DNA from: Rikenellaceae bacterium
GTDB taxonomy: Bacteria; Bacteroidota; Bacteroidia; Bacteroidales; Rikenellaceae
Assembly (NCBI GenBank): GCA_015060065.1
Contig: SUZF01000007.1
Span: 1-64,000, forward strand
Direction: 5' to 3'
DNA length: 64,000 nucleotides
Program-made: the position numbers and the translations under genes
The notes under the pieces: generated by a model
Told to the model about the DNA's origin: nothing
The model's input: only the letters and a program-made list of their open reading frames with translations
The model's database searches: none
In this document: in pieces, positions 1 through 64,000 of the stretch
Position numbering within the stretch: the stretch's first letter is position 1
Layout of the letters: each line of letters begins with the position of its first letter

Positions 1-1626
1 CGCAGGGTCACCCAAATCGGTGGTCGGCTCGACGATAGTGTAGTCGCTCTCATCGTAGTCATAGGGTATGCGGGTAACCACAAAGTCGTCCAAATAGAAT
101 ACATTGTTGGCATCACGCACAATCGTCGGGAAAAATCGTAAAGTTGTATTGTTCGTGAAGGCACCCACCTTGACCTTTACATCGTGCCACTCGCCCGGAG
201 TGAAGTCGTTTTTGTTGATGATTATGGCGTTACGAGCCTGTGATGCTTGCGATAGGCGTGTGCTTGTCTTGGGATTGATGTCAAGTTCCTCGCCATCGAC
301 CCAATAGTTCAAAAATACAAGACCCGATCCGCTGGTAACCTTATCGCCATCATTGTCTGAAACTGCCGTCCATGTGATATAACCCTCAAAGCCCTTCTCC
401 AAGCAGATGCGGAACGAAATCTCTGCCATGCACGGAGTGTTGCCCAGATTCTTCACGAATGGCGTGCGGATGATTCCGCGATTATCGCGATTTGAGGGAT
501 TTCCTCCGCAGATGTATCCCTTAAATTCGCGAGCATAGAAGAGCAGACGCCAATCATCCAATCCTCGGTTGCGCATATACGCCTTTGTAAGATTGAGAGC
601 ATTGCTGTTGTAGGTATAGTGGGTATATTCGGTATTGGTCACAGCCTCCGCACCCGGAGTGTCGCTATTCTTGACGCGCACGGCAACCTCGGTACCAGAA
701 GCTGACTTGGGCGCGAGGTCCGTAGCGTGGCTACCGCGACCCAAACCCTTCGCTCCGGCAACGATATCGCCACCCCACGTACAGTTGTCGAAGTGCTGCG
801 CATAGAGCAGATGCTCGTCAGGCTCGTATGCAACTGTTCCGAGGTCGAGAATCTTGCCCGCCTCGATAGTCTGACTGCCACCGAAGGTCTTCTCGACCTT
901 CTTGTGGTTGCGGTCGCTGATGCGAATCTTGAAGCCGTTGTTATAAGTGCCTGTCGGAACGACGATATTAAACTCCGTGCCACTGCTCGACAGAGCCGCA
1001 CCCTTATCCTCTTTGCCGGCACAGTTGAGGGTTACCCACTTCGATACCACCAATTTGCTCTGGGATGTTGATACCGACTCCTCCTCTCCTGTGAAGTCAA
1101 ACTCGCCGGCAATGCTGCCACCTGCGAGGTCTTCGACATAGATGCTTGTTATGTAGCCTTCGCCCGCCACATTGAGACGGATGATACCACACATCGCCTC
1201 CATATTGAGTGTTTTGCCACCTTTGCACTCGCCATACATCGGCAGCGCGTTGGGGCCAAACGAATTTTCATAGTAAAATTGCGAAAATGGCAGTGTGAAT
1301 ACCATATCCGACTTGTCGAAGAGCAGGGCGGGGTAGAACGCTTCGTAGTGTCCATCCTCTGCCTTCTCCACATGAACCACGGGTTTGCCGTTGTTCATCT
1401 CGACGTAGTATGTTTTGCGATTGATAATGAGGGCTTCGTCAGCCTCCCACGTCACCGCTGACCCTGAAATGTTTTTGGGTCCGAGTTGGAGAGTAATCTC
1501 TCCCTTGGCGGGACCGCTACCACTGCCCGAACCGCCACTATTTTCGTTCTCGTTGGTTGGGTCTTCCGAGCAGCCGACCATAAGCATTGCAGCCACAGTC
1601 GCAAATCTTAAAAAATGTTTTAACAT
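1..1626 (-). CDS. Fimbrillin-like/Mfa-like surface lipoprotein, 3' end truncated by window edge
   Basis: Open frame read by hand from ATG at 1626 (MLKHFLRFATVAAMLMVGCSEDPTNENENSGGSGSG...), lipobox LMVGC, N-terminal region resembling fimbrillin family (ALIINRKTYYVEM...YPALLFDKSDMVFTLP); not in ORF track because it runs off the edge. Confidence 0.75.
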   Translation of the reverse strand, partial: MLKHFLRFATVAAMLMVGCSEDPTNENENSGGSGSGSGPAKGEITLQLGPKNISGSAVTWEADEALIINRKTYYVEMNNGKPVVHVEKAEDGHYEAFYPALLFDKSDMVFTLPFSQFYYENSFGPNALPMYGECKGGKTLNMEAMCGIIRLNVAGEGYITSIYVEDLAGGSIAGEFDFTGEEESVSTSQSKLVVSKWVTLNCAGKEDKGAALSSSGTEFNIVVPTGTYNNGFKIRISDRNHKKVEKTFGGSQTIEAGKILDLGTVAYEPDEHLLYAQHFDNCTWGGDIVAGAKGLGRGSHATDLAPKSASGTEVAVRVKNSDTPGAEAVTNTEYTHYTYNSNALNLTKAYMRNRGLDDWRLLFYAREFKGYICGGNPSNRDNRGIIRTPFVKNLGNTPCMAEISFRICLEKGFEGYITWTAVSDNDGDKVTSGSGLVFLNYWVDGEELDINPKTSTRLSQASQARNAIIINKNDFTPGEWHDVKVKVGAFTNNTTLRFFPTIVRDANNVFYLDDFVVTRIPYDYDESDYTIVEPTTDLGDPA

Positions 1627-1723
1627 CTTTATTTGAAAAATGTCTTAATATCTCTCTTTGAAGTTCAAAAACAGCCGTAAGGGCTTCATGTGAAGGAAGC
1701 CCTTACGGTCTGATTCGAAAAGA

Positions 1724-4108
1724 TTACATATAACGCAACGAAATATTTCCGAAGCGGATATAGTTCTTCTGGGTAGTGTTTTCGCGAAGAACGCCCTGCT
1801 CAACGCTGCCATTCCATTGGAGCGGAAGGCTTGCGAGAACGTCGTCGTAGGGACGGATGCGGATGGTCACTCTATCCTTTCCGAAGATGTCGCTGGGGAA
1901 GAAGAAGATGTGATCCGTGCAACCCATACCGCACGCTGCGGGCGTGTAGTACTTGTTGGCTGTTACCGTCGCATCCCACCACGGGTGCGCGCGCAGTTTC
2001 ACAAACGGCTGATTCGAATATGCATCCGAAACAATCTTGTCGCCTACCGGAGTCCAAGTTGCACCACCATCGATGGTGTACTCTACGCACCAGTGCGCGG
2101 GATAAGCCTTGCTGTTTGCAGCAGAACCTGTACCTGCCATAAAGTTGAATGCCAAGCAGAACTTCGAGCCGCTGATGCCGCGAGTGACAATATCGAGACA
2201 AACGCCATTGTAGCCGATAATCTCCTTCTTGCCGGTCTCTGCGTTATCAGCCCACTTGTACCAGCCCTTCACGTCGTGATCTGAGAGGTAGAAGGCTCTG
2301 CTGGCGCGATTTCCGAGTACCGACCACGTCGTGCCATTCTTGTTCTTGTCCTGTTGCGCTTCGGGGATGGGGTTACCATCACGGTCGATTGTATTTCCGG
2401 GGTCAAGGGCGTTGTAGTGACTGGCAGCCTGCAACGGATATGCACCTGACGAAACCTTGTTCTCGCAACGGAGTTCGGCTGTGAGTTGCGACTCTGCTAC
2501 ATCGGGCGGAACAACCGAATCCACACCATTTGCGGGATAACTTTTGCCGAAGCCGTTTTCCGGCTTGTACAATCCGAACTTGTACGAATACTTACCGTTC
2601 CACTCTGCGAAGGTCTTGTACTTCGCGCCGGTGTCGCCAATCGAGAGAACGTCAGTCTCTTCCACGGGGCGAATCTGGTAGCGACCCATGTAGTCGCCAT
2701 AGCGAGGATTCTGCTCATGAACGATTACACCGCTCATGTCGCCTGCGCCCTGCGGTACGCCATTACCCTTACGACGCCACTCGACGAGCGAGTTGAGCGA
2801 CATGTAGATTGCATCGCCATTTCCGTCGTAGAGTACCGAAGCCCAGCAGTCCATACGGTTGTTGGGTTTTGAATTTGCATCGTCCGCGAAGTTATTCACG
2901 CTCGACAACAGAGCATAACCCTCGTAGTAGTTCACATAAGCACCGTCTTTGAATACAAACTCGGTGTTGGGGAGGGTTACGAATGTGTAGATATCGTTGT
3001 CGGTCAGTTCGCTGATGCTCTTGCGCTTTGCGGGGAGGTCGGCAGCCGTACCAGCCTCACCGGAGAGGAGATTTTCGGCTTTCAGACCGACGATTGCATA
3101 GCGGTCGGGATTGAGTTCCTTGACAATCTTGGTGCCTTTCAGGCCGATTTGCATCTTCGAGTAGCGGCGCAACTCGTTATCCTCGACATTGTCGAAGACA
3201 AGACGGATACCATAAGCACCATCCTCGCTTTCGAGGTAGGCGGTGCGTGCGCTCACCGACGTATCAACCTTGTCGTAGTTGGTGTTGGGGTTGAACGCCA
3301 TATTCTTCGAGCGGAAGTCGCTGACAACCCAACCCGTGAGGTTGATATCGTCGGTTACCTCGAATCCATCCTCGGTAGCCATCTCGCGCACACCCTCGAA
3401 AGTTGCGGCTGCACCGAACTCGTCGTTGCAGTTTGCCTGCGTGATAAATACGCGCAACTCGAACTTCTCGCCCCATCCGTCGATGTACGTGAACGAAACG
3501 ATAGAGTTACGAGGCAACTCGCTGTTGTTTGCTGCGGGGGTCATCGTGAGGACACCCTCCTCGATAGAGATATCCGAAATCCAGTTTGCACCATCGTTGG
3601 TGTAGGCGATTTCGAACTCGTCAAAGGGAATATTCGTATCGACATCGAGCTGAATAGGCTCTACGGACGAACCCTCAATAGCCTTGAAGGGCGCACCGCA
3701 GTCGATTACGGGAACAACACCCGCCTGCTTTACCCATACAGTGTCGGCCCTTTCTCCGGAGTCGAGACAGAGGCGGATGGCGGCCATACGACGGAAGCCG
3801 TCGTTCTGCTTGTACGAAACAACGAGCGTACCGTCGTTGTTCATGTGGTTGTGGTTGAGCGTAGCCCAGTTGCCCTCGATGTTATTCAGGAACTTCACCG
3901 AGTAGCCACCCTTTGCGTAGATAGGAATCTCTACCGCACCCTCTGCCTCATCCACATTGAACTCCGACGTGGGAGCAATCAGTTCGAGGATCTTCGGGTA
4001 CTCGGCATCATCCAACGCCTCGCACGAGGGGAGCGTTACCGCAGCACCAGCCAACAACATCACCGCCATAAAGCAGTTAGTTATCTGTTTGGTTAAATTT
4101 TTGAACAT
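1724..4108 (-). CDS. BACON-like + DUF5689-type surface lipoprotein
   Basis: 794 aa ORF; lipobox LPSC; BACON-like N-terminus (WATLNHN...VWVKQAGV); DUF5689-like segment (FEGVREMA...INLTGWVVSD...) and MSGVIVHEQNPRYGDYMGRYQIRPVEETD motif shared with neighbours. Confidence 0.85.
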   Translation of the reverse strand: MFKNLTKQITNCFMAVMLLAGAAVTLPSCEALDDAEYPKILELIAPTSEFNVDEAEGAVEIPIYAKGGYSVKFLNNIEGNWATLNHNHMNNDGTLVVSYKQNDGFRRMAAIRLCLDSGERADTVWVKQAGVVPVIDCGAPFKAIEGSSVEPIQLDVDTNIPFDEFEIAYTNDGANWISDISIEEGVLTMTPAANNSELPRNSIVSFTYIDGWGEKFELRVFITQANCNDEFGAAATFEGVREMATEDGFEVTDDINLTGWVVSDFRSKNMAFNPNTNYDKVDTSVSARTAYLESEDGAYGIRLVFDNVEDNELRRYSKMQIGLKGTKIVKELNPDRYAIVGLKAENLLSGEAGTAADLPAKRKSISELTDNDIYTFVTLPNTEFVFKDGAYVNYYEGYALLSSVNNFADDANSKPNNRMDCWASVLYDGNGDAIYMSLNSLVEWRRKGNGVPQGAGDMSGVIVHEQNPRYGDYMGRYQIRPVEETDVLSIGDTGAKYKTFAEWNGKYSYKFGLYKPENGFGKSYPANGVDSVVPPDVAESQLTAELRCENKVSSGAYPLQAASHYNALDPGNTIDRDGNPIPEAQQDKNKNGTTWSVLGNRASRAFYLSDHDVKGWYKWADNAETGKKEIIGYNGVCLDIVTRGISGSKFCLAFNFMAGTGSAANSKAYPAHWCVEYTIDGGATWTPVGDKIVSDAYSNQPFVKLRAHPWWDATVTANKYYTPAACGMGCTDHIFFFPSDIFGKDRVTIRIRPYDDVLASLPLQWNGSVEQGVLRENTTQKNYIRFGNISLRYM

Positions 4109-4128
4109 TCTTGTTAGTGTTTTAACTT

Positions 4129-4535
4129 TTTAGTTTGTTGGGGAGTTTAAGGAGTTTAGTGAGTTTAGTAAAATTCCCTAAATTCTCTAATTTCCCTAAT
4201 TTCTCTAACTAATTGTCAATTGTCAATTATCAATTCTCAATTATCAATTTGTACAGACCCCTCCGGTCTTTGACCACCTCCCCTAACTTTGGGGAGGAAT
4301 CAAATGTGGTCCCAAATTCTCCCCCGAAGTTAGGGGGAGTCCCCGCAGGGGGAGGGGGTCCGTCAATTCTCAATTCACAATTCTCAATTCACAATTCTCA
4401 ATTCACAATTCTCAATTCACAATTCTCAATTCACAATTCACAATTCTCAATTGTCAATTATCAATTCTCCTCGGCTTGGTTAGGGCGCCTCCCCCTTGCG
4501 AGTTCGGCACCCACCCTAACCAATTACCGGTGTTT
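4129..4535. repeat. Composite intergenic repeat: short T/C-rich repeats, CAATTNN heptamers, inverted C/G-rich elements and a TTGGTTAGGG/CCCTAACCAA inverted repeat
   Basis: Tandem caattct/caattca/caattgt/caattat units at ~4209-4250 and ~4370-4468; CCCCTAACTTTGGGG (~4281-4296) inverted relative to CCCCCGAAGTTAGGGGG (~4320-4336); TTGGTTAGGG (4476-4485) / CCCTAACCAA (4514-4523). Confidence 0.9.
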
Positions 4536-4544
4536 CATTGAAAA

Positions 4545-7298
4545 TTATTCAACGTAAGTTACTGCAAGGTCTTCGAGAGCGACTGCACAACCGTGGGTAT
4601 ACGTGCTTGTACAGTTGTTACCCTCAACCTCCATAGAGCCTTTGTATGAAGCATCGCTAAACCAAGCAATCTGGGTCGATGCAGGCGAAAGTTTCAACAT
4701 GACTTTCGCTGCTCCGGCTGCGTTTGCCGGCAGGATAAACTTCTGCTGTGTAAATCCGGGGCAGAAATCGAGGTTGGTCTCAATACCTGCCAAGTTAGTT
4801 CCTGTTACAGGATTGTTGTAATTAGTAGTACCACCGGATAACCAGTTCACCATCGGGTTCATCTTGAATTTCGTAGAACCATTGATTGCGTTAGTACAAG
4901 CGGTCCAAGTTGTACCACCATCAATTGAGCAATCAACCTTCCAGAAGATAGGATAGCCAAACAAAGCATCCTTCTTCATCAATTTAGTAACAGTTCCTGC
5001 GTTGTTCGTTTTTGCATAGGGAACCGGTGTTACCGAGAACGAAACTGCCATCTCTCCGGTAGCAGATGTTGCCGGGAACTCCATAACAAGACCCTTGGTA
5101 TCGCTATACGTCGTTCCATCGTCGTTCCAATTATAGAGATCTGCAACATCGAAGTAGTAAGTTAAAGTTGTAGCAATCGATGATGATGTACAGTCCGCAA
5201 CAGTTCCGTGTGCTTGATAACCCTTGTCGCCATCTTGGATATCAGGAGTGTATTGCCAGTTTGCAAAAGTACCAGATGTAATGGCTTTGAGGCTGGTGCG
5301 ATAGAGAACTGCCGAACCATCGGTTATTCCGTGAACTGCGTGCATTTTGTTACAATGAATTTCGGTCATGGTATTGTTGCCAACCAAAAATCCTCCTTCG
5401 GTGGTATTGCCATTCCAAGTGTACTTACCAACAGATACGGTTGCCTTGTCCAAACGCCAGTCAACGAGTTGTTCTACTGCATACTCCTTGGCGGCAGGGA
5501 TATCAAATGAAGTCTGGTCGAAGGGACGAATTTGATATTTTCCTAAATCGCCATAAGCGGGATCAACCTCGTGTACCAACACACCATGAACTGTACCGAT
5601 TCCTTGCGGTGCTTGGATAGTACCACCGGTAAGGTCGCGCTTCCAAGTACATGTATGGTTGATGCAGGCAAAGATAACATCACCACTTCTATCTTGCATC
5701 ATAGTTGCGTAGTGAGCGCGGAACTGATGATTATCACCTGCCATAGTTGCCTGACCATATACATAAGCACCGCCTTTGTGAAGGAACTCCACATCTTTGA
5801 GTTTAACGTCGGTATTGATATCGTCAGCGGTAAGTTCGCTGATATACATCTCCTTGGTTACAATCTCATCCTCGCAACCCGGAGTAAGTTTGAAGATATT
5901 ACTCGGCGAGAATGATGTACAATAGTACTCCCAACCATCGCCAACGGGACACTTAAACCACTGAACAGCACCAAGATTAAGTTTAATCTTATCACCGCGT
6001 TTCATGGTGTTGTTACCTGCGGAATAGTATTCGAAGCGGAAGCCGGCCGTGCCATCCAAAGTTTGTGCATAGAAGGTACGGGTGTTTTTACTGTGGTCTT
6101 GTGATTTGAGAGCAGTATTGATGGGCTTACGCATATTCAAACACTCCGAACCGCTACCGATAACGATAAGTTCCTCGTTCAAAAGTTGATCAACTACGTG
6201 ACCACTAGCCAAGGTTACGCCATCATCTTTGAGAGTTCCCTCCTCTACAGCGTGATCGTGGATATAATCAATACCGATTCCGCCTTTGAGAGTTGCATTT
6301 GCAAGGTTGATATTGAAGGGGCGGATAACTGCGCGACCAAACTCATAGTTGTTGGTTACCTTAACGTCGAAACGACCCAGAGTCTCGGTATAAATATTAA
6401 TTGACGAGTAGGTTGTACTTGCCTCGGTGTAGTACTTACCACCAAACGAGCCGGGGTAGAGAATCAGATAGACGGGAGTACATTCGCCATCAGCACTGCT
6501 GTAACCAACCTGCGGACCCTCTCCGTTATAGTCTGCGATAACGTAGCAGGCGTAAGGAAGTTGAGCATCGGTCTTGTTGTGGCTGGAATAGATGCCACTG
6601 CTGACAATGGTAATGTCGCTAGTCTCGGTAACGGTTGTAAGGTCGAAGTTCGGGCAGTTACCTGCGACATAGTTACAACCGGTAACGTTTTCGTGCTTCT
6701 GTGCCATGAACTTGATACGACGGATTTTGTCAGCCTGATGCTCGTCATTGTCCGAGTAGATGTTGAGTTTCATAATCGAAGCCACGGGACGGAACAGGAT
6801 AGTACCGCCATGCTCGGCAGCGAGATTCGTAGCAACCGAAACCATAGGCAGATACTTACAGTTAATCTGGCCAATAACAGCCTGTGCCTGCACCTCCGGG
6901 ATTTGGAGAGTCACAGCATACGAGTCCTTGTCGTCGTTCAACGAGTTGTAAGGATAGTAAGCCATAACCTTATCGCCCGGAGCGAAAGATGCTACATCTA
7001 CATTTACGCGGGGCGAACCATTAACCAAGTAGATAGTACCCTTTGCGTTCTTGGTAACTGCTGCGGCACCATCAACCGGAGTAACATAAACACCAACGAA
7101 ATCGCCCTCCTCGAACTGGATGGTTGTCTCGTCGTCCATAAATGCCTTGGTCTCTTCGAGTGCAAGACCAAATTCAAGCGGAGTAGCGTACTCTACGCTC
7201 TCGTTCTTGACAACATCGTCAGTGACGTCTGTCGTACATGCCGTAAATGCCATTGCAGCCACGGCCAAAAGTGATAAAATCTTTTTCATTGTCTTCAT
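4545..7298 (-). CDS. Fimbrillin-like N-terminus + DUF5689-type surface lipoprotein
   Basis: 917 aa; lipobox FTAC; LEETKAFMDDETTIQFEEGDFVGVYV fimbrillin-like; VHGVLVHEVDPAYGDLGKYQIRPFDQTSF shared motif. Confidence 0.82.
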   Translation of the reverse strand: MKTMKKILSLLAVAAMAFTACTTDVTDDVVKNESVEYATPLEFGLALEETKAFMDDETTIQFEEGDFVGVYVTPVDGAAAVTKNAKGTIYLVNGSPRVNVDVASFAPGDKVMAYYPYNSLNDDKDSYAVTLQIPEVQAQAVIGQINCKYLPMVSVATNLAAEHGGTILFRPVASIMKLNIYSDNDEHQADKIRRIKFMAQKHENVTGCNYVAGNCPNFDLTTVTETSDITIVSSGIYSSHNKTDAQLPYACYVIADYNGEGPQVGYSSADGECTPVYLILYPGSFGGKYYTEASTTYSSINIYTETLGRFDVKVTNNYEFGRAVIRPFNINLANATLKGGIGIDYIHDHAVEEGTLKDDGVTLASGHVVDQLLNEELIVIGSGSECLNMRKPINTALKSQDHSKNTRTFYAQTLDGTAGFRFEYYSAGNNTMKRGDKIKLNLGAVQWFKCPVGDGWEYYCTSFSPSNIFKLTPGCEDEIVTKEMYISELTADDINTDVKLKDVEFLHKGGAYVYGQATMAGDNHQFRAHYATMMQDRSGDVIFACINHTCTWKRDLTGGTIQAPQGIGTVHGVLVHEVDPAYGDLGKYQIRPFDQTSFDIPAAKEYAVEQLVDWRLDKATVSVGKYTWNGNTTEGGFLVGNNTMTEIHCNKMHAVHGITDGSAVLYRTSLKAITSGTFANWQYTPDIQDGDKGYQAHGTVADCTSSSIATTLTYYFDVADLYNWNDDGTTYSDTKGLVMEFPATSATGEMAVSFSVTPVPYAKTNNAGTVTKLMKKDALFGYPIFWKVDCSIDGGTTWTACTNAINGSTKFKMNPMVNWLSGGTTNYNNPVTGTNLAGIETNLDFCPGFTQQKFILPANAAGAAKVMLKLSPASTQIAWFSDASYKGSMEVEGNNCTSTYTHGCAVALEDLAVTYVE

Positions 7299-7490
7299 TA
7301 GTTTTAGTCGTTCTACAATAGTTTAACAGAGATCCTCCGGAAGTTCCGAATCAAAATTCTCGGTTCCTTGGACTGGATCGAATGACAGGGCGAAACCACC
7401 CTCCACTCTGATGACTTCAATTTCGAAGTCAGGGGTTGCGTAAACCCCGCGTTTTGTTGTTTTCATTTGTCTTTTATTGGTTTTATATGG

Positions 7491-9143
7491 TTATTTGTAA
7501 TAGACATACAATGATCCAAAACGGAAGAACGTCGTCTGCTTGCATTGAGGCGTAACTATCGCCTTATCCATAATCATATCGCTCGCAGGGTTTGAACGTA
7601 TCTGCGCCAACTTGCCATTGGCAGGCGTGATGCGAATCAAAACCTTGTCACATCCGAACACTGCGGGGGGCAGTGCGTAGGTGTGCTGCTGCAAACCCAA
7701 GCCGCAATCGTAGCCCGTGGGCTTAACCCTGCGGTCGCCCGTGAGCAACTTCAAGCGCGCAGGCCAGAACGGCACGGGACGCATATTCGTAATGAGCTGG
7801 TCGGTAGCCGTATCTTTCAACGTAATCCAGCGACGGCCGTCATAGCAACACTCGACCTTCCACTGTGCAGGATACTGCCACGATGAGTCGGCACTCTGGT
7901 TGCCGGCTCCGAAATCGAAGCATACCGACATTGCCGTACCGCTAATCTTCGCTGTCGAGAACTCCACAAAGACCGAGTTGGTGCCGATGATGCGATTGTT
8001 CGAATCGAAGATATACCAACTTGTCGTCGGTCCCTCGAATGCAATAGCACCGCTCCATATACTGCCTCGATTGTGGGTCGTAACGTCGTTATAGTCGTGT
8101 GTGAGGACAAAGAACGAGTTGCTCGTCGTCCACATGAAGCCCTTGCCATACTCTGCAATAAGGCGGTCGCCCTTGACCTCGCGCTTATTGCCCTGACCGG
8201 TCTTGAAGCCCATCATCTCGTAGTTCACGTCTGCCGAGTTGTTCGCCTCGTAGAACCAGCCAACGATGGTCTTGTAGGGAGATTTGCCCTTCACGGGAAC
8301 GATATCCTTCTCATCCACAGGACGAATCTGGAACTTACCCATATTGCCGCCATAGCGACGATTCTCGCTGCTCACGATGATTCCGTTCATCTCGACCATG
8401 CCCTTCGGAACGGTCTTGCCGTTACGACGCCACTGGCAGAGGGTGTTCACGTGCATATAAATCGCCTTGTTGTCCAAGTCGCGAAGCAGTGTAGCCCAAC
8501 TATCCATACGGCTCGTAACGCCATAGGGCTTCGGCACGTTGTGAAGTTCGCTCTTGATGCAGTACGGCTCCCAGATGTTGGTATATGAGCCGTCCTTGAA
8601 GACAAACTCCAAGTCTTTGAGCGTCACGAATGTATAAACATCCGTATCGGTCAAATCCTTGATGTGCTTCTCCTTGCGGACAACCTTCGACGCATCGCCT
8701 TTCTTGAACGAGAGAACGTTGTCGCTCGTCAGATTGCGAATGGTGTAGCGTTCGGGGTTGTACTCCTTGACGATGGTCGCGCCTTTCAGGTCGAGGCGCA
8801 CCGTGCCATAGCGGTAGAGCCCGTTATCCTCCGGTGCCACGAACTTCAAGCGGAATCCCAATGCTCCGTCAGGAGTCTGGATATAAGCTGTGCGCATATT
8901 GTGCGTGATGTCGGTCTTGGCGGTCGAGACGTTGTGGTTGATGTCCATATTCGGACTCTCGCAGTCGCTGATGACCACGCCCTCGATAATTACACTCTCG
9001 GTAACTGTGGTCTTATCCTCCACAGCCATCGCGCGCACCTGCTCGAAGGTCTTAACCTCCTGCGCCCAAATCGACTGCACACCGGCAGTAGCGGTAAGAA
9101 CTGCCGCCACTGCCATTGCGCATATTTTATTCGTGAATTTCAT
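7491..9143 (-). CDS. DUF5689-type secreted protein (minimal form, no lipobox)
   Basis: 550 aa; signal peptide ...GVQSIWAQE without lipobox Cys; FEQVRAMAVEDKTTVTESVIIEGVVISD and MNGIIVSSENRRYGGNMGKFQIRPVDEKD. Confidence 0.82.
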   Translation of the reverse strand: MKFTNKICAMAVAAVLTATAGVQSIWAQEVKTFEQVRAMAVEDKTTVTESVIIEGVVISDCESPNMDINHNVSTAKTDITHNMRTAYIQTPDGALGFRLKFVAPEDNGLYRYGTVRLDLKGATIVKEYNPERYTIRNLTSDNVLSFKKGDASKVVRKEKHIKDLTDTDVYTFVTLKDLEFVFKDGSYTNIWEPYCIKSELHNVPKPYGVTSRMDSWATLLRDLDNKAIYMHVNTLCQWRRNGKTVPKGMVEMNGIIVSSENRRYGGNMGKFQIRPVDEKDIVPVKGKSPYKTIVGWFYEANNSADVNYEMMGFKTGQGNKREVKGDRLIAEYGKGFMWTTSNSFFVLTHDYNDVTTHNRGSIWSGAIAFEGPTTSWYIFDSNNRIIGTNSVFVEFSTAKISGTAMSVCFDFGAGNQSADSSWQYPAQWKVECCYDGRRWITLKDTATDQLITNMRPVPFWPARLKLLTGDRRVKPTGYDCGLGLQQHTYALPPAVFGCDKVLIRITPANGKLAQIRSNPASDMIMDKAIVTPQCKQTTFFRFGSLYVYYK

Positions 9144-9151
9144 AGGTTAAA

Positions 9152-12112
9152 TTATTTTACACAAGTTACCGCTACATCCTCGAAGCAGTATGCAAGTCCA
9201 TGAACAATACCCTTTGTTGCGAACAAGCCCGAACCATTGAGCGGAGTATTCCATGCAGTGGATGTGGGCCATGCCAACTCCAACGAGCGGGGCGAAATCT
9301 TAACCATAACTTTCGCTGCACCTTGTGCATTTGCGGGCAGAATGAACTTCTGTTGAATGTAACCATTCGGCGCGCTGGCTCCTGTCGGAGAGGTTGCAAA
9401 ATAGGTATCCAACGAATCTGTTGATGTCGGAACAGTGTTTGCACCGGTGATGGGGTGGTAGTATCCACATTTGTCGATATACATGTTAATCATGTGCATA
9501 TCGAATCCACCGGTTTGGTCTCCCGTGATTGCGTTGGTACAAGCCGTCCAAGTGTTACCACCGTCAATCGAGCATTCAACCTTCCAGTAGAGCGGGAAGC
9601 CGAATATCATGTGACGATATTTGGCTGCGCAGTTGGGTGCAACAGCGAAAGATACCGCGGCTTTGCCGGTTATCGAACCTCCGGGAACCTCGATAACGAA
9701 GCCGTTGGTGTTGCCGGTCCATGCTCCACTTGCATCCCACTCATAGAAACCTGCGGTCGATGAGGGGAAGCAGATACTGGTCGATTGTGAAGCCGAGTTG
9801 TTGTCACTACCATTTCCTATCGTCGTACGACCCTTCAAACCATTTGCAAGGCCGAGCGGATAATCGCGATTGTCAATTGTACCGGAACTAGCTTTGCTAT
9901 ACCAATAGTGAATAGTCTTGTAGATAAGGGTGTTGTTCGTAGAGTAGAATAGAGCCGAGCCATCGGTTACATCACCGTGTGTAGCCCACATCTTGTTTGT
10001 CGGAACAATACCTGCTGACAGCAGCGGGTCGCTGGTGTTTGTTGTGGCTCCGCGCTGATATCCGCATGCGCGCAACTCGCCTGTACAGCCGGTGTCCTCG
10101 CAAGTGAACTTGTAGTTATTAACCGAGTTCGAGCCTGTGAGGGGACTCCACATAGCGATAACCTTGGTTGCATTCTCTTCTATGGTTGAAACGCCACTGA
10201 ACGAAGTCTCGTCATAGAAGCGGATTTGGTATTTTCCGATATTACCATCAGCAATGTTACCCACGTTCTTCATCTTCTCATGAACGATTACGCCCTTCAT
10301 GCTACCAAAACCCTGCGGAACGCCAACATTACGACGCCAATCTCCGCAGCGAGCATTGAAGAGAGCAAAGATTGCATCGTTATTCTTGTCCTGTACCATC
10401 GTGGGCAATACGCTGAATCTTTCCCAGGGGGGGGTGGCGTTTTTGATATTCGACTCAAATCCAAAGGTCCAAGGAGCCGCAATTATCGTAGTTGTGGCGT
10501 TGTTTACGGTCTTCTTGGTTACAGCCTCTGCATCGGTCAGGGTTACCTCGGTATAGACATCGTCATCGGTCAATTCCGAGATGCTCTTCTCCTTGGTTGC
10601 TATATCACTCTCGTTGCCGGTAGTGAGACCATCGAAGCAACTTGGCTGGGGCTTCGAGATGCTGTAACGCGCGGGAGCATCCTCGCGAACAATCTTCACG
10701 CCATCGAGCAACAGCGAGAACTTATCGCCACGTTTCAAGGTGTTGTCTGCCTCCTCGGCAAAATCGATACGGAAACCATAAGCACCGTCAAGAGTTTGAA
10801 CATAGGCAATCTTGTTGTTCTGATTTACAACAGTTGAATATGCCGTCATCGAATTGGTTGCGATGTTATCACACTCCGTACCGCTACCGATAACCACCAA
10901 TTCCAAAGCATCTGCATAGTCACCCGTGTCGTCGCTAACGCTTGCATAGACATAGTCGCCTGCGGCGGTCAGTGCATCACGAACAACTGCTGCCGAGACA
11001 GGACGCTTGATGGTCTCGCCACGCTGAATTACGCGCAAAGTACCTTCGGTCTTGTTGCCATCGAGGTCGGTGTACGAAACCTTGATGGTTGCGATACGCT
11101 TAACACCCGTATTCTCGGCAATGTCAAACGAAGCACTTGTAGCGGTCATCTGCACATTGCTGATATATTCGCTTGTCTCTCCGTCAGGATAGACAACTTC
11201 GGTAACCATCTCATCGATAAACTCCGTGAGGTTTGTCTCGACAGCCACGCGCACGCCACTCTGCTCATCGCGATTGATGGTCGTGTCGTTGAGGATGATA
11301 TAACCATCGGCAGCCTCCTGCGTAAGTTCTGCATTTGCATAGTACGGATTATTTTCTGCGTCGGTCAAACCATACTTCATAACAGCCACACGGTCCTCGC
11401 CGGTAGTGTTCGGCTGAACGGTGTAGGTAATATAGGGCTTGGTCTTAATCTCGTAGCCCTCATCGTCAGTTCCGGTAACCTCTGCGGGGTGACAAACCAC
11501 GTCGGTAATCCAGTCGGGAGCGGTCGGAGCAGGTGTCTGCTCGCCCTCGCCGGTTGTGCCCTCGCCCTCGTTGGTTGTGCCCTCGCCGGCCTCTTTCAGG
11601 CTTGCAGACGAACTTTCGGGGAAGGTGAGAATCAGTGTCGCATCAGCAAACGCCTCATCGGGGAGGTTGGTATGGATTTCGAGGCGACCCTCGTACTTGC
11701 CATTTGCATAGGTTACATCCTCGCGGTCAAACTTAACCGCACCCTCGCTAACACCTGTGCGCTGGATAAGGCGGATAACCTTCGATTTGCCGTTGGCTTC
11801 GAGGATAAGATTTACACTACGCGAAACACTTGTGTTAAGCGTGTAGTAGAAACGGACATAGCCCGTACCGTGTCCCGATGTGTTTTCGAGATGGCCCCAC
11901 ACGATGTCACGGTCGAGGCGTGCTGTCCAGCGACCCGTGGTGTAGCAAGCGACGGAGAGCATGCCCTCCTCGTAAGAGAGGGTCTTCTGCTCACCATCAA
12001 TCGCCAAGTCCCACGACTCTTCGAACTTCTGGTAGCAAGAGGTCAGTGTTGCCATTACGACAATGAGAACTGCCGCAACTACTGCCTTTGTTTTATTGAT
12101 GATATTTTTCAT
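9152..12112 (-). CDS. BACON-like + DUF5689-type surface lipoprotein
   Basis: 986 aa; lipobox TSC; BACON-like N-terminus; GEGTTNEGEGTTGEGE linker; MKGVIVHEKMKNVGNIADGNIGKYQIRFYDETSF. Confidence 0.82.
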   Translation of the reverse strand: MKNIINKTKAVVAAVLIVVMATLTSCYQKFEESWDLAIDGEQKTLSYEEGMLSVACYTTGRWTARLDRDIVWGHLENTSGHGTGYVRFYYTLNTSVSRSVNLILEANGKSKVIRLIQRTGVSEGAVKFDREDVTYANGKYEGRLEIHTNLPDEAFADATLILTFPESSSASLKEAGEGTTNEGEGTTGEGEQTPAPTAPDWITDVVCHPAEVTGTDDEGYEIKTKPYITYTVQPNTTGEDRVAVMKYGLTDAENNPYYANAELTQEAADGYIILNDTTINRDEQSGVRVAVETNLTEFIDEMVTEVVYPDGETSEYISNVQMTATSASFDIAENTGVKRIATIKVSYTDLDGNKTEGTLRVIQRGETIKRPVSAAVVRDALTAAGDYVYASVSDDTGDYADALELVVIGSGTECDNIATNSMTAYSTVVNQNNKIAYVQTLDGAYGFRIDFAEEADNTLKRGDKFSLLLDGVKIVREDAPARYSISKPQPSCFDGLTTGNESDIATKEKSISELTDDDVYTEVTLTDAEAVTKKTVNNATTTIIAAPWTFGFESNIKNATPPWERFSVLPTMVQDKNNDAIFALFNARCGDWRRNVGVPQGFGSMKGVIVHEKMKNVGNIADGNIGKYQIRFYDETSFSGVSTIEENATKVIAMWSPLTGSNSVNNYKFTCEDTGCTGELRACGYQRGATTNTSDPLLSAGIVPTNKMWATHGDVTDGSALFYSTNNTLIYKTIHYWYSKASSGTIDNRDYPLGLANGLKGRTTIGNGSDNNSASQSTSICFPSSTAGFYEWDASGAWTGNTNGFVIEVPGGSITGKAAVSFAVAPNCAAKYRHMIFGFPLYWKVECSIDGGNTWTACTNAITGDQTGGFDMHMINMYIDKCGYYHPITGANTVPTSTDSLDTYFATSPTGASAPNGYIQQKFILPANAQGAAKVMVKISPRSLELAWPTSTAWNTPLNGSGLFATKGIVHGLAYCFEDVAVTCVK

Positions 12113-12144
12113 AGTTGTACTCTTATATTATATATAGGTATCTT

Positions 12145-13902
12145 CTACTGTATGCCATTGACTGTGTATTCGTCGTTGGTCAGCGCGCCACCCGAAAGAC
12201 CGCACTGTGTATCAGGAATCGGGTAGTAGCGGTGACAAGGCTTCATGTTGTCTTTGAGTTTGGTGTAGTTGGAGTAGGTAAAAGTCTGCTCATACCAGAT
12301 GCCCCAACGTACCAAGTCGTACTTACGCATAAACTCTCCTGCCAACTCACGGCCACGCTCATTGCGAATCTCGATGGTCAGCTCCTCGAATGACGAGAAG
12401 TTCTCGTAGGCAGGGATGCCTGCACGCTCCTTGACCATATTGAGGTATCTCAAAGACTCTGTGTCGTCACCCTTCTCGCAATAGCACTCTGCAAGCATCA
12501 GGATTGCATCTGCATAGCGGAACAGACGGTAGTTGTTACCATCGTAGGTGCTGATAATACCGGGGCACCAGAACTGCGGGCCGGGCCAAGGTACACCGAA
12601 ATCACGAACAAGCGAGAAAGTGTAATCTTTGCCGAGAGTACTTTCGCTATCAACATCTCCAAGTCCGAGTTTGTATTGGATTCGCTTATCGACCGGAGTG
12701 CCGTCAGCGAACTTGCCGGTCTTGGCAGCCTCTTTGTCGAGTTGTACATAATAGCGAAACTGAGTGCCGGAAACCTTGAATACATTGTCGGGAATATCGT
12801 CCTTGTTCTCATCGACGGCATTGTCGTCGTAGGTCAAAGGAAGCGGATTGTAAAGACCGGCCTGTTCGTATCCACTCTGCAGCTCCTTTTTTACATATTT
12901 CGCTTCAGTTGCATAAGCCGGGCGGAAGATTCCGAGGTAGTTGTTGGCACGCAACGAAGCCCAAGCGGTCATCGTATCGCCATACTCGCTCAAAAAGACA
13001 CCGTTGAACACGCCCTTGCCTTGGTGCGGCGGCATCATGATACAAGCCACGTTACCATAGTACTGAACGCCATCCGGAGCGTAGTTCAACTGCAACTCGA
13101 AGATGCCTTCGGGTACGTTCTTGTAACGCCACATAATCTCGTGGAGAGGATACTGCTGCAAGTCGCCATACAACTCTTCGAGTTTGAGCAACGGTGTGAG
13201 CGCCTCGTCCCACTGCTGATTCCACATAGCGAACTTCGCCATAAGCATATAACCCAGAGCGGCACCCGCGCGAGCCTCTTTATCCTCGCAAGTACGCTGC
13301 TGTGGCAGGTACTGCATATGCTCGTTGATGTCGTCATAGAGAGCCTGACGAGTCTCGGCTGCACTCATACGAGGCAGACGACGCACCTTTTCGAGGGTTG
13401 CGATATCCTTCACACGCTCGGTGTAGTAGGGAACATCTCCGAAGAACGAAGTGAGAATGTAGTAGTAGAATGCGCGAAGCACAACAGCCTCGGCAACCAG
13501 AGGCATCTTCTTCTCGTCCTCGACTTTCGATGCGAGGATACAGTCGATACACTCGTTGCAACGCATAACGCCCTGATAACCGTACTGCCATACGTTCTTA
13601 CCCATCTGGGGCTTCGCGGGCGATACGTCAAGGATTGCATCCACGGTCGAAGAGGTACAATACCAGAGGTCAGTACAGCCCTCGACTGCCATCATATAGT
13701 TTGCCGTAAAAATCGGCTTCATAGAGTTGTAGCACGAATTTACCGCTGCGCGACACTGCAAGACATTCTCATAGAAGGTCTCGTGGTCCACGAACGAATC
13801 CGGCTCCTCTTGAAGGTTGCAGGCGGAGAATACCAATGCCGCCAGCGATAACAATGTATATTTAATTGCTTTCATAATCGTTTTCGTATTTTGGTTCGAC
13901 AT
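12145..13902 (-). CDS. RagB/SusD family nutrient-uptake outer membrane lipoprotein
   Basis: 585 aa; FSACNLQEEPDSFVDHETFYEN lipoprotein start; SusD-like RYADAILMLAECYCEKGD and IRNERGRELAGEFMRKYDLVRWG; immediately downstream of SusC with 1-nt overlap (TAATG). Confidence 0.95.
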   Translation of the reverse strand: MSNQNTKTIMKAIKYTLLSLAALVFSACNLQEEPDSFVDHETFYENVLQCRAAVNSCYNSMKPIFTANYMMAVEGCTDLWYCTSSTVDAILDVSPAKPQMGKNVWQYGYQGVMRCNECIDCILASKVEDEKKMPLVAEAVVLRAFYYYILTSFFGDVPYYTERVKDIATLEKVRRLPRMSAAETRQALYDDINEHMQYLPQQRTCEDKEARAGAALGYMLMAKFAMWNQQWDEALTPLLKLEELYGDLQQYPLHEIMWRYKNVPEGIFELQLNYAPDGVQYYGNVACIMMPPHQGKGVFNGVFLSEYGDTMTAWASLRANNYLGIFRPAYATEAKYVKKELQSGYEQAGLYNPLPLTYDDNAVDENKDDIPDNVFKVSGTQFRYYVQLDKEAAKTGKFADGTPVDKRIQYKLGLGDVDSESTLGKDYTFSLVRDFGVPWPGPQFWCPGIISTYDGNNYRLFRYADAILMLAECYCEKGDDTESLRYLNMVKERAGIPAYENFSSFEELTIEIRNERGRELAGEFMRKYDLVRWGIWYEQTFTYSNYTKLKDNMKPCHRYYPIPDTQCGLSGGALTNDEYTVNGIQ

Positions 13903-16900
13903 TAGTAACGGAGTTGAATACTAAATACAATCGTTCTCGCACGCGGGTATGCACCCATATCGACACGACGGAGGGTCGAGCCATCGCTCTCGGTCGAAAC
14001 GTCGGGGTCGAAACCGTTGTAGTCCGCCCACAAGTAGAGGTTGTTACCAACCACCGAGAGGGTGATGTCACGCAGAGCCTTGGTCTTCTTGCGCAAGTCG
14101 AATGTATAAGAGATATTTACGTTTTGCAGACGCAGGTACGAAGCATCGTGAATCTGCAAGTCGCTCGGTACAAATATATCGTCCGTACCCGCACGCGGGA
14201 GATTCGAATTCGGGTTACGAACAGGGTGCCAGCGATTAACCATATAACGATACTGGTTAGATGAACTACCTCCTGCCATTGCCAACTCCGAATAGTTGTA
14301 AATCTTACCGCCAAGCGAGTAGGTGAAGTAGATACCCAACTTCAAACGTCCGATGTGGAACGTGTTCTGCAAACCTCCGTAGAGGAACGGGTCAGAATTA
14401 CCCATATAGACAAGGTCAGCCTCCGACAACTGTCCGTCGTTGTTGGTATCAACGTACTTCGGATAACCGCGCATGGTCATTCCGTTTGTACCGCTCGTAG
14501 AGGATACGTAGGTGTGGGTAAGCTGGTTGCGGTCGAACTCCTCGGCAGTCTTCCATACGCCTGCGTACTTGAAGCCCCAGAGAGAGTTGAGAGGATAGCC
14601 CGCCTTGTAACCATACATCATGAAGGGCGAGTTACCACCACTGTTGAGTGCCGAAATATACTCCTCGTGACCGATGTCCTCGACCATCTGCTTGTTGTGC
14701 GAAATTGTGAAGGTGGTATTCCACTGGAACTTGGGCTTCACGATGTTGCGACTCTCGATGGTAAGTTCGACACCCGTATTTGTTGTGCTACCGATATTTG
14801 TATAACGGCTGGTAAAACCTGTTACGTGTGCAGTCTGCAATGAGAGCAACAGGTCGGTAGTCTTCGAGTGATAACCCTCAATCGAGATGCCCAGACGGTC
14901 ATCAAATGCCGAGAAGTCGATTGCTGCGTTGTAGAGTGTGGTCTTCTCCCAAGTAAGGTTGGGGTTCTCCAAACGCGAAGGATATACCGTGATTGCCTGC
15001 GAGCCATCAAACACGGCACCGCTGGTGCTGGTGCTATATGCCTCCAATGAACGATATACCGAGATGGCGTTGTTACCTGTGCGACCTGCACTCAAACGCA
15101 GAGCCAACTCGTTGAGCCAACGCTGGTTTTTGAGCCAACGCTCGTTTTTCAGATTCCAACGGAACGCTCCCGAAGGGAAGAAGCCCCACTTGTTGTTGGC
15201 TGCAAAGTTCGACGATGCGTCGGCGCGTGCAGTAAGGGTGAGGTAGTAACGCGAGCGGTAGTTGTAGTTGAAACGAGCCAAGACAGACTCACGAACAACC
15301 TTCTCGAATGAGGTCGAGGCGGTGTAGTTCTCCTTGCTACCGATAGCGTTCATATTGTTCCACTTCATGTTATCCGAAATCAAACCCTTCGCATTGAGCG
15401 AGAAGCGATTTACAATCTCGTGCATAGCGGTAAAACCTGCCATAACATTGAAGTTGTGACCCGTTTTGAGTTTTTTGTCGTAGGTGATGGTGTTCTCCGA
15501 AGTCAGACGACGAGCATCACCCTCGTAACGATACCCCTCGGCACCCTCATTCTCGGTCTTGCGCGGAAGGGTACTCGGATAGAAGCGGTAGTCGTGACGC
15601 TGATAGACCATATACGAGTTCTGGCTCTTAATCTTCATACCCTTCATCGGTGTAAAGGTGAAAATCAAGACGTTGGTATTGGTCAGCTGCTCCTGCTCGT
15701 TGGTGTTGTACTTGATAGTTGCCCACGGAGAGTTGAAACGAGATGCGTTCTCGTACATCGGGTTGTAGAAATCTCCCGGTTTGATAATCGGCGAGAGGTA
15801 GATTGCGCCACCCCAAACATTTGTACCACCGATTGCCGCTTTATTGACATCAACCTTACGGAAGGTGTAACTACCCTTATAACCAACCTCTAACCACTTT
15901 GCGAACTTGTGGTTGATGTTGAAACGTCCGGTAATACGGCTGAAACCACTATCCTTGATGATACCCGGAGTGTCGGTGTAGCCGATGTTGGCGTAGTAGT
16001 TCGTGTTCTTTGAACGACCACTTACCGAGAGGTTATAGTTCTGGGTGAAGGTTACGCGGGTAATCTCTTTGAGCCAGTTGGTACCCTTGCCATAAGCCGA
16101 CGGGTCTTGTGTGGTGACATAGTCGTTTGTTCCTTCGGTAAATGCCTCCGTGTTGAAGAACGAGCGGTCGATGACGTATTGCGCCAACTCTGTTGCATTC
16201 ATTACGTCGAGCGTGCGGGCAATGTGCGACGTACCGAAGTCCATTTTGAGGGTTACGGTAGGTCTTGACAGCGAACCGGAACCCTTCTTTGTGGTAACGA
16301 TGATGACACCGTTAGAACCACGCGAACCGTAGATTGCGGTCGAGGAGGCATCCTTCAAAATCGAGATAGACTCGATATCCGAAGAGTTGATGTCGGTCAG
16401 GTCCTGAACGGCATCGATGACACCATCGACAACGATAAGAGGCTCGTTAGATGCGGTAACCGAACGAGTACCACGGATACGGATAGAGGTCGATGCGCTG
16501 GGGTCACCAGAGGTGGACATGATATCCACACCGGCAACACGGCCTTGCAATGCCTGGTCAATCGAGGTTACCGGAGCGTCCTTGATGTCGGACATCTTGA
16601 CGTTGGTAACCGAACCGGTAAGGTCGCTCTTCTTGACCTCGCCGTAACCGATTACGACCACCTCGTTGATGGCAAGACTCTCGTCTTGTGCCATGGTGAC
16701 GTTAAGCACGGTGCGGTTGCCCACAACGATACTCTGCGTCTTGTAACCGAGGTATGAAAATTCGAGAACGCCCTGTGTCGGGCCGAGAGTGATTTGGTAC
16801 GCTCCGTTGAGGTCGGTCGATACACCTTTCTTGCCATCAGGTGTTGCTACCGTTGCTCCGATAAGAGCAGTACCTTCGGTGTCTTTGACGACACCATTGA

Positions 16901-17039
16901 TTGTTACCTCCTTGGTCGATGCGCTCTGCGCAAAGCCCGTCAGAGGACTAAACGCTAAAAGCAGACATAGCGACAGCAGGATTTCCCCCCCCCTCAATTT
17001 TTGAGAGAAAAGTTTCTTAAAGTGTAGAATTCCAGCCAT
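13902..17039 (-). CDS. SusC/RagA family TonB-linked outer membrane protein
   Basis: 1045 aa; VTINGVVKDTEGTALIGATVATPDGKKGVSTDLNGAYQI carboxypeptidase-like domain; NEVVVIGYGEVKKSDLTGSV plug; YGSRGSNGVIIVTTKKG; C-terminal SIQLRY. Confidence 0.97.
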   Translation of the reverse strand: MAGILHFKKLFSQKLRGGEILLSLCLLLAFSPLTGFAQSASTKEVTINGVVKDTEGTALIGATVATPDGKKGVSTDLNGAYQITLGPTQGVLEFSYLGYKTQSIVVGNRTVLNVTMAQDESLAINEVVVIGYGEVKKSDLTGSVTNVKMSDIKDAPVTSIDQALQGRVAGVDIMSTSGDPSASTSIRIRGTRSVTASNEPLIVVDGVIDAVQDLTDINSSDIESISILKDASSTAIYGSRGSNGVIIVTTKKGSGSLSRPTVTLKMDFGTSHIARTLDVMNATELAQYVIDRSFFNTEAFTEGTNDYVTTQDPSAYGKGTNWLKEITRVTFTQNYNLSVSGRSKNTNYYANIGYTDTPGIIKDSGFSRITGRFNINHKFAKWLEVGYKGSYTFRKVDVNKAAIGGTNVWGGAIYLSPIIKPGDFYNPMYENASRFNSPWATIKYNTNEQEQLTNTNVLIFTFTPMKGMKIKSQNSYMVYQRHDYRFYPSTLPRKTENEGAEGYRYEGDARRLTSENTITYDKKLKTGHNFNVMAGFTAMHEIVNRFSLNAKGLISDNMKWNNMNAIGSKENYTASTSFEKVVRESVLARFNYNYRSRYYLTLTARADASSNFAANNKWGFFPSGAFRWNLKNERWLKNQRWLNELALRLSAGRTGNNAISVYRSLEAYSTSTSGAVFDGSQAITVYPSRLENPNLTWEKTTLYNAAIDFSAFDDRLGISIEGYHSKTTDLLLSLQTAHVTGFTSRYTNIGSTTNTGVELTIESRNIVKPKFQWNTTFTISHNKQMVEDIGHEEYISALNSGGNSPFMMYGYKAGYPLNSLWGFKYAGVWKTAEEFDRNQLTHTYVSSTSGTNGMTMRGYPKYVDTNNDGQLSEADLVYMGNSDPFLYGGLQNTFHIGRLKLGIYFTYSLGGKIYNYSELAMAGGSSSNQYRYMVNRWHPVRNPNSNLPRAGTDDIFVPSDLQIHDASYLRLQNVNISYTFDLRKKTKALRDITLSVVGNNLYLWADYNGFDPDVSTESDGSTLRRVDMGAYPRARTIVFSIQLRY

Positions 17040-17081
17040 TTAAGTTAGGTTTTTTAATGGTATTTAACTGTAAATTGCTTA

Positions 17082-17113
17082 CAAATATACAAATATATAT
17101 CGAGAAAGTCAAA
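17082..17113 (-). promoter_or_regulatory. Bacteroidetes-type promoter upstream of susC-like gene
   Basis: On minus strand TTTG (17113-17110), 20-nt spacer, TATATTTG (17089-17082). Confidence 0.6.
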
Positions 17114-17265
17114 TTTTTTAGAGCGAATTTTGGGGTTTGGTCTGTAAATTTTGAGGGGGGGGTAAATTGGGGTGTAATTTATTGATATTGAATTACTTGC
17201 GTGGGTGTTTGGTAGTTTTGTTGGTTGGGGTGGGTTGTTTGAGCGGAGTTTGGTGGGTTTTTGAG

Positions 17266-17293
17266 CAAAGAAAAAGACCGCCGAAGCGGTCTT
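17266..17293 (-). terminator. Rho-independent terminator downstream of hpf
   Basis: Minus strand AAGACCGC-TTCG-GCGGTCTT followed by TTTTTCTTT. Confidence 0.85.
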
Positions 17294-17346
17294 GGTGGAT
17301 ATAAATAAATTATTGTAATATATGATTATATATTTATAAATTTAGG

Positions 17347-17667
17347 CTACTTTGCGTATTGGGCTTTCAACTTTTCGTTCTGGCGTTTCAGAGCATCGAT
17401 TGCGAGGTCGATTGCCTCCTCGAAACTCTTTGCCCGCTGCTCCGAGATGAGGTCGCTGCCGGGCATATGCAACGTGATTGTTGCTACCTTATTACCTTTG
17501 TCGAAATCCTTGTCAAGTTTAAGAACAACATCTGCTCCTGTCGAGCGTTCCGCAAAGCGTTCCATCTTTCCCAATTTCTGCTCGACGAATTCGACCAACC
17601 TCTTGTCGGCATCGAATTTCACTGTTTGAATGTTTACGTTCATAGTAGTGTTGTTTTGTGCGGACAT
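17347..17667 (-). CDS. hpf: Ribosome hibernation-promoting factor, HPF/YfiA family
   Basis: 106 aa; MNVNIQTVKFDADKRLVEFVEQKLGKMERFAER...SFEEAIDLAIDALKRQ; start may be the inner Met at ~17640. Confidence 0.92.
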   Translation of the reverse strand: MSAQNNTTMNVNIQTVKFDADKRLVEFVEQKLGKMERFAERSTGADVVLKLDKDFDKGNKVATITLHMPGSDLISEQRAKSFEEAIDLAIDALKRQNEKLKAQYAK

Positions 17668-17785
17668 GCCGCGAGTTAATATAAATGTTCCGACTCTAAA
17701 CGAGCCTTCTTTCTCTCAATTTTTAATTTTTTATTACAATCTATTATTGCAATCCCTGATAGCCTCTTCCCTGCGCCCCGAATTG

Positions 17786-18745
17786 TTACTTTCTTGGGTG
17801 AGCCTTCGCGTATGCCTCCTGCAACTTTCGGATGCTGTTGTGGGTATAGACCTGCGTCGAACTCAACGAGGAGTGCCCCATCAACTCCTGAATGTCTCGC
17901 ATATCGGCACCTGCGTTCATCAGTTGTGTTGCAAATGTATGTCGCAGAACGTGAGGACTTTTCTTCCCCTGCACACCTATCTTCTGCAATGCAGCACGAA
18001 CCGTGCGGTAGGCTCTTGTGCGGGAAATCCGCTCCCCTTTGATGGTTAAAAATAGTGCTTTTTCATCGAATTTGCAAATATTTTGCCCTTTAATTGCATC
18101 AAAATAGTTGTCGAGAACAGTGCGCACGGAGCCGACAAGCGGGATGATGCGCTCCTTGTCGCCCTTGCCTCGGACTTTCAGAGTGGTGCGGTCGTGAGAG
18201 ATGTCGGTGGTGTTGATGCCGATAAGTTCGGCAAGGCGTATGCCGCACTTGTAGAACATCAGCACGATGAGGGCATCGCGCACCTGCTCGAAATCGTGAC
18301 TTGTTGCGCCTTCTGCCGTATGCTCCAATACCTTGGGGATATGGCTCTCGGCAACGGATACGGGCAGGTGTTTGGGCTTTTTCAGGGTGCCGATATGGGC
18401 AAAAATATCTTTTTTAATAACACCTCGTTCTCGCAAAAAAACGAAGAATGAGCGTAGTGACGAGAGTTCGCGATTCATCGATGCGGGCGAAATTTTACCG
18501 TGTTTCTGGCGGTGGATTATCCATTGGTGAATATCCTCTGCCGTGGTATGTTCGATTCCGGGCTGCAACGATTCGGGGTCGATATCCTCTTTGTCGGTAG
18601 TGCCATTAGCGAGATTTTGTTGCTGGGCTGCTACGCGCTCACGTCGCCACGTGTCGAAGATTGTGATATCGTGGCGATAGTTGCGAACCGTGAGGGGCGA
18701 GAAGCGTCGCTCGTATTCGATATGTCCCAAAAAGCGTTCTATCAT
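17786..18745 (-). CDS. Tyrosine recombinase XerC/XerD-like
   Basis: Catalytic motifs CGIRLAELIGI, HVLRHTFATQLMNAGADMRDIQELMGHSSLSSTQVYTH; ORF opens to 18823 but MIERFLGHIEYERRFS at 18745 is the likelier start. Confidence 0.92.
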   Translation of the reverse strand: MIERFLGHIEYERRFSPLTVRNYRHDITIFDTWRRERVAAQQQNLANGTTDKEDIDPESLQPGIEHTTAEDIHQWIIHRQKHGKISPASMNRELSSLRSFFVFLRERGVIKKDIFAHIGTLKKPKHLPVSVAESHIPKVLEHTAEGATSHDFEQVRDALIVLMFYKCGIRLAELIGINTTDISHDRTTLKVRGKGDKERIIPLVGSVRTVLDNYFDAIKGQNICKFDEKALFLTIKGERISRTRAYRTVRAALQKIGVQGKKSPHVLRHTFATQLMNAGADMRDIQELMGHSSLSSTQVYTHNSIRKLQEAYAKAHPRK

Positions 18746-18869
18746 TCTTTGTCTCGCAGGGCAAAAACCCTCTGTTGCAAACAAAGATAGTGAAAAAAAT
18801 GTAGTCGGGCTTCTTTCTCTCATATTTTTTTGTTAAGTTTGTAGTCTAAACAACAAAACCTATTTTGAA

Positions 18870-19994
18870 ATGAAAAAACTTATCTTCGCAGCAGTGTTGG
18901 TCGCGCTGACCGCCTGCAATTGTAACAACAACCAACCTCAACTCCTCGATAAAGAGGCATTTACGACAACTGTTGATGGCAAAGACGTGTCGCTCTACAC
19001 CTTGAAGGCCGGCGATCTGACGATGCAGGTTACCAACTATGGTGCGCGTGTGGTGTCGCTCTGGACTCCCGACCGCGATGGTAACTTTGCCGACGTCGAA
19101 ATCGGTTATGAGAACATCGACCGCTATATCAACAACACGGGCGAGCGTTACCTGGGTGCTGTGGTAGGTCCTTTTGCCAACCGTATTGCCAAGGGTCGTT
19201 TTGTGCTTGACGGCAAGGAGTACCACACTCCGATTAACAACAATGGTCAGACCCTTCACGGAGGTATCCTCGGTGTGGATCGCATCGTCTGGGACGTTAA
19301 GGAGGCTACCGAGAGCAAAATCGTCTTCTACTGCCTGCTTCCCGATGGTCAGGATGGCTTCCCCGGCAATCGCGAGATTGAAATGGTCTACGAGTTGACT
19401 CCTGAAAATGAATTTGCCGTGTCGTATAAGGCAACAACCGACGCTCCGACCGTTATGAATCTCTCGCACCACTCATTCTTCAACCTCGAAGGCGATGGCG
19501 AAGGCACGATTCTTGACCACGTGTTGCAGATTAACGGAGATGCCATTACTCCCTACGGAGAGGGCGCAATTCCTACGGGCGAGATTATGCCTGTCGAGGG
19601 TACGCCGTTTGATTTCCGCGAGCCTCATGCCATTGGCGAGAGAGTGAATGCCGACCACCCGCAACTTGCAGCCGGTCTGGGTTACGACCACAACTGGATT
19701 CTGAATCGTGAGGAGGATGGAATGGAGGTAAAGGTTGCCGATGTATATTCGCCCAAGAGCGGTCGTGGTATGGAGGTTTGGACCGACCAGATTGCTTTGC
19801 AGTTCTACGGAGGTAACTTCTTCGATGGTTCGTTCAATACCAAGTATGGTAAGCCGGTACTCTTCCGTGGTGCTATCGCTCTCGAAACACAGCGTTATCC
19901 CGACTCGCCCAACCATCCGGAGTTCCCCTCATGTACGTTGCGTCCGGGAGAGGTTTATACCCATACCTGTATATATAAGTTCTACGCAAAATAA
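18870..19994 (+). CDS. galM: Aldose 1-epimerase (mutarotase), lipoprotein-type
   Basis: 374 aa; VTNYGARVVSLWTPDRDGNFADVEIGYENIDRY, RYLGAVVGPFANRIAKGRF, LSHHSFFNLEG; lipobox TAC. Confidence 0.93.
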   Translation: MKKLIFAAVLVALTACNCNNNQPQLLDKEAFTTTVDGKDVSLYTLKAGDLTMQVTNYGARVVSLWTPDRDGNFADVEIGYENIDRYINNTGERYLGAVVGPFANRIAKGRFVLDGKEYHTPINNNGQTLHGGILGVDRIVWDVKEATESKIVFYCLLPDGQDGFPGNREIEMVYELTPENEFAVSYKATTDAPTVMNLSHHSFFNLEGDGEGTILDHVLQINGDAITPYGEGAIPTGEIMPVEGTPFDFREPHAIGERVNADHPQLAAGLGYDHNWILNREEDGMEVKVADVYSPKSGRGMEVWTDQIALQFYGGNFFDGSFNTKYGKPVLFRGAIALETQRYPDSPNHPEFPSCTLRPGEVYTHTCIYKFYAK

Positions 19995-20002
19995 GAAAAC
20001 AG

Positions 20003-20824
20003 ATGAAAAAAATGCTCTTTACAGCCGTGGCTGCATTGGCAACACTGTCGCTCTCGGCACAAACACAAGTAATCGCCCATCGAGGTTTCCATGCCAAGGA
20101 GGGCTCGGACAAGAATACCATTTCGAGCCTGCTGAATGCTCAACAACTTGGTGTTTATGGCTCGGAGTGCGATATCAGCATGTCGGCAGACGACTCTCTG
20201 ATGGTCGTACATGGCTCGATGCATCCCGACCGCCGCATTCCGGCTCCGCATAGAGTGCATGTTACGAAGGACGTATATAAGGATATCCGTGCTATTTCGT
20301 GTGAGGGTGGAAATATCGTTCCTACACTGCGTGAGTACCTTGTGCAGACCAAGAAGTATCCCGGCACGAAACTCGTTATCGAGATTAAGAATCACAAAGG
20401 CGACACCCCGGAACGCCAGAAGTTTTTCACAAAGAAGATTGTTGAAATGGTTGCGGAGTTCGGCTTGGAGAAGCAGGTTGATTATATCGCCTTCTCGAAG
20501 ATTATATGTGACGAGTTGGTAAAACTCGCTCCGAATAATGAGATTGCCTACCTCAATGGAGATTTTACCCCTGCCGAGTGTAAGCAGCGCGGTTATACCG
20601 GTATCGACTATTCAAGAAAGGTGCTGCGTGAGCATCCGGAGTGGGTTAAGCAGGCGCAGGAACTTGGTATGAAGGTTAATGTCTGGACGGTAAATAAGCC
20701 GGAGGAGATACAGTTCTTTATCGACCTCGGAGTTGATTTTATCACTACCGACAATCCGCTCGAAACCATCAAACTTATCGAGGCGAGCCAGAAAAAGCAT
20801 AAGAAGGGCAAGAGCCGTAAATAA
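20003..20824 (+). CDS. Glycerophosphodiester phosphodiesterase family protein
   Basis: 273 aa; QVIAHRGFHAKEGSDKNTISSLLNAQQLG, ECDISMSADDSLMVVHG, NVWTVNKPEEIQFFIDLGVDFITTDNP; signal peptide. Confidence 0.92.
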   Translation: MKKMLFTAVAALATLSLSAQTQVIAHRGFHAKEGSDKNTISSLLNAQQLGVYGSECDISMSADDSLMVVHGSMHPDRRIPAPHRVHVTKDVYKDIRAISCEGGNIVPTLREYLVQTKKYPGTKLVIEIKNHKGDTPERQKFFTKKIVEMVAEFGLEKQVDYIAFSKIICDELVKLAPNNEIAYLNGDFTPAECKQRGYTGIDYSRKVLREHPEWVKQAQELGMKVNVWTVNKPEEIQFFIDLGVDFITTDNPLETIKLIEASQKKHKKGKSRK

Positions 20825-20864
20825 GAGTAACAAAACTATAAATAGATAAAACCTAAACAGAACT

Positions 20865-22001
20865 ATGGAAATGAGAGAAAAAGTAGCAGCGAAATTCGAA
20901 GAACTTTTCGGAGAGGGTGCGGTGATGTATGCATCGCCCGGACGTATTAACCTTATCGGAGAGCATACCGATTACAATGGCGGTTTCGTATTCCCCGGAG
21001 CGGTAGATAAGGGTATTGTTGCCGCAATCAAACTCAACGGCACAGATAAAGTTCGTGCATACGCTATCGACCTCGATAGCCACTCGGAGTTCGGCCTGAA
21101 CGAGGAGGATAAGCCTGCCGAGAGTTGGGCTCACTATATCTTCGGTGTATGCCGCGAGATGCAGAAGCGAGGTGTGAAGGTTGGCGGTTTTGATACCACA
21201 TTCTCCGGTAATGTGCCACTCGGTGCCGGTATGTCGTCGTCGGCAGCATTGGAGAGTACGTTTGCATTTGCGCTGAATGAACTCTTTGATGGCGGAATCG
21301 ACAAGTTTGAGTTGGCTCGCGTGGGTCAATCGACCGAGCATAACTACTGCGGTGTGAAGTGTGGTATTATGGACCAGTTCGCATCGGTATTCGGCAAGGC
21401 GGGTAACCTTATGCGCCTCGACTGCCGCTCGATGGAGTTCGAGTACTTCCCCTTCAATCCGCAGGGATATAAACTCGTTCTGCTCGACTCGGTTGTGAAG
21501 CACGAACTCGTAGGCTCGCCTTACAATGACCGTCGTGAGTCGTGCGAGAGAGTAGCGAAGGTGCTGGGTCAGGAGTTCTTGCGCGGAGCAACTATGGAGC
21601 AACTCGATGCTATTAAGGATCAAATCTCGGATGAGGACTATCGTCGCGCTCGCTATGTTATCGGTGAGGAGCGTCGTGTGCTGGATGTTTGCGAGGCTCT
21701 CGAAAAGGGCGATTACGAGACTGTTGGCGCACGTATGTTCGAGACCCACTGGGGAATGTCGAAGGACTACGAGGTAAGTTGTGAGGAACTTGACTTCTTG
21801 GCAACTGTTGCCGAGGAGTGCGGTGTTACCGGCTCGCGCATTATGGGTGGCGGTTTTGGTGGCTGCACCATCAACCTCGTGAAGGAGGAGCTCTACGATA
21901 CGTTTATTGCCGAGGCTAAAAAGCGTTTCAACGAGAAGTATGGACATGAGCCGAAGGTCTATCCCGTGGTTATCTCGGATGGTTCGCGTCGATTGGAATA
22001 A
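20865..22001 (+). CDS. galK: Galactokinase
   Basis: 378 aa; SPGRINLIGEHTDYNGGFVFPGAVDKG; GNVPLGAGMSSSAALE; GSRIMGGGFGGCTINLV. Confidence 0.96.
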   Translation: MEMREKVAAKFEELFGEGAVMYASPGRINLIGEHTDYNGGFVFPGAVDKGIVAAIKLNGTDKVRAYAIDLDSHSEFGLNEEDKPAESWAHYIFGVCREMQKRGVKVGGFDTTFSGNVPLGAGMSSSAALESTFAFALNELFDGGIDKFELARVGQSTEHNYCGVKCGIMDQFASVFGKAGNLMRLDCRSMEFEYFPFNPQGYKLVLLDSVVKHELVGSPYNDRRESCERVAKVLGQEFLRGATMEQLDAIKDQISDEDYRRARYVIGEERRVLDVCEALEKGDYETVGARMFETHWGMSKDYEVSCEELDFLATVAEECGVTGSRIMGGGFGGCTINLVKEELYDTFIAEAKKRFNEKYGHEPKVYPVVISDGSRRLE

Positions 22002-22068
22002 GCGTTGTTTGAAGGCTGTTTGGCATTGAGGCCGATTTCGGCTATCTCGCCAAGCGCCCGAAAGAGAA

Positions 22069-22100
22069 GAGGCTGCTCAACCGAATGGTTGGGCAGCCTC
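22069..22100. terminator. Bidirectional terminator between galK and gcvH
   Basis: GAGGCTGCTCAACC-GAAT-GGTTGGGCAGCCTC (one G:T pair) between convergent genes. Confidence 0.75.
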
Positions 22101-22129
22101 TCTATTGTGACGTTGATGTAGCGTCGCTG

Positions 22130-22507
22130 TTAGCCGATAAGTTCGGCATACTGCTCGGCAGTGAGCAGGGCATCGTAGTCGGCAGCATTTGAAATCTGCA
22201 CCTTCACGAGCCAACCCTCGCCATAGGGGTCTTTATTTACGAGTGCGGGGTCCGCATCAACAGCCTCATTGACCTCCAAAACCTCGCCACCCATTGGCAA
22301 GAAGAGGTCGCTCACGGTCTTTACTGCCTCGACAGCACCGAAAACTTCGCCTGCTTCGAGTGTCTCGCCTACGGTCGGGACATCGACAAAGACGATATCG
22401 CCCAACTCGCTCTGTGCAAAATCGGTAATGCCGACATAGGCCACATCACCCTCCAAACGACACCACTCGTGGTCGTTGGAGTATTTCAAATTCGAAGGAA
22501 TATTCAT
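22130..22507 (-). CDS. gcvH: Glycine cleavage system H protein
   Basis: 125 aa; [58 protein letters not shown]. Confidence 0.96.
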
Positions 22508-22577
22508 AATATCTCTTTTTTAGTTGTTGATTTCTATGCAAATATAACTCTTTATTCCGAATATTTCGCTTTGTTCG

Positions 22578-23303
22578 CTATTTTTTAATCACAAACTCCA
22601 CCTGTTTGAAGAGATATTCGTGCAGAGAGCCATCCGAAGAGTGTTCGATTTGCAGTTCGCCCGAAGGTCGCACACCACGAATCGTTCCCTCGAAAACCGT
22701 GCCGTCGGCAAGGGTGTAGTGGTGTTTTTCGCCCAAACGATACATCGTCGAGCGGTATCTGCTCTGCAACATCTCTTTCTCGTCACAGCGCAACGATTCG
22801 TATAGTGACATGATGTTGTGATGCAGTCGCGTCAAGACCTCCTCGCGGTCAAACTCTCTGCCGGCAACCAGCGACATCGAGGTTGGGTTGGGAAGCGAGG
22901 GGTCAAACTCTGTCTGGTTGATATTCAGCCCGATGCCGGCAATGGTGCGGGCAAGGCATCCTCCCGTCAGCGAGTTCTCGACCAACATCCCGACAATCTT
23001 CTTGTTGCCGACATAGATGTCGTTTGTCCACTTGATTCGCGCCTCGATTTTGTACTCCGCGAGTGTATCGACTAATCCCAGAGCCAACACCTCCGAGAGC
23101 AAAAACTGCTCATTGACGGGTAGAAATCGTGGCTCCAAGATGAGTGAAAAGGTCAAATTCTGCCCCTCGGCACTCTCCCACGTGTGTCCGCGCTGCCCAC
23201 GACCTGCCGTCTGTCGCTCGGCAATGACGATATCGCCCTCGCGATATGCCGGGTTACGAGCCTCGTCATTTGTCGAGCCGAGTATATCGAAACGGTAAAT
23301 CAT
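22578..23303 (-). CDS. birA: Biotin--[acetyl-CoA-carboxylase] ligase
   Basis: 241 aa; ERQTAGRGQRGHTWESAEGQNLTFSLIL; IKWTNDIYVGNKKIVGML; IAGIGLNIN. Confidence 0.93.
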   Translation of the reverse strand: MIYRFDILGSTNDEARNPAYREGDIVIAERQTAGRGQRGHTWESAEGQNLTFSLILEPRFLPVNEQFLLSEVLALGLVDTLAEYKIEARIKWTNDIYVGNKKIVGMLVENSLTGGCLARTIAGIGLNINQTEFDPSLPNPTSMSLVAGREFDREEVLTRLHHNIMSLYESLRCDEKEMLQSRYRSTMYRLGEKHHYTLADGTVFEGTIRGVRPSGELQIEHSSDGSLHEYLFKQVEFVIKK

Positions 23304-23381
23304 CGTTTTTCGGACAAGGGTAAATTACATCTTTTCAGAGAACTGCTACGTACTGACTCTGCCGAATCTCGTCGTTAAGTA

Positions 23382-24212
23382 TTAAACGCTCACTCCAAAG
23401 TCGCGCAGGGCATCATTGAGTGATGTTTTTTTATCGGTTGACTCCTTACGTTTGCCGATAATGAGGGCGCACGATACGCCATACTCTCCTGCGGAAAACT
23501 TCTTCATATAGGTACCCGGAATAACCACCGAGCGAGGCGGTACATATCCGCGATACTCCTTCGGTTCGTCGCCCGTGACATCGATAATATGGGTCGAGCC
23601 GGTAATTACCACATTCGAGCCGAGTACCGACTCACGACAGATGTGCGCACCCTCGACAACGATAGCGCGTGAGCCGATAAAGCAGTTGTCCTCGATAATC
23701 ACGGGAGCAGCCTGTACCGGCTCCAAAACTCCACCGATACCGACACCGCCCGACAGATGAACGTGCTTGCCTATTTGCGCACACGAGCCGACCGTAGCCC
23801 ACGTATCAACCATCGTTCCCGTATCGACATAGGCTCCGATATTGACATACGACGGCATCAGGATCGCTCCGGGGGCGATATATGCACCATAACGAGCCAC
23901 AGCGTGAGGTACAACCCTCACTCCGAGCGACTCGAAGTCGTGTTTGAGTTCCATCTTGTCGTACCATTCGAGTTCGCCGGCACGCATTGTGCGCATCTTC
24001 TGAATGGGGAAGTAGAGGATTATCGCCTTCTTGACCCACTCATTTACCTGCCACTCGCTCTTTTCGAGATCGAGAGGCTCGGCTGTGCGCAGTTCGCCCT
24101 TATCGACAGCCTCGACAACGCGACGTATAGCCTCCTTGGTTGCTGCATCCGAGAGCAGGTCGCGGTTCTCCCACGCGCTCTCGATTATCTGTTTTTCTTG
24201 CTCAAATTTCAT
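23382..24212 (-). CDS. dapD: 2,3,4,5-tetrahydropyridine-2,6-dicarboxylate N-succinyltransferase
   Basis: 276 aa; hexapeptide-repeat region YIAPGAILMPSYVNIGAYVDTGTMVDTWATVGSCAQIGKHVHLSGGVGIGGVLEP. Confidence 0.95.
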   Translation of the reverse strand: MKFEQEKQIIESAWENRDLLSDAATKEAIRRVVEAVDKGELRTAEPLDLEKSEWQVNEWVKKAIILYFPIQKMRTMRAGELEWYDKMELKHDFESLGVRVVPHAVARYGAYIAPGAILMPSYVNIGAYVDTGTMVDTWATVGSCAQIGKHVHLSGGVGIGGVLEPVQAAPVIIEDNCFIGSRAIVVEGAHICRESVLGSNVVITGSTHIIDVTGDEPKEYRGYVPPRSVVIPGTYMKKFSAGEYGVSCALIIGKRKESTDKKTSLNDALRDFGVSV

Positions 24213-24232
24213 CGATTTTGTTCTCTTTGTTA

Positions 24233-24886
24233 TTACAATTTTTCGCCATAAGCGAGGTCTCCGGCATCGCCAATTCCGGGAACGATGTAGGAGTGCGATG
24301 TGAGTTCGGCATCAACCGCAGCACACCAAATCGTAGTTGAACTTTGGGGCAGGTGCTTCATCGCGTAATCAACGCCCTGCTCGCTGGCGATTACGGCTGC
24401 AATGTGTGTATGGGCGGGTTGTCCTCCGCGCTCGCACAGAGCCTCGTATGCCAAGACCAACGACGAGCCGGTTGCCAACATCGGATCCATGAGAATCAAG
24501 GTCTTGCCTTCGAGATTGCCGCACGAAATATACTCTACCTTTACCTCAAAGGAGTTGTCCTTGTGGCTCTTGCGATATGCCGACACAAAGGCGTTCTGCG
24601 CATCATCGAAGTAGTTGAGAAAACCCTGATGGAAGGGTAGTCCGGCACGAAGAATCGTCGCCACGACAATCTTGTCGCTGACCATATTGACCTCTGCCTC
24701 GCCGAGCGGTGTCTCAACGATACGGGTCGTGTAGTTCAGTTTCTTCGAGATTTCGTATGCCGTAACCTCTCCGATACGTTCCAGATTGCGACGGAAGCGC
24801 ATCGAATCTTTCTGAATCTGCTTATCGCGGATTTCGGCAATAAACTTGTTCAAGAGGGTGTTTTCGTGATTGAGAATGTGTAGCAT
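24233..24886 (-). CDS. upp: Uracil phosphoribosyltransferase
   Basis: 217 aa; VATILRAGLPFHQGFLNYFD; LILMDPMLATGSSLVLAYEAL; VPGIGDAGDLAYGEKL. Confidence 0.93.
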   Translation of the reverse strand: MLHILNHENTLLNKFIAEIRDKQIQKDSMRFRRNLERIGEVTAYEISKKLNYTTRIVETPLGEAEVNMVSDKIVVATILRAGLPFHQGFLNYFDDAQNAFVSAYRKSHKDNSFEVKVEYISCGNLEGKTLILMDPMLATGSSLVLAYEALCERGGQPAHTHIAAVIASEQGVDYAMKHLPQSSTTIWCAAVDAELTSHSYIVPGIGDAGDLAYGEKL

Positions 24887-24920
24887 AATCTATTGAGTTT
24901 TAAGTTTCTGTTGTCGGTTA

Positions 24921-26153
24921 TTAGTATAGGAAGTTATTGAACGGATAACGACCGGAGTGAATCTCGCGTACCATGCCGTAGAGGTCGCTGCGCAACTTCT
25001 CGATATTCAGTCGCTCGACTGCCGAGATGAAGATGCAGGGCGTATTTGCCTTGGCAATCCAACTCTGCTTCATCTCTTCGAGTGACATATTCTCTCGTGT
25101 GGCAGGCGTGAGGTCATCTTCATCTTTTTTAACATAGGTATAGGCGTCAATCTTGTTGAAGACCAAAAATACGGGCTTGTCTGCTGCTCCGATATCCTGC
25201 AAGGTCTGCTTGACAACGGCTATCTGCTCCTCGAACTGCGGATGCGAAATATCGACCACGTGCAGGAGAAGGTCCGCTTCGCGTACCTCGTCCAGTGTCG
25301 ATTTGAACGACTCGATAAGTTGTGTGGGTAGTTTGCGGATGAATCCCACCGTGTCCGACATCAGGAATGGCAGGTTGTCGAAAACAACCTTGCGGACGGT
25401 CGTGTCGAGGGTTGCGAAGAGTTTGTTCTCGGCAAACACATCGCTCTTCGACAAGAGATTCATCAGCGTCGATTTGCCGACGTTGGTATATCCGACCAGA
25501 GCCACACGCACCATCGAGCCTCGATTGGAGCGTTGCACCGACATCTGGCGGTCAATCTTTTTCAACTCCTCTTTGAGTTTCGATATGCGGTCGCGAACAA
25601 TTCGGCGGTCGGTCTCGATTTCACGCTCTCCGGCACCGCCACGAGTTCCCGTGCCACCTCGCTGGCGTTCAAGGTGGGTCCATAGACCCGCCAATCGCGG
25701 AAGCATATACTCATACTGCGCCAACTGTACCTGCGTCTTGGCGTATGCCGTGCGGGCGCGCGACATAAAGATATCGAGAATCAGGCGTGTGCGGTCGATG
25801 ATGCGACAGGGCATTGCCTGCTCGATATTGCGGGTCTGCGAGGGCGAGAGTTCATCGTCGAAGATTACGACGTTGATAGCGTTCTCTTCGCAATAGCGGG
25901 CAATCTCTTCGAGTTTTCCCGGCCCGACATATATGCGCGATGAGGGCTGGGGCAGTCGCTGCGTGAAGCGACGTATGGTTACGATATCGGCAGTCTCTGC
26001 CAAAAACTCCAATTCGTCGAGAAACTCCTCTGCCTGACGTGGCTCCTGATTGTCACGGATGACAGCGACAAGCACGGCACGCTCTCGCGTATCGACAATC
26101 TCTTCGGTGGTTTTCTTATCGAGCGGTTGTTTCATATACTCCGTTCTACTCAC
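24921..26153 (-). CDS. hflX: Ribosome-associated GTPase HflX
   Basis: 410 aa; IFDDELSPSQTRNIEQAMPCRIIDRTRLILDIF; RGGTGTRGGAGEREIETDRR; ALVGYTNVGKSTLMNLL; SDTVGFIRKLPTQLIESFKSTLDE. Confidence 0.96.
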   Translation of the reverse strand: MSRTEYMKQPLDKKTTEEIVDTRERAVLVAVIRDNQEPRQAEEFLDELEFLAETADIVTIRRFTQRLPQPSSRIYVGPGKLEEIARYCEENAINVVIFDDELSPSQTRNIEQAMPCRIIDRTRLILDIFMSRARTAYAKTQVQLAQYEYMLPRLAGLWTHLERQRGGTGTRGGAGEREIETDRRIVRDRISKLKEELKKIDRQMSVQRSNRGSMVRVALVGYTNVGKSTLMNLLSKSDVFAENKLFATLDTTVRKVVFDNLPFLMSDTVGFIRKLPTQLIESFKSTLDEVREADLLLHVVDISHPQFEEQIAVVKQTLQDIGAADKPVFLVFNKIDAYTYVKKDEDDLTPATRENMSLEEMKQSWIAKANTPCIFISAVERLNIEKLRSDLYGMVREIHSGRYPFNNFLY

Positions 26154-26180
26154 GAAAAAAGGTCTGTTTTGTAATGTACA

Positions 26181-26219
26181 AAAAAGGGTATCCCTACAAT
26201 TGAGAAGATACCCCTTTTT
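26181..26219 (-). terminator. Rho-independent terminator downstream of tonB-like gene
   Basis: AAAAAGGGTATC ... GATACCCCTTTTT inverted repeat between tonB-like gene and hflX. Confidence 0.75.
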
Positions 26220-26236
26220 GTGTCTTTGTGTTATAA

Positions 26237-26919
26237 TTAGTTTTGGAGACGGAAATCGACGGGCAACGTATATTTTACACGTACCGCCTGATTTCTCTGC
26301 TTACCGGGGCTCCACTTCGGAGACATCTTCAAAACTCGCGCCGCTTCGTCAGAGAGAGAGCGGTCAGGTGTTTGGAGAACCTCGATATTGGTAAGCGTAC
26401 CGTCACGCTCGATGACAAACGAGAGAAGCACACGACCCGTGATACCATTCTCCTGTGCATCTGCGGGTAGCGCAGACGACCCTGCACCCACGAGCGGAAA
26501 GTCATAAGGTCACCGCCCTGGAACGAAGGCATCTTCTCTACCTTTACAAATGGCTGGTCATCCTCAATCTCCTCCTCGGCAACAGCAACAGTCTGCACGA
26601 TTTCGATATCTTCATCCCACTCCGAGAAATCGACGTTAGTGGCAATCTTCGTATCGTTGGTTACGACGTTGAGGATGTCGGTAATAACGGTAATCTCGGT
26701 CTTCTTGGGAGGTTCGGGAGGTTTCTGGTCCTGACGGGTAATCTCGGTAATCTCCTCCTCGACGGGGCCGAAAGACTGCTCGACTTTCTCGATTCGATAC
26801 TCGGTCGGAGTGTACGAGAATACGGCAATAACCGCAAGCAACGCTACAATCAAACCGATTTCAAGCATAAGACCTCTCTTGTTGTTAAGGTCGGCTTTGG
26901 GTGATTTTTTAACTTCCAT
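26237..26919 (-). pseudogene. TonB-family energy transducer interrupted by an apparent single-base frameshift
   Basis: ORF 26919->26329 carries the TM/Pro-rich region and FQGGDLMTFRSWVQGRLRYP, then turns to nonsense; ORF 26491->26237 in another frame continues ADAQENGITGRVLLSFVIERDGTLTNIEVLQTPDRSLSDEAARVLKMSPKWSPGKQRNQAVRVKYTLPVDFRLQN. Confidence 0.85.
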
Positions 26920-26989
26920 TTATCTAAAATTTTTAATTGTTCCGGTTACATTTACCACAAAATTCGCTTTGCGTGGGCATACGTAGTCG

Positions 26990-27022
26990 CAAATATAATG
27001 ATAATATTCCGAAAATAGCAAA
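26990..27022 (-). promoter_or_regulatory. Promoter of tonB-like gene
   Basis: Minus strand TTTG (27022-27019), 21-nt spacer, TATATTTG (26997-26990). Confidence 0.55.
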
Positions 27023-27120
27023 CAGTAATTCAAAAAATGAGTAAAAATGGGCGAAATTTCCCTTTTTGCTCATAGATTTCCTCGTTCGACGGGAGATTTT
27101 TGACGGAGAGAGTCTTTCTC

Positions 27121-27151
27121 TTGCGTATCTCGTCGAGAGTTTTTACCTTTG
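27121..27151 (+). promoter_or_regulatory. Promoter of rlmN
   Basis: TTG (27121-27123), 20-nt spacer, TACCTTTG (27144-27151), 27 nt before ATG at 27178. Confidence 0.6.
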
Positions 27152-27177
27152 CACTTGTACACAGTCGATTTGTTGCT

Positions 27178-28194
27178 ATGAAAACTCTCTACGGAATGAC
27201 TCTTGTCGAGTTGCAGCAGATGTGCGAAGAACTGCATCTTCCGCGATTTGCCGCAAAGCAGATTGCGCGGTGGCTCTATCGTCGGCACATCACTTCAATT
27301 GACGAGATGACCGATATATCTGCTGCGGGTCGAGCTGCGTTGAAAGAGCATTTTTCGCTCGGTCTGTCGGCTCCGTTGCGAGAGTCGCGCTCGATAGACG
27401 GGACAAAGAAATATCTGTTCAAAACCTCCGAGGGAGCATTGATTGAGTCGGCATATATCCCTGATGGAGAGCGTGCTACGCTGTGCGTGTCATCGCAGGC
27501 GGGTTGCCGTATGGGGTGTCGTTTTTGTGCCACTGCAAGGCAGGGTTTGCAGCACTCGCTCTCGGTGGCGGATATTCTCAACCAGATAATCTCTCTGCCC
27601 GAATGTGAGCGATTGACCAATCTCGTGTTTATGGGTATGGGCGAGCCTCTCGACAATATGGAGGCACTGCTCCCTGCGCTCGAAATCCTCACTTCCGAGT
27701 GGGGTTTCGGCTGGTCACCGACCCGCATAACGGTATCTACGGCAGGCGTAGCGAAAAATCTGCCCGAATTTCTCGATAAGACGAAGGTGCATCTTGCAGT
27801 CAGCCTGCACAATCCGTTCCATGACGAGAGGGTGGAGATTATGCCTATCGAGAGGGCTTTCCCTATTGCGGATGTTGCCGAGATTCTGCGACGTTACGAC
27901 TTCTCGCATCAGCGACGAGTGTCGTTCGAGTATATTGTAATGAGTGGGATGAACGACTCTCCGCGACATATCAAGGAGTTGTGTCGCCTGCTGAACGGCA
28001 TAAAGTGTCGTATAAATCTGATACGCTTTCATAAAATCCCCGACTCTCCATACTTCTCGCCCGAAATGGCACAGATGGAGGCTTTCAGGGATACACTGAC
28101 CTCACGTGGTATAATGACAACGATTCGCGCCTCGCGAGGCGAAGATATCGAGGCTGCGTGTGGTCTGCTCTCGACGCTCGAAACTAAAAAATAG
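27178..28194 (+). CDS. rlmN: 23S rRNA (adenine(2503)-C(2))-methyltransferase RlmN
   Basis: Radical SAM motif CRMGCRFCATARQGL; NLVFMGMGEPLDN; start set at MKTLYGMTLVELQQ because the longer ORF start (27100) is upstream of the promoter. Confidence 0.95.
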   Translation: MKTLYGMTLVELQQMCEELHLPRFAAKQIARWLYRRHITSIDEMTDISAAGRAALKEHFSLGLSAPLRESRSIDGTKKYLFKTSEGALIESAYIPDGERATLCVSSQAGCRMGCRFCATARQGLQHSLSVADILNQIISLPECERLTNLVFMGMGEPLDNMEALLPALEILTSEWGFGWSPTRITVSTAGVAKNLPEFLDKTKVHLAVSLHNPFHDERVEIMPIERAFPIADVAEILRRYDFSHQRRVSFEYIVMSGMNDSPRHIKELCRLLNGIKCRINLIRFHKIPDSPYFSPEMAQMEAFRDTLTSRGIMTTIRASRGEDIEAACGLLSTLETKK

Positions 28195-28263
28195 GGTAAA
28201 TTGTGCTGAATGGACTCTGCCGTGCAACTCTTTCGGAAGGGTTGTCAATATTGGTTTCTGGGT

Positions 28264-28698
28264 CTATTTGCTGTCCGTCTCTTTTGCTTGAAATATGGCG
28301 CGGATTTCGCCATCATTAAGTAACAACAACATCGGTCCGTCAATCTCGTAGAAGGTGGCCTCGTCTAACTCTCGGAACATCGTCTGTTCAGACTCGATAT
28401 TGGGGCAAAGGCGACGTGTCGAGGCGATGGTGCCGATATCGATACCTCGTTTTTCGGTTACGGAGTAGGGGGCGGTAAAGCGATTACAGGCTCCGATGCC
28501 GGCAAGTGAGCCGTTATCTGCAAAAATCACGTTGAACATCTCTGCCGGAAACGAAACATCATTACCACGCAACTGCACCAAGTGCCACTCGGTGCCGACT
28601 AACGGCTTGGCATTCTTACGACTGAAACGACAAGGGCAGCAGGCAACTATTGCGGTTGCCAACAACAGAACGACGATATTTGTAACTTTGAGATTCAT
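28264..28698 (-). CDS. META domain (DUF306/HslJ-like) protein
   Basis: 144 aa; LVGTEWHLVQLRGNDVSF...FADNGSLAGIGACNRFTAPYSV...STRRLCP typical META pattern; hydrophobic start with Cys. Confidence 0.8.
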   Translation of the reverse strand: MNLKVTNIVVLLLATAIVACCPCRFSRKNAKPLVGTEWHLVQLRGNDVSFPAEMFNVIFADNGSLAGIGACNRFTAPYSVTEKRGIDIGTIASTRRLCPNIESEQTMFRELDEATFYEIDGPMLLLLNDGEIRAIFQAKETDSK

Positions 28699-28711
28699 CG
28701 GTGGTGTGGTA

Positions 28712-29308
28712 TTATTCTATTTCGCGGCGATTTGCCAATGCGTGTGTAATTGTCAATTCATCAACATACTCCAACTCGTCGCCAAAGCCTATACCGCGGG
28801 CTATGGATGTAACCTTCACATCGGGGAAGGCCCGCAGGCGATTCATGATGTAGAAGAGAGTGGTTTCGCCCTCGACCGAGGTCGAGATGGCGAGTATCAC
28901 TTCGCGCACGCCTCCTTTGGCGATGTTCTCTATCAGAAGGTCTATCTTCAAATCTGACGGAGCGATGCCCTGCATCGGTGAGATTACTCCGCCCAAGACG
29001 TGATACAGACCTCGATATTGGTGGGTGTTTTCGATGGAGAGCAGGTCGCCCACCTGCTCGACAACGCATATCGTCGAGCGGTCGCGTGAAGAGTCGGCAC
29101 AGATGGGGCAAATCTCCTCGTCGGAGAGGTTGTTGCACTGCTCGCAGTAGCGTATATCGGTGCGGAAACGTGCGAGGGCATCGGAGAGTTGCAGCACGCT
29201 CTCGCGCTCCATTTTCAGCAGGTGCATTGCCAATCGCAGTGCTGTGCGACGACCTATACCCGGCAGTTTCGAGAACTCATTTACGGCATCTTGCAGAAGT
29301 TTTGACAT
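28712..29308 (-). CDS. recR: Recombination mediator protein RecR
   Basis: MSKLLQDAVNEFSKLPGIGRRTALRLAMHLL; Cys4 zinc motif CEQCNNLSDEEICPICAD; Toprim ICVVEQVGDLLSIENTHQYRGLYHVLGG. Confidence 0.95.
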   Translation of the reverse strand: MSKLLQDAVNEFSKLPGIGRRTALRLAMHLLKMERESVLQLSDALARFRTDIRYCEQCNNLSDEEICPICADSSRDRSTICVVEQVGDLLSIENTHQYRGLYHVLGGVISPMQGIAPSDLKIDLLIENIAKGGVREVILAISTSVEGETTLFYIMNRLRAFPDVKVTSIARGIGFGDELEYVDELTITHALANRREIE

Positions 29309-29321
29309 CTCTTCGACTGGC

Positions 29322-30134
29322 TTATATTTGTTTGATTTTCTCGCTTTCGATCCAACCCTTCTTGCCGTCGGCAATAACAATCTCGCTCCACTCGTCAAGG
29401 GTCTCGACGATTCGCACGGTAGTGCCTTCGTGTAGTACAAAAAGGTCTGTTGCCGAGCGGTCAGGCGAACTCTTGACCGAGGCGGTGGTGGTCATAACAA
29501 CAGCCTCTTCGCGGTCGAGCATAACATCCCTCTCGGAGGCGGCAAACCACGTCGTTGCAACGAAGAGGAGTGCTGTGACCAAAACTCCGTAAAAGCCGAC
29601 TTTTCGCAACACCAACCTCTGTGACAGCACGAACAACAATCCGAGGATGAGCGTTATAGCCAGCATTGCAAGCGAGGCGATGGTCCAACTCCGACAACTC
29701 AACGTATTGCGTACCGAGCGCAGCCACGTCTTCAAAAAGAACTCCGGAACCTGCTCTATGCGGTCTTTGGTCATGCTCTCGGCAATGGCGAGGTTGTGGC
29801 GTACATCCTCATCTCCGGGCGAGAGTCGCAGGGCGCGTTTGTAGTAGAGTATAGCCTTGCCCAACTCGTTCTGCTTGAAGCAGGCATTGGCAAGGTTGAA
29901 GTAGAGTTTCAGGGAGTGTTTATCGTCTGCGACAATTCGTTCATACAACTCTTCGGCACGAGCAAACTCTCCGGCAATGTAGGCTTCGTTTGCAGCACTC
30001 CACGCCTGTTCGGGCGAGTACGAAGGCTCCAATTCTGCCTGCGTAAGCGGTTTCGTGGCGAGCGAGTCGGGGTTTTGTGCCGACACCGACACGGTGCAGA
30101 GCAGACCAAGCAATAATATCATAAAATTCTTCAT
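29322..30134 (-). CDS. batE: BatE-like tetratricopeptide + SH3 protein
   Basis: 270 aa; signal peptide; TPR (AWSAANEAYIAGEFARAEELYERIV...NLANACFKQNELGKAILYYKRALRLSPGDEDVRHNL); two TM; C-terminal SH3-like; next to batD. Confidence 0.8.
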   Translation of the reverse strand: MKNFMILLLGLLCTVSVSAQNPDSLATKPLTQAELEPSYSPEQAWSAANEAYIAGEFARAEELYERIVADDKHSLKLYFNLANACFKQNELGKAILYYKRALRLSPGDEDVRHNLAIAESMTKDRIEQVPEFFLKTWLRSVRNTLSCRSWTIASLAMLAITLILGLLFVLSQRLVLRKVGFYGVLVTALLFVATTWFAASERDVMLDREEAVVMTTTASVKSSPDRSATDLFVLHEGTTVRIVETLDEWSEIVIADGKKGWIESEKIKQI

Positions 30135-30140
30135 ATCTGC

Positions 30141-31979
30141 CTATTTTTTGATGTGCGACTCGATGTGTGAAACGATATTGATACCCTCGGCATAGACCTC
30201 GTTCATCTGTGCTGATGCGATGGGCGAGTATTGAGCCTCGTCGCACTGCGAGATAATCGAGGTGTAGTGCGCAGCCTCTTCGGGAGCGATGCCGCGCTTC
30301 TGCAACTCCTCGCGCACATACTCCTTGGTGAGATTTGCCACCGGTATATTGAACTTGTCGCTCATATAGCCCCACAAGGCTTTGAGCATCTCCTCGTAGA
30401 AGGCGTGACGATTCTCCTCTTTCATATATCGCTCTGCTGCACGGAAACGCTGCACGGCGACCTTGTTGGCACGCTTACCTCGTACCAAAACCACATTCTT
30501 GCGCTCGCGCTGACGACGAGCGATAATGATGTAGGCTCCCAGAGCAAGTGCCATCATCGATAAGAGTGCCACAAAGTAGCCGGTCGAGAAGATTGCCGGC
30601 TTCTCGCTCGCGCGAAGTCCCGATTTGCCGAGTTTGATAAATCGGATGTCGTTCCCCAGCAGACGGACATCCTCCTTGGTTGTTCCCTGCACGATTTTCG
30701 GGGCTGTGGAGCCACTCGCGTCGGGTGTGATATCAAAGGTAAACTCTGCCGACGAGAGCGTTATATACTTCTTGCGCTCCGGGTCGAAGTAGGAGAACTG
30801 CACGGGTTGCACGATGTACTCTCCCTCGGCACGAGCGATAAACGGGTACTCGAAGTTGCGGTAGCCCGAAGTTCCCGAACCGGAATATTTGAACGACTCG
30901 GTACTCTTTACCTGATACTGCTCAAAAGATGTGGGCAATGTGAGGGTCGGAGCCTGCACGAAGGCAAGGTTTCCCGAACCCGAAATGCGCACGTTGAATG
31001 TCGATGCCGAGTTGGCGGCAAGTTGTGTTGTTGAAGGCTCTGCCTCCATACGGAATTTACCGACGGCACCCCCGAAACTTGCAGGCGCACCCGCAGGCAA
31101 CTCATTGACCGTTACCGTCAGGCGTGGGGTTTTGAGTTCGCGACGGACATTGTAGATTTCGCGACCACCTCCGAAGAAGGGGTCGAATCCCGAATTGTCC
31201 TGCACGATAACCTGCACCACTGCGGTAAGTTCCACGGGGTCGATGGTGAGCGTTCCCGACTGCTGGGGATAGAGCAGATACTCTATAAGGTTATATACCT
31301 CATAGACTCTGCCCTCGTAGGTCTCGCGATAGGGGGCGCGCTCTGATTCGAGTTGCTGTGTCCAGAAACCGTTGAATGAAGGCATCTTCGAAACACTATA
31401 ATCTGCCAGGCTGACTCTGTTATAGAGTTTTAGGGCTGCACGAATAGGCTCTCCCTTATATACCGACGAGCGTGATAGAGTCAGACGCAAGAGTAGGTCT
31501 TCCTTTGAGATTTGTCCTTGCGCTTGCGACTCCATATCGTTACTGCCTTGGCCTCCTTGTGTCGCACTCTGTTGCGAGCCGCCCTCCTTTACCTCGATTT
31601 GGGTAGGCTGGGTGGTGTATCGCTTGCCATCGACCTCGATGGTGGCGACTCCGATGGGGAATGTTCCCTTGGTCTGCGGTAATAGAACGTAGGTTATGGT
31701 GTAACTTACGCTCTTGGTCATATTGCCGTTGATGAACTGCACCGAGGAGCCTTGCGACGTGGCAGGGCCTGCCAGGACATCAAAACCCTCGAACTCCGGA
31801 GCGGAGAAAGAGCCTTTGTCGGGCTTTGCATTCAGCGAAAACTCGACACGGAAGGCCTCGCCCACCGAGACAATCATCGGGGTATTGACCTCAAAGGATA
31901 CCTTTTCGGCAGCAAACGCAGTGATGCCCACAAGGAGCATCACCAGCGTCAGAAGAGTGTTTCTGAAAATATTTTTCAT
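30141..31979 (-). CDS. batD: BatD-like oxygen-tolerance membrane protein
   Basis: ~613 aa; VSFEVNTPMIVSVGEAFRVEFSLNAKPDKGSFSAPEFEGFDVLAGPATSQGSSVQFINGNMTKSVSYTITYVL typical of BatD; start at MKNIFRNTLL. Confidence 0.88.
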   Translation of the reverse strand: MKNIFRNTLLTLVMLLVGITAFAAEKVSFEVNTPMIVSVGEAFRVEFSLNAKPDKGSFSAPEFEGFDVLAGPATSQGSSVQFINGNMTKSVSYTITYVLLPQTKGTFPIGVATIEVDGKRYTTQPTQIEVKEGGSQQSATQGGQGSNDMESQAQGQISKEDLLLRLTLSRSSVYKGEPIRAALKLYNRVSLADYSVSKMPSFNGFWTQQLESERAPYRETYEGRVYEVYNLIEYLLYPQQSGTLTIDPVELTAVVQVIVQDNSGFDPFFGGGREIYNVRRELKTPRLTVTVNELPAGAPASFGGAVGKFRMEAEPSTTQLAANSASTFNVRISGSGNLAFVQAPTLTLPTSFEQYQVKSTESFKYSGSGTSGYRNFEYPFIARAEGEYIVQPVQFSYFDPERKKYITLSSAEFTFDITPDASGSTAPKIVQGTTKEDVRLLGNDIRFIKLGKSGLRASEKPAIFSTGYFVALLSMMALALGAYIIIARRQRERKNVVLVRGKRANKVAVQRFRAAERYMKEENRHAFYEEMLKALWGYMSDKFNIPVANLTKEYVREELQKRGIAPEEAAHYTSIISQCDEAQYSPIASAQMNEVYAEGINIVSHIESHIKK

Positions 31980-32022
31980 TGTAAATTGTTCGCTTGCCAA
32001 CTAAACGCAAGAATTTACAAAT

Positions 32023-33633
32023 TTAGTGCTTAAAGTCTGCAAAAAAATCGTTGCCCTTGTCATCTACGATGATGAATGCGGGGAAGTTCTCGACGTAAAT
32101 CTTGCGTACAGCCTCCATGCCGAGTTCGGGGAAATCCACCACCTCGACCGACTTAATCGAGTTCTTTGCCAAGACTGCTGCCGGGCCACCAATCGAGCCG
32201 AGGTAGAAGCCTCCGTTAGCCTTGCAGGCATCGGTAACCTCCTGCGAGCGGTTGCCCTTTGCAACCATCACCATCGAGCCTCCGTTCTTCTGGAACAAAT
32301 CAACGTAGGGGTCCATACGACCTGCTGTCGTGGGGCCAAACGAGCCTGATGCCATACCTGCCGGAGTCTTTGCCGGACCCGCGTAATATACGGGGTGCTT
32401 CTTGAAGTATTCGGGCATAGGCTTGCCTTCGTCAAGCATCTTCTTAATCTGTGCGTGTGCAATATCGCGAGCAACGATGAGCGTACCCTTCAAGTTCAGA
32501 CGAGTCTTGATGGGGTACTTCGTCAGAATTGCGCGAACTTTGTCCATACCCTCATCGAGGTCGATATCCACTGCGGGCGACATCGCGGGAGCCTCTGCCG
32601 GCAGGAAACGAGCCGGATTCTTCTCCAACTGCTCGATGAAGATTCCTTCGGGGGTAATCTTTGCCTTGATGTTGCGGTCAGCCGAGCAACTTACACCGAT
32701 AGCCACGGGGCAAGAAGCAGCATGACGCGGAGCGCGGATTACGCGAACATCATGAACGAGGTATTTGCCGCCAAACTGCGCACCTACACCGCTCTTCTGG
32801 CAAATCTCCTGAATCTTTGCCTCCCACTCCAAGTCGCGGAAGCAACGACCACCCTCATTGCCCGATGTGGGCAGATGGTCGAGGTATCCTGCCGAAGCCT
32901 TCTTGACCGTTGCCAAGCACATCTCTGCCGATGTTCCACCGATGCAGACTGCGAGGTGGTAGGGCGGACAAGCCGATGTGCCGAGGTCTTTGATATGCTC
33001 TGTGATAAACTTGGTGAGAGACTCCTCGTTCAGAAGAGCCTTGGTCTGCTGATAGAGGAAGGTCTTGTTTGCCGAGCCGCCACCCTTGGTGATGAAGAGG
33101 AATTTGTACTCGTTGCCCTTGGTGGCGTAGAGGTCAATTTGTGCCGGCAGGTTCGTGCCGGAGTTCTTCTCGTCGAACATGGTGTAGGGGACAACCTGCG
33201 AGTAGCGAAGATTGCGCTCGTTGTAGGTATCATAGACACCGCGAGTGATGTACTCGGCATCATCAACGCCGGTATAGACATCCTCGCCCTTCTTGCCGAT
33301 ACAGATTGCCGTACCGGTATCCTGACAGGTCGGCAACTCGCCTTCGGCTGCGACACACTGATTCAGCAACATCGTGTAAGCCACGAACTTGTCGTTATCG
33401 GTGGCTTCGGGGTCTTTGAGAATGTTGCTCAATTTTTCGAGGTGCGAAGCACGCAGATAGAACGAAACATCGCCGTATGCCTCCTTTGCCAGAAGTTCAA
33501 GACCCTTTGGGTCCACCTTCAAAATTTGACGGCCGTCACACTCCACGACCTTTACGTACTCCTTGGTCAAAAGGCGATATTCGGTAGTATCTGCCTCGAT
33601 AGGAAAGGGTTCCTGATAGATAAATTCTGCCAT
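32023..33633 (-). CDS. Fumarate hydratase, class I
   Basis: 536 aa; [72 protein letters not shown]. Confidence 0.95.
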
Positions 33634-33672
33634 TTTCTTATATTTTTATGATTTACGTTGTCTCTTATCGGG

Positions 33673-33705
33673 CAAATTTAATAAAAAAGTCCGAGAGCCG
33701 TCAAA
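33673..33705 (-). promoter_or_regulatory. Promoter of fumarase gene
   Basis: Minus strand TTTG (33705-33702), 21-nt spacer, TAAATTTG (33680-33673). Confidence 0.55.
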
Positions 33706-33738
33706 TTATATGCAAAAAAAATATCAAATGGGCTACGT

Positions 33739-33769
33739 TTTGTATTTTGAAAATAAGTTCTTAACTTTG
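33739..33769 (+). promoter_or_regulatory. Promoter of the structured RNA candidate
   Basis: TTTG (33739-33742), 19-nt spacer, TAACTTTG (33762-33769). Confidence 0.6.
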
Positions 33770-33775
33770 TGATGC

Positions 33776-34000
33776 AATCTGCGGATTGTGGACATATTAT
33801 TAGTGAAAGTGTTTCGCTAATCCTTGATGATGAAATTTGGCGATTTTAAGGAGCGAGGATAAGCAATAACATTCATCACCGCGTATGGGTATATCATTTG
33901 CGATATATACCAGCCGGTGTGGGGTGTTGTTTATTTGCTCCGAGGCTACGCCAAATGCCAATCATCAGATAAACGAACAACCTCACACTTTCTTGTTTTT
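33776..34000 (+). ncRNA. Long hairpin structured RNA, 6S RNA-like topology (candidate), or structured 5' leader of the next gene
   Basis: Collinear nested stems: GAAAGTGT(33805-12)/ACACTTTC(33985-92); TGATGAT(33825-31)/ATCATCA(33961-67); TTTGGCG(33836-42)/CGCCAAA(33949-55); GGAGC(33850-54)/GCTCC(33937-41); CACCG(33877-81)/CGGTG(33915-19); GGTATATC/GATATATACC (33888-33911); then TTGTTTTT. Confidence 0.6.
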
Positions 34001-34044
34001 ATAAACCGCACGTGCGAGGTTGGCGGGCAAAAAACTTAAATCAA

Positions 34045-34521
34045 ATGAAAAAAATTAAATTGTTACTAGCAGTAGTAATGTTGGCTGCATCATGTTCGGC
34101 TGTTGCTCAATGCAGAACAATCGCTATTCCCGAAATTGTCGATAAGACAAGAGGTTTAGCCCCTGCCGTGAAGGCAATGTTGCGAAACAGTTTTGCGGAA
34201 GCGGTTAATTCTATTCCGGGATACGCATCTTATGACCGAACATCAGACATTGATGCAATTCTTGACGAGCACATGTTTCAGCAGTCGGGACTTGTTAGTG
34301 AGTCTTCACGCAAAGAGTTGAGAATGACGGGAGCAAAGTATCTCCTTCTTGCAGAGGCTTCGGTATATGAGGGAAAATTGTTTGTTACAGCAAAAATTGT
34401 GGATGTTGAAACTGCCCGAATTGTGGGAAAACCGCAGGATATATTCATGTACAATCATCCCATGGGTATCAAACAAGGTTGTACAGCATTAGCGCGACGT
34501 CTGCTTGGTATTGCGAGATAA
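34045..34521 (+). CDS. CsgG/LpoB-like secreted protein (first of tandem pair)
   Basis: 158 aa from MKKIKLLLAVV; IAIPEIVDKTRGLAPAVKAMLRNSF...SDIDAILDEHMFQQSGLVSESS...KYLLLAEASVYEGKLFVTAKIVDVETARIVG. Confidence 0.6.
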   Translation: MKKIKLLLAVVMLAASCSAVAQCRTIAIPEIVDKTRGLAPAVKAMLRNSFAEAVNSIPGYASYDRTSDIDAILDEHMFQQSGLVSESSRKELRMTGAKYLLLAEASVYEGKLFVTAKIVDVETARIVGKPQDIFMYNHPMGIKQGCTALARRLLGIAR

Positions 34522-34540
34522 TCACTAAATGGTTGTTATT

Positions 34541-35755
34541 ATGAATAAGATAAGATTCATATTAGTTGCCGTTTTGTTGTCTGTTTGTGCATCTGCTTTT
34601 GCGCAACTTAAAACTGTTGCAATATCAGAGATTATTGACAAGACACATCAGATTAACTACGAAACAAAACTTCGTTTAAGAACAAGTCTTACTGCGGCAA
34701 TCAATAAAAAGCAGGGATATACAGCAATGACAAGAGCGGATATCTCCTCTATTTTGAATGAACAGGCTTTCCAAAACTCCGGACTTGTTGATGAATCGAC
34801 AATCAAGAGACTTGGAGCAATGACTGGTGCCAGCCTGATTCTGATTACAGAGGCTATTAAAACAGATGGAGGTAGTAAGATTTATGTCGTTGTGAATCTG
34901 TTGGATGTTGAAACTGCACGTGTCCGTATGACCGAAAATCACACAATGCTGTTTAATGAAATCGAATCGGGCTGTGAAGTGTTGGCGAATAAGGTGCTTG
35001 GCATAAGCACCGCCTCTTCATCTGACAAGCCAGTTGTTTTGTATGGCTACTTGGCGGTTTATCCAAACGACATAGGAGAGTTCCGTTCTGCTCCGACCGC
35101 CATTATTAACCATTTCAACACTACAAAGACACATAATGATAATGGGTGGCGCCTGCCGACGGATGAAGAGTTGTCGGTAATGCGAAATATGGCTTCTCAA
35201 ATTCCCGGATTTCGTAATACGCGCTACATGACCTCCAACCAGACATCCTACGAGCATCCGACCGCTGTACGATTGGTATCAACCACTTATGTGGGCAGCG
35301 TTCAGCAGGCAAAAGTTGATGCGGAACAAGCAGAAAGACAAAGGGCGTACGATATAATCTACGATGGAGATGGAGATAATGGAGTTTATAAAATCGGTTA
35401 TTATCATCGCGAAGGTGGCGTTGTTTTCAGTTTGTCAAGTGACGGCAGACATGGAAAAATTGTTTATGCAACAGGGATAACAGACTCTTATTATGACGCC
35501 GGAGACTGGAAACCTTCTGGGGGAGGTTGGCGTTTACCGTCTATAAACGAGTTGAAGGCAATATATCGCTATAAGCAAACTATCAATGCCACCTTTTCAG
35601 AAAAAGGCATAAGTAGGTTGGAAAGTAGCAGGTATTGGTCGGGTAGTGCAAGTGGAAACAGGAAGGTCTGGCGTATAAATATGGCAGACGGCTATGTTAG
35701 TGATAATAATAATTTGAACGATTACTATCATCTTTGTTATGTCCTTGAATTTTAG
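34541..35755 (+). CDS. CsgG/LpoB-like N-terminus fused to DUF1566-like modules
   Basis: VAISEIIDKTHQ...ADISSILNEQAFQNSGLVDES...YVVVNLLDVETARV parallels the preceding gene; GWRLPTDEELSVM and GWRLPSINELKAIYRYKQTIN...RYWSGSASGNRKVWRINMADG. Confidence 0.7.
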   Translation: MNKIRFILVAVLLSVCASAFAQLKTVAISEIIDKTHQINYETKLRLRTSLTAAINKKQGYTAMTRADISSILNEQAFQNSGLVDESTIKRLGAMTGASLILITEAIKTDGGSKIYVVVNLLDVETARVRMTENHTMLFNEIESGCEVLANKVLGISTASSSDKPVVLYGYLAVYPNDIGEFRSAPTAIINHFNTTKTHNDNGWRLPTDEELSVMRNMASQIPGFRNTRYMTSNQTSYEHPTAVRLVSTTYVGSVQQAKVDAEQAERQRAYDIIYDGDGDNGVYKIGYYHREGGVVFSLSSDGRHGKIVYATGITDSYYDAGDWKPSGGGWRLPSINELKAIYRYKQTINATFSEKGISRLESSRYWSGSASGNRKVWRINMADGYVSDNNNLNDYYHLCYVLEF

Positions 35756-35777
35756 TGATTAGATTTGCTTCTATGAG

Positions 35778-35806
35778 GCGCAGACCGGTTTGGTCTGCGC
35801 TTTTTT
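35778..35806 (+). terminator. Rho-independent terminator
   Basis: GCGCAGACC-GGTTT-GGTCTGCGC-TTTTTT. Confidence 0.92.
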
Positions 35807-35929
35807 ATGACACATTATTTTGAGTCTCATTTTGTCATCTTGCCCACCGAAGAGTCGGTTGGAGTGGTGTTGTGGGGTTGGAGATGCGTTTTTATAAGAG
35901 AAAAATCTGTCGGAAGGAACAGTTCTTGA

Positions 35930-35959
35930 TTGTGAATTATAAATTGTTTAGTATCTTTG
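35930..35959 (+). promoter_or_regulatory. Promoter upstream of LysE-family/cmk/ispH cluster
   Basis: TTG (35930-35932), 19-nt spacer, TATCTTTG (35952-35959). Confidence 0.55.
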
Positions 35960-36046
35960 TCCCTTGGAAGAGTTTTGCCCGGAGAGCGTAGGCGGAGTGC
36001 CGGCTCTGCGGAGTGAGATGTTGAGAGAAAACAAGAGAGAGAAGAT

Positions 36047-36727
36047 ATGCTCGGATTGGAGATTATCACATTGTTATTGCGCGGATTTGCCGTGGGTTTG
36101 GCCGCATCGATTACGGTGGGACCTGTGGCTGTGTTGTGCATACAGCGCACGTTGAGCAAGAGCCGTCGCTCCGGCTTGGTGTCGGGTTTGGGCGTGGCGT
36201 GTGCCGATACGCTGATGGCAATTATCGCCTTCTTCTTCTACTCGATGTTGCAGGCTCAAATCGAGCAATACACCTCGCTGTTGAGTGTTGTGGGCGGAAT
36301 ATTCGTCGTGATTGTCGGAGTATATATCTTCTTCCAGAACCCCGTGCCACAGATTCGTAAAAATCGTGCCGGCAAGAGTTCGCTGTGGCAGGACTTCGTC
36401 TCGATGTTTGGCTTTACGATAGCCAATTTCGTGGTGGTGATTCCCTATATCCTCGCCTTCTTTGCGGTCTTCAATATCGGTACGGCAGAGAGTGCTGCTG
36501 CGGATGTGGCAATGCTCTTCCGCAGTGTGCTGATTATCATGGGATTCTTTGGTGGAGCAGCGATGTGGTGGATTATGCTCACCTCGCTAATCAATCTCTT
36601 CCGTCGCAAGTTCCGCCCGCGTCACATGCTTACCATAAATCATGTTGCCGGCATCGTCATCGCGTTGCTCGGAATATATACCATTATCTCCTCATTTATC
36701 GTCATAATGCCCAATGGAGTACAATAA
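36047..36727 (+). CDS. LysE family translocator
   Basis: 226 aa; GFAVGLAASITVGPVAVLCIQRTLSKSRRSGLVSGLGVACADTLMAI; multiple TM. Confidence 0.88.
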   Translation: MLGLEIITLLLRGFAVGLAASITVGPVAVLCIQRTLSKSRRSGLVSGLGVACADTLMAIIAFFFYSMLQAQIEQYTSLLSVVGGIFVVIVGVYIFFQNPVPQIRKNRAGKSSLWQDFVSMFGFTIANFVVVIPYILAFFAVFNIGTAESAAADVAMLFRSVLIIMGFFGGAAMWWIMLTSLINLFRRKFRPRHMLTINHVAGIVIALLGIYTIISSFIVIMPNGVQ

Positions 36728-37433
36728 GAAACCAAAGAAAATTATCATTGCCGTGGATGGCTTCTCGTCGTGCGGTAAGAGTACATTCGCAAAGGCGATA
36801 GCCGCAAAACTTGGCTATATATTCATCGATACGGGTGCGATGTATCGTGCCGTGACGCTCTACGCGCTCGAACACGGAGCAATTCGCTCCGGTGTGGTTG
36901 ATGAAGATGCTGTGGTTGCATCGCTCAAAGATATATCCATCGATTTCCGCTTTAATCCGGCTCGTGGAGCCAGCGATATCTATGTGAATGGCGATTTGGT
37001 CGAGGGTAAGATTCGCACTATCGAGGTCAGCAACTGCGTAAGCCCCGTGAGTTCGATTCGCGAGGTGCGCGAAAAGTTGGTGGCGATGCAGCAGCAGATG
37101 GGCCGCAAGAGGGGTGTCGTGATGGACGGCCGCGATATCGGTACGGTGGTATTCCCCGATGCCGAACTCAAAATATTTATGACTGCCGACCCGCATATCC
37201 GCGCATTGCGTCGTTATGACGAACTGCGTGCCAAGGGCGATGATGTGTCGCTCGAAGAGATTGAGCATAATGTCCGCTCGCGCGATGAGGCGGATATGAC
37301 ACGAGCAATCTCGCCTCTGCGTCAGGCGGAGGATGCCATTGTCCTCGATAATAGTTTTATGACTATTCCCGAACAGATGGATTGGTTCATGGCGCGCTAT
37401 CGAGAGGTTACGGAATCGACAATCAACAATTGA
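36714..37433 (+). CDS. cmk: (d)CMP kinase
   Basis: 239 aa; IIIAVDGFSSCGKSTFAKAIAAKLGYIFIDTGAMYRAVTLYAL; MDGRDIGTVVFPDAELKIFMTA. Confidence 0.95.
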   Translation: MEYNKKPKKIIIAVDGFSSCGKSTFAKAIAAKLGYIFIDTGAMYRAVTLYALEHGAIRSGVVDEDAVVASLKDISIDFRFNPARGASDIYVNGDLVEGKIRTIEVSNCVSPVSSIREVREKLVAMQQQMGRKRGVVMDGRDIGTVVFPDAELKIFMTADPHIRALRRYDELRAKGDDVSLEEIEHNVRSRDEADMTRAISPLRQAEDAIVLDNSFMTIPEQMDWFMARYREVTESTINN

Positions 37434-37460
37434 TGGTTGTCGATTGTCAATTATAGGAGT

Positions 37461-38366
37461 ATGCGTGTCGAGATAGACGATAATTCGGGTTTCTGCTTCG
37501 GTGTGGTGAGAGCCATAGGCGAGGCGGAGCGGGCTTTGCAGAGTGGCGAGGTCTTCTCGCTCGGAGATATCGTTCATAACCGTATCGAGGTGCAGCGTTT
37601 GGAGCAACTGGGGCTGCGCACGGTGTCGCACGAGGAGTTGCCTGCGCTTGCCGGCTGTCGCCTGCTTGTGAGGGCGCACGGAGAGCCTCCCTCGACCTTT
37701 GAACAGGCTCGGTCGTTGGGTATGGAGGTTATCGATGCCACCTGTCCTGTGGTTGCCAAGTTGCAGGAGCGGGTTGTGAAGGCTCACGCGAAGATGCGCG
37801 AGGTGGGCGGTCAGGTTGTGATTCTCGGAAAGCGCGGACATGCCGAGGTTGTGGGGCTTACGGGTCAGGTAGTCGAGCCGACAATCATTGTTGAGCGGGT
37901 CGAAGATTTGGAGCAGATAGATTTCTCGCGACCCATATTTTTCTTGTCGCAGACCACGCAGAGCGTTGAACTCTTTGAGCGTTTGCGCGAGGAGATGCTC
38001 TCGCGCTTGGCTTCACCCGATATGCTTACGGCACATGATACGATATGCCGTCAGGTCTCTTCACGCGAGAAACACCTCGAAGAGTTTGCCCGTCGGCACG
38101 ATGTGATAATCTTTGTGTGTGGCCGCAAGTCGAGTAATGGCAAGGTGCTGGCAGAGGTGTGTCGTGCGGCAAACCCTCGAACATACAACATCGAGGAGGC
38201 GCAGGAGTTGCAAGAGGAGTGGTTTGTGGGTGCCGAGTCGGTCGGTATATGTGGTGCAACATCGACCCCGAAGTGGTTGATGAAGGAGATTGCGGAGGCG
38301 ATTGAGAATTCACAATTCACAATTAACCCTCCTTTGGAGGCTTTTCCTCCTCGCGGCTCGGCATAG
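37461..38366 (+). CDS. ispH: 4-hydroxy-3-methylbut-2-enyl diphosphate reductase
   Basis: MRVEIDDNSGFCFGVVRAIGEAE; LGDIVHNRIEVQRLEQLGL; VIDATCPVVAKLQERV; SVGICGATSTPKWLMKEI. Confidence 0.95.
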   Translation: MRVEIDDNSGFCFGVVRAIGEAERALQSGEVFSLGDIVHNRIEVQRLEQLGLRTVSHEELPALAGCRLLVRAHGEPPSTFEQARSLGMEVIDATCPVVAKLQERVVKAHAKMREVGGQVVILGKRGHAEVVGLTGQVVEPTIIVERVEDLEQIDFSRPIFFLSQTTQSVELFERLREEMLSRLASPDMLTAHDTICRQVSSREKHLEEFARRHDVIIFVCGRKSSNGKVLAEVCRAANPRTYNIEEAQELQEEWFVGAESVGICGATSTPKWLMKEIAEAIENSQFTINPPLEAFPPRGSA

Positions 38367-38522
38367 TGCAAACACGTTTGCTCTCTGCACTCGCTCCGCA
38401 GCGTCGGTTCACAATTGATGGTATAGACATTTAGATCATTATCGACCACTCGAACAAAAAAACTTTAATTATCAATTCTCAATTGTCAATTGTCAATTGT
38501 CAATTATCAATTATCAATTATA
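38305..38522. repeat. CAATTNN heptamer repeats plus GC-rich hairpin repeat (GCAAACACGTTTGC)
   Basis: caattcacaatt inside the ispH 3' end; AGTGCAAACACGTTTGCTCTCTGCACTCGC at ~38366-38394; caattctcaattgtcaattgtcaattgtcaattatcaattatcaattat at ~38472-38521. Confidence 0.85.
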
Positions 38523-38995
38523 TGAAATATATCGTTCGTTCTGTAAAATTTTTGGTAGCACTGCTCGTTCTATATGTGGCAGCGGTGTGGCTGATGTCTG
38601 CTATGGGAGCCTCGATGCTCTCGGTGCGTGACACGGTTTTTGTGATGTTTCAGACACTGCGAGGACAACTGCTCGTGGCTGCAATAGTGGTATGGGTGGC
38701 GATATACCCGAAAGTCGGCTATGTGAAGCGCGAGAGCAGTGCCGATTTCGATGCCGACAAGGAGCAGATTATGACAGCCTTTGTGGTGTCGGGATATGAA
38801 CTTGCAGAGCAGAACGAGCAGGAGATGCGCTTTCGTGCCTCGAACTTCTTCCGTCGTCTGCGCCTACTCTTCGAGGATGAGGTGGTGGTGCGTCGCAGCG
38901 AGAGTGGAGGCATCGAGATTGAGGGTGTGCGTCGCACCGTGGCATTGGCAATGATGCGCCTGAATGGTTATTTGGAACACAAAAGAGATGAGTAG
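38522..38995 (+). CDS. Conserved hypothetical membrane protein
   Basis: 157 aa from MKYIVRSVKFLVALLVLYVAAVWLMSAMG; two predicted TM helices; between ispH and ctp with short overlap. Confidence 0.7.
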   Translation: MKYIVRSVKFLVALLVLYVAAVWLMSAMGASMLSVRDTVFVMFQTLRGQLLVAAIVVWVAIYPKVGYVKRESSADFDADKEQIMTAFVVSGYELAEQNEQEMRFRASNFFRRLRLLFEDEVVVRRSESGGIEIEGVRRTVALAMMRLNGYLEHKRDE

Positions 38996-40661
38996 GGTCA
39001 AAAGAGCGATAAAATATGTTGTAACGGCAGTCGTAATGGTTGCCGCAGCGGGTGTTTTTACGTTTGCGAGTCGTGACGATTTCGGTCTGGGACGTAATAT
39101 GGAGTTGCTTGTCAATATGATGCGCGAGTTGGCGACCCACTATGTCGATAAACTCGACCCCGACAAGATGATGCGCGATGCCGCAAACGGAATGGTCGGC
39201 AATCTCGACCCCTATACCGCCTACCTCTCGGAGGAGGATATGAAGGAGTTCGAGTTGGCGACAACCGGCAAGTATGGCGGTATCGGAGCCTTGATTCGTA
39301 AGCGTGGCGACTATATCGTCATTGCCGAGCCGTACAAAGGTTCGCCTGCCGACCGTGCCGGATTGAAGGCGGGAGATAAAATTGTCGCCATAGGTGGAGA
39401 TGATGCCAAGGGATTTACGACCGAGCAGGTGAGTTCGCGACTGAAAGGCGACCCCAATACCAATGTGAAGGTAACAATCGAGAATCTCTTTGACGGGAAG
39501 CGTCGCACGCTCAATATCAAACGTGAGCGTATCGCTATTCCGGGTATCGCCTATGCGGGTATGTTGAACGACAGTGTCGGCTATGTTCGTCATGCAGATT
39601 TTACTGATGGATGTTACGACGATATGCGAGCAGCCATAGAGCGATTGCGTGCCGAGCAGGAGTTGAAGGGATTGGTTCTCGACTACCGAAACAACGGAGG
39701 AGGGATCCTTCAAGAGGCGGTAAAGATTGTGTCGCTCTTTACCCCGAAGGGTACGGAGGTGGTTAGCACCAAGGGACGTGTCGAGAGCGAAAACAAGACC
39801 TTCCGCACCGAACTTGACCCGTTGTTGCCCGATGTGCCGATTGTGGTGCTGGTAAATGGAAATACGGCATCGTCGTCGGAGATTGTGGCGGGTGCATTGC
39901 AGGATATGGACCGTGCCGTAATTATGGGTCAGAAGAGTTTTGGCAAGGGTCTGGTGCAGAGTTCTCGCCCGATAGGTTACGATGCCTACGTGAAGATGAC
40001 CACGGCAAAATATTACATCCCGTCGGGTCGCTGCATACAGAATATTGACTACTCGGAGCATCGCGAGAGTGGGCGTGAGGTTGCCGACTCGCTTATTCGT
40101 GAGTTTAAGACCCGCAATGGACGTAAGGTCTATGATGGTGGGGGTATTATGCCCGATGTGTCGCTCGATGCGGAGTATATCAGCCGTTTTGCGCTGACGC
40201 TCTATGCTATGGGAATCATCGACGAGTTTGGCGATGAGTATATGAAGCGTCACCACGCCGATACGATAGATGTGCGTCGCTTCTCGATAAGTGATGAGGA
40301 GTATGAGCGTTTTGTGGAGTTTGTGAAGGAGCGAAATGTAGCCTACACCTCCGAGACGCGCCTTGCCCTTGACCAACTTCGTCGTGCCGTCAAGGCCGAC
40401 CGTTTCGAGCAGGATATGGAGAAGCATATAGCCGATATCGAGAGCGGGCTTAAAGATGATACCGAGAGTAACCTGCGCACCTACCGTGACGAGATTGTCG
40501 AGAGCCTGAACAGCCATATTGTACTGCGCTACAAATACTCGGAGGGTGCGGTTGAACACTCTCTGGAAGAAGATAAAGAGGTTGCCGAGGCGGTAAAACT
40601 GCTGGGCAATTTGTCCGAATATCGCGAGATTCTCTCGTCGCGCGATACCCGCAGAAAGTGA
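38988..40661 (+). CDS. C-terminal processing peptidase, S41 family (PDZ-containing)
   Basis: NLDPYTAYLSEEDMKEFELATTGKYGGIGALI; PDZ PYKGSPADRAGLKAGDKIVAIGG; VNGNTASSSEIVAGALQDMDRAVIMGQKSFGKGLVQ. Confidence 0.95.
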   Translation: MSRVKRAIKYVVTAVVMVAAAGVFTFASRDDFGLGRNMELLVNMMRELATHYVDKLDPDKMMRDAANGMVGNLDPYTAYLSEEDMKEFELATTGKYGGIGALIRKRGDYIVIAEPYKGSPADRAGLKAGDKIVAIGGDDAKGFTTEQVSSRLKGDPNTNVKVTIENLFDGKRRTLNIKRERIAIPGIAYAGMLNDSVGYVRHADFTDGCYDDMRAAIERLRAEQELKGLVLDYRNNGGGILQEAVKIVSLFTPKGTEVVSTKGRVESENKTFRTELDPLLPDVPIVVLVNGNTASSSEIVAGALQDMDRAVIMGQKSFGKGLVQSSRPIGYDAYVKMTTAKYYIPSGRCIQNIDYSEHRESGREVADSLIREFKTRNGRKVYDGGGIMPDVSLDAEYISRFALTLYAMGIIDEFGDEYMKRHHADTIDVRRFSISDEEYERFVEFVKERNVAYTSETRLALDQLRRAVKADRFEQDMEKHIADIESGLKDDTESNLRTYRDEIVESLNSHIVLRYKYSEGAVEHSLEEDKEVAEAVKLLGNLSEYREILSSRDTRRK

Positions 40662-40693
40662 GCCTCGAAATTGAGATTTGACCCGAACAGACG

Positions 40694-41884
40694 ATGAAAC
40701 GTATTGGTAAAATATTGTCTTTCCGTAACCGTGTGGTGGCTATTATCATAGGAGCCGCCATTGCCGGTGTGTCGTTGCTCTTCACGAATGATATGGCACG
40801 CCACCTGCGCGAGAAGGAGCAGCACGACGTCGAGTTGTGGGCGCGGGCGATGGAGAGGGTCAATCGCGATGCTATGGGGGACTATATGGGCGACCCGCTG
40901 ATTGCCAATATCGTCAATAATCGCAACAATATCCCCTTTGTCATTACCGACGAGAATCTGAATGTAATCTCGTCACACCTCGTACCCGACCACCTGACCG
41001 ATAACCCTCAACGATTGCGCAAACTTCTCGACCGTTTTGCCGGAGAGAATACGCCTATTGTGGTGCGGTTTTGGTGGACTAACGAGCATAATCACATAAT
41101 CTTCTATGGGCAGTCGCGATTACTTAAATCGCTCTATTACTTCCCTTATATCCAGATTATGGTTATCTTCGTCTTCTGTGTGATGATATTCATAACCTTC
41201 CGCTCGACCAAGCAGGATGAGCAGAATAGGGTGTGGATAGGTTTGGCGAAGGAGACGGCACACCAACTCGGTACTCCGACTTCGTCGTTGCTCGGCTGGA
41301 TAGAGTATCTGCGCTCGCAGGGTGTCGATCCCGATGCCGTGAATGAGATGCAGAAGGATTTGACCCACCTGATGAAGATTGTGGACAGATTCTCGAAAAT
41401 CGGCTCCGAGACAACCCTTGCCCCTGCCAATGTGAATGAGGTTGTGGGCGAATCGGTGATGTATTTCCGCAAACGCATACCGCGCAACGTGACTCTGGAC
41501 TATAACGGACTCGCTACTGCTCCCGTGCAGGCAAATCTCAATGTGGCACTCTTTGAGTGGGTGGTCGAAAATCTGATGAAGAATGCCCTCGATGCGTTGC
41601 AGGGGCATGGCAATATCGATGTCAGCATCGGCTCTGACCATAAGCGGGTGTGGATTGATGTGAAGGATACCGGAAAGGGTATTGCCAAGAATAATTGGAA
41701 ACGTATCTTCGAGCCGGGATTTACAACCAAAACACGAGGCTGGGGTCTTGGACTGTCGCTCTCGCGACGTATCGTCGAGGAGTATCACGGAGGCCGTATT
41801 GCCGTGACCGAATCGGAGATTGGCAAGGGAACTACTATACGTATAACACTCAAACGAACCTATGAAACAGTCGCTCGCGGATAG
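40694..41884 (+). CDS. Membrane sensor histidine kinase
   Basis: 396 aa; two TM regions; AKETAHQLGTPTSSLLGWIEYLR (H-box); NLMKNALDALQG; VKDTGKGIAKNNWKRIFEPGFTTKTRGWGLGLSLSRRIVEEYHGG. Confidence 0.92.
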   Translation: MKRIGKILSFRNRVVAIIIGAAIAGVSLLFTNDMARHLREKEQHDVELWARAMERVNRDAMGDYMGDPLIANIVNNRNNIPFVITDENLNVISSHLVPDHLTDNPQRLRKLLDRFAGENTPIVVRFWWTNEHNHIIFYGQSRLLKSLYYFPYIQIMVIFVFCVMIFITFRSTKQDEQNRVWIGLAKETAHQLGTPTSSLLGWIEYLRSQGVDPDAVNEMQKDLTHLMKIVDRFSKIGSETTLAPANVNEVVGESVMYFRKRIPRNVTLDYNGLATAPVQANLNVALFEWVVENLMKNALDALQGHGNIDVSIGSDHKRVWIDVKDTGKGIAKNNWKRIFEPGFTTKTRGWGLGLSLSRRIVEEYHGGRIAVTESEIGKGTTIRITLKRTYETVARG

Positions 41885-42716
41885 CCTTGTACAGACTGCA
41901 ATGCCCGATACGCTTGCGCAGTCAGTGGTCGGGGATGCTGCTCTGCCGATGCAGGCAGAGGGTGTCCTTATGCGTGAAGTTTCGATTGCCGAGATGCTCG
42001 GCTCGCAGAGTGTTAATACAATACCTGCGGTATTGGTCGAGGAGGGTGGTACGCTGATAGATGATTGGTTTTTTCAGTTGTTGGCGCTACTCCTGCTGAC
42101 AATCTTCATCTTCTTTATTGCTCGTCATAAGCACCAAATTTTTACAATGCTTGGCCGAATGTTGCGCGGTCGTCTGCCGGAGGATTACTCTGCGGGACGG
42201 CGTGACGAGGTGCTGACACGCTCGTTCCTGCACTCCTCGTCTGTAATCGGGGTGCTGCTTGTGACTCTTCTGCTGACAAAATATGCGCCTCTGTGGTTGC
42301 CTGAAAGTTTTGATATCTCGGCAGGGTGGCAATCTACGGTGGCGGCGGCTTTGTCGGTGGCAGCAATCTTTGCCATAGGAGTTTTTGAGCAAGGGGTGCT
42401 TCGGATTATCGGAATTGTAACGCACAATGGAGATGTTGTGGGAACTATGCTCTACATAAAGAGAGCCTACTTTGCCCTTGCCGCAATCGCTATGGCACCC
42501 ATCTTTTTGCTCGGTATCCTCTCGGCAGAAAAGGTTACTGCCGGATGGAATATACTACTTGCCGCGGAGTGTGCTGTTTTGACACTTTTATTTATAAAAG
42601 AGACTCTTACATTCTTTATTGATAAAAAAATTCCGATTTTGCATTGGATTTTGTACCTTTGCACCGTCGAAGTGTTCCCGTTGTCGTTGATATGGGCTTT
42701 GACTACAAGAAGTTAA
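41862..42716 (+). CDS. DUF4271-type membrane protein
   Basis: 284 aa multi-TM; directly upstream of hemD, the usual Bacteroidetes context of DUF4271. Confidence 0.75.
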   Translation: MKQSLADSLVQTAMPDTLAQSVVGDAALPMQAEGVLMREVSIAEMLGSQSVNTIPAVLVEEGGTLIDDWFFQLLALLLLTIFIFFIARHKHQIFTMLGRMLRGRLPEDYSAGRRDEVLTRSFLHSSSVIGVLLVTLLLTKYAPLWLPESFDISAGWQSTVAAALSVAAIFAIGVFEQGVLRIIGIVTHNGDVVGTMLYIKRAYFALAAIAMAPIFLLGILSAEKVTAGWNILLAAECAVLTLLFIKETLTFFIDKKIPILHWILYLCTVEVFPLSLIWALTTRS

Positions 42717-42739
42717 TAACATTATAAAGAGATAGAGAG

Positions 42740-43591
42740 TTGAAAATAGGCAAAATTTTAATTTCGCAGCCCCGTCCCGCAGTCGTCGAGAAATCTCCAT
42801 TTTACGAGTTATCGCAGAAACATAAACTTCAAGTCGATTATGTGCCTCTGATTAAGGTCGTTGGCGTGTCGTCGAAGGAGTTCCGTAGCCAGAGAGTCGA
42901 TATTCTGGCGCATACGGCTGTGATATTCACTTCGCGTACCACCATTGATAGTTTCTTCCGCATCTGCGAGGAGTCGCGTGTGGCAGTGCCGGAGACGATG
43001 AAGTATATCTGTACGACCGAGGCGATTGCGCTTTACCTTCAAAAATATATTGTCTATCGCAAGCGTAAGATTTCGTTTGCCGACGGCTCGTTTAAGGGAC
43101 TTATCGAACTTATCGTTAAGCATAAAGACGAAAAGTTTATGCTGGCGTTGAGTGAGCCACATAAGCCGGAGTTGCCGGAGACGTTGAGTACGCTGAAAAT
43201 CAACTTTACCCCGGCAATCTTGGCACGTACTGTGGCTGCCGATGTCGATGACCTCGATATCAGGGCATACGATATGTTGTTGCTCTACTCGCCGTGGGAT
43301 ATTATGACCATCGTCGAGAAGTTCGGCACCGATTCGTTGCCTCTGATTGCAACCTTCGGTGAGGGAACTCTGCGCAAGGCTATCGAGAGCGGCATCGAAA
43401 TCAGAGTCAATGCTCCCACCCCGGCAGCACCTTCGCTTGCCAAGGCTGTGGATATCTTTTGTGCAAAGGTGGCAAAGGGCGAGGATGTCCCACCCGTGCA
43501 ACTCGAAGAGGATAGTACCAAGGAGGAGTTTATCCGCAACCAGCAGAGCAAACTTGCAAAAAAGACCCGCTCGCGAGCAAAGTCTGTATAG
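42740..43591 (+). CDS. hemD: Uroporphyrinogen-III synthase
   Basis: 283 aa; ILISQPRPAVVEKSPFYELSQKHKLQVDYVPLIKVVGVSSKEFRSQRVDILAHTAVIFTSRTTIDSFFRI; start codon TTG/ATG uncertain. Confidence 0.85.
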   Translation: MKIGKILISQPRPAVVEKSPFYELSQKHKLQVDYVPLIKVVGVSSKEFRSQRVDILAHTAVIFTSRTTIDSFFRICEESRVAVPETMKYICTTEAIALYLQKYIVYRKRKISFADGSFKGLIELIVKHKDEKFMLALSEPHKPELPETLSTLKINFTPAILARTVAADVDDLDIRAYDMLLLYSPWDIMTIVEKFGTDSLPLIATFGEGTLRKAIESGIEIRVNAPTPAAPSLAKAVDIFCAKVAKGEDVPPVQLEEDSTKEEFIRNQQSKLAKKTRSRAKSV

Positions 43592-43599
43592 TTCAGAAT

Positions 43600-43971
43600 A
43601 TGCCGGATTTCACACTTCCACACGATGAAAGACTGCGCTCGTTTGGGGCAGTTCGTCGTCTCTTTCAGGAGGGACACGGTGGATTTGTCTATCCGTTTCG
43701 ATATGTCGTGTATGCCGAGTATGACGACCGTTTCTCGGTTGAGGTACTCTTTTCGGTACCGAAGAAGAATCACAAGAGAGCCAATGTCCGCAATCTGTTG
43801 CGTCGTCGCACCAAGGAGGCTTACCGACTCAATAAATCTATTTTGCACGACAATGCCAAGAGTGCAAATGTCGATATGGCATTGATATATTCGTCAAAGG
43901 AGGTTGTTGATTACAAAACCATCGAAAATGCAATTCGCAAGATTCTCGCAACAGTTGTTGAAGATTTGTAG
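43600..43971 (+). CDS. rnpA: Ribonuclease P protein component
   Basis: 123 aa; [33 protein letters not shown]. Confidence 0.92.
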
Positions 43972-44188
43972 GCGTATCGTGGCCCTGCCATTTATCCTGC
44001 TTATCCGCTTCTATCAGACCTGCATCTCGCCTCTGACACCGCCGGCATGTCGCTATACGCCCACCTGCTCGCAATATGGATTGGAGGCTCTGCGCAAATA
44101 TGGACTTTTCAAGGGCGGCTGGCTGACCTTTAAGCGCATTATGCGATGCCATCCTTGGGGTGGCAGTGGCTACGACCCCGTGCCGTAG
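43928..44188 (+). CDS. yidD: Membrane protein insertion efficiency factor YidD
   Basis: [67 protein letters not shown]; overlaps rnpA end. Confidence 0.94.
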
Positions 44189-44205
44189 TAAGATATGGAG
44201 GAACT

Positions 44206-44237
44206 AAAAGGCTGACCCTTTCGAGGAACAGCCTTTT
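44206..44237. terminator. Terminator-like inverted repeat between convergent yidD and dedA
   Basis: AAAAGGCTG ... CAGCCTTTT. Confidence 0.7.
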
Positions 44238-44268
44238 GTATTAGGAGTGATAGATAGCAAAGCCGACT

Positions 44269-44898
44269 CTATCTCTTTTTTACACCTTTATATATAATGT
44301 AGGCGAGGGCCAATGCAACGACAGCGATGATGACGTAGCCGATTTCGTGGCTGTACTTGGTTACGGTCGAGATGAGTTGCTCCTCCGGTACTACCGATTC
44401 GAGGTAGTAGCCCATAGCCGCCAAGACGGCATTCCACAAGCCGGCGCCGAGTGAGGTAAAGAGCATAAACTTCGGCAGATTCATCTTTGCCAAACCAGCC
44501 GGAATCGAAATCAACTGACGAACTGCCGGCACCAGACGACCTACAAGAGTTGCCGATACTCCATATTTTATGAAGAACTGCTCTGCCTTCTCGACCTTTG
44601 CCTGATCGATAAGGCACATGTGTCCGAAGCGGCTGTTAGCGAATTTATAGACTATCGGCTTGCCGAGCCAGAGGGCAAGAGAGTAGTTTACAAGCGCACC
44701 TATCAAGGCTCCGAGGGTGGCAAAGAGAATCACCAACCAGATGTTCAACTCGCCCGTGGCAGCAGCCTTATAAGCAGCAGGCGGAACGACAACCTCCGAG
44801 GGGAAGGGTATAAACGAACTCTCGATTGCCATCAGCAGGGTGATGGTCCAATAGTTGAGATTGTCAAGACACCATTGAATAAATCCGATAGACTCCAT
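44269..44898 (-). CDS. DedA family membrane protein
   Basis: 209 aa; SSFIPFPSEVVVPPAAYKAA; GALVNYSLALWLGKP; FIKYGVSATLVGRLVPAVRQLISIPAGLAKM. Confidence 0.92.
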   Translation of the reverse strand: MESIGFIQWCLDNLNYWTITLLMAIESSFIPFPSEVVVPPAAYKAAATGELNIWLVILFATLGALIGALVNYSLALWLGKPIVYKFANSRFGHMCLIDQAKVEKAEQFFIKYGVSATLVGRLVPAVRQLISIPAGLAKMNLPKFMLFTSLGAGLWNAVLAAMGYYLESVVPEEQLISTVTKYSHEIGYVIIAVVALALAYIIYKGVKKR

Positions 44899-45015
44899 AT
44901 CTTACTCTTTTGCTACGTATGTAGTAGTGGTTTATATTCGTGGCAAATGTAGTAATAAATTTCGAGAAGTCGCTCTTCGATGCCGATTTATGCCGTTATG
45001 AAACAATTTTGTATG

Positions 45016-46935
45016 TTACTTGACATAAAACTCTTTGAGCGGTGCGTAGCCGAGTTCTGTCATCAGGTTATCCCACTTGGCAGGGAGTTCTATGGCGATT
45101 GTTTTGTAACCTCCTCCGGGCATTGTCTGAATCTTGTTGCGGCTTGCATCTCCCGTAACCAAAAAGGCGGTCATACCCCTCTTCATCGTGGGCAGAGTCA
45201 TCATCTCGCTGTCGGACGAAGCGTGCCATACGGGCTTCGGAGTCAGTTCTGCACCCTCGGTGCGCGAGATGTGTGCCTTCCAACGCTGAATCGGGTGGCG
45301 ACCTTCGGGCGAACTGCCGGGGTTGGCGTAGTAGTTGGCAAATACGCGCTCGTCAAGGGGGCGTCGTGCTGTGCGGATAAGGGCATCTTCGAGTTTTTCG
45401 GGAGTCTTATATCCTGCGGCAAGGTTGCGTGCTACGGGAGGGGTCATCATCACAGTTCGGAAGGTGTGAGGGCGACCACTGCCGAGTGCAAACTGACAAC
45501 GCTCCGAGATATCCCAAGCCAGAAGTTCCATAATGCGCTTGGGGTCGGTGGTCGAGGGCGCCATATTGTTGCCCCAAAGCAGTGTCGAGGTTGCTGTTAT
45601 GGTGTTGTCGTTGAGGGCAAAGCCTGCGCGCACGTGGTAGGGTTTCCAGCCGATAGCAACACAAGCAGCCTCATCCTCTGCCAGACACCACGGTAGCGGA
45701 TAGCCGAATGTTCCCATGCGATTATCGCCTACGTAGTAGCCCGCCAGATTCATCAATGCCAGATTCATAAAGCGACCTATCGACACATTCGCCTCTGCCG
45801 AAATCTCGCCCTCGCCCGACGAGATGCCGAGTTGTCGTGCCACGGGTCCGTTAAGCCAGCAGTACGGCACCCAAGCGTGCGTGCTGGCAATCGTGCGACG
45901 GAATTCGCCTGCACCGATAGCCTTTGTTAGTGCAATCAAAATGGGCATATACTCCGGCTTGCAGCCCGCCATTACGCCATTTACGGCTACGTGCCAAGCC
46001 GTCGTGTTGCGATGTGCCACGGGGAGTACGGCAACCGTCTCGTTCCATGCAAGGTCGGTGTAGCGCATAAATTCGCTTACACGTTCAAAGGTGGGCGGCA
46101 CGATGGGCAATCCGTCAGACCAGCGTTGCTCGCGGAAGTGGTTCTGAATCTCGTCGATGGTGCCATAGAAGACATCGTCGCGGATGTCCCCCTTCTCGCG
46201 TTTGGTGTTGCCGGCAATCTCTTCGTCTGTAATGGGCGTGGTTAGAGCCTTTACGATTTGTTGCCATAGGATATCGCGGGTATTACGTATAAGTTCTTCG
46301 TGAGTATGCGCAGCAAAGGCTCCCGGATACTCCGCTACGCGTGGCGCCGGCACTCCGTTGTTGAGCGAGGTGTAGAATACCTGACCCACGAATGTAGGGG
46401 CGGCAATTGCCACAGCAGGGATGCCTATATACTCGGCAGCGATGCACGAGCCGCACTCCTTGGGCGTGCAGAGGCCGCAGCCACAGTTGCCCGATATGAC
46501 GGCATCAACCTTATGCTGACGCAGGCGGGCTTGGAACTCCTCCTTGGAGCGACGTACAACTCCCGGTGCAGGATAGACACCTGCCGAGCCTATTTCGTCG
46601 AGGAGTAGTACCTTTGCCGTTGGGTAGTGTTCAAGAATGAGCCGTTTGATTTCGGGGTGGGTAACCGATGCCATAAAACTACCTCCGACAACGGCTATGG
46701 TCTTGCCTTCGAGGGTTGTGAGGCGTGGTGCCTGCTGAATCATCTCGACCGTACCGCGCCCCACAGGCGATACAACGGCATAATTCACTCCTGCGGAGGA
46801 GGAGGTTGCGCTTGGTGCGTTGCCCGAAGCCTCGCTCTTGCAGGTCTCGTCACAAATAATACGGCTGCTCTGTGCCGTTGCGGTACCGTAAAGCAGTACA
46901 AACATTGCGGTAAAGGTGCAGATTACTCTCTTCAT
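45016..46935 (-). CDS. Secreted UGSC-type domain fusion protein, function unknown
   Basis: 639 aa; signal peptide; VISGNCGCGLCTPKECGSCIAAEYIGIPAVAIAAPTF (Cys form of UGSC-like motif); second half RWSDGLPIVPPTFERVSEFM...VNGVMAGCKPEYMPILIALTKAI. Confidence 0.65.
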   Translation of the reverse strand: MKRVICTFTAMFVLLYGTATAQSSRIICDETCKSEASGNAPSATSSSAGVNYAVVSPVGRGTVEMIQQAPRLTTLEGKTIAVVGGSFMASVTHPEIKRLILEHYPTAKVLLLDEIGSAGVYPAPGVVRRSKEEFQARLRQHKVDAVISGNCGCGLCTPKECGSCIAAEYIGIPAVAIAAPTFVGQVFYTSLNNGVPAPRVAEYPGAFAAHTHEELIRNTRDILWQQIVKALTTPITDEEIAGNTKREKGDIRDDVFYGTIDEIQNHFREQRWSDGLPIVPPTFERVSEFMRYTDLAWNETVAVLPVAHRNTTAWHVAVNGVMAGCKPEYMPILIALTKAIGAGEFRRTIASTHAWVPYCWLNGPVARQLGISSGEGEISAEANVSIGRFMNLALMNLAGYYVGDNRMGTFGYPLPWCLAEDEAACVAIGWKPYHVRAGFALNDNTITATSTLLWGNNMAPSTTDPKRIMELLAWDISERCQFALGSGRPHTFRTVMMTPPVARNLAAGYKTPEKLEDALIRTARRPLDERVFANYYANPGSSPEGRHPIQRWKAHISRTEGAELTPKPVWHASSDSEMMTLPTMKRGMTAFLVTGDASRNKIQTMPGGGYKTIAIELPAKWDNLMTELGYAPLKEFYVK

Positions 46936-47120
46936 AATTACTCTCTTTTTTATCTCTGTTTTTTTTGTTGATTTTCACCGGGGAAGGCTCGTGTGATAAA
47001 ACGTCTGTACCACTGATAAGTTAAAATTGTGATAGCAAGAAAATCGAGAAAAAAGCCCCTGAAACAGCCCCCATCGAGTATTTTTTATGGACAAAAAACT
47101 GTCAAAAATTGAAAACTTTT

Positions 47121-47151
47121 TTTGTTTTTCAAGTTTTCTACTGTATCTTTG
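47121..47151 (+). promoter_or_regulatory. Promoter of tetR-efflux operon
   Basis: TTTG (47121-47124), 19-nt spacer, TATCTTTG (47144-47151). Confidence 0.65.
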
Positions 47152-47209
47152 CAACGTGAAAATAGGCGCAAGCCGACCCTTAAACCCATAAGACCCTAAA
47201 AACGAAGAT

Positions 47210-47827
47210 ATGACACAACGAGAACACATCATCGAGCGAACGAGCGAAATGTTCGTAATGCACGGCATAAAATCTGTGCGTATGGATGATATTGCCCAGA
47301 CCCTTGGTGTTTCGAAACGAACTCTCTATGAGATGTTTGGCGACAAGGAGGAGTTGCTCTATCTCTGTATGTCCTCATTTTTGGAGAAGCAGCGAATGAA
47401 TGTGAATGAGCAGGTGAGAAGTGCGGCATCGATTCTTGAAAGTATTTTGCACGGATTTCTCAATATGATGCAATATTCCGATGTGAATAATCGTATTATG
47501 AATAATCTGCAAAAGTTTTATCCGACCGTATTTCAGCGCATCCATAAGGAGTGTGGCGAGGTCGGCCGAACAAACTTTCGCAATGCAATACACAGGTGCG
47601 TAGAGGAGGGCTATCTCGACGAAAAATTTAATATGGATTTGGCAATCACGGTGTTGTACTATACCGCTATGGGTGTTGTAGCACGTCGTGATTTCCCCTA
47701 TCCGGATGGTGTGTCGCCCCAGAAGGCGTTCCGCCATATCGTTATCTGCTTCTTCCGCGGAGTGGCGACGACGAAGGGGTTGGCGGTTATCGACAAGTTT
47801 GTTGAGGAGAACGAAATGGATATTTAG
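47210..47827 (+). CDS. TetR/AcrR family transcriptional regulator
   Basis: 205 aa; N-terminal HTH REHIIERTSEMFVMHGIKSVRMDDIAQTLGVSKRTLYEMFGDKEELLY. Confidence 0.94.
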   Translation: MTQREHIIERTSEMFVMHGIKSVRMDDIAQTLGVSKRTLYEMFGDKEELLYLCMSSFLEKQRMNVNEQVRSAASILESILHGFLNMMQYSDVNNRIMNNLQKFYPTVFQRIHKECGEVGRTNFRNAIHRCVEEGYLDEKFNMDLAITVLYYTAMGVVARRDFPYPDGVSPQKAFRHIVICFFRGVATTKGLAVIDKFVEENEMDI

Positions 47828-47851
47828 AGAATAAACATTTATATATAGGTT

Positions 47852-49165
47852 ATGAAGAAGTTATTTTTAACAGTGGGATTATTGATGCTCGGAGTGGTAT
47901 CGGGTGTGGCGCAGACACGTCTCACACTCGAACAGGCTCTCGAAATCGCTTTGAGCGAGAGCCCGACCATCAAAATTGCAGATCAGGAGATTGAAATCAA
48001 GCGTTATGCCAAGCAGGGTACCTATTCGTCACTCTACCCGAAGATTGACGCATCGGCAACCTATCAGCGCGTAATCGAGAAGCAGACGATGAGTATGGAC
48101 TTTGGAGGTCAGACCCAGACTATCAAGGTCGGCTCGGACAACTCGTTCAACGGAGGTCTTACAGCAGCGATGCCCGTAATCAATGCGCAGTTGTGGGCAA
48201 GTCTGAAAGTGTCGGCTCTCGATGTGGAGTTGGCAGTCGAGAAGGCTCGCTCGTCGCGTCAGGATATGGTGGAGCAGGTAACCAAGGCGTACTATACGGT
48301 ACTGCTTGCCAAGGAGTCGCTGGCTGTCTATAAGAGAGTCTATGATAATGCGGTTGAGAACAACAAGAATGTTAAGATGCGATACGATGTAGGCTCTGTT
48401 TCGGAGTTCGACTACATTTCGTCGAATGTGTCGGTGCAGAATGCCGAGCCGAATGTTTTTGAGGCGGAGAATAGCGTGATTCTTACGTTGTGGCAACTCA
48501 AAGCCCTGTTGGGTCTGGATTTGCAGATGGATATCGACGTCGAAGGCTCGCTGATGGACTTTAAGTCGGCAATGGATAAGGCTTACAACCTCTCGCAACT
48601 TGACTTGGCGGAGAATACCACTATGAAGCAGTTTGAGTTGCAGGAGCAGATGCTTGACAAGGCTCTGAAAATTACCAAATTGGCAAATGTGCCGACCGTT
48701 TCGATTAACGCGGCATATCTCTATACGGCTCTCGGTAATGACGGCAAGTTCGGCGATAGCAAAGCGTGGAATCCCTACTCGTATGCAGGCGTTCAACTCA
48801 ATATCCCGATCTTTGCGGGTAATGCGAAGCGTGCAGCGACACGTCAGGCTCGCCTGAATCTCTCGAACTTGCAGTTGCAGCGCGAGAATACCGAGCGACA
48901 GTTGAGAGTGGCGATGATTCAGTCGCTCAACTCGATGCAGACCAGCATCAAGCAGTTCAACTCGGCAGATGCCACTGTGGCACAGGCACAGCGTGGTTAC
49001 GAAATCTCGGTTAAGCGTTACGAAGTCGGCAAGGGTACTCTGGTCGAAATCGACAACTCGCAGTTGGCGCTGACGCAGGCGGAGTTGAGCCGCAACTCGT
49101 CAATCTATAACTTCCTCACATCGAAGGTTGCTTTGGATAAGATTATCGGCAATTTGGAGTTTTAA
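47852..49165 (+). CDS. TolC family outer membrane efflux protein
   Basis: 437 aa; signal peptide; RLTLEQALEIALSESPTIKIADQEIEIKRYAKQGTYSSLYPKID; QRGYEISVKRYEVGKGTLVEIDNSQLALTQAEL. Confidence 0.94.
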   Translation: MKKLFLTVGLLMLGVVSGVAQTRLTLEQALEIALSESPTIKIADQEIEIKRYAKQGTYSSLYPKIDASATYQRVIEKQTMSMDFGGQTQTIKVGSDNSFNGGLTAAMPVINAQLWASLKVSALDVELAVEKARSSRQDMVEQVTKAYYTVLLAKESLAVYKRVYDNAVENNKNVKMRYDVGSVSEFDYISSNVSVQNAEPNVFEAENSVILTLWQLKALLGLDLQMDIDVEGSLMDFKSAMDKAYNLSQLDLAENTTMKQFELQEQMLDKALKITKLANVPTVSINAAYLYTALGNDGKFGDSKAWNPYSYAGVQLNIPIFAGNAKRAATRQARLNLSNLQLQRENTERQLRVAMIQSLNSMQTSIKQFNSADATVAQAQRGYEISVKRYEVGKGTLVEIDNSQLALTQAELSRNSSIYNFLTSKVALDKIIGNLEF

Positions 49166-49225
49166 TCACAACCCCAAATCGAATAAACATCGTAAAAATC
49201 AGAAAAAATATAAGACAGTAAGATT

Positions 49226-50248
49226 ATGAAAAGAGTTTTGAAGTCACTACTTATCGTATGTGCAGTAGCAGGTGTTGCCTGCTCCGGAAATGAGAAAAAG
49301 CAGCAGGCGGTAGAGGAGGTTCAGGAGTTGTCGAAAGTTTCGGTTGCTACCGCTACACGTCGCAATGTTACGCAGTCGGTGTCCTTTACCGGTACGGTCG
49401 AGGCGCAGGTTGTGAATAATATCGCATCACAGCAGCCGCTGCGAATTACCAAGATTTTGGTTGATGTGGGCGACCATGTTCAGGCTGGTCAAACCCTCGT
49501 AACTCTCGATAACTCGTCGCTCGTGCAGGCTGCGGCTCAACTCGAAAACTCGAAGAAGGAGTATGAGCGTGCCAAGGAACTCTACGAGTTCGGTGGTGCA
49601 TCGAAGTCAGAGTATGATGGTCGCAAACTTTCGTACGAAGTGGCAAAGTCGGCTTACAACAATTTGGTAGAGAATACTACACTCGTTTCGCCCGTGTCGG
49701 GTGTTGTGTCGGCACGCAACTTTGATGTTGGCGATATGGCATCGGGTCTGCCGGTATTGGTTGTAGAGCAGATTCGCCCCGTGAAGATTATGATTAACGT
49801 CTCGGAGTCGTTGTTCTCGAAGGTTAAGAAGGGTATGAAGGTGTATGTTACGCTTGATGCTTATGGCGACGAGAAGTTTGCAGGTCGCATCGCACGTATC
49901 TATCCCACAATCAACAACGCAACCCGCACGTTCCAAGTAGAGGTGTCGCTACCCAACAACGACGAGCGTGTGCGTCCGGGTATGTTTGCCCGCGTGACTC
50001 TGCCTTACGCTACCGTTAGCCGCGTAATTATCTCGGATAGAGCCGTGAATAAACTTATGGGTTCGGGCGACCGCTATGTGTTTATCTATAACCCTGCGGA
50101 CAGCACTGTGCGTTACAGCAAGGTTGAACTCGGTCAGCACATGGACTATGAATATGAAGTGCTTTCGGGTGTGGAGAATGGCGACCATGTGGTTGTTCGC
50201 GGTCAGTTGGGTGTTACCAGCGGCGAGAAAGTCGAACTTAATAAATAG
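49226..50248 (+). CDS. RND efflux periplasmic adaptor (MFP) lipoprotein
   Basis: 340 aa; VACSG lipobox; FTGTVEAQVVNNIASQQPLRITKILVDVGDHVQAGQTLVTLDNSSLVQAAAQLENSKKEYERAKELY. Confidence 0.94.
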   Translation: MKRVLKSLLIVCAVAGVACSGNEKKQQAVEEVQELSKVSVATATRRNVTQSVSFTGTVEAQVVNNIASQQPLRITKILVDVGDHVQAGQTLVTLDNSSLVQAAAQLENSKKEYERAKELYEFGGASKSEYDGRKLSYEVAKSAYNNLVENTTLVSPVSGVVSARNFDVGDMASGLPVLVVEQIRPVKIMINVSESLFSKVKKGMKVYVTLDAYGDEKFAGRIARIYPTINNATRTFQVEVSLPNNDERVRPGMFARVTLPYATVSRVIISDRAVNKLMGSGDRYVFIYNPADSTVRYSKVELGQHMDYEYEVLSGVENGDHVVVRGQLGVTSGEKVELNK

Positions 50249-50271
50249 TCGTAATTTAACAACGAAGAGAA

Positions 50272-53200
50272 ATGAATATCTATAAAACAGCCGTAAATAA
50301 TCCGATTACGACGATTCTGGTCTTCGTCGCAGTCGCAATACTCGGTATTTTCTCGCTGGTAAAGTTGCCGATTGATATGTTCCCGCATATCGATGCCAAC
50401 ACCATTCTGGTAGTTACGGCATACCCAGGAGCCAGTGCAGAGGATATTGAGGAGAATGTAACCAAGCCGCTCGAAAACAGCCTTAACTCGGTTGAGGATT
50501 TGAAACACCTTACCTCGAAATCGAAGGAGAATATCTCGATGGTAATTTTGCAGTTCGAGTATGGTATCGATCCCGATGTCGCTACGGCAGATGTGCGCGA
50601 CAAACTCGATATGGTTGTGCAGGCCCTTCCCGATGAGGTTAATAAGCCTATCATCATGAAATTCTCGCCCGACGAGATGCCTATTATGATGATGTCGATT
50701 AAGGCGGATGAGAGTTGGAGCGGACTTGCAAAGATTATCGATGAGCAGGTTTCAACCCCGCTGGCCCGTGTTAAGGGTGTGGGAACAGTGTCGGTTGCAG
50801 GTATTCCGGCACGTCAGATTCAAATCTACTGCGACCCCTACAAACTCGAAGCCTATGGTATGACCATCGAGAACATTGCGCAGATTATCGCTGCCGAGAA
50901 CCGCTCGATTCCGGGAGGTACGTTTGACGTTGGCTCGAACACCTACTCGCTGCGTGTCGATCAGGAGTTTACCGGTGCCAAGGAGATGGAGAGTATCGTA
51001 ATTGGCACCAGAGGCGGAGCGAACATCTATCTGCGTGATGTTGCAACCATTACCGATACGCAGGAAGAGCGTACACAGGAGGGTTTCAATAACGGAGAGC
51101 GTGCAGGTATGCTTATCGTTCAGAAGCAGAATGGAGCAAACACGGTCGATATCTCGCGTAAGGTGTTGAAAGAGTTGGAGAAGATTCGTCCGACCCTGCC
51201 GTCGGATGTCCGCATCGAGCCGTTTATCGACAACTCGGATAATATTATGGATACAGCGCAGTCGCTTATCGATACAATCCTCACGACCTTTATTATCGTG
51301 ATGTTTGTGGTGATGTTGATGCTCGGACGTTGGCGTGCAATGTTTATCATCATTCTGACCATCCCGATTTCGATGCTTTCGTCGCTTATCTACCTCTTGA
51401 TGACAGGCTCGACTCTGAACATTATCACCATGTCGTCAATATCGATTTCAATCGGTATGGTGGTCGATAACGCAATCGTTATCCTCGAAAATATTACTCA
51501 ACATATTGACCGAGGCTCGCGCGTTAAGCAGGCAGCAATCTTTGCTACCAAAGAGATGGGTATGTCGGTTATTGCCTCAACCCTCACGACACTGGCGGTA
51601 TTCCTGCCCTTGACGATGATTGAGGGTATGGCGGGTATTCTTTTCGGCCCGATGGGTTGGATGGTTACCATTACGCTTACAGTCTCGATGGCTGCGGCTT
51701 TGACATTCACACCGGTACTCTGCTCGCTTATCATGAAGCAGAATCCCAAAAAGTCGAAGATTCAGAAGTGGGTTGATAAGGGTATGGGCGGACTCGAAAA
51801 CTTCTATGGCGCTGTGCTCAAATGGTGCGTAAATCACCGCAAGACCTTCGTTTTCGGAGCCTTGGCACTCTTCTTCGGAGTCATATTGGGTATTGCTCCC
51901 CAAATCAAGACCGAGTTTGTTCCTGCGAATGATAATGCACGTATTTCGGTGAAAATCAAGTTGCCGATGGGTACTCGTCAGGAGATTACTCGCGATTTGG
52001 CTCTTCGCATCGATAAGGAGTTCCGCGAGAAATATCCCGAAATCAAAACTATCGGTATGACCGAGGGTGTTGCCGACTCGGATAATGCATTTGCATCTAT
52101 TCAGGAGAATGGTACGCACTTTATCTCGATGAATATGCACCTGTTGAAAAAGACGGAGCGTGAGCGTTCTCTGACCGAGATTTGTGACGGTATGCGTAAG
52201 GATTTGGAGAAGTATTCCGAGATTCGTACCTACGAAGTTATCGAGTCGGGACAGAAGGGTGGTGCCGGAGGTCAGTCTTCGGTAGATGTCGAACTCTATG
52301 GCTACTCTCTCGATGAGACCGACCGTGTGGCAGCCGAAATCAAGGAGATGATGCTCGGATTTGAGAGTTGCTCGGAGGTTGTGATTTCGCGCGAGGAATA
52401 TACTCCGGAGTTCCAAGTGGTATTTGACCGCGAGAAATTGGCAATGAATGGATTGAATGTGGCGACCGCAGGAACCTATCTGCGTAACCGTGTGAATGGA
52501 GCCGTGGCATCCTACTATCGAGAGGATGGTGAAGAGTACGACATCCTTGTCCGCTATGCCAAGGAGTTCCGTGAGTCGAAGGAGGCGTTGGAGAATGTTA
52601 CGATTTACAGCCCGACCACCGGAGGCGCTATCAAGGTGCGCGACCTCGGCACTGTAATCGAGACTGTTTCTCCTCCGTCAATTGAGCGTAAGGACCGTTC
52701 GCGTTATGTTAAGATTTCGGGCTCGGTTGCTCATGGATATGCTGTCTCGGATCTTGTTGCAGCGACGACTGCCGGATTGAACAAGATGGATCTGCCCGCC
52801 GGTATTACGTGGGACTTTGGTGGCTCGTATGAGGATCAGCAGGATACCTTCCGCGATATGTTTATGTTGTTGGCGTTGATGGTTATTCTGGTCTTTGTGA
52901 TTATGGCATCGCAGTTCGAGTCATTGAGTTACCCCTTTATCATCATGTTCTCGCTGCCTTTCGCTGTGGTGGGTGTATTGCTCGGCTTGTGGATTTCGGG
53001 CACTCCGCTCAGCATTATGGGTCTGCTTGGTGTGTTGATGCTGGTAGGTATCGTTGTGAACAATGGTATTATCCTGGTCGATTATACCCGCTTGTTGCAG
53101 GGCCGTGGTATGCCGGTGCTTGATGCAGCCGTGGCTGCCGGTCGTTCGCGTATGCGTCCTATTCTGATGACCACGCTTACCACTGTGCTCGGTATGGTGC

Positions 53201-53379
53201 CGATGGCAGTGGGTACGGGCGTCGGCTCCGAGATGTGGAACTCGCTCGGTATGACGGTGGCTTGGGGACTTTCGTTCTCGACATTGGTAACACTATTACT
53301 TATCCCTGTACTCTATTGTATCCTTGCGCTCCGCGAAGAGCGTAAGGCTGCAAAGAGACTTGCTAAACTTAATGCATAA
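50272..53379 (+). CDS. RND efflux transporter permease (AcrB/HAE1-like)
   Basis: 1035 aa; AVNNPITTILVFVAVAILGIFSLVKLPIDMFPHIDANTILVVTAYPGASAEDIEENVTKPLE; GMVVDNAIVILENITQH; GIVVNNGIILVDYTR. Confidence 0.96.
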   Translation: MNIYKTAVNNPITTILVFVAVAILGIFSLVKLPIDMFPHIDANTILVVTAYPGASAEDIEENVTKPLENSLNSVEDLKHLTSKSKENISMVILQFEYGIDPDVATADVRDKLDMVVQALPDEVNKPIIMKFSPDEMPIMMMSIKADESWSGLAKIIDEQVSTPLARVKGVGTVSVAGIPARQIQIYCDPYKLEAYGMTIENIAQIIAAENRSIPGGTFDVGSNTYSLRVDQEFTGAKEMESIVIGTRGGANIYLRDVATITDTQEERTQEGFNNGERAGMLIVQKQNGANTVDISRKVLKELEKIRPTLPSDVRIEPFIDNSDNIMDTAQSLIDTILTTFIIVMFVVMLMLGRWRAMFIIILTIPISMLSSLIYLLMTGSTLNIITMSSISISIGMVVDNAIVILENITQHIDRGSRVKQAAIFATKEMGMSVIASTLTTLAVFLPLTMIEGMAGILFGPMGWMVTITLTVSMAAALTFTPVLCSLIMKQNPKKSKIQKWVDKGMGGLENFYGAVLKWCVNHRKTFVFGALALFFGVILGIAPQIKTEFVPANDNARISVKIKLPMGTRQEITRDLALRIDKEFREKYPEIKTIGMTEGVADSDNAFASIQENGTHFISMNMHLLKKTERERSLTEICDGMRKDLEKYSEIRTYEVIESGQKGGAGGQSSVDVELYGYSLDETDRVAAEIKEMMLGFESCSEVVISREEYTPEFQVVFDREKLAMNGLNVATAGTYLRNRVNGAVASYYREDGEEYDILVRYAKEFRESKEALENVTIYSPTTGGAIKVRDLGTVIETVSPPSIERKDRSRYVKISGSVAHGYAVSDLVAATTAGLNKMDLPAGITWDFGGSYEDQQDTFRDMFMLLALMVILVFVIMASQFESLSYPFIIMFSLPFAVVGVLLGLWISGTPLSIMGLLGVLMLVGIVVNNGIILVDYTRLLQGRGMPVLDAAVAAGRSRMRPILMTTLTTVLGMVPMAVGTGVGSEMWNSLGMTVAWGLSFSTLVTLLLIPVLYCILALREERKAAKRLAKLNA

Positions 53380-53384
53380 CGATT

Positions 53385-53678
53385 ATGAAAGCGATATTTA
53401 TAGCCTGCAATCAGGCACTTTATAATGAGGTACAACAAGAGATGGCGGCATTGGGCGTTCGGGGATATACCTCGTGGGAGGAGGTTACAGGCTGTGGAAT
53501 GACAACCGGGGAGCCTCACCTGGGCGATGCCGTATGGCCCACTCTTAACTCGGCTATAATCTCTATCACGGAGGATGATAAGGCAGAGGCTCTGCTCGCT
53601 GCCCTTCGCAAACTCGACGAGGAGAACTCTAAACTCGGTCTTCGAGCCTTCTGGTGGAGCGTAGGAGGTACAATTTAG
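53385..53678 (+). CDS. PG0541-type transporter-associated protein (PII-like)
   Basis: 97 aa; MKAIFIACNQALYNEVQQEMAALGVRGYTSWEEVTGCGMTTGEPHLGDAVWPTLNSAIISI; directly after RND permease. Confidence 0.82.
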   Translation: MKAIFIACNQALYNEVQQEMAALGVRGYTSWEEVTGCGMTTGEPHLGDAVWPTLNSAIISITEDDKAEALLAALRKLDEENSKLGLRAFWWSVGGTI

Positions 53679-53772
53679 GGCGTTTTCCGGCCGCGAGGTG
53701 TGTAGGGTTGGTTGAGTTGCTTTTTGTGTAATTTAACCCCTTAAAACGCCTCTGGCGAAATGGAGTTTTGAT

Positions 53773-53817
53773 AGTTGGGGCTGTCTGACTTTACGGTCGG
53801 ACAGCCCCAACTGTTTT
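53773..53817 (+). terminator. Rho-independent terminator of efflux operon
   Basis: AGTTGGGGCTGTCTGAC-TTTACG-GTCGGACAGCCCCAACT followed by GTTTTTGG. Confidence 0.88.
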
Positions 53818-53829
53818 TGGCGAATTTTC

Positions 53830-54267
53830 TTAATGTAGTTTTAGTCGAAAAACTGTGGTTGGAACCTCCTCGAATCCAACCTTGCAATAGAGGGCGCGAG
53901 CCTCCTTGCGGGAGGGTCTTGATGTTAGATTTACATTGTCTGCTCCGCGCTCTTTTGCAATCTCCAAAGCGCGTTCGACAAGGGCGCGACCGATGCCCCG
54001 ACCGCGATATGCGGAGTCGGTAATAACATCCTCAATCCAAGCCTTGCAATATGTTGGTATATCGAAGAATACGAGAGTTAGAACACCTGCTATCGTGCCG
54101 TCTTCATCGGTGGCGGCAAGCAGGTGTGTTGTGTGCGATTCGACGATGCGTTGCAATCGCTCGGCTGTTGGAATCGGGGCGTCTTCCGAGAGTTGTGGAG
54201 TGAGCCTTTCAAAAGCCTTGATTAGGCTTTCGTCGCAATGTTCTATTTCGGCAATTTTTATGTTCAT
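53830..54267 (-). CDS. GNAT family N-acetyltransferase
   Basis: MNIKIAEIEHCDESLIKAFERLTPQLS; AWIEDVITDSAYRGRGIGRALVERALEIAKERGADNVNLTSRPSRKEARALYCKVGFEEV. Confidence 0.9.
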   Translation of the reverse strand: MNIKIAEIEHCDESLIKAFERLTPQLSEDAPIPTAERLQRIVESHTTHLLAATDEDGTIAGVLTLVFFDIPTYCKAWIEDVITDSAYRGRGIGRALVERALEIAKERGADNVNLTSRPSRKEARALYCKVGFEEVPTTVFRLKLH

Positions 54268-54314
54268 AAATTTTACGGTTTCTTGTTTGTTTGGGTTGTT
54301 TTTGCAAAGATAGG

Positions 54315-54352
54315 AAAAAAGAGGGGATTCCGAAAATTTCGGAATCCCCTCT
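54315..54352 (-). terminator. Terminator downstream of the nuclease gene (near-perfect palindrome)
   Basis: AGAGGGGATTCCGAAA-A-TTTCGGAATCCCCTCT with T-tract on the minus strand. Confidence 0.8.
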
Positions 54353-54370
54353 CTCTGACATGCTATTTGG

Positions 54371-56188
54371 TTAGAATCCCCACTCCGCGGGGTTGTATGA
54401 CTGCTTGACAGCATCGGGGACTTCGGGGAAGAAGTCAAACTCGTTGCCCGTAAGTGCTTCGATTTCAGCCACCGAGCGCAGGTGTTCCCTGCTCAATGTG
54501 GGGTTTGTCGAGCCGGTCTGCTCGTCGGTGTCGGAGTTCGAGAACCAGAAGCCTACCGCCTTCAACTCGCTTGCCGAACACTCCTGTATGGCTTTGCCCG
54601 TGGAGCCGCTCTTGGTGCGAAGTACAATCTTGTAGAAGTGTGTAGGTACGATGCAGGTCTTGCAGATGGTTGGCAGATAGTACATATTACCGTCGATTGC
54701 TGTGGTCTGCTCGTTGGCAAAGTGCGCACCCGAAACCACGTAGAGCGTGTCGGCACAAATGTAGTTGTCCTGTATCTTCTTCTCGGCTGCTCCCCACAAA
54801 ATCTGGAAGGCGCAGTCAGCATCCTCGTTTATGAGAGATTTGGCGCGCTGCGCAGCGATATTGCTCGAATAGAAGGTCTGCTTGTTTATCTCGGCAGGGT
54901 TGCTTGCATTACCACAGCCTCGATAACTTGATGCCAACATGTGACCACGACCCCACTGATAGTGGTCGGTGTATGTCTCATCGAAGTAGGTGCGCAACGA
55001 GCAGGTGCGGCCATCAACGGGGTAGATGATTGCCGATTCGTCGTTGGTAAGGTATGGGTCGCAAGCCCACGGGTCGCTGCTGGGACGTGTTTTGCCTCCC
55101 TCCTCATATATTGCATGGTGCGGGTGTGCTATCCACATGGGCGAATGGCGACGAACATCATAGCAGTAGGAGTAGTTGCGTACTCGTTGGTTGCTTCTGA
55201 CGGTGTTGCTCCAATGGGTGTGGTAGCGGTACTCTGTCTTGGTGGTTTTAGCGTCGGGAAGTTCTGCCCACTTGTAGTTCGCTTTGGTGCCGATTTCGAT
55301 GCTCTGACCGCCTGCGGAGGTTTCGAGTCGCAGGTCGTCGATGTTGTAACCATAACTTACATTTGCGTCGGTTGGCTCGATGCGGAAACTTAACTTTGTA
55401 ACATTGCCAACAAGCGAGAATGACGCCTTCGCCAATGTCCACTCATTATATGCCGACGAGGAGGTGTAATCCAACTCTATCCACGACGAATCATCTCCCT
55501 TGACGTAGAGATTGCACTGCGAGGACATAAATGCTGCACCAAACGAGAACGTGAAGTCCTTCTCGCCATTTGTAGCGATGTTGCAAACCTCCAAATATCG
55601 GGTTTCGCCCGATGGTGCAGAGACTCGGATATAACCCTTGCCGGATGCTCCGGTGTATTTGCTTGCAGAGCCGTAGTTGTCGTTGCGCACGTAGGCAGAT
55701 CTGGTGTTGTAGGAGATGTTGCCTGCACCCTCGCCCGTGAAGTTCTGCCACGAGGTGTTCGAGTCCGCCCATCCGGTGTAGGAGGTGTTGCCGTCGAGGT
55801 TGTCGTAGTAGAGCGTTACAGCAGGTGTTGGAGTCGGGTCGTCGCCACTCTGGGGCGGGAGAACCTTGACTGTTGCTGATAGGGCAGTGTTGCCGGGGGT
55901 GCGTACCAGTAAGGTCTGCGGGGTGGTGGCAGTCATGGAGAGAATATATACGGTGGATATACCCTTCTCGCCATTCAACTGCGAGAGAGTGACGCTGCCG
56001 GAGGTGGTAATTGCCCACTTGCCGTCGGTCTCTATCTTAATCGCCTTTTTGACGTTGGCATCGAAGGTCAGTTCGCTCGGTGTTACTTTGAGGTAGGTTG
56101 CTGCCTCTTCTTCGCCTTCGGGAAGGGGTCCGCATGCCACGTAGAGAAGTGGCAACAAAACAGCGCAGAAATAGAAAAACTTTCTCAT
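54371..56188 (-). CDS. BACON-like lipoprotein with C-terminal DNA/RNA non-specific endonuclease (NUC) domain
   Basis: ~605 aa; lipobox VAC; BACON-like TYLKVTPSELTFDANVKKAIKIETDGKWAITTSG; NUC-like DHYQWGRGHMLASSYRG...NKQTFYSSNIAAQ. Confidence 0.82.
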   Translation of the reverse strand: MRKFFYFCAVLLPLLYVACGPLPEGEEEAATYLKVTPSELTFDANVKKAIKIETDGKWAITTSGSVTLSQLNGEKGISTVYILSMTATTPQTLLVRTPGNTALSATVKVLPPQSGDDPTPTPAVTLYYDNLDGNTSYTGWADSNTSWQNFTGEGAGNISYNTRSAYVRNDNYGSASKYTGASGKGYIRVSAPSGETRYLEVCNIATNGEKDFTFSFGAAFMSSQCNLYVKGDDSSWIELDYTSSSAYNEWTLAKASFSLVGNVTKLSFRIEPTDANVSYGYNIDDLRLETSAGGQSIEIGTKANYKWAELPDAKTTKTEYRYHTHWSNTVRSNQRVRNYSYCYDVRRHSPMWIAHPHHAIYEEGGKTRPSSDPWACDPYLTNDESAIIYPVDGRTCSLRTYFDETYTDHYQWGRGHMLASSYRGCGNASNPAEINKQTFYSSNIAAQRAKSLINEDADCAFQILWGAAEKKIQDNYICADTLYVVSGAHFANEQTTAIDGNMYYLPTICKTCIVPTHFYKIVLRTKSGSTGKAIQECSASELKAVGFWFSNSDTDEQTGSTNPTLSREHLRSVAEIEALTGNEFDFFPEVPDAVKQSYNPAEWGF

Positions 56189-56298
56189 AATACGATTTTT
56201 TCGAAAATTGATAATCACAAAGTTACAAGTTTGTGTCGAATATGCAAAATTTCCGTGCTGAAAAGTAAAATCGCTACAAAATGTTGTAATATTCCGCG

Positions 56299-56337
56299 AA
56301 ACATCCCGCCCCTTTTGTGTTGCGGAGCGGGATGTTT
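56299..56337 (-). terminator. Hairpin downstream of hypothetical gene, possible terminator
   Basis: AAACATCCCGC ... GCGGGATGTTT; no clear T-tract. Confidence 0.5.
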
Positions 56338-56341
56338 ATTC

Positions 56342-56917
56342 CTACAAATCCTTAAAGAACACCGAATAGCGGAAATAGTGGTCGGAGATACACTGATATT
56401 CGGGTGGTATGGTAAATTGCAAATCATCCAAGACATTCAGAAATCCGCATAATACCTCTGGTGGTATTTGACGGTAAATCGAAGGCTCCGCCCAAATTTT
56501 TACTTCTGTATTCAACACCTCTCCTGTCGAATCTGTGTGGAAAGCAATTCCAATTTGTCCCTTGCCATCAAAAGCAGATTTTAGCAGGTCGTGATATCCC
56601 GCAAAGCACGATTTTACACTGTTGTATATTGCGGTTTGAGAAGGCTTGGTGTATCTGGTCTTATCTACAATCCAGTCTCCATATTGATTACGCTTAATTG
56701 TTGGGTCAGAGCAAGTTGAGGGTTCATGCTGGTTATAAACAGGCGTTGCTTGTGAATAGCACATATTTATATTGTAGATGTCCAAAACAAATATCTGACC
56801 GACGCTTGTAGTTATTACGGAGCCTTTCGTATATTGATACAACTCTTGGGCGTTGGCATATACGGTGCTGAAAACCAACACAACTAACGGCAAGAAGGGT
56901 TTTAATCCCATAAGCAT
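56342..56917 (-). CDS. Hypothetical secreted protein
   Basis: 191 aa with signal peptide (PLVVLVFSTVYANAQE); no family recognised. Confidence 0.6.
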   Translation of the reverse strand: MLMGLKPFLPLVVLVFSTVYANAQELYQYTKGSVITTSVGQIFVLDIYNINMCYSQATPVYNQHEPSTCSDPTIKRNQYGDWIVDKTRYTKPSQTAIYNSVKSCFAGYHDLLKSAFDGKGQIGIAFHTDSTGEVLNTEVKIWAEPSIYRQIPPEVLCGFLNVLDDLQFTIPPEYQCISDHYFRYSVFFKDL

Positions 56918-57240
56918 AAATGTTTAAGTGGTTAAAAACTCTGGTTGTCGATTCTTCTTAAAATAACTCTCTCGCAATATAGTCACAATAATCGAATTGT
57001 GCAAATTCTGCCTTGTTTGCACTTTTTTTTGAATGATGTGTGCCAAATGGCGCATTTTGTGTTTTTAAGGGTAAATTTTATGTGAAATATATGTTGATAA
57101 TCAGTGTGTTGCGATAAATGCAATAAGTGTAATTTATTATTTTGAAAATAAAATAAGAAAAAAGAATGAACAAAACCCCAAAATGGGCGTAAATCGTTGG
57201 GAAATCAAGCAAAAACGGCAAAAAAAAGTGCATATATATA

Positions 57241-57269
57241 TTGTGGAATCGAAAAAATGTGTACCTTTG
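57241..57269 (+). promoter_or_regulatory. Promoter of the str ribosomal operon
   Basis: TTG (57241-57243), 18-nt spacer, TACCTTTG (57262-57269). Confidence 0.65.
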
Positions 57270-57351
57270 CAGTCCGATTGGAAGATTAAAAACGAAATTT
57301 TGGGGTCGAAACCCCGTGAGTATTAACAATTAAAGGATAAAAAACGTTAAA

Positions 57352-57735
57352 ATGCCAACTATTCAACAGTTAGTAAGAAACGGTCGAGCAAAGATGGAGG
57401 ACAAGAGTAAGTCCCCCGCGCTCGCAGCGTGTCCTCAACGTCGTGGCGTTTGTACCCGTGTGTACACAACGACCCCGAAGAAGCCTAACTCGGCTATGCG
57501 TAAGGTGGCACGTGTAAGATTGACCAATGGCAAGGAGGTCAACGCCTACATCCCCGGAGAAGGCCACAACTTGCAGGAACACTCGATTGTATTGGTACGT
57601 GGCGGTCGTGTTAAGGACCTTCCCGGTGTTCGTTACCACCTTGTTCGTGGTGCGCTCGACTCGGCAGGTGTGGATGGTCGTCGTCAGCGTCGCTCGAAGT
57701 ACGGTGCTAAACGTCCCAAGGCAGGTAAGAAGTAA
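57352..57735 (+). CDS. rpsL: 30S ribosomal protein S12
   Basis: 127 aa; [78 protein letters not shown]. Confidence 0.99.
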
Positions 57736-57769
57736 TCAACAAACAAACAGTTAAACAAGGAAAAGTAAA

Positions 57770-58246
57770 ATGAGAAAAGCAAAGCCAAAGAAGCGAATTC
57801 TACTTCCGGATCCGAAGTTCAATGACGTGGAAGTGACACGTTTTGTGAACAATCTTATGCTGGATGGTAAGAAGAGTATTGCCTACGCAATTTTCTATGA
57901 CTCGTTGGAGTTGGTAGGCAAGAAGATGAAGGATGCTGATAAATCTCCGCTGGAAATCTGGAAACAGGCCCTTGAGAATATCACACCCCAAGTCGAAGTT
58001 AAGTCGAAGCGTATCGGTGGTGCGACCTTCCAGGTTCCTATGGAGGTTAGACCGGAGCGCAAAGTTTCGATTTCGATGAAAAACCTTATCCTTTACTCAC
58101 GTAAGCGCTCGGGTAAGTCAATGGCAGAAAAGCTCTCAGGAGAGATAGTTGATGCCTACAACCAGATGGGTGCTGCCTTCAAGCGTAAGGAGGAGATGCA
58201 CCGTATGGCAGAGGCCAACAAAGCATTTGCACACTTCAGATTCTAA
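57770..58246 (+). CDS. rpsG: 30S ribosomal protein S7
   Basis: 158 aa; [47 protein letters not shown]. Confidence 0.99.
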
Positions 58247-58261
58247 AAACAGGTACGTCAA

Positions 58262-60373
58262 ATGGCAAGAGATCTTAAATACACTCGTAATATCGGTATC
58301 ATGGCTCACATCGATGCCGGTAAGACCACTACCTCGGAGCGTATTCTGTTCTACACGGGTAAAACTCACAAGATTGGTGAGACCCACGAGGGTGCTGCAA
58401 CTATGGACTGGATGGTTCAGGAGCAGGAGCGCGGTATCACGATTACTTCGGCTGCTACCACCGCTTTCTGGAACTACAAGGACCATCAGTACCAGATTAA
58501 CCTGATCGATACCCCGGGACACGTTGACTTTACTGTCGAGGTGGAGCGTTCGCTCCGCGTGCTTGACGGTGCCGTTGCTACATTCTGCGCCGTAGGTGGT
58601 GTGGAGCCGCAGTCGGAGACCGTATGGCGTCAGGCTGACAAGTACAATGTTCCCCGTATCGGTTATGTTAATAAGATGGACCGTACCGGTGCCGATTTCC
58701 TCGCAGTTTGCTCGCAGATTAAGGAGCACTTCGGTGCAACTGCTCTGCCGGTAGTTCTGCCCATCGGTGTCGAGGATAAGTTCGAGGGTCTTATTGACCT
58801 TATATATAATAATGCGATCTACTACTACGACGACAAGACCGTTCGTGACAACTTCGAGTTGCGCGAGATTCCCGAAAATATGAAGGCAGAGGCTGCCGAG
58901 TGGCGTGCAAAACTCATCGAGGAGGTTGCTGCTACGGATGACGCTCTGATGGAGAAGTTCTTCGAGGATCCCGATTCGATTACCGCTGACGAGTTGATCG
59001 CTGCTATCCGCACAGCAACTATGAATATGTCGCTCGTGCCGATGCTCTGCGGTTCGTCGTTCCACAACAAGGGTGTGCAGAAGTTGCTCGACTACATTAT
59101 GGCATTCCTCCCCTCGCCGCTGGATGTTCCCGCTGTTGAGGGTACCAACCCCAAAACTGATGAGGTAGAGACTCGTAAGGCAGATGTGAATGATCCGTTC
59201 TGTGGTTTGGCATTTAAGATTGCAACCGACCCCTTTGTAGGTCGTTTGGCATTCGTGCGCGTATATTCGGGTGCGTTGGATGCAGGTTCGTACGTTTTGA
59301 ATGCTCGTAGCGGCAAGCGTGAGCGTATCAGCCGTATCTACCAGATGCACGCCAACAAGCAGAATCCTTTGGAGCGCGTAGAGGCTGGTGATATCTGTGC
59401 AGCAGTAGGTTTCAAGGAGATTCGCACCGGTGATACTCTTACCGCCGAGAATGCTCCGCTCGTACTTGAACAGATGACCTTCCCGGAGCCGGTTATCGGT
59501 TTGGCTGTTGAGCCGAAGACCCAGAAGGATCTCGATAAACTCGGCATCGCTCTCGCGAAGTTGGCAGAGGAGGATCCTACCTTCACGGTTCGTACTGATG
59601 AGGAGAGTGGTCAGACTATCATCAGCGGTATGGGTGAGCTTCACCTCGATATTATCGTTGACCGTCTGCGTCGCGAGTTCGGTGTAGAGATCAATCAGGG
59701 CGCACCGCAAGTTAATTACAAGGAGGCTCTTACTACTACGGTTCAGCACCGTGAGGTATTCAAGAAGCAGACCGGTGGTCGCGGTAAGTTCGCAGATATC
59801 ATCTTCGAAATCGGTCCCGCAGAGGAGGGTAAGGTTGGTCTTACGTTTGTTGACGAGGTTAAGGGCGGTAATATTCCGAAGGAGTTTATCCCCGCAGTCC
59901 AGAAGGGCTTCGAGTCAGCAATGGCAAACGGTGCTTTGGCAGGTTACACCATCGATGCAATGAAGGTTACCTTGAAGGATGGTTCGTTCCACCCCGTCGA
60001 TTCGGACCAGTTGTCGTTCGAAATCTGCGCCCGTAACGGTTTCCGTCAGGCAGCACCCAAGGCAGGCTCGGTAATTATGGAGCCGGTAATGTCGGTTGAG
60101 GTTGTTACCCCGGAGGAGAATATGGGTGATATCATCGGTGACCTTAACAAGCGTCGTGGTCAGATTCAGGGTATGGAGTCGAAGGGTACGGCTCGTGTCG
60201 TAAAGGCAAAGGTACCCCTCTCGGAGATGTTCGGTTATGTAACCGTTCTCCGTACCATCTCGTCGGGTCGCGCAACGTCGTCGATGGAGTTCTCGCACTT
60301 CGAGGAGGTTCCTGCTAACTTGGCAAAGGAGATCATCGAGAAGTCGGCCGGTAAACGTAAGGATTTAGAATAA
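58262..60373 (+). CDS. fusA: Elongation factor G
   Basis: 703 aa; [48 protein letters not shown]. Confidence 0.99.
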
Positions 60374-60387
60374 TACAAAGAAACGAT

Positions 60388-60693
60388 ATGAATCAGAAAA
60401 TTAGAATTAAGCTTAAATCTTTCGACCACAACTTGGTTGATAAGTCGGCAGAGAAAATCGTTAAGACCGTAAGAAGCACCGATGCAATGGTTAGCGGTCC
60501 GGTACCCCTGCCTACGAAGAAGCAGATTTTCACGGTAAACCGCTCGACCTTCGTAAATAAGAAGGCACGTGAGCAGTTCCAACTCTGCACCTTCAAGCGC
60601 ATCATCGACATCTACTCTTCGACTCCGAAGACTATCGACGCTCTGATGAAGCTCGAACTTCCTTCTGGTGTTGAGGTAGAGATTAAGGTGTGA
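60388..60693 (+). CDS. rpsJ: 30S ribosomal protein S10
   Basis: 101 aa; [24 protein letters not shown]...[31 protein letters not shown]. Confidence 0.99.
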
Positions 60694-60850
60694 TAACCCG
60701 AAGCCCCAAGCAAGGAGGCTCGGATGGAATGGCGAAGGAGTGAGGTGGGCAGAGTCCCACCCTCGCCCAAGCCGCAAAACAAAGTACGTATATATATAAT
60801 ATAGGTATAACAGAATCACTTTTTTATTAACAAACGTAATTAGACAAAAA

Positions 60851-61465
60851 ATGTCAGGACTAATTGGAAAGAAAATCGGAATGACTTCCGTTTACAGTGC
60901 CGAGGGTAAGAACATACCATGCACTGTCATTGAGGCTGGTCCGTGTGTAGTTACGCAAATCAAGACTGTCGAGAAGGATAACTACGAGGCAGTTCAGATT
61001 GCCTATGACGACAAGAGTGAAAAGCACACCAGCAACAGTTTGTTAGGACACTTCAAGAAAGCCGGCACTACCCCCAAACGCAAGATGGCTGAATTTAAGG
61101 GTATGCCCGAAGTGAACCTTGGCGATACGCTTACTGTCGAGATGTTCTCGGAGGAGGACTGGGTAGACGTAACCGGTATCTCGAAGGGTAAGGGCTTCCA
61201 GGGCGTTGTTAAGCGTCACGGTTTTGGTGGTGTAGGTGGTCAGACCCACGGTCAGCACAACCGCCAGCGTAAGCCGGGTTCGCTTGGTGCATCGTCTTAT
61301 CCGTCGCGCGTCTTCAAGGGTAAGCGTTTGCCCGGCCAGATGGGTGGCGAGCAGGTTAAGGTTCTTAACCTCAAAGTATTAAAGGTAATCCCCGAAAACA
61401 ATCTTATCCTTGTAAAGGGTTCGATTCCGGGGGCAAAAGGTGCTTATTTAACTATTGAGAAGTAG
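60851..61465 (+). CDS. rplC: 50S ribosomal protein L3
   Basis: 204 aa; [64 protein letters not shown]. Confidence 0.99.
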
Positions 61466-61466
61466 T

Positions 61467-62093
61467 ATGGAATTAGCTGTATTAAACACACAAGGACAAG
61501 AGACAGGTCGTAAGGTAGTCCTTAACGACGCAGTCTTCGGCGTGGAGGCTAATGACCACGCTATCTACCTCGACGTTAAGCAGTATTTGGCTGATCAGCG
61601 TCAGGGTACTCACAAGTCGAAGCAGCGCAACGAGGTTGCCGGCTCGACTCGCAAGTTGAAGAGACAAAAGGGTACAGGTGGCGCACGTTGCGGTAGCATC
61701 AAGTCGCCGTTGTTCCCCGGTGGCGGTCGCGTATTTGGTCCCGTACCTCGCGATTACAGCTTCAAACTCAACAAGAAGTTGAAGCAACTCGCTCGCCGTA
61801 GCGCACTCACTTACAAGGCACAGGCAGGTGCAATTACTGTGGTAGAGGCAATCTCGTTGGAGGCTCCCAAGACCAAGTCAGTAGTAGCACTTACAGAGGC
61901 TTTGAAAGTATCGGACAAGAAGGTATTGCTGGTTTTGCCGGAATCGAACCTCAACCTTCAGCTCTCGTGCCGCAACATCCCGTCGGTTAAACCGATTCTC
62001 GCTTCGAACCTCAATACCTACGAAGTGATGAATGCATCGGCTCTGGTGATGGTAGAGGGCGCAGAAAATGTATTGAATGTAATGTTAGCTTAA
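61467..62093 (+). CDS. rplD: 50S ribosomal protein L4
   Basis: [68 protein letters not shown]. Confidence 0.98.
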
Positions 62094-62106
62094 AAACGCA
62101 AGAAAA

Positions 62107-62397
62107 ATGGAAGTAATTATTAAGCCTATTTTGACCGAGAAGATGACGATTCAGGGCGAAAAACTGAACCGCTACGGTTTTATCGTTGACGTTAGAGCTA
62201 ATAAGCTGCAAATCCGTAACGCCGTAGAGCAGATGTACAACGTGGTTGTAACCGACGTGAATACGGTGAATTATATGGGTAAACTCAAGAGCCGCTACAC
62301 CAAGGCAGGTCTTCTTGAGGGTCGCGCTAACAACTTCAAGAAGGCATTCGTGACCTTGAAGGATGGAGATAAGATTGATTTTTACAGTAATATCTAA
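62107..62397 (+). CDS. rplW: 50S ribosomal protein L23
   Basis: 96 aa; IIKPILTEKMTIQGEKLNRYGFIVDVRANKLQIRNAVEQMYNVVVTDVNTVNY. Confidence 0.98.
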   Translation: MEVIIKPILTEKMTIQGEKLNRYGFIVDVRANKLQIRNAVEQMYNVVVTDVNTVNYMGKLKSRYTKAGLLEGRANNFKKAFVTLKDGDKIDFYSNI

Positions 62398-62403
62398 TAA
62401 GAG

Positions 62404-63228
62404 ATGGCAGTAAGAAAGTTTAAGCCGGTAACTCCCGGTACAAGACATAAGATTATCGGTACGTTCGAGGAAGTAACCACGAACAAGCCCGAGAAGTCGT
62501 TGCTCAGCCCGAAGAAGAGCACAGGTGGACGTAACAACACCGGTAAGATGACTGTTCGCTACATTGGTGGCGGTCACAAGCAGATGTATCGTAACGTTGA
62601 TTTCAAGCGCTCGAAGGACGGCATTGCTGCAACTGTAAAGACTATTGAGTACGACCCGAATCGTACTGCGCGCATTGCACTTGTTGTCTATGCTGACGGA
62701 GAGAAGAGTTATATCCTCGCTCCTAACGGACTTCAGGTAGGTCAGACTATCATGAGCGGTGCAGGCGTTGCACCCGAAGTGGGTAACACGTTGTTCCTGA
62801 GCGAGATTCCGCTCGGTACGGTTATTCACGCAATTGAACTCTACCCCGGACAGGGTGCCGCAATGGCACGTTCTGCCGGCTCGTATGCTCAACTTTTGGC
62901 ACGTGAGGGCAAGTTTGCCATCATCAAGTTGCCTTCTGGTGAGACTCGTATGGTACTCGTAACTTGCCGCGCAACGGTAGGTGTGGTTTCTAACGTGGAT
63001 CACAACCTCGAAAGCGATGGTAAGGCTGGACGTAAGCGTTGGCTTGGACGTCGTCCTCGCAACCGTGGTGTTGTAATGAACCCGGTAGATCACCCGATGG
63101 GTGGTGGTGAAGGCCGTGCGTCGGGAGGTCACCCGCGTTCGCGTAAGGGTCTGTTGGCAAAGGGTTACAAGACTCGCAACCCGAAGAAGACGACCGCTAA
63201 ATTCATTATTTCACGAAAGAAAAAATAA
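62404..63228 (+). CDS. rplB: 50S ribosomal protein L2
   Basis: 274 aa; [57 protein letters not shown]. Confidence 0.99.
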
Positions 63229-63242
63229 TTAAATAGAGTACA

Positions 63243-63512
63243 ATGAGTCGTTCATTAAAAAAAGGACCGTTTATCGACCCGAAACTCGAAGCGAAAGTAA
63301 TCGCACAGGCAGAGGGCAATAAGAAGTCTGTCATCAAGACTTGGTCACGAGCAAGTATGATTTCGCCTGACTTTGTAGGTCAGACGATAGCTGTCCACAA
63401 CGGAAATAAGTTTATTCCCGTTTACGTTACAGAGAATATGGTAGGTCACAAACTCGGTGAGTTCGCTCCTACGCGCAATTTCCGTGGTCACGCAGGTAAC
63501 AAGAAAAAGTAG
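63243..63512 (+). CDS. rpsS: 30S ribosomal protein S19
   Basis: 89 aa; [35 protein letters not shown]. Confidence 0.99.
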
Positions 63513-63518
63513 TAAAAA

Positions 63519-63929
63519 ATGGGTGCAAGAAAATCAATAAGAGCCGAGAAATTAAAGGCTGAAAAGAAGCAGAAAGCTATCGCTATTATGCGCGATTGCC
63601 CGACCTCGCCCCGTAAGATGCGTCTGGTAGCAGACATCATCCGCGGCGTTGAGATCAACAAGGCATTGGGTATCCTTCGCTACTCGAAGAAGGAGGCATC
63701 TATCAGAATGGAGAAGCTTCTCAAATCGGCAATCGCCAACTGGGAGGCAAAGAACGAAAACGAGCGTTTGGAGGATACCACTCTCTGTGTGAAAGAGGTA
63801 TTCGTTGATGGCGGTCGTATGTTGAAGCGTATTCAGGCTGCGCCCCAGGGTCGCGCTCATCGCATTCGCAAGCGTTCGAACCACGTAACTATCGTAGTTG
63901 ATAAAATGGTAATCGCAGAAAACAAGTAA
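63519..63929 (+). CDS. rplV: 50S ribosomal protein L22
   Basis: 136 aa; [55 protein letters not shown]. Confidence 0.98.
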
Positions 63930-63932
63930 CAA

Positions 63933-64000
63933 ATGGGACAGAAAGTAAATCCAATAGCAAACCGTCTTGGTATCATCAAGGGTTGGGACTCCAACTGGTT
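63933..64000 (+). CDS. rpsC: 30S ribosomal protein S3, 5' part only (runs off window)
   Basis: MGQKVNPIANRLGIIKGWDSNW read by hand. Confidence 0.95.
   Translation, partial: MGQKVNPIANRLGIIKGWDSNW

Follow-up and report, generated by a model that had tools for sequence, protein, structure and literature searches.

What a SusC/SusD operon without any enzyme might do is the question raised by the left end of a 64,000-nucleotide stretch of DNA from a Rikenellaceae bacterium (contig SUZF01000007.1 of assembly GCA_015060065.1), hereafter called the window. Within positions 1-17039, the ORF list contains a run of minus-strand genes for SusC, SusD, the proteins W5, W4, W3 and W2, and the open-ended W1. 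A sequence-only reading had described this run as a same-strand array of SusC, SusD, four DUF5689-type proteins and a lipoprotein, which Pfam and NCBIfam searches confirmed, and had proposed that it might be an enzyme-free, multi-component system for surface binding, adhesion or decoration. The SusC/RagA TonB-dependent outer-membrane transporter (W7; 13902..17039; TIGR04056, 815.9 bits, with Plug and CarbopepD_reg_2 domains) adjoins the SusD lipoprotein lid (W6; 12145..13902; PF07980, 93.9 bits, and PF14322, 62 bits), and the two genes overlap by 1 base.

The pair is followed by four paralogues, as a single 22-row protein alignment drawn from this and sibling loci spans W2 to W5. W5 (9152..12112, minus strand) is a lipoprotein of 986 aa with BACON repeats (PF13004, 34 bits), a DUF5689-like domain (10166..10999) and a C-terminal jelly roll. 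W4 (550 aa; 7491..9143, minus strand) combines a DUF5689 domain (8274..9056), modeled as a tandem OB-fold, with a jelly roll. W3 (917 aa; 4545..7298, minus strand) is a lipoprotein with a fimbrillin-like N-terminus and a diverged DUF5689 domain (5475..6278), and W2 (794 aa; 1724..4108, minus strand) is a DUF5689 lipoprotein with the domain at 2618..3406. The Pfam cut-off for DUF5689 (PF18942) is 28.6 bits; W4 (48.5) and W2 (29.6) pass it, W3 (17.2) stays below it, and the domain of W5 was recognized by alignment. NCBIfam offered no family name for any of W1-W5, and a sequence search of the DUF5689 proteins against the PDB gave nothing useful. The IVHE...QIR block that the sequence-only reading had seen in all four proteins corresponds to the final part of the DUF5689 domain, but it is looser than was stated (GIIVSSEN in W4 and GVLVHEVD in W3). 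The gap between W2 and W3 contains AT-rich tandem repeats of 7, 9, 14 and 18 nt (4143..4469).

As had been noted before, the ORF list and Pfam revealed no genes for glycoside hydrolases, polysaccharide lyases, sulfatases or proteases within 1-17039, and no HTCS, SusR or ECF/anti-sigma regulator was found there or among the neighboring ORFs. Upstream of SusC, the next genes encode a ribosome-hibernation factor and an integrase of the XerC/D type. On the opposite strand, at a distance of about 3 kb from susC, a gene for a glycerophosphodiester phosphodiesterase (GDPD; 20003-20824) is flanked by aldose epimerase and galactokinase genes.

The window starts at base 1 of its contig (C10), and at this position the contig breaks off within the last gene, W1, of which 542 N-terminal aa are present (1..1626, minus strand). 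Thus, the absence of an enzyme could never be observed from the window. Synteny across Alistipes provided the remainder: orthologous operons were found in two other genomes (G031 and G002) and in A. montrealensis, and in the former two the uncut W1 has 896 aa (L046) and 894 aa (L051), respectively, with a C-terminal AP_endonuc_2 domain (PF01261) in both. When a full-length W1 was searched against the genome under study, residues 4-555 matched C10:1-1629, and residues 553-895 matched C5:22994-24022 with 95% identity, at the extreme end of that 24024-base contig. The ends of C10 and C5 have 11 identical bases in common (window positions 1..11). The joined ORF encodes a lipoprotein of 883 aa, has no internal stop and, across the join, shares 85% identity with its G031 orthologue. 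Reading frame and orthology give good support to the putative join of C5 and C10 within W1, and it places the AP_endonuc_2 domain at C5:22994-24024, beyond the window.

The missing enzyme of the operon is, therefore, an assembly artefact. The sequence-only reading had itself named enzymes close outside the left edge as a finding that would speak against it, and its system without degradative enzymes is further countered by EEP phosphodiesterases in sibling loci of the same genome. The four paralogues do look like binding-type proteins around a SusCD pair, as had been suggested. For adhesion or decoration, the search yielded a sub-threshold fimbrillin-like similarity in the N-terminal region of the W3 orthologue (PF13149, 21.4 bits) and nothing beyond it. 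With the enzyme domain of W1 found across the contig break, an enzyme-free surface system has become highly improbable. More generally, a contig break can create an apparently enzyme-free SusCD locus.

The C-terminal domain of W1 belongs to PF01261 (64.9 bits), and its barrel profile matches endonuclease IV (3aal; 2.9e-5) and MJ1311 (3wqo; 1e-8), whereas the match to the model of the CbiR phosphodiesterase is weak (30 bits, with a cut-off of 105). The columns aligned with 3aal include the equivalents of H69, H109, E145, D179, H182, H216, D229 and H231, which, with E261, are the nine zinc ligands of endonuclease IV. Eight of the nine ligands are thus found by alignment, and the ninth, a C-terminal Glu in place of E261, is assigned by position. 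All nine positions are invariant in six sequences, i.e., the A. montrealensis protein and five aligned barrels; the latter represent three genomes and include two second-type barrels of the genome under study. Sugar isomerases of the superfamily are not known to use this ligand set. Strong W1-type barrels are rare: of the 151 genomes that were sampled within the genus, 4 encode them. Named relatives are Alistipes MAGs from the gut of yak, goat and water deer and A. montrealensis kh20. Weak TIM-barrel matches in other Alistipes (about 30-108 bits, mostly in frames of 300-400 aa) were taken to be generic isomerase-like proteins and rejected as orthologues, and Polysacc_lyase (16.9 bits) and Lipid_bd (14.3 bits) were rejected as identities of W1, being far under the Pfam cut-off.

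The N-terminal chassis of W1 (about residues 8-424) is shared with proteins that carry a C-terminal EEP domain, which are encoded in the same genome on contigs C2 (L070:7256-9868; 33% identity) and C34 (C34:53-57k; L072). As two unrelated phosphodiesterase folds are carried by the same chassis, the barrel of W1 can be argued to work as a phosphodiesterase as well. Hence, from family assignment and ligand conservation, W1 is most likely a surface-located, metal-dependent phosphodiesterase. On C34:51-58k (L072:5495-11961), three proteins with a terminal EEP domain are encoded in tandem, and the last two have the chassis of W1.

The company of such enzymes was assessed in four Alistipes genomes with 55 SusD matches, 14 of which have a DUF5689 gene within 8 kb on the same strand. 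An EEP (PF03372) or AP_endonuc_2 domain is encoded within 16 kb on the same strand at 13 of these 14 loci vs. 5 of the 41 others (Fisher p 7e-8), and within 12 kb at 10/14 vs. 3/41 (p 8e-6) or, for EEP alone, 9/14 vs. 2/41 (p 1.4e-5), but these p-values overstate the strength of the association, because some loci are orthologous and the distance cut-offs were chosen after the loci had been seen. For the locus in the window, the AP_endonuc_2 match on C5 was put at its joined coordinate. SusD loci with EEP but without DUF5689 also occur, e.g., two in genome G023, and EEP alone is, therefore, not diagnostic. Sibling loci in the genome under study include a SusCD-DUF5689-BNR/EEP locus (C34:17-28k), an EEP-SusCD-DUF5689 locus (C9), and a locus with SusCD, three DUF5689 genes, two AP_endonuc_2 genes and GH30 (C34:109-131k). 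At the end of the latter (L012:1845-8825), the GH30 gene, whose product resembles the endo-1,6-beta-glucanase BT3312, lies between genes for two AP_endonuc_2 lipoproteins. By sequence, sigma/anti-sigma-like genes are present at a sibling locus on C34.

These data bear on the proposal that the operon is a PUL for glycans or peptides, with the DUF5689 proteins serving as ordinary glycan binders at the surface and with W1 as a TIM barrel of the sugar-isomerase kind. The SusCD pair, the BACON repeats, the CBM-like jelly rolls and the GH30 of the sibling locus would fit such a PUL, and PF01261 is named xylose isomerase-like. However, no carbohydrate-active enzyme was found in the window operon or its continuation on C5, in agreement with the earlier view that this is not a classic glycan PUL with glycoside hydrolases, and neither the operon nor the next genes on C5 encode a peptidase. 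Together with the endonuclease IV ligand set kept in W1 and the enrichment of phosphodiesterases at DUF5689-SusD loci, this makes a glycan or peptide PUL improbable.

What the paralogues might bind was approached by structure prediction and Foldseek. These analyses, which had been suggested for all four proteins, were run on W4 and produced OB-fold matches that are individually weak, as well as jelly-roll matches. The AlphaFold models are confident, with a pLDDT of 81.6 for W4 and a pLDDT of 89.6 and a pTM of 0.90 for its DUF5689 domain alone. The best matches of this domain in the PDB are nearly all OB-folds that bind ssDNA or RNA, i.e., POT1, Oxytricha TEBP-alpha, HIN, LEF-3, Teb1, RPA and MCM, with a best E-value of 3.6e-3 and TM scores of about 0.2-0.34. 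Since no single match is strong, DUF5689 is described here as likely a tandem OB-fold, and its possible binding of nucleic acids as a lead from the model. The C-terminal part of W4 resembles jelly rolls, e.g., the adhesin domains of gingipains and CBMs.

The paralogues differ in charge and in predicted location. W5 is acidic (pI 4.7), and the same holds for the DUF5689 domain in each of the surface lipoproteins W2, W3 and W5 (pI 4.5-5.2). Typical non-specific nucleic-acid binders are not acidic. W4, in contrast, is basic (pI 8.95); it is probably located in the periplasm and not at the surface, as its leader is of the signal-peptidase-I type and lacks a lipobox. Among its lipobox-free counterparts, those at L011:7329-8957 and L048:7146-8762 are basic as well, and the one at L016:9722-11323 has a DUF5689 domain that is near neutral. 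The existence of two kinds of DUF5689 proteins, acidic lipoproteins vs. lipobox-free proteins, suggests a division of labor between surface and periplasm.

DUF5689 is also found outside the genus, where the gene follows that for a TonB receptor, with a divergent EEP_3-type gene alongside, in 5/5 loci with both flanks available (L079, L081, L082, L083 and L084); a sixth locus (L080) is cut short, but the receptor gene is there. In the genome under study, a counterpart on C19 (L010:590-9182) consists of consecutive genes for a non-specific endonuclease, EEP_3, a TonB receptor and DUF5689. Natural transformation of Riemerella depends on a DUF5689-DUF5017 protein and on an outer-membrane protein encoded next to it, both of which are essential (PMC8459023), and the DUF5689 protein at L079, with DUF6359 between DUF5689 and DUF5017, has a similar domain composition. 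By analogy, the C19 set of receptor, DUF5689 and EEP_3 appears to resemble the Riemerella transformation pair. One might then suppose that the operon in the window, too, serves DNA import for transformation and not nutrition, a view to which the Riemerella genetics and the presence of ComEC in the genome lend some support. However, the C19 locus is a separate and better match to the Riemerella pair, and the window locus is SusCD-based, contains multiple paralogues and is rare in the genus, which makes a role in transformation very unlikely.

On C5, W1 is followed by genes for a 510-aa MFS protein of the OPA group, an alpha/beta-hydrolase (BD-FAE/Abhydrolase_3) and an acyltransferase, the family of the last being assigned on the G031 orthologue. 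The OPA protein is PgtP/GlpT/UhpT-like but diverged and scores far under the equivalog cut-offs. Its gene is next after W1 in three of the four loci that can be read past W1 (this genome, G031 and G002); in the fourth, that of A. montrealensis kh20 (L078), W1 is instead succeeded by an S1/P1 nuclease (97.9 bits) and then by a W4-type protein. The usual cargo of OPA transporters is phospho-sugars or glycerol phosphate, not nucleotides. DUF5689 and an OPA transporter are paired independently in G023, where SusC, SusD, EEP, DUF5689, OPA and EEP genes are co-directional (L053:537-10987). On contig C37 of the genome under study (L009:6067-11411), genes for a GpsA-like protein, an OPA transporter, SerB and two small DUF5689 lipoproteins are consecutive, and a TonB receptor gene faces them. 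Matches to S1/P1 nuclease number 10 in the 1.86 Mb of this genome. Four adjacent S1/P1 genes are found at C17:69-73k (L016:6233-9644), three of them co-directional with the DUF5689 gene that follows.

The OPA gene adjacent to W1 in three orthologous loci, and present in the G023 locus, is one reason to consider a phosphodiester substrate other than nucleic acid, such as phospholipid head-groups, teichoic acid or a phosphoglycan, from which phospho-alcohols or phospho-sugars would be released by cutting at the surface and imported by the antiporter. The similarity of the EEP proteins to sphingomyelinase as well as to exonuclease III, the acidic surface DUF5689 domains and the nearby GDPD gene point in the same direction, and PUS loci of Flavobacterium have been proposed to act on phosphodiesters, e.g., lipid head-groups and nucleic acids (PMC8115612). 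On the other hand, the OB-fold neighbors of DUF5689 bind nucleic acid, an S1/P1 nuclease lies inside the kh20 operon, and DUF5689 is genetically linked to DNA uptake (PMC8459023). A non-nucleic substrate is, then, possible but rather unlikely.

The reading that we prefer, with a probability of roughly 0.5, is that the operon serves SusCD-type scavenging of molecules with phosphodiester links, most probably nucleic acids that come from lysed cells or digesta. The case for a phosphodiester as substrate is fairly good, because enzymes of three unrelated families are found in related loci. Nucleic acid is favored over other phosphodiesters by the OB-fold, the S1/P1 nucleases and the Riemerella genetics, and it is disfavored by the acidic surface domains and the OPA transporter. 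The GH30 in one sibling locus also speaks against the preferred reading. The most economical account of the computational results, i.e., gene order, the continuation of W1, ligand conservation, the OB-fold model and the co-occurrence of phosphodiesterases, is a path of capture, cutting, import, periplasmic handling and inner-membrane uptake, with catalysis, localization and substrate as its presumptive parts. The lipoproteins W5, W3 and W2, with their DUF5689 tandem OB-folds and jelly rolls, would capture the polymer at the cell surface, where W1, as an endonuclease IV-like lipoprotein with a trinuclear zinc site, would cut it. SusC and SusD would import the fragments with TonB-derived energy, and the basic W4 may receive them in the periplasm. 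The alpha/beta-hydrolase could act later, in periplasmic handling, as could the diverged OPA-family organophosphate:phosphate antiporter, in uptake over the inner membrane.

Among known systems, the PUS loci of Flavobacterium contain SusCD pairs (PusCD) with phosphodiesterases, are induced at low phosphate and were proposed to import organic phosphorus (PMC8115612). The operon described here resembles them in that a SusCD-like pair is co-localized with a phosphodiesterase, as judged by family assignment, and not with carbohydrate enzymes. However, the PUS enzymes are calcineurin-like/PLC, PhoA and others (PMC8115612), whereas here an endonuclease IV-like lipoprotein is predicted together with DUF5689 paralogues. 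By gene content, the window locus appears to fit the PusCD kind with a different enzyme and receptor set. The combination of SusCD with phosphodiesterases was thus already known, and the endonuclease IV-like enzyme and the DUF5689 set are new. The Riemerella anatipestifer pair RA0C_RS04915/RS04920 (PMC8459023) likewise combines an outer-membrane transporter-like protein with a DUF5689 protein, and its DNA cargo is known at the phenotype level; it is not SusCD, however, has one DUF5689 protein, and no surface phosphodiesterase was described for it. In the DNA-degradation loci of Ca. Izemoplasmatales, genes for secreted nucleases are co-localized with those for binding proteins and transporters, which together serve nutrition on nucleic acids, but these loci belong to another phylum and use ABC transporters, with no mention of SusCD or DUF5689 in the parts of their description considered here (PMC8289736). 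The latter report and that on the PUS loci were the only relevant ones in a literature search on SusCD nucleic-acid or teichoic-acid loci, which covered mainly open-access journal papers. With classical Sus/PUL systems, the operon has SusC, SusD and downstream surface-binding lipoproteins in common, but a phosphodiesterase-like enzyme takes the place of the carbohydrate-active enzymes.

A wider proposal, possible but tentative, is that gut Alistipes have a family of SusCD loci for eating DNA or RNA, analogous to PULs, in which multiplied OB-fold surface receptors, akin to the DUF5689 protein that accompanies the DNA-uptake receptor of Bacteroidota, would be combined with interchangeable surface phosphodiesterases, either endonuclease IV-like or EEP, on the same chassis. 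The cultured strain A. montrealensis kh20 has the system, so the proposal can be tested there. If true, it would give DUF5689 a testable function and add phosphodiester polymers to what SusCD systems transport in gut Bacteroidota, and it would suggest extracellular DNA, RNA or other phosphodiesters as a niche for Alistipes.
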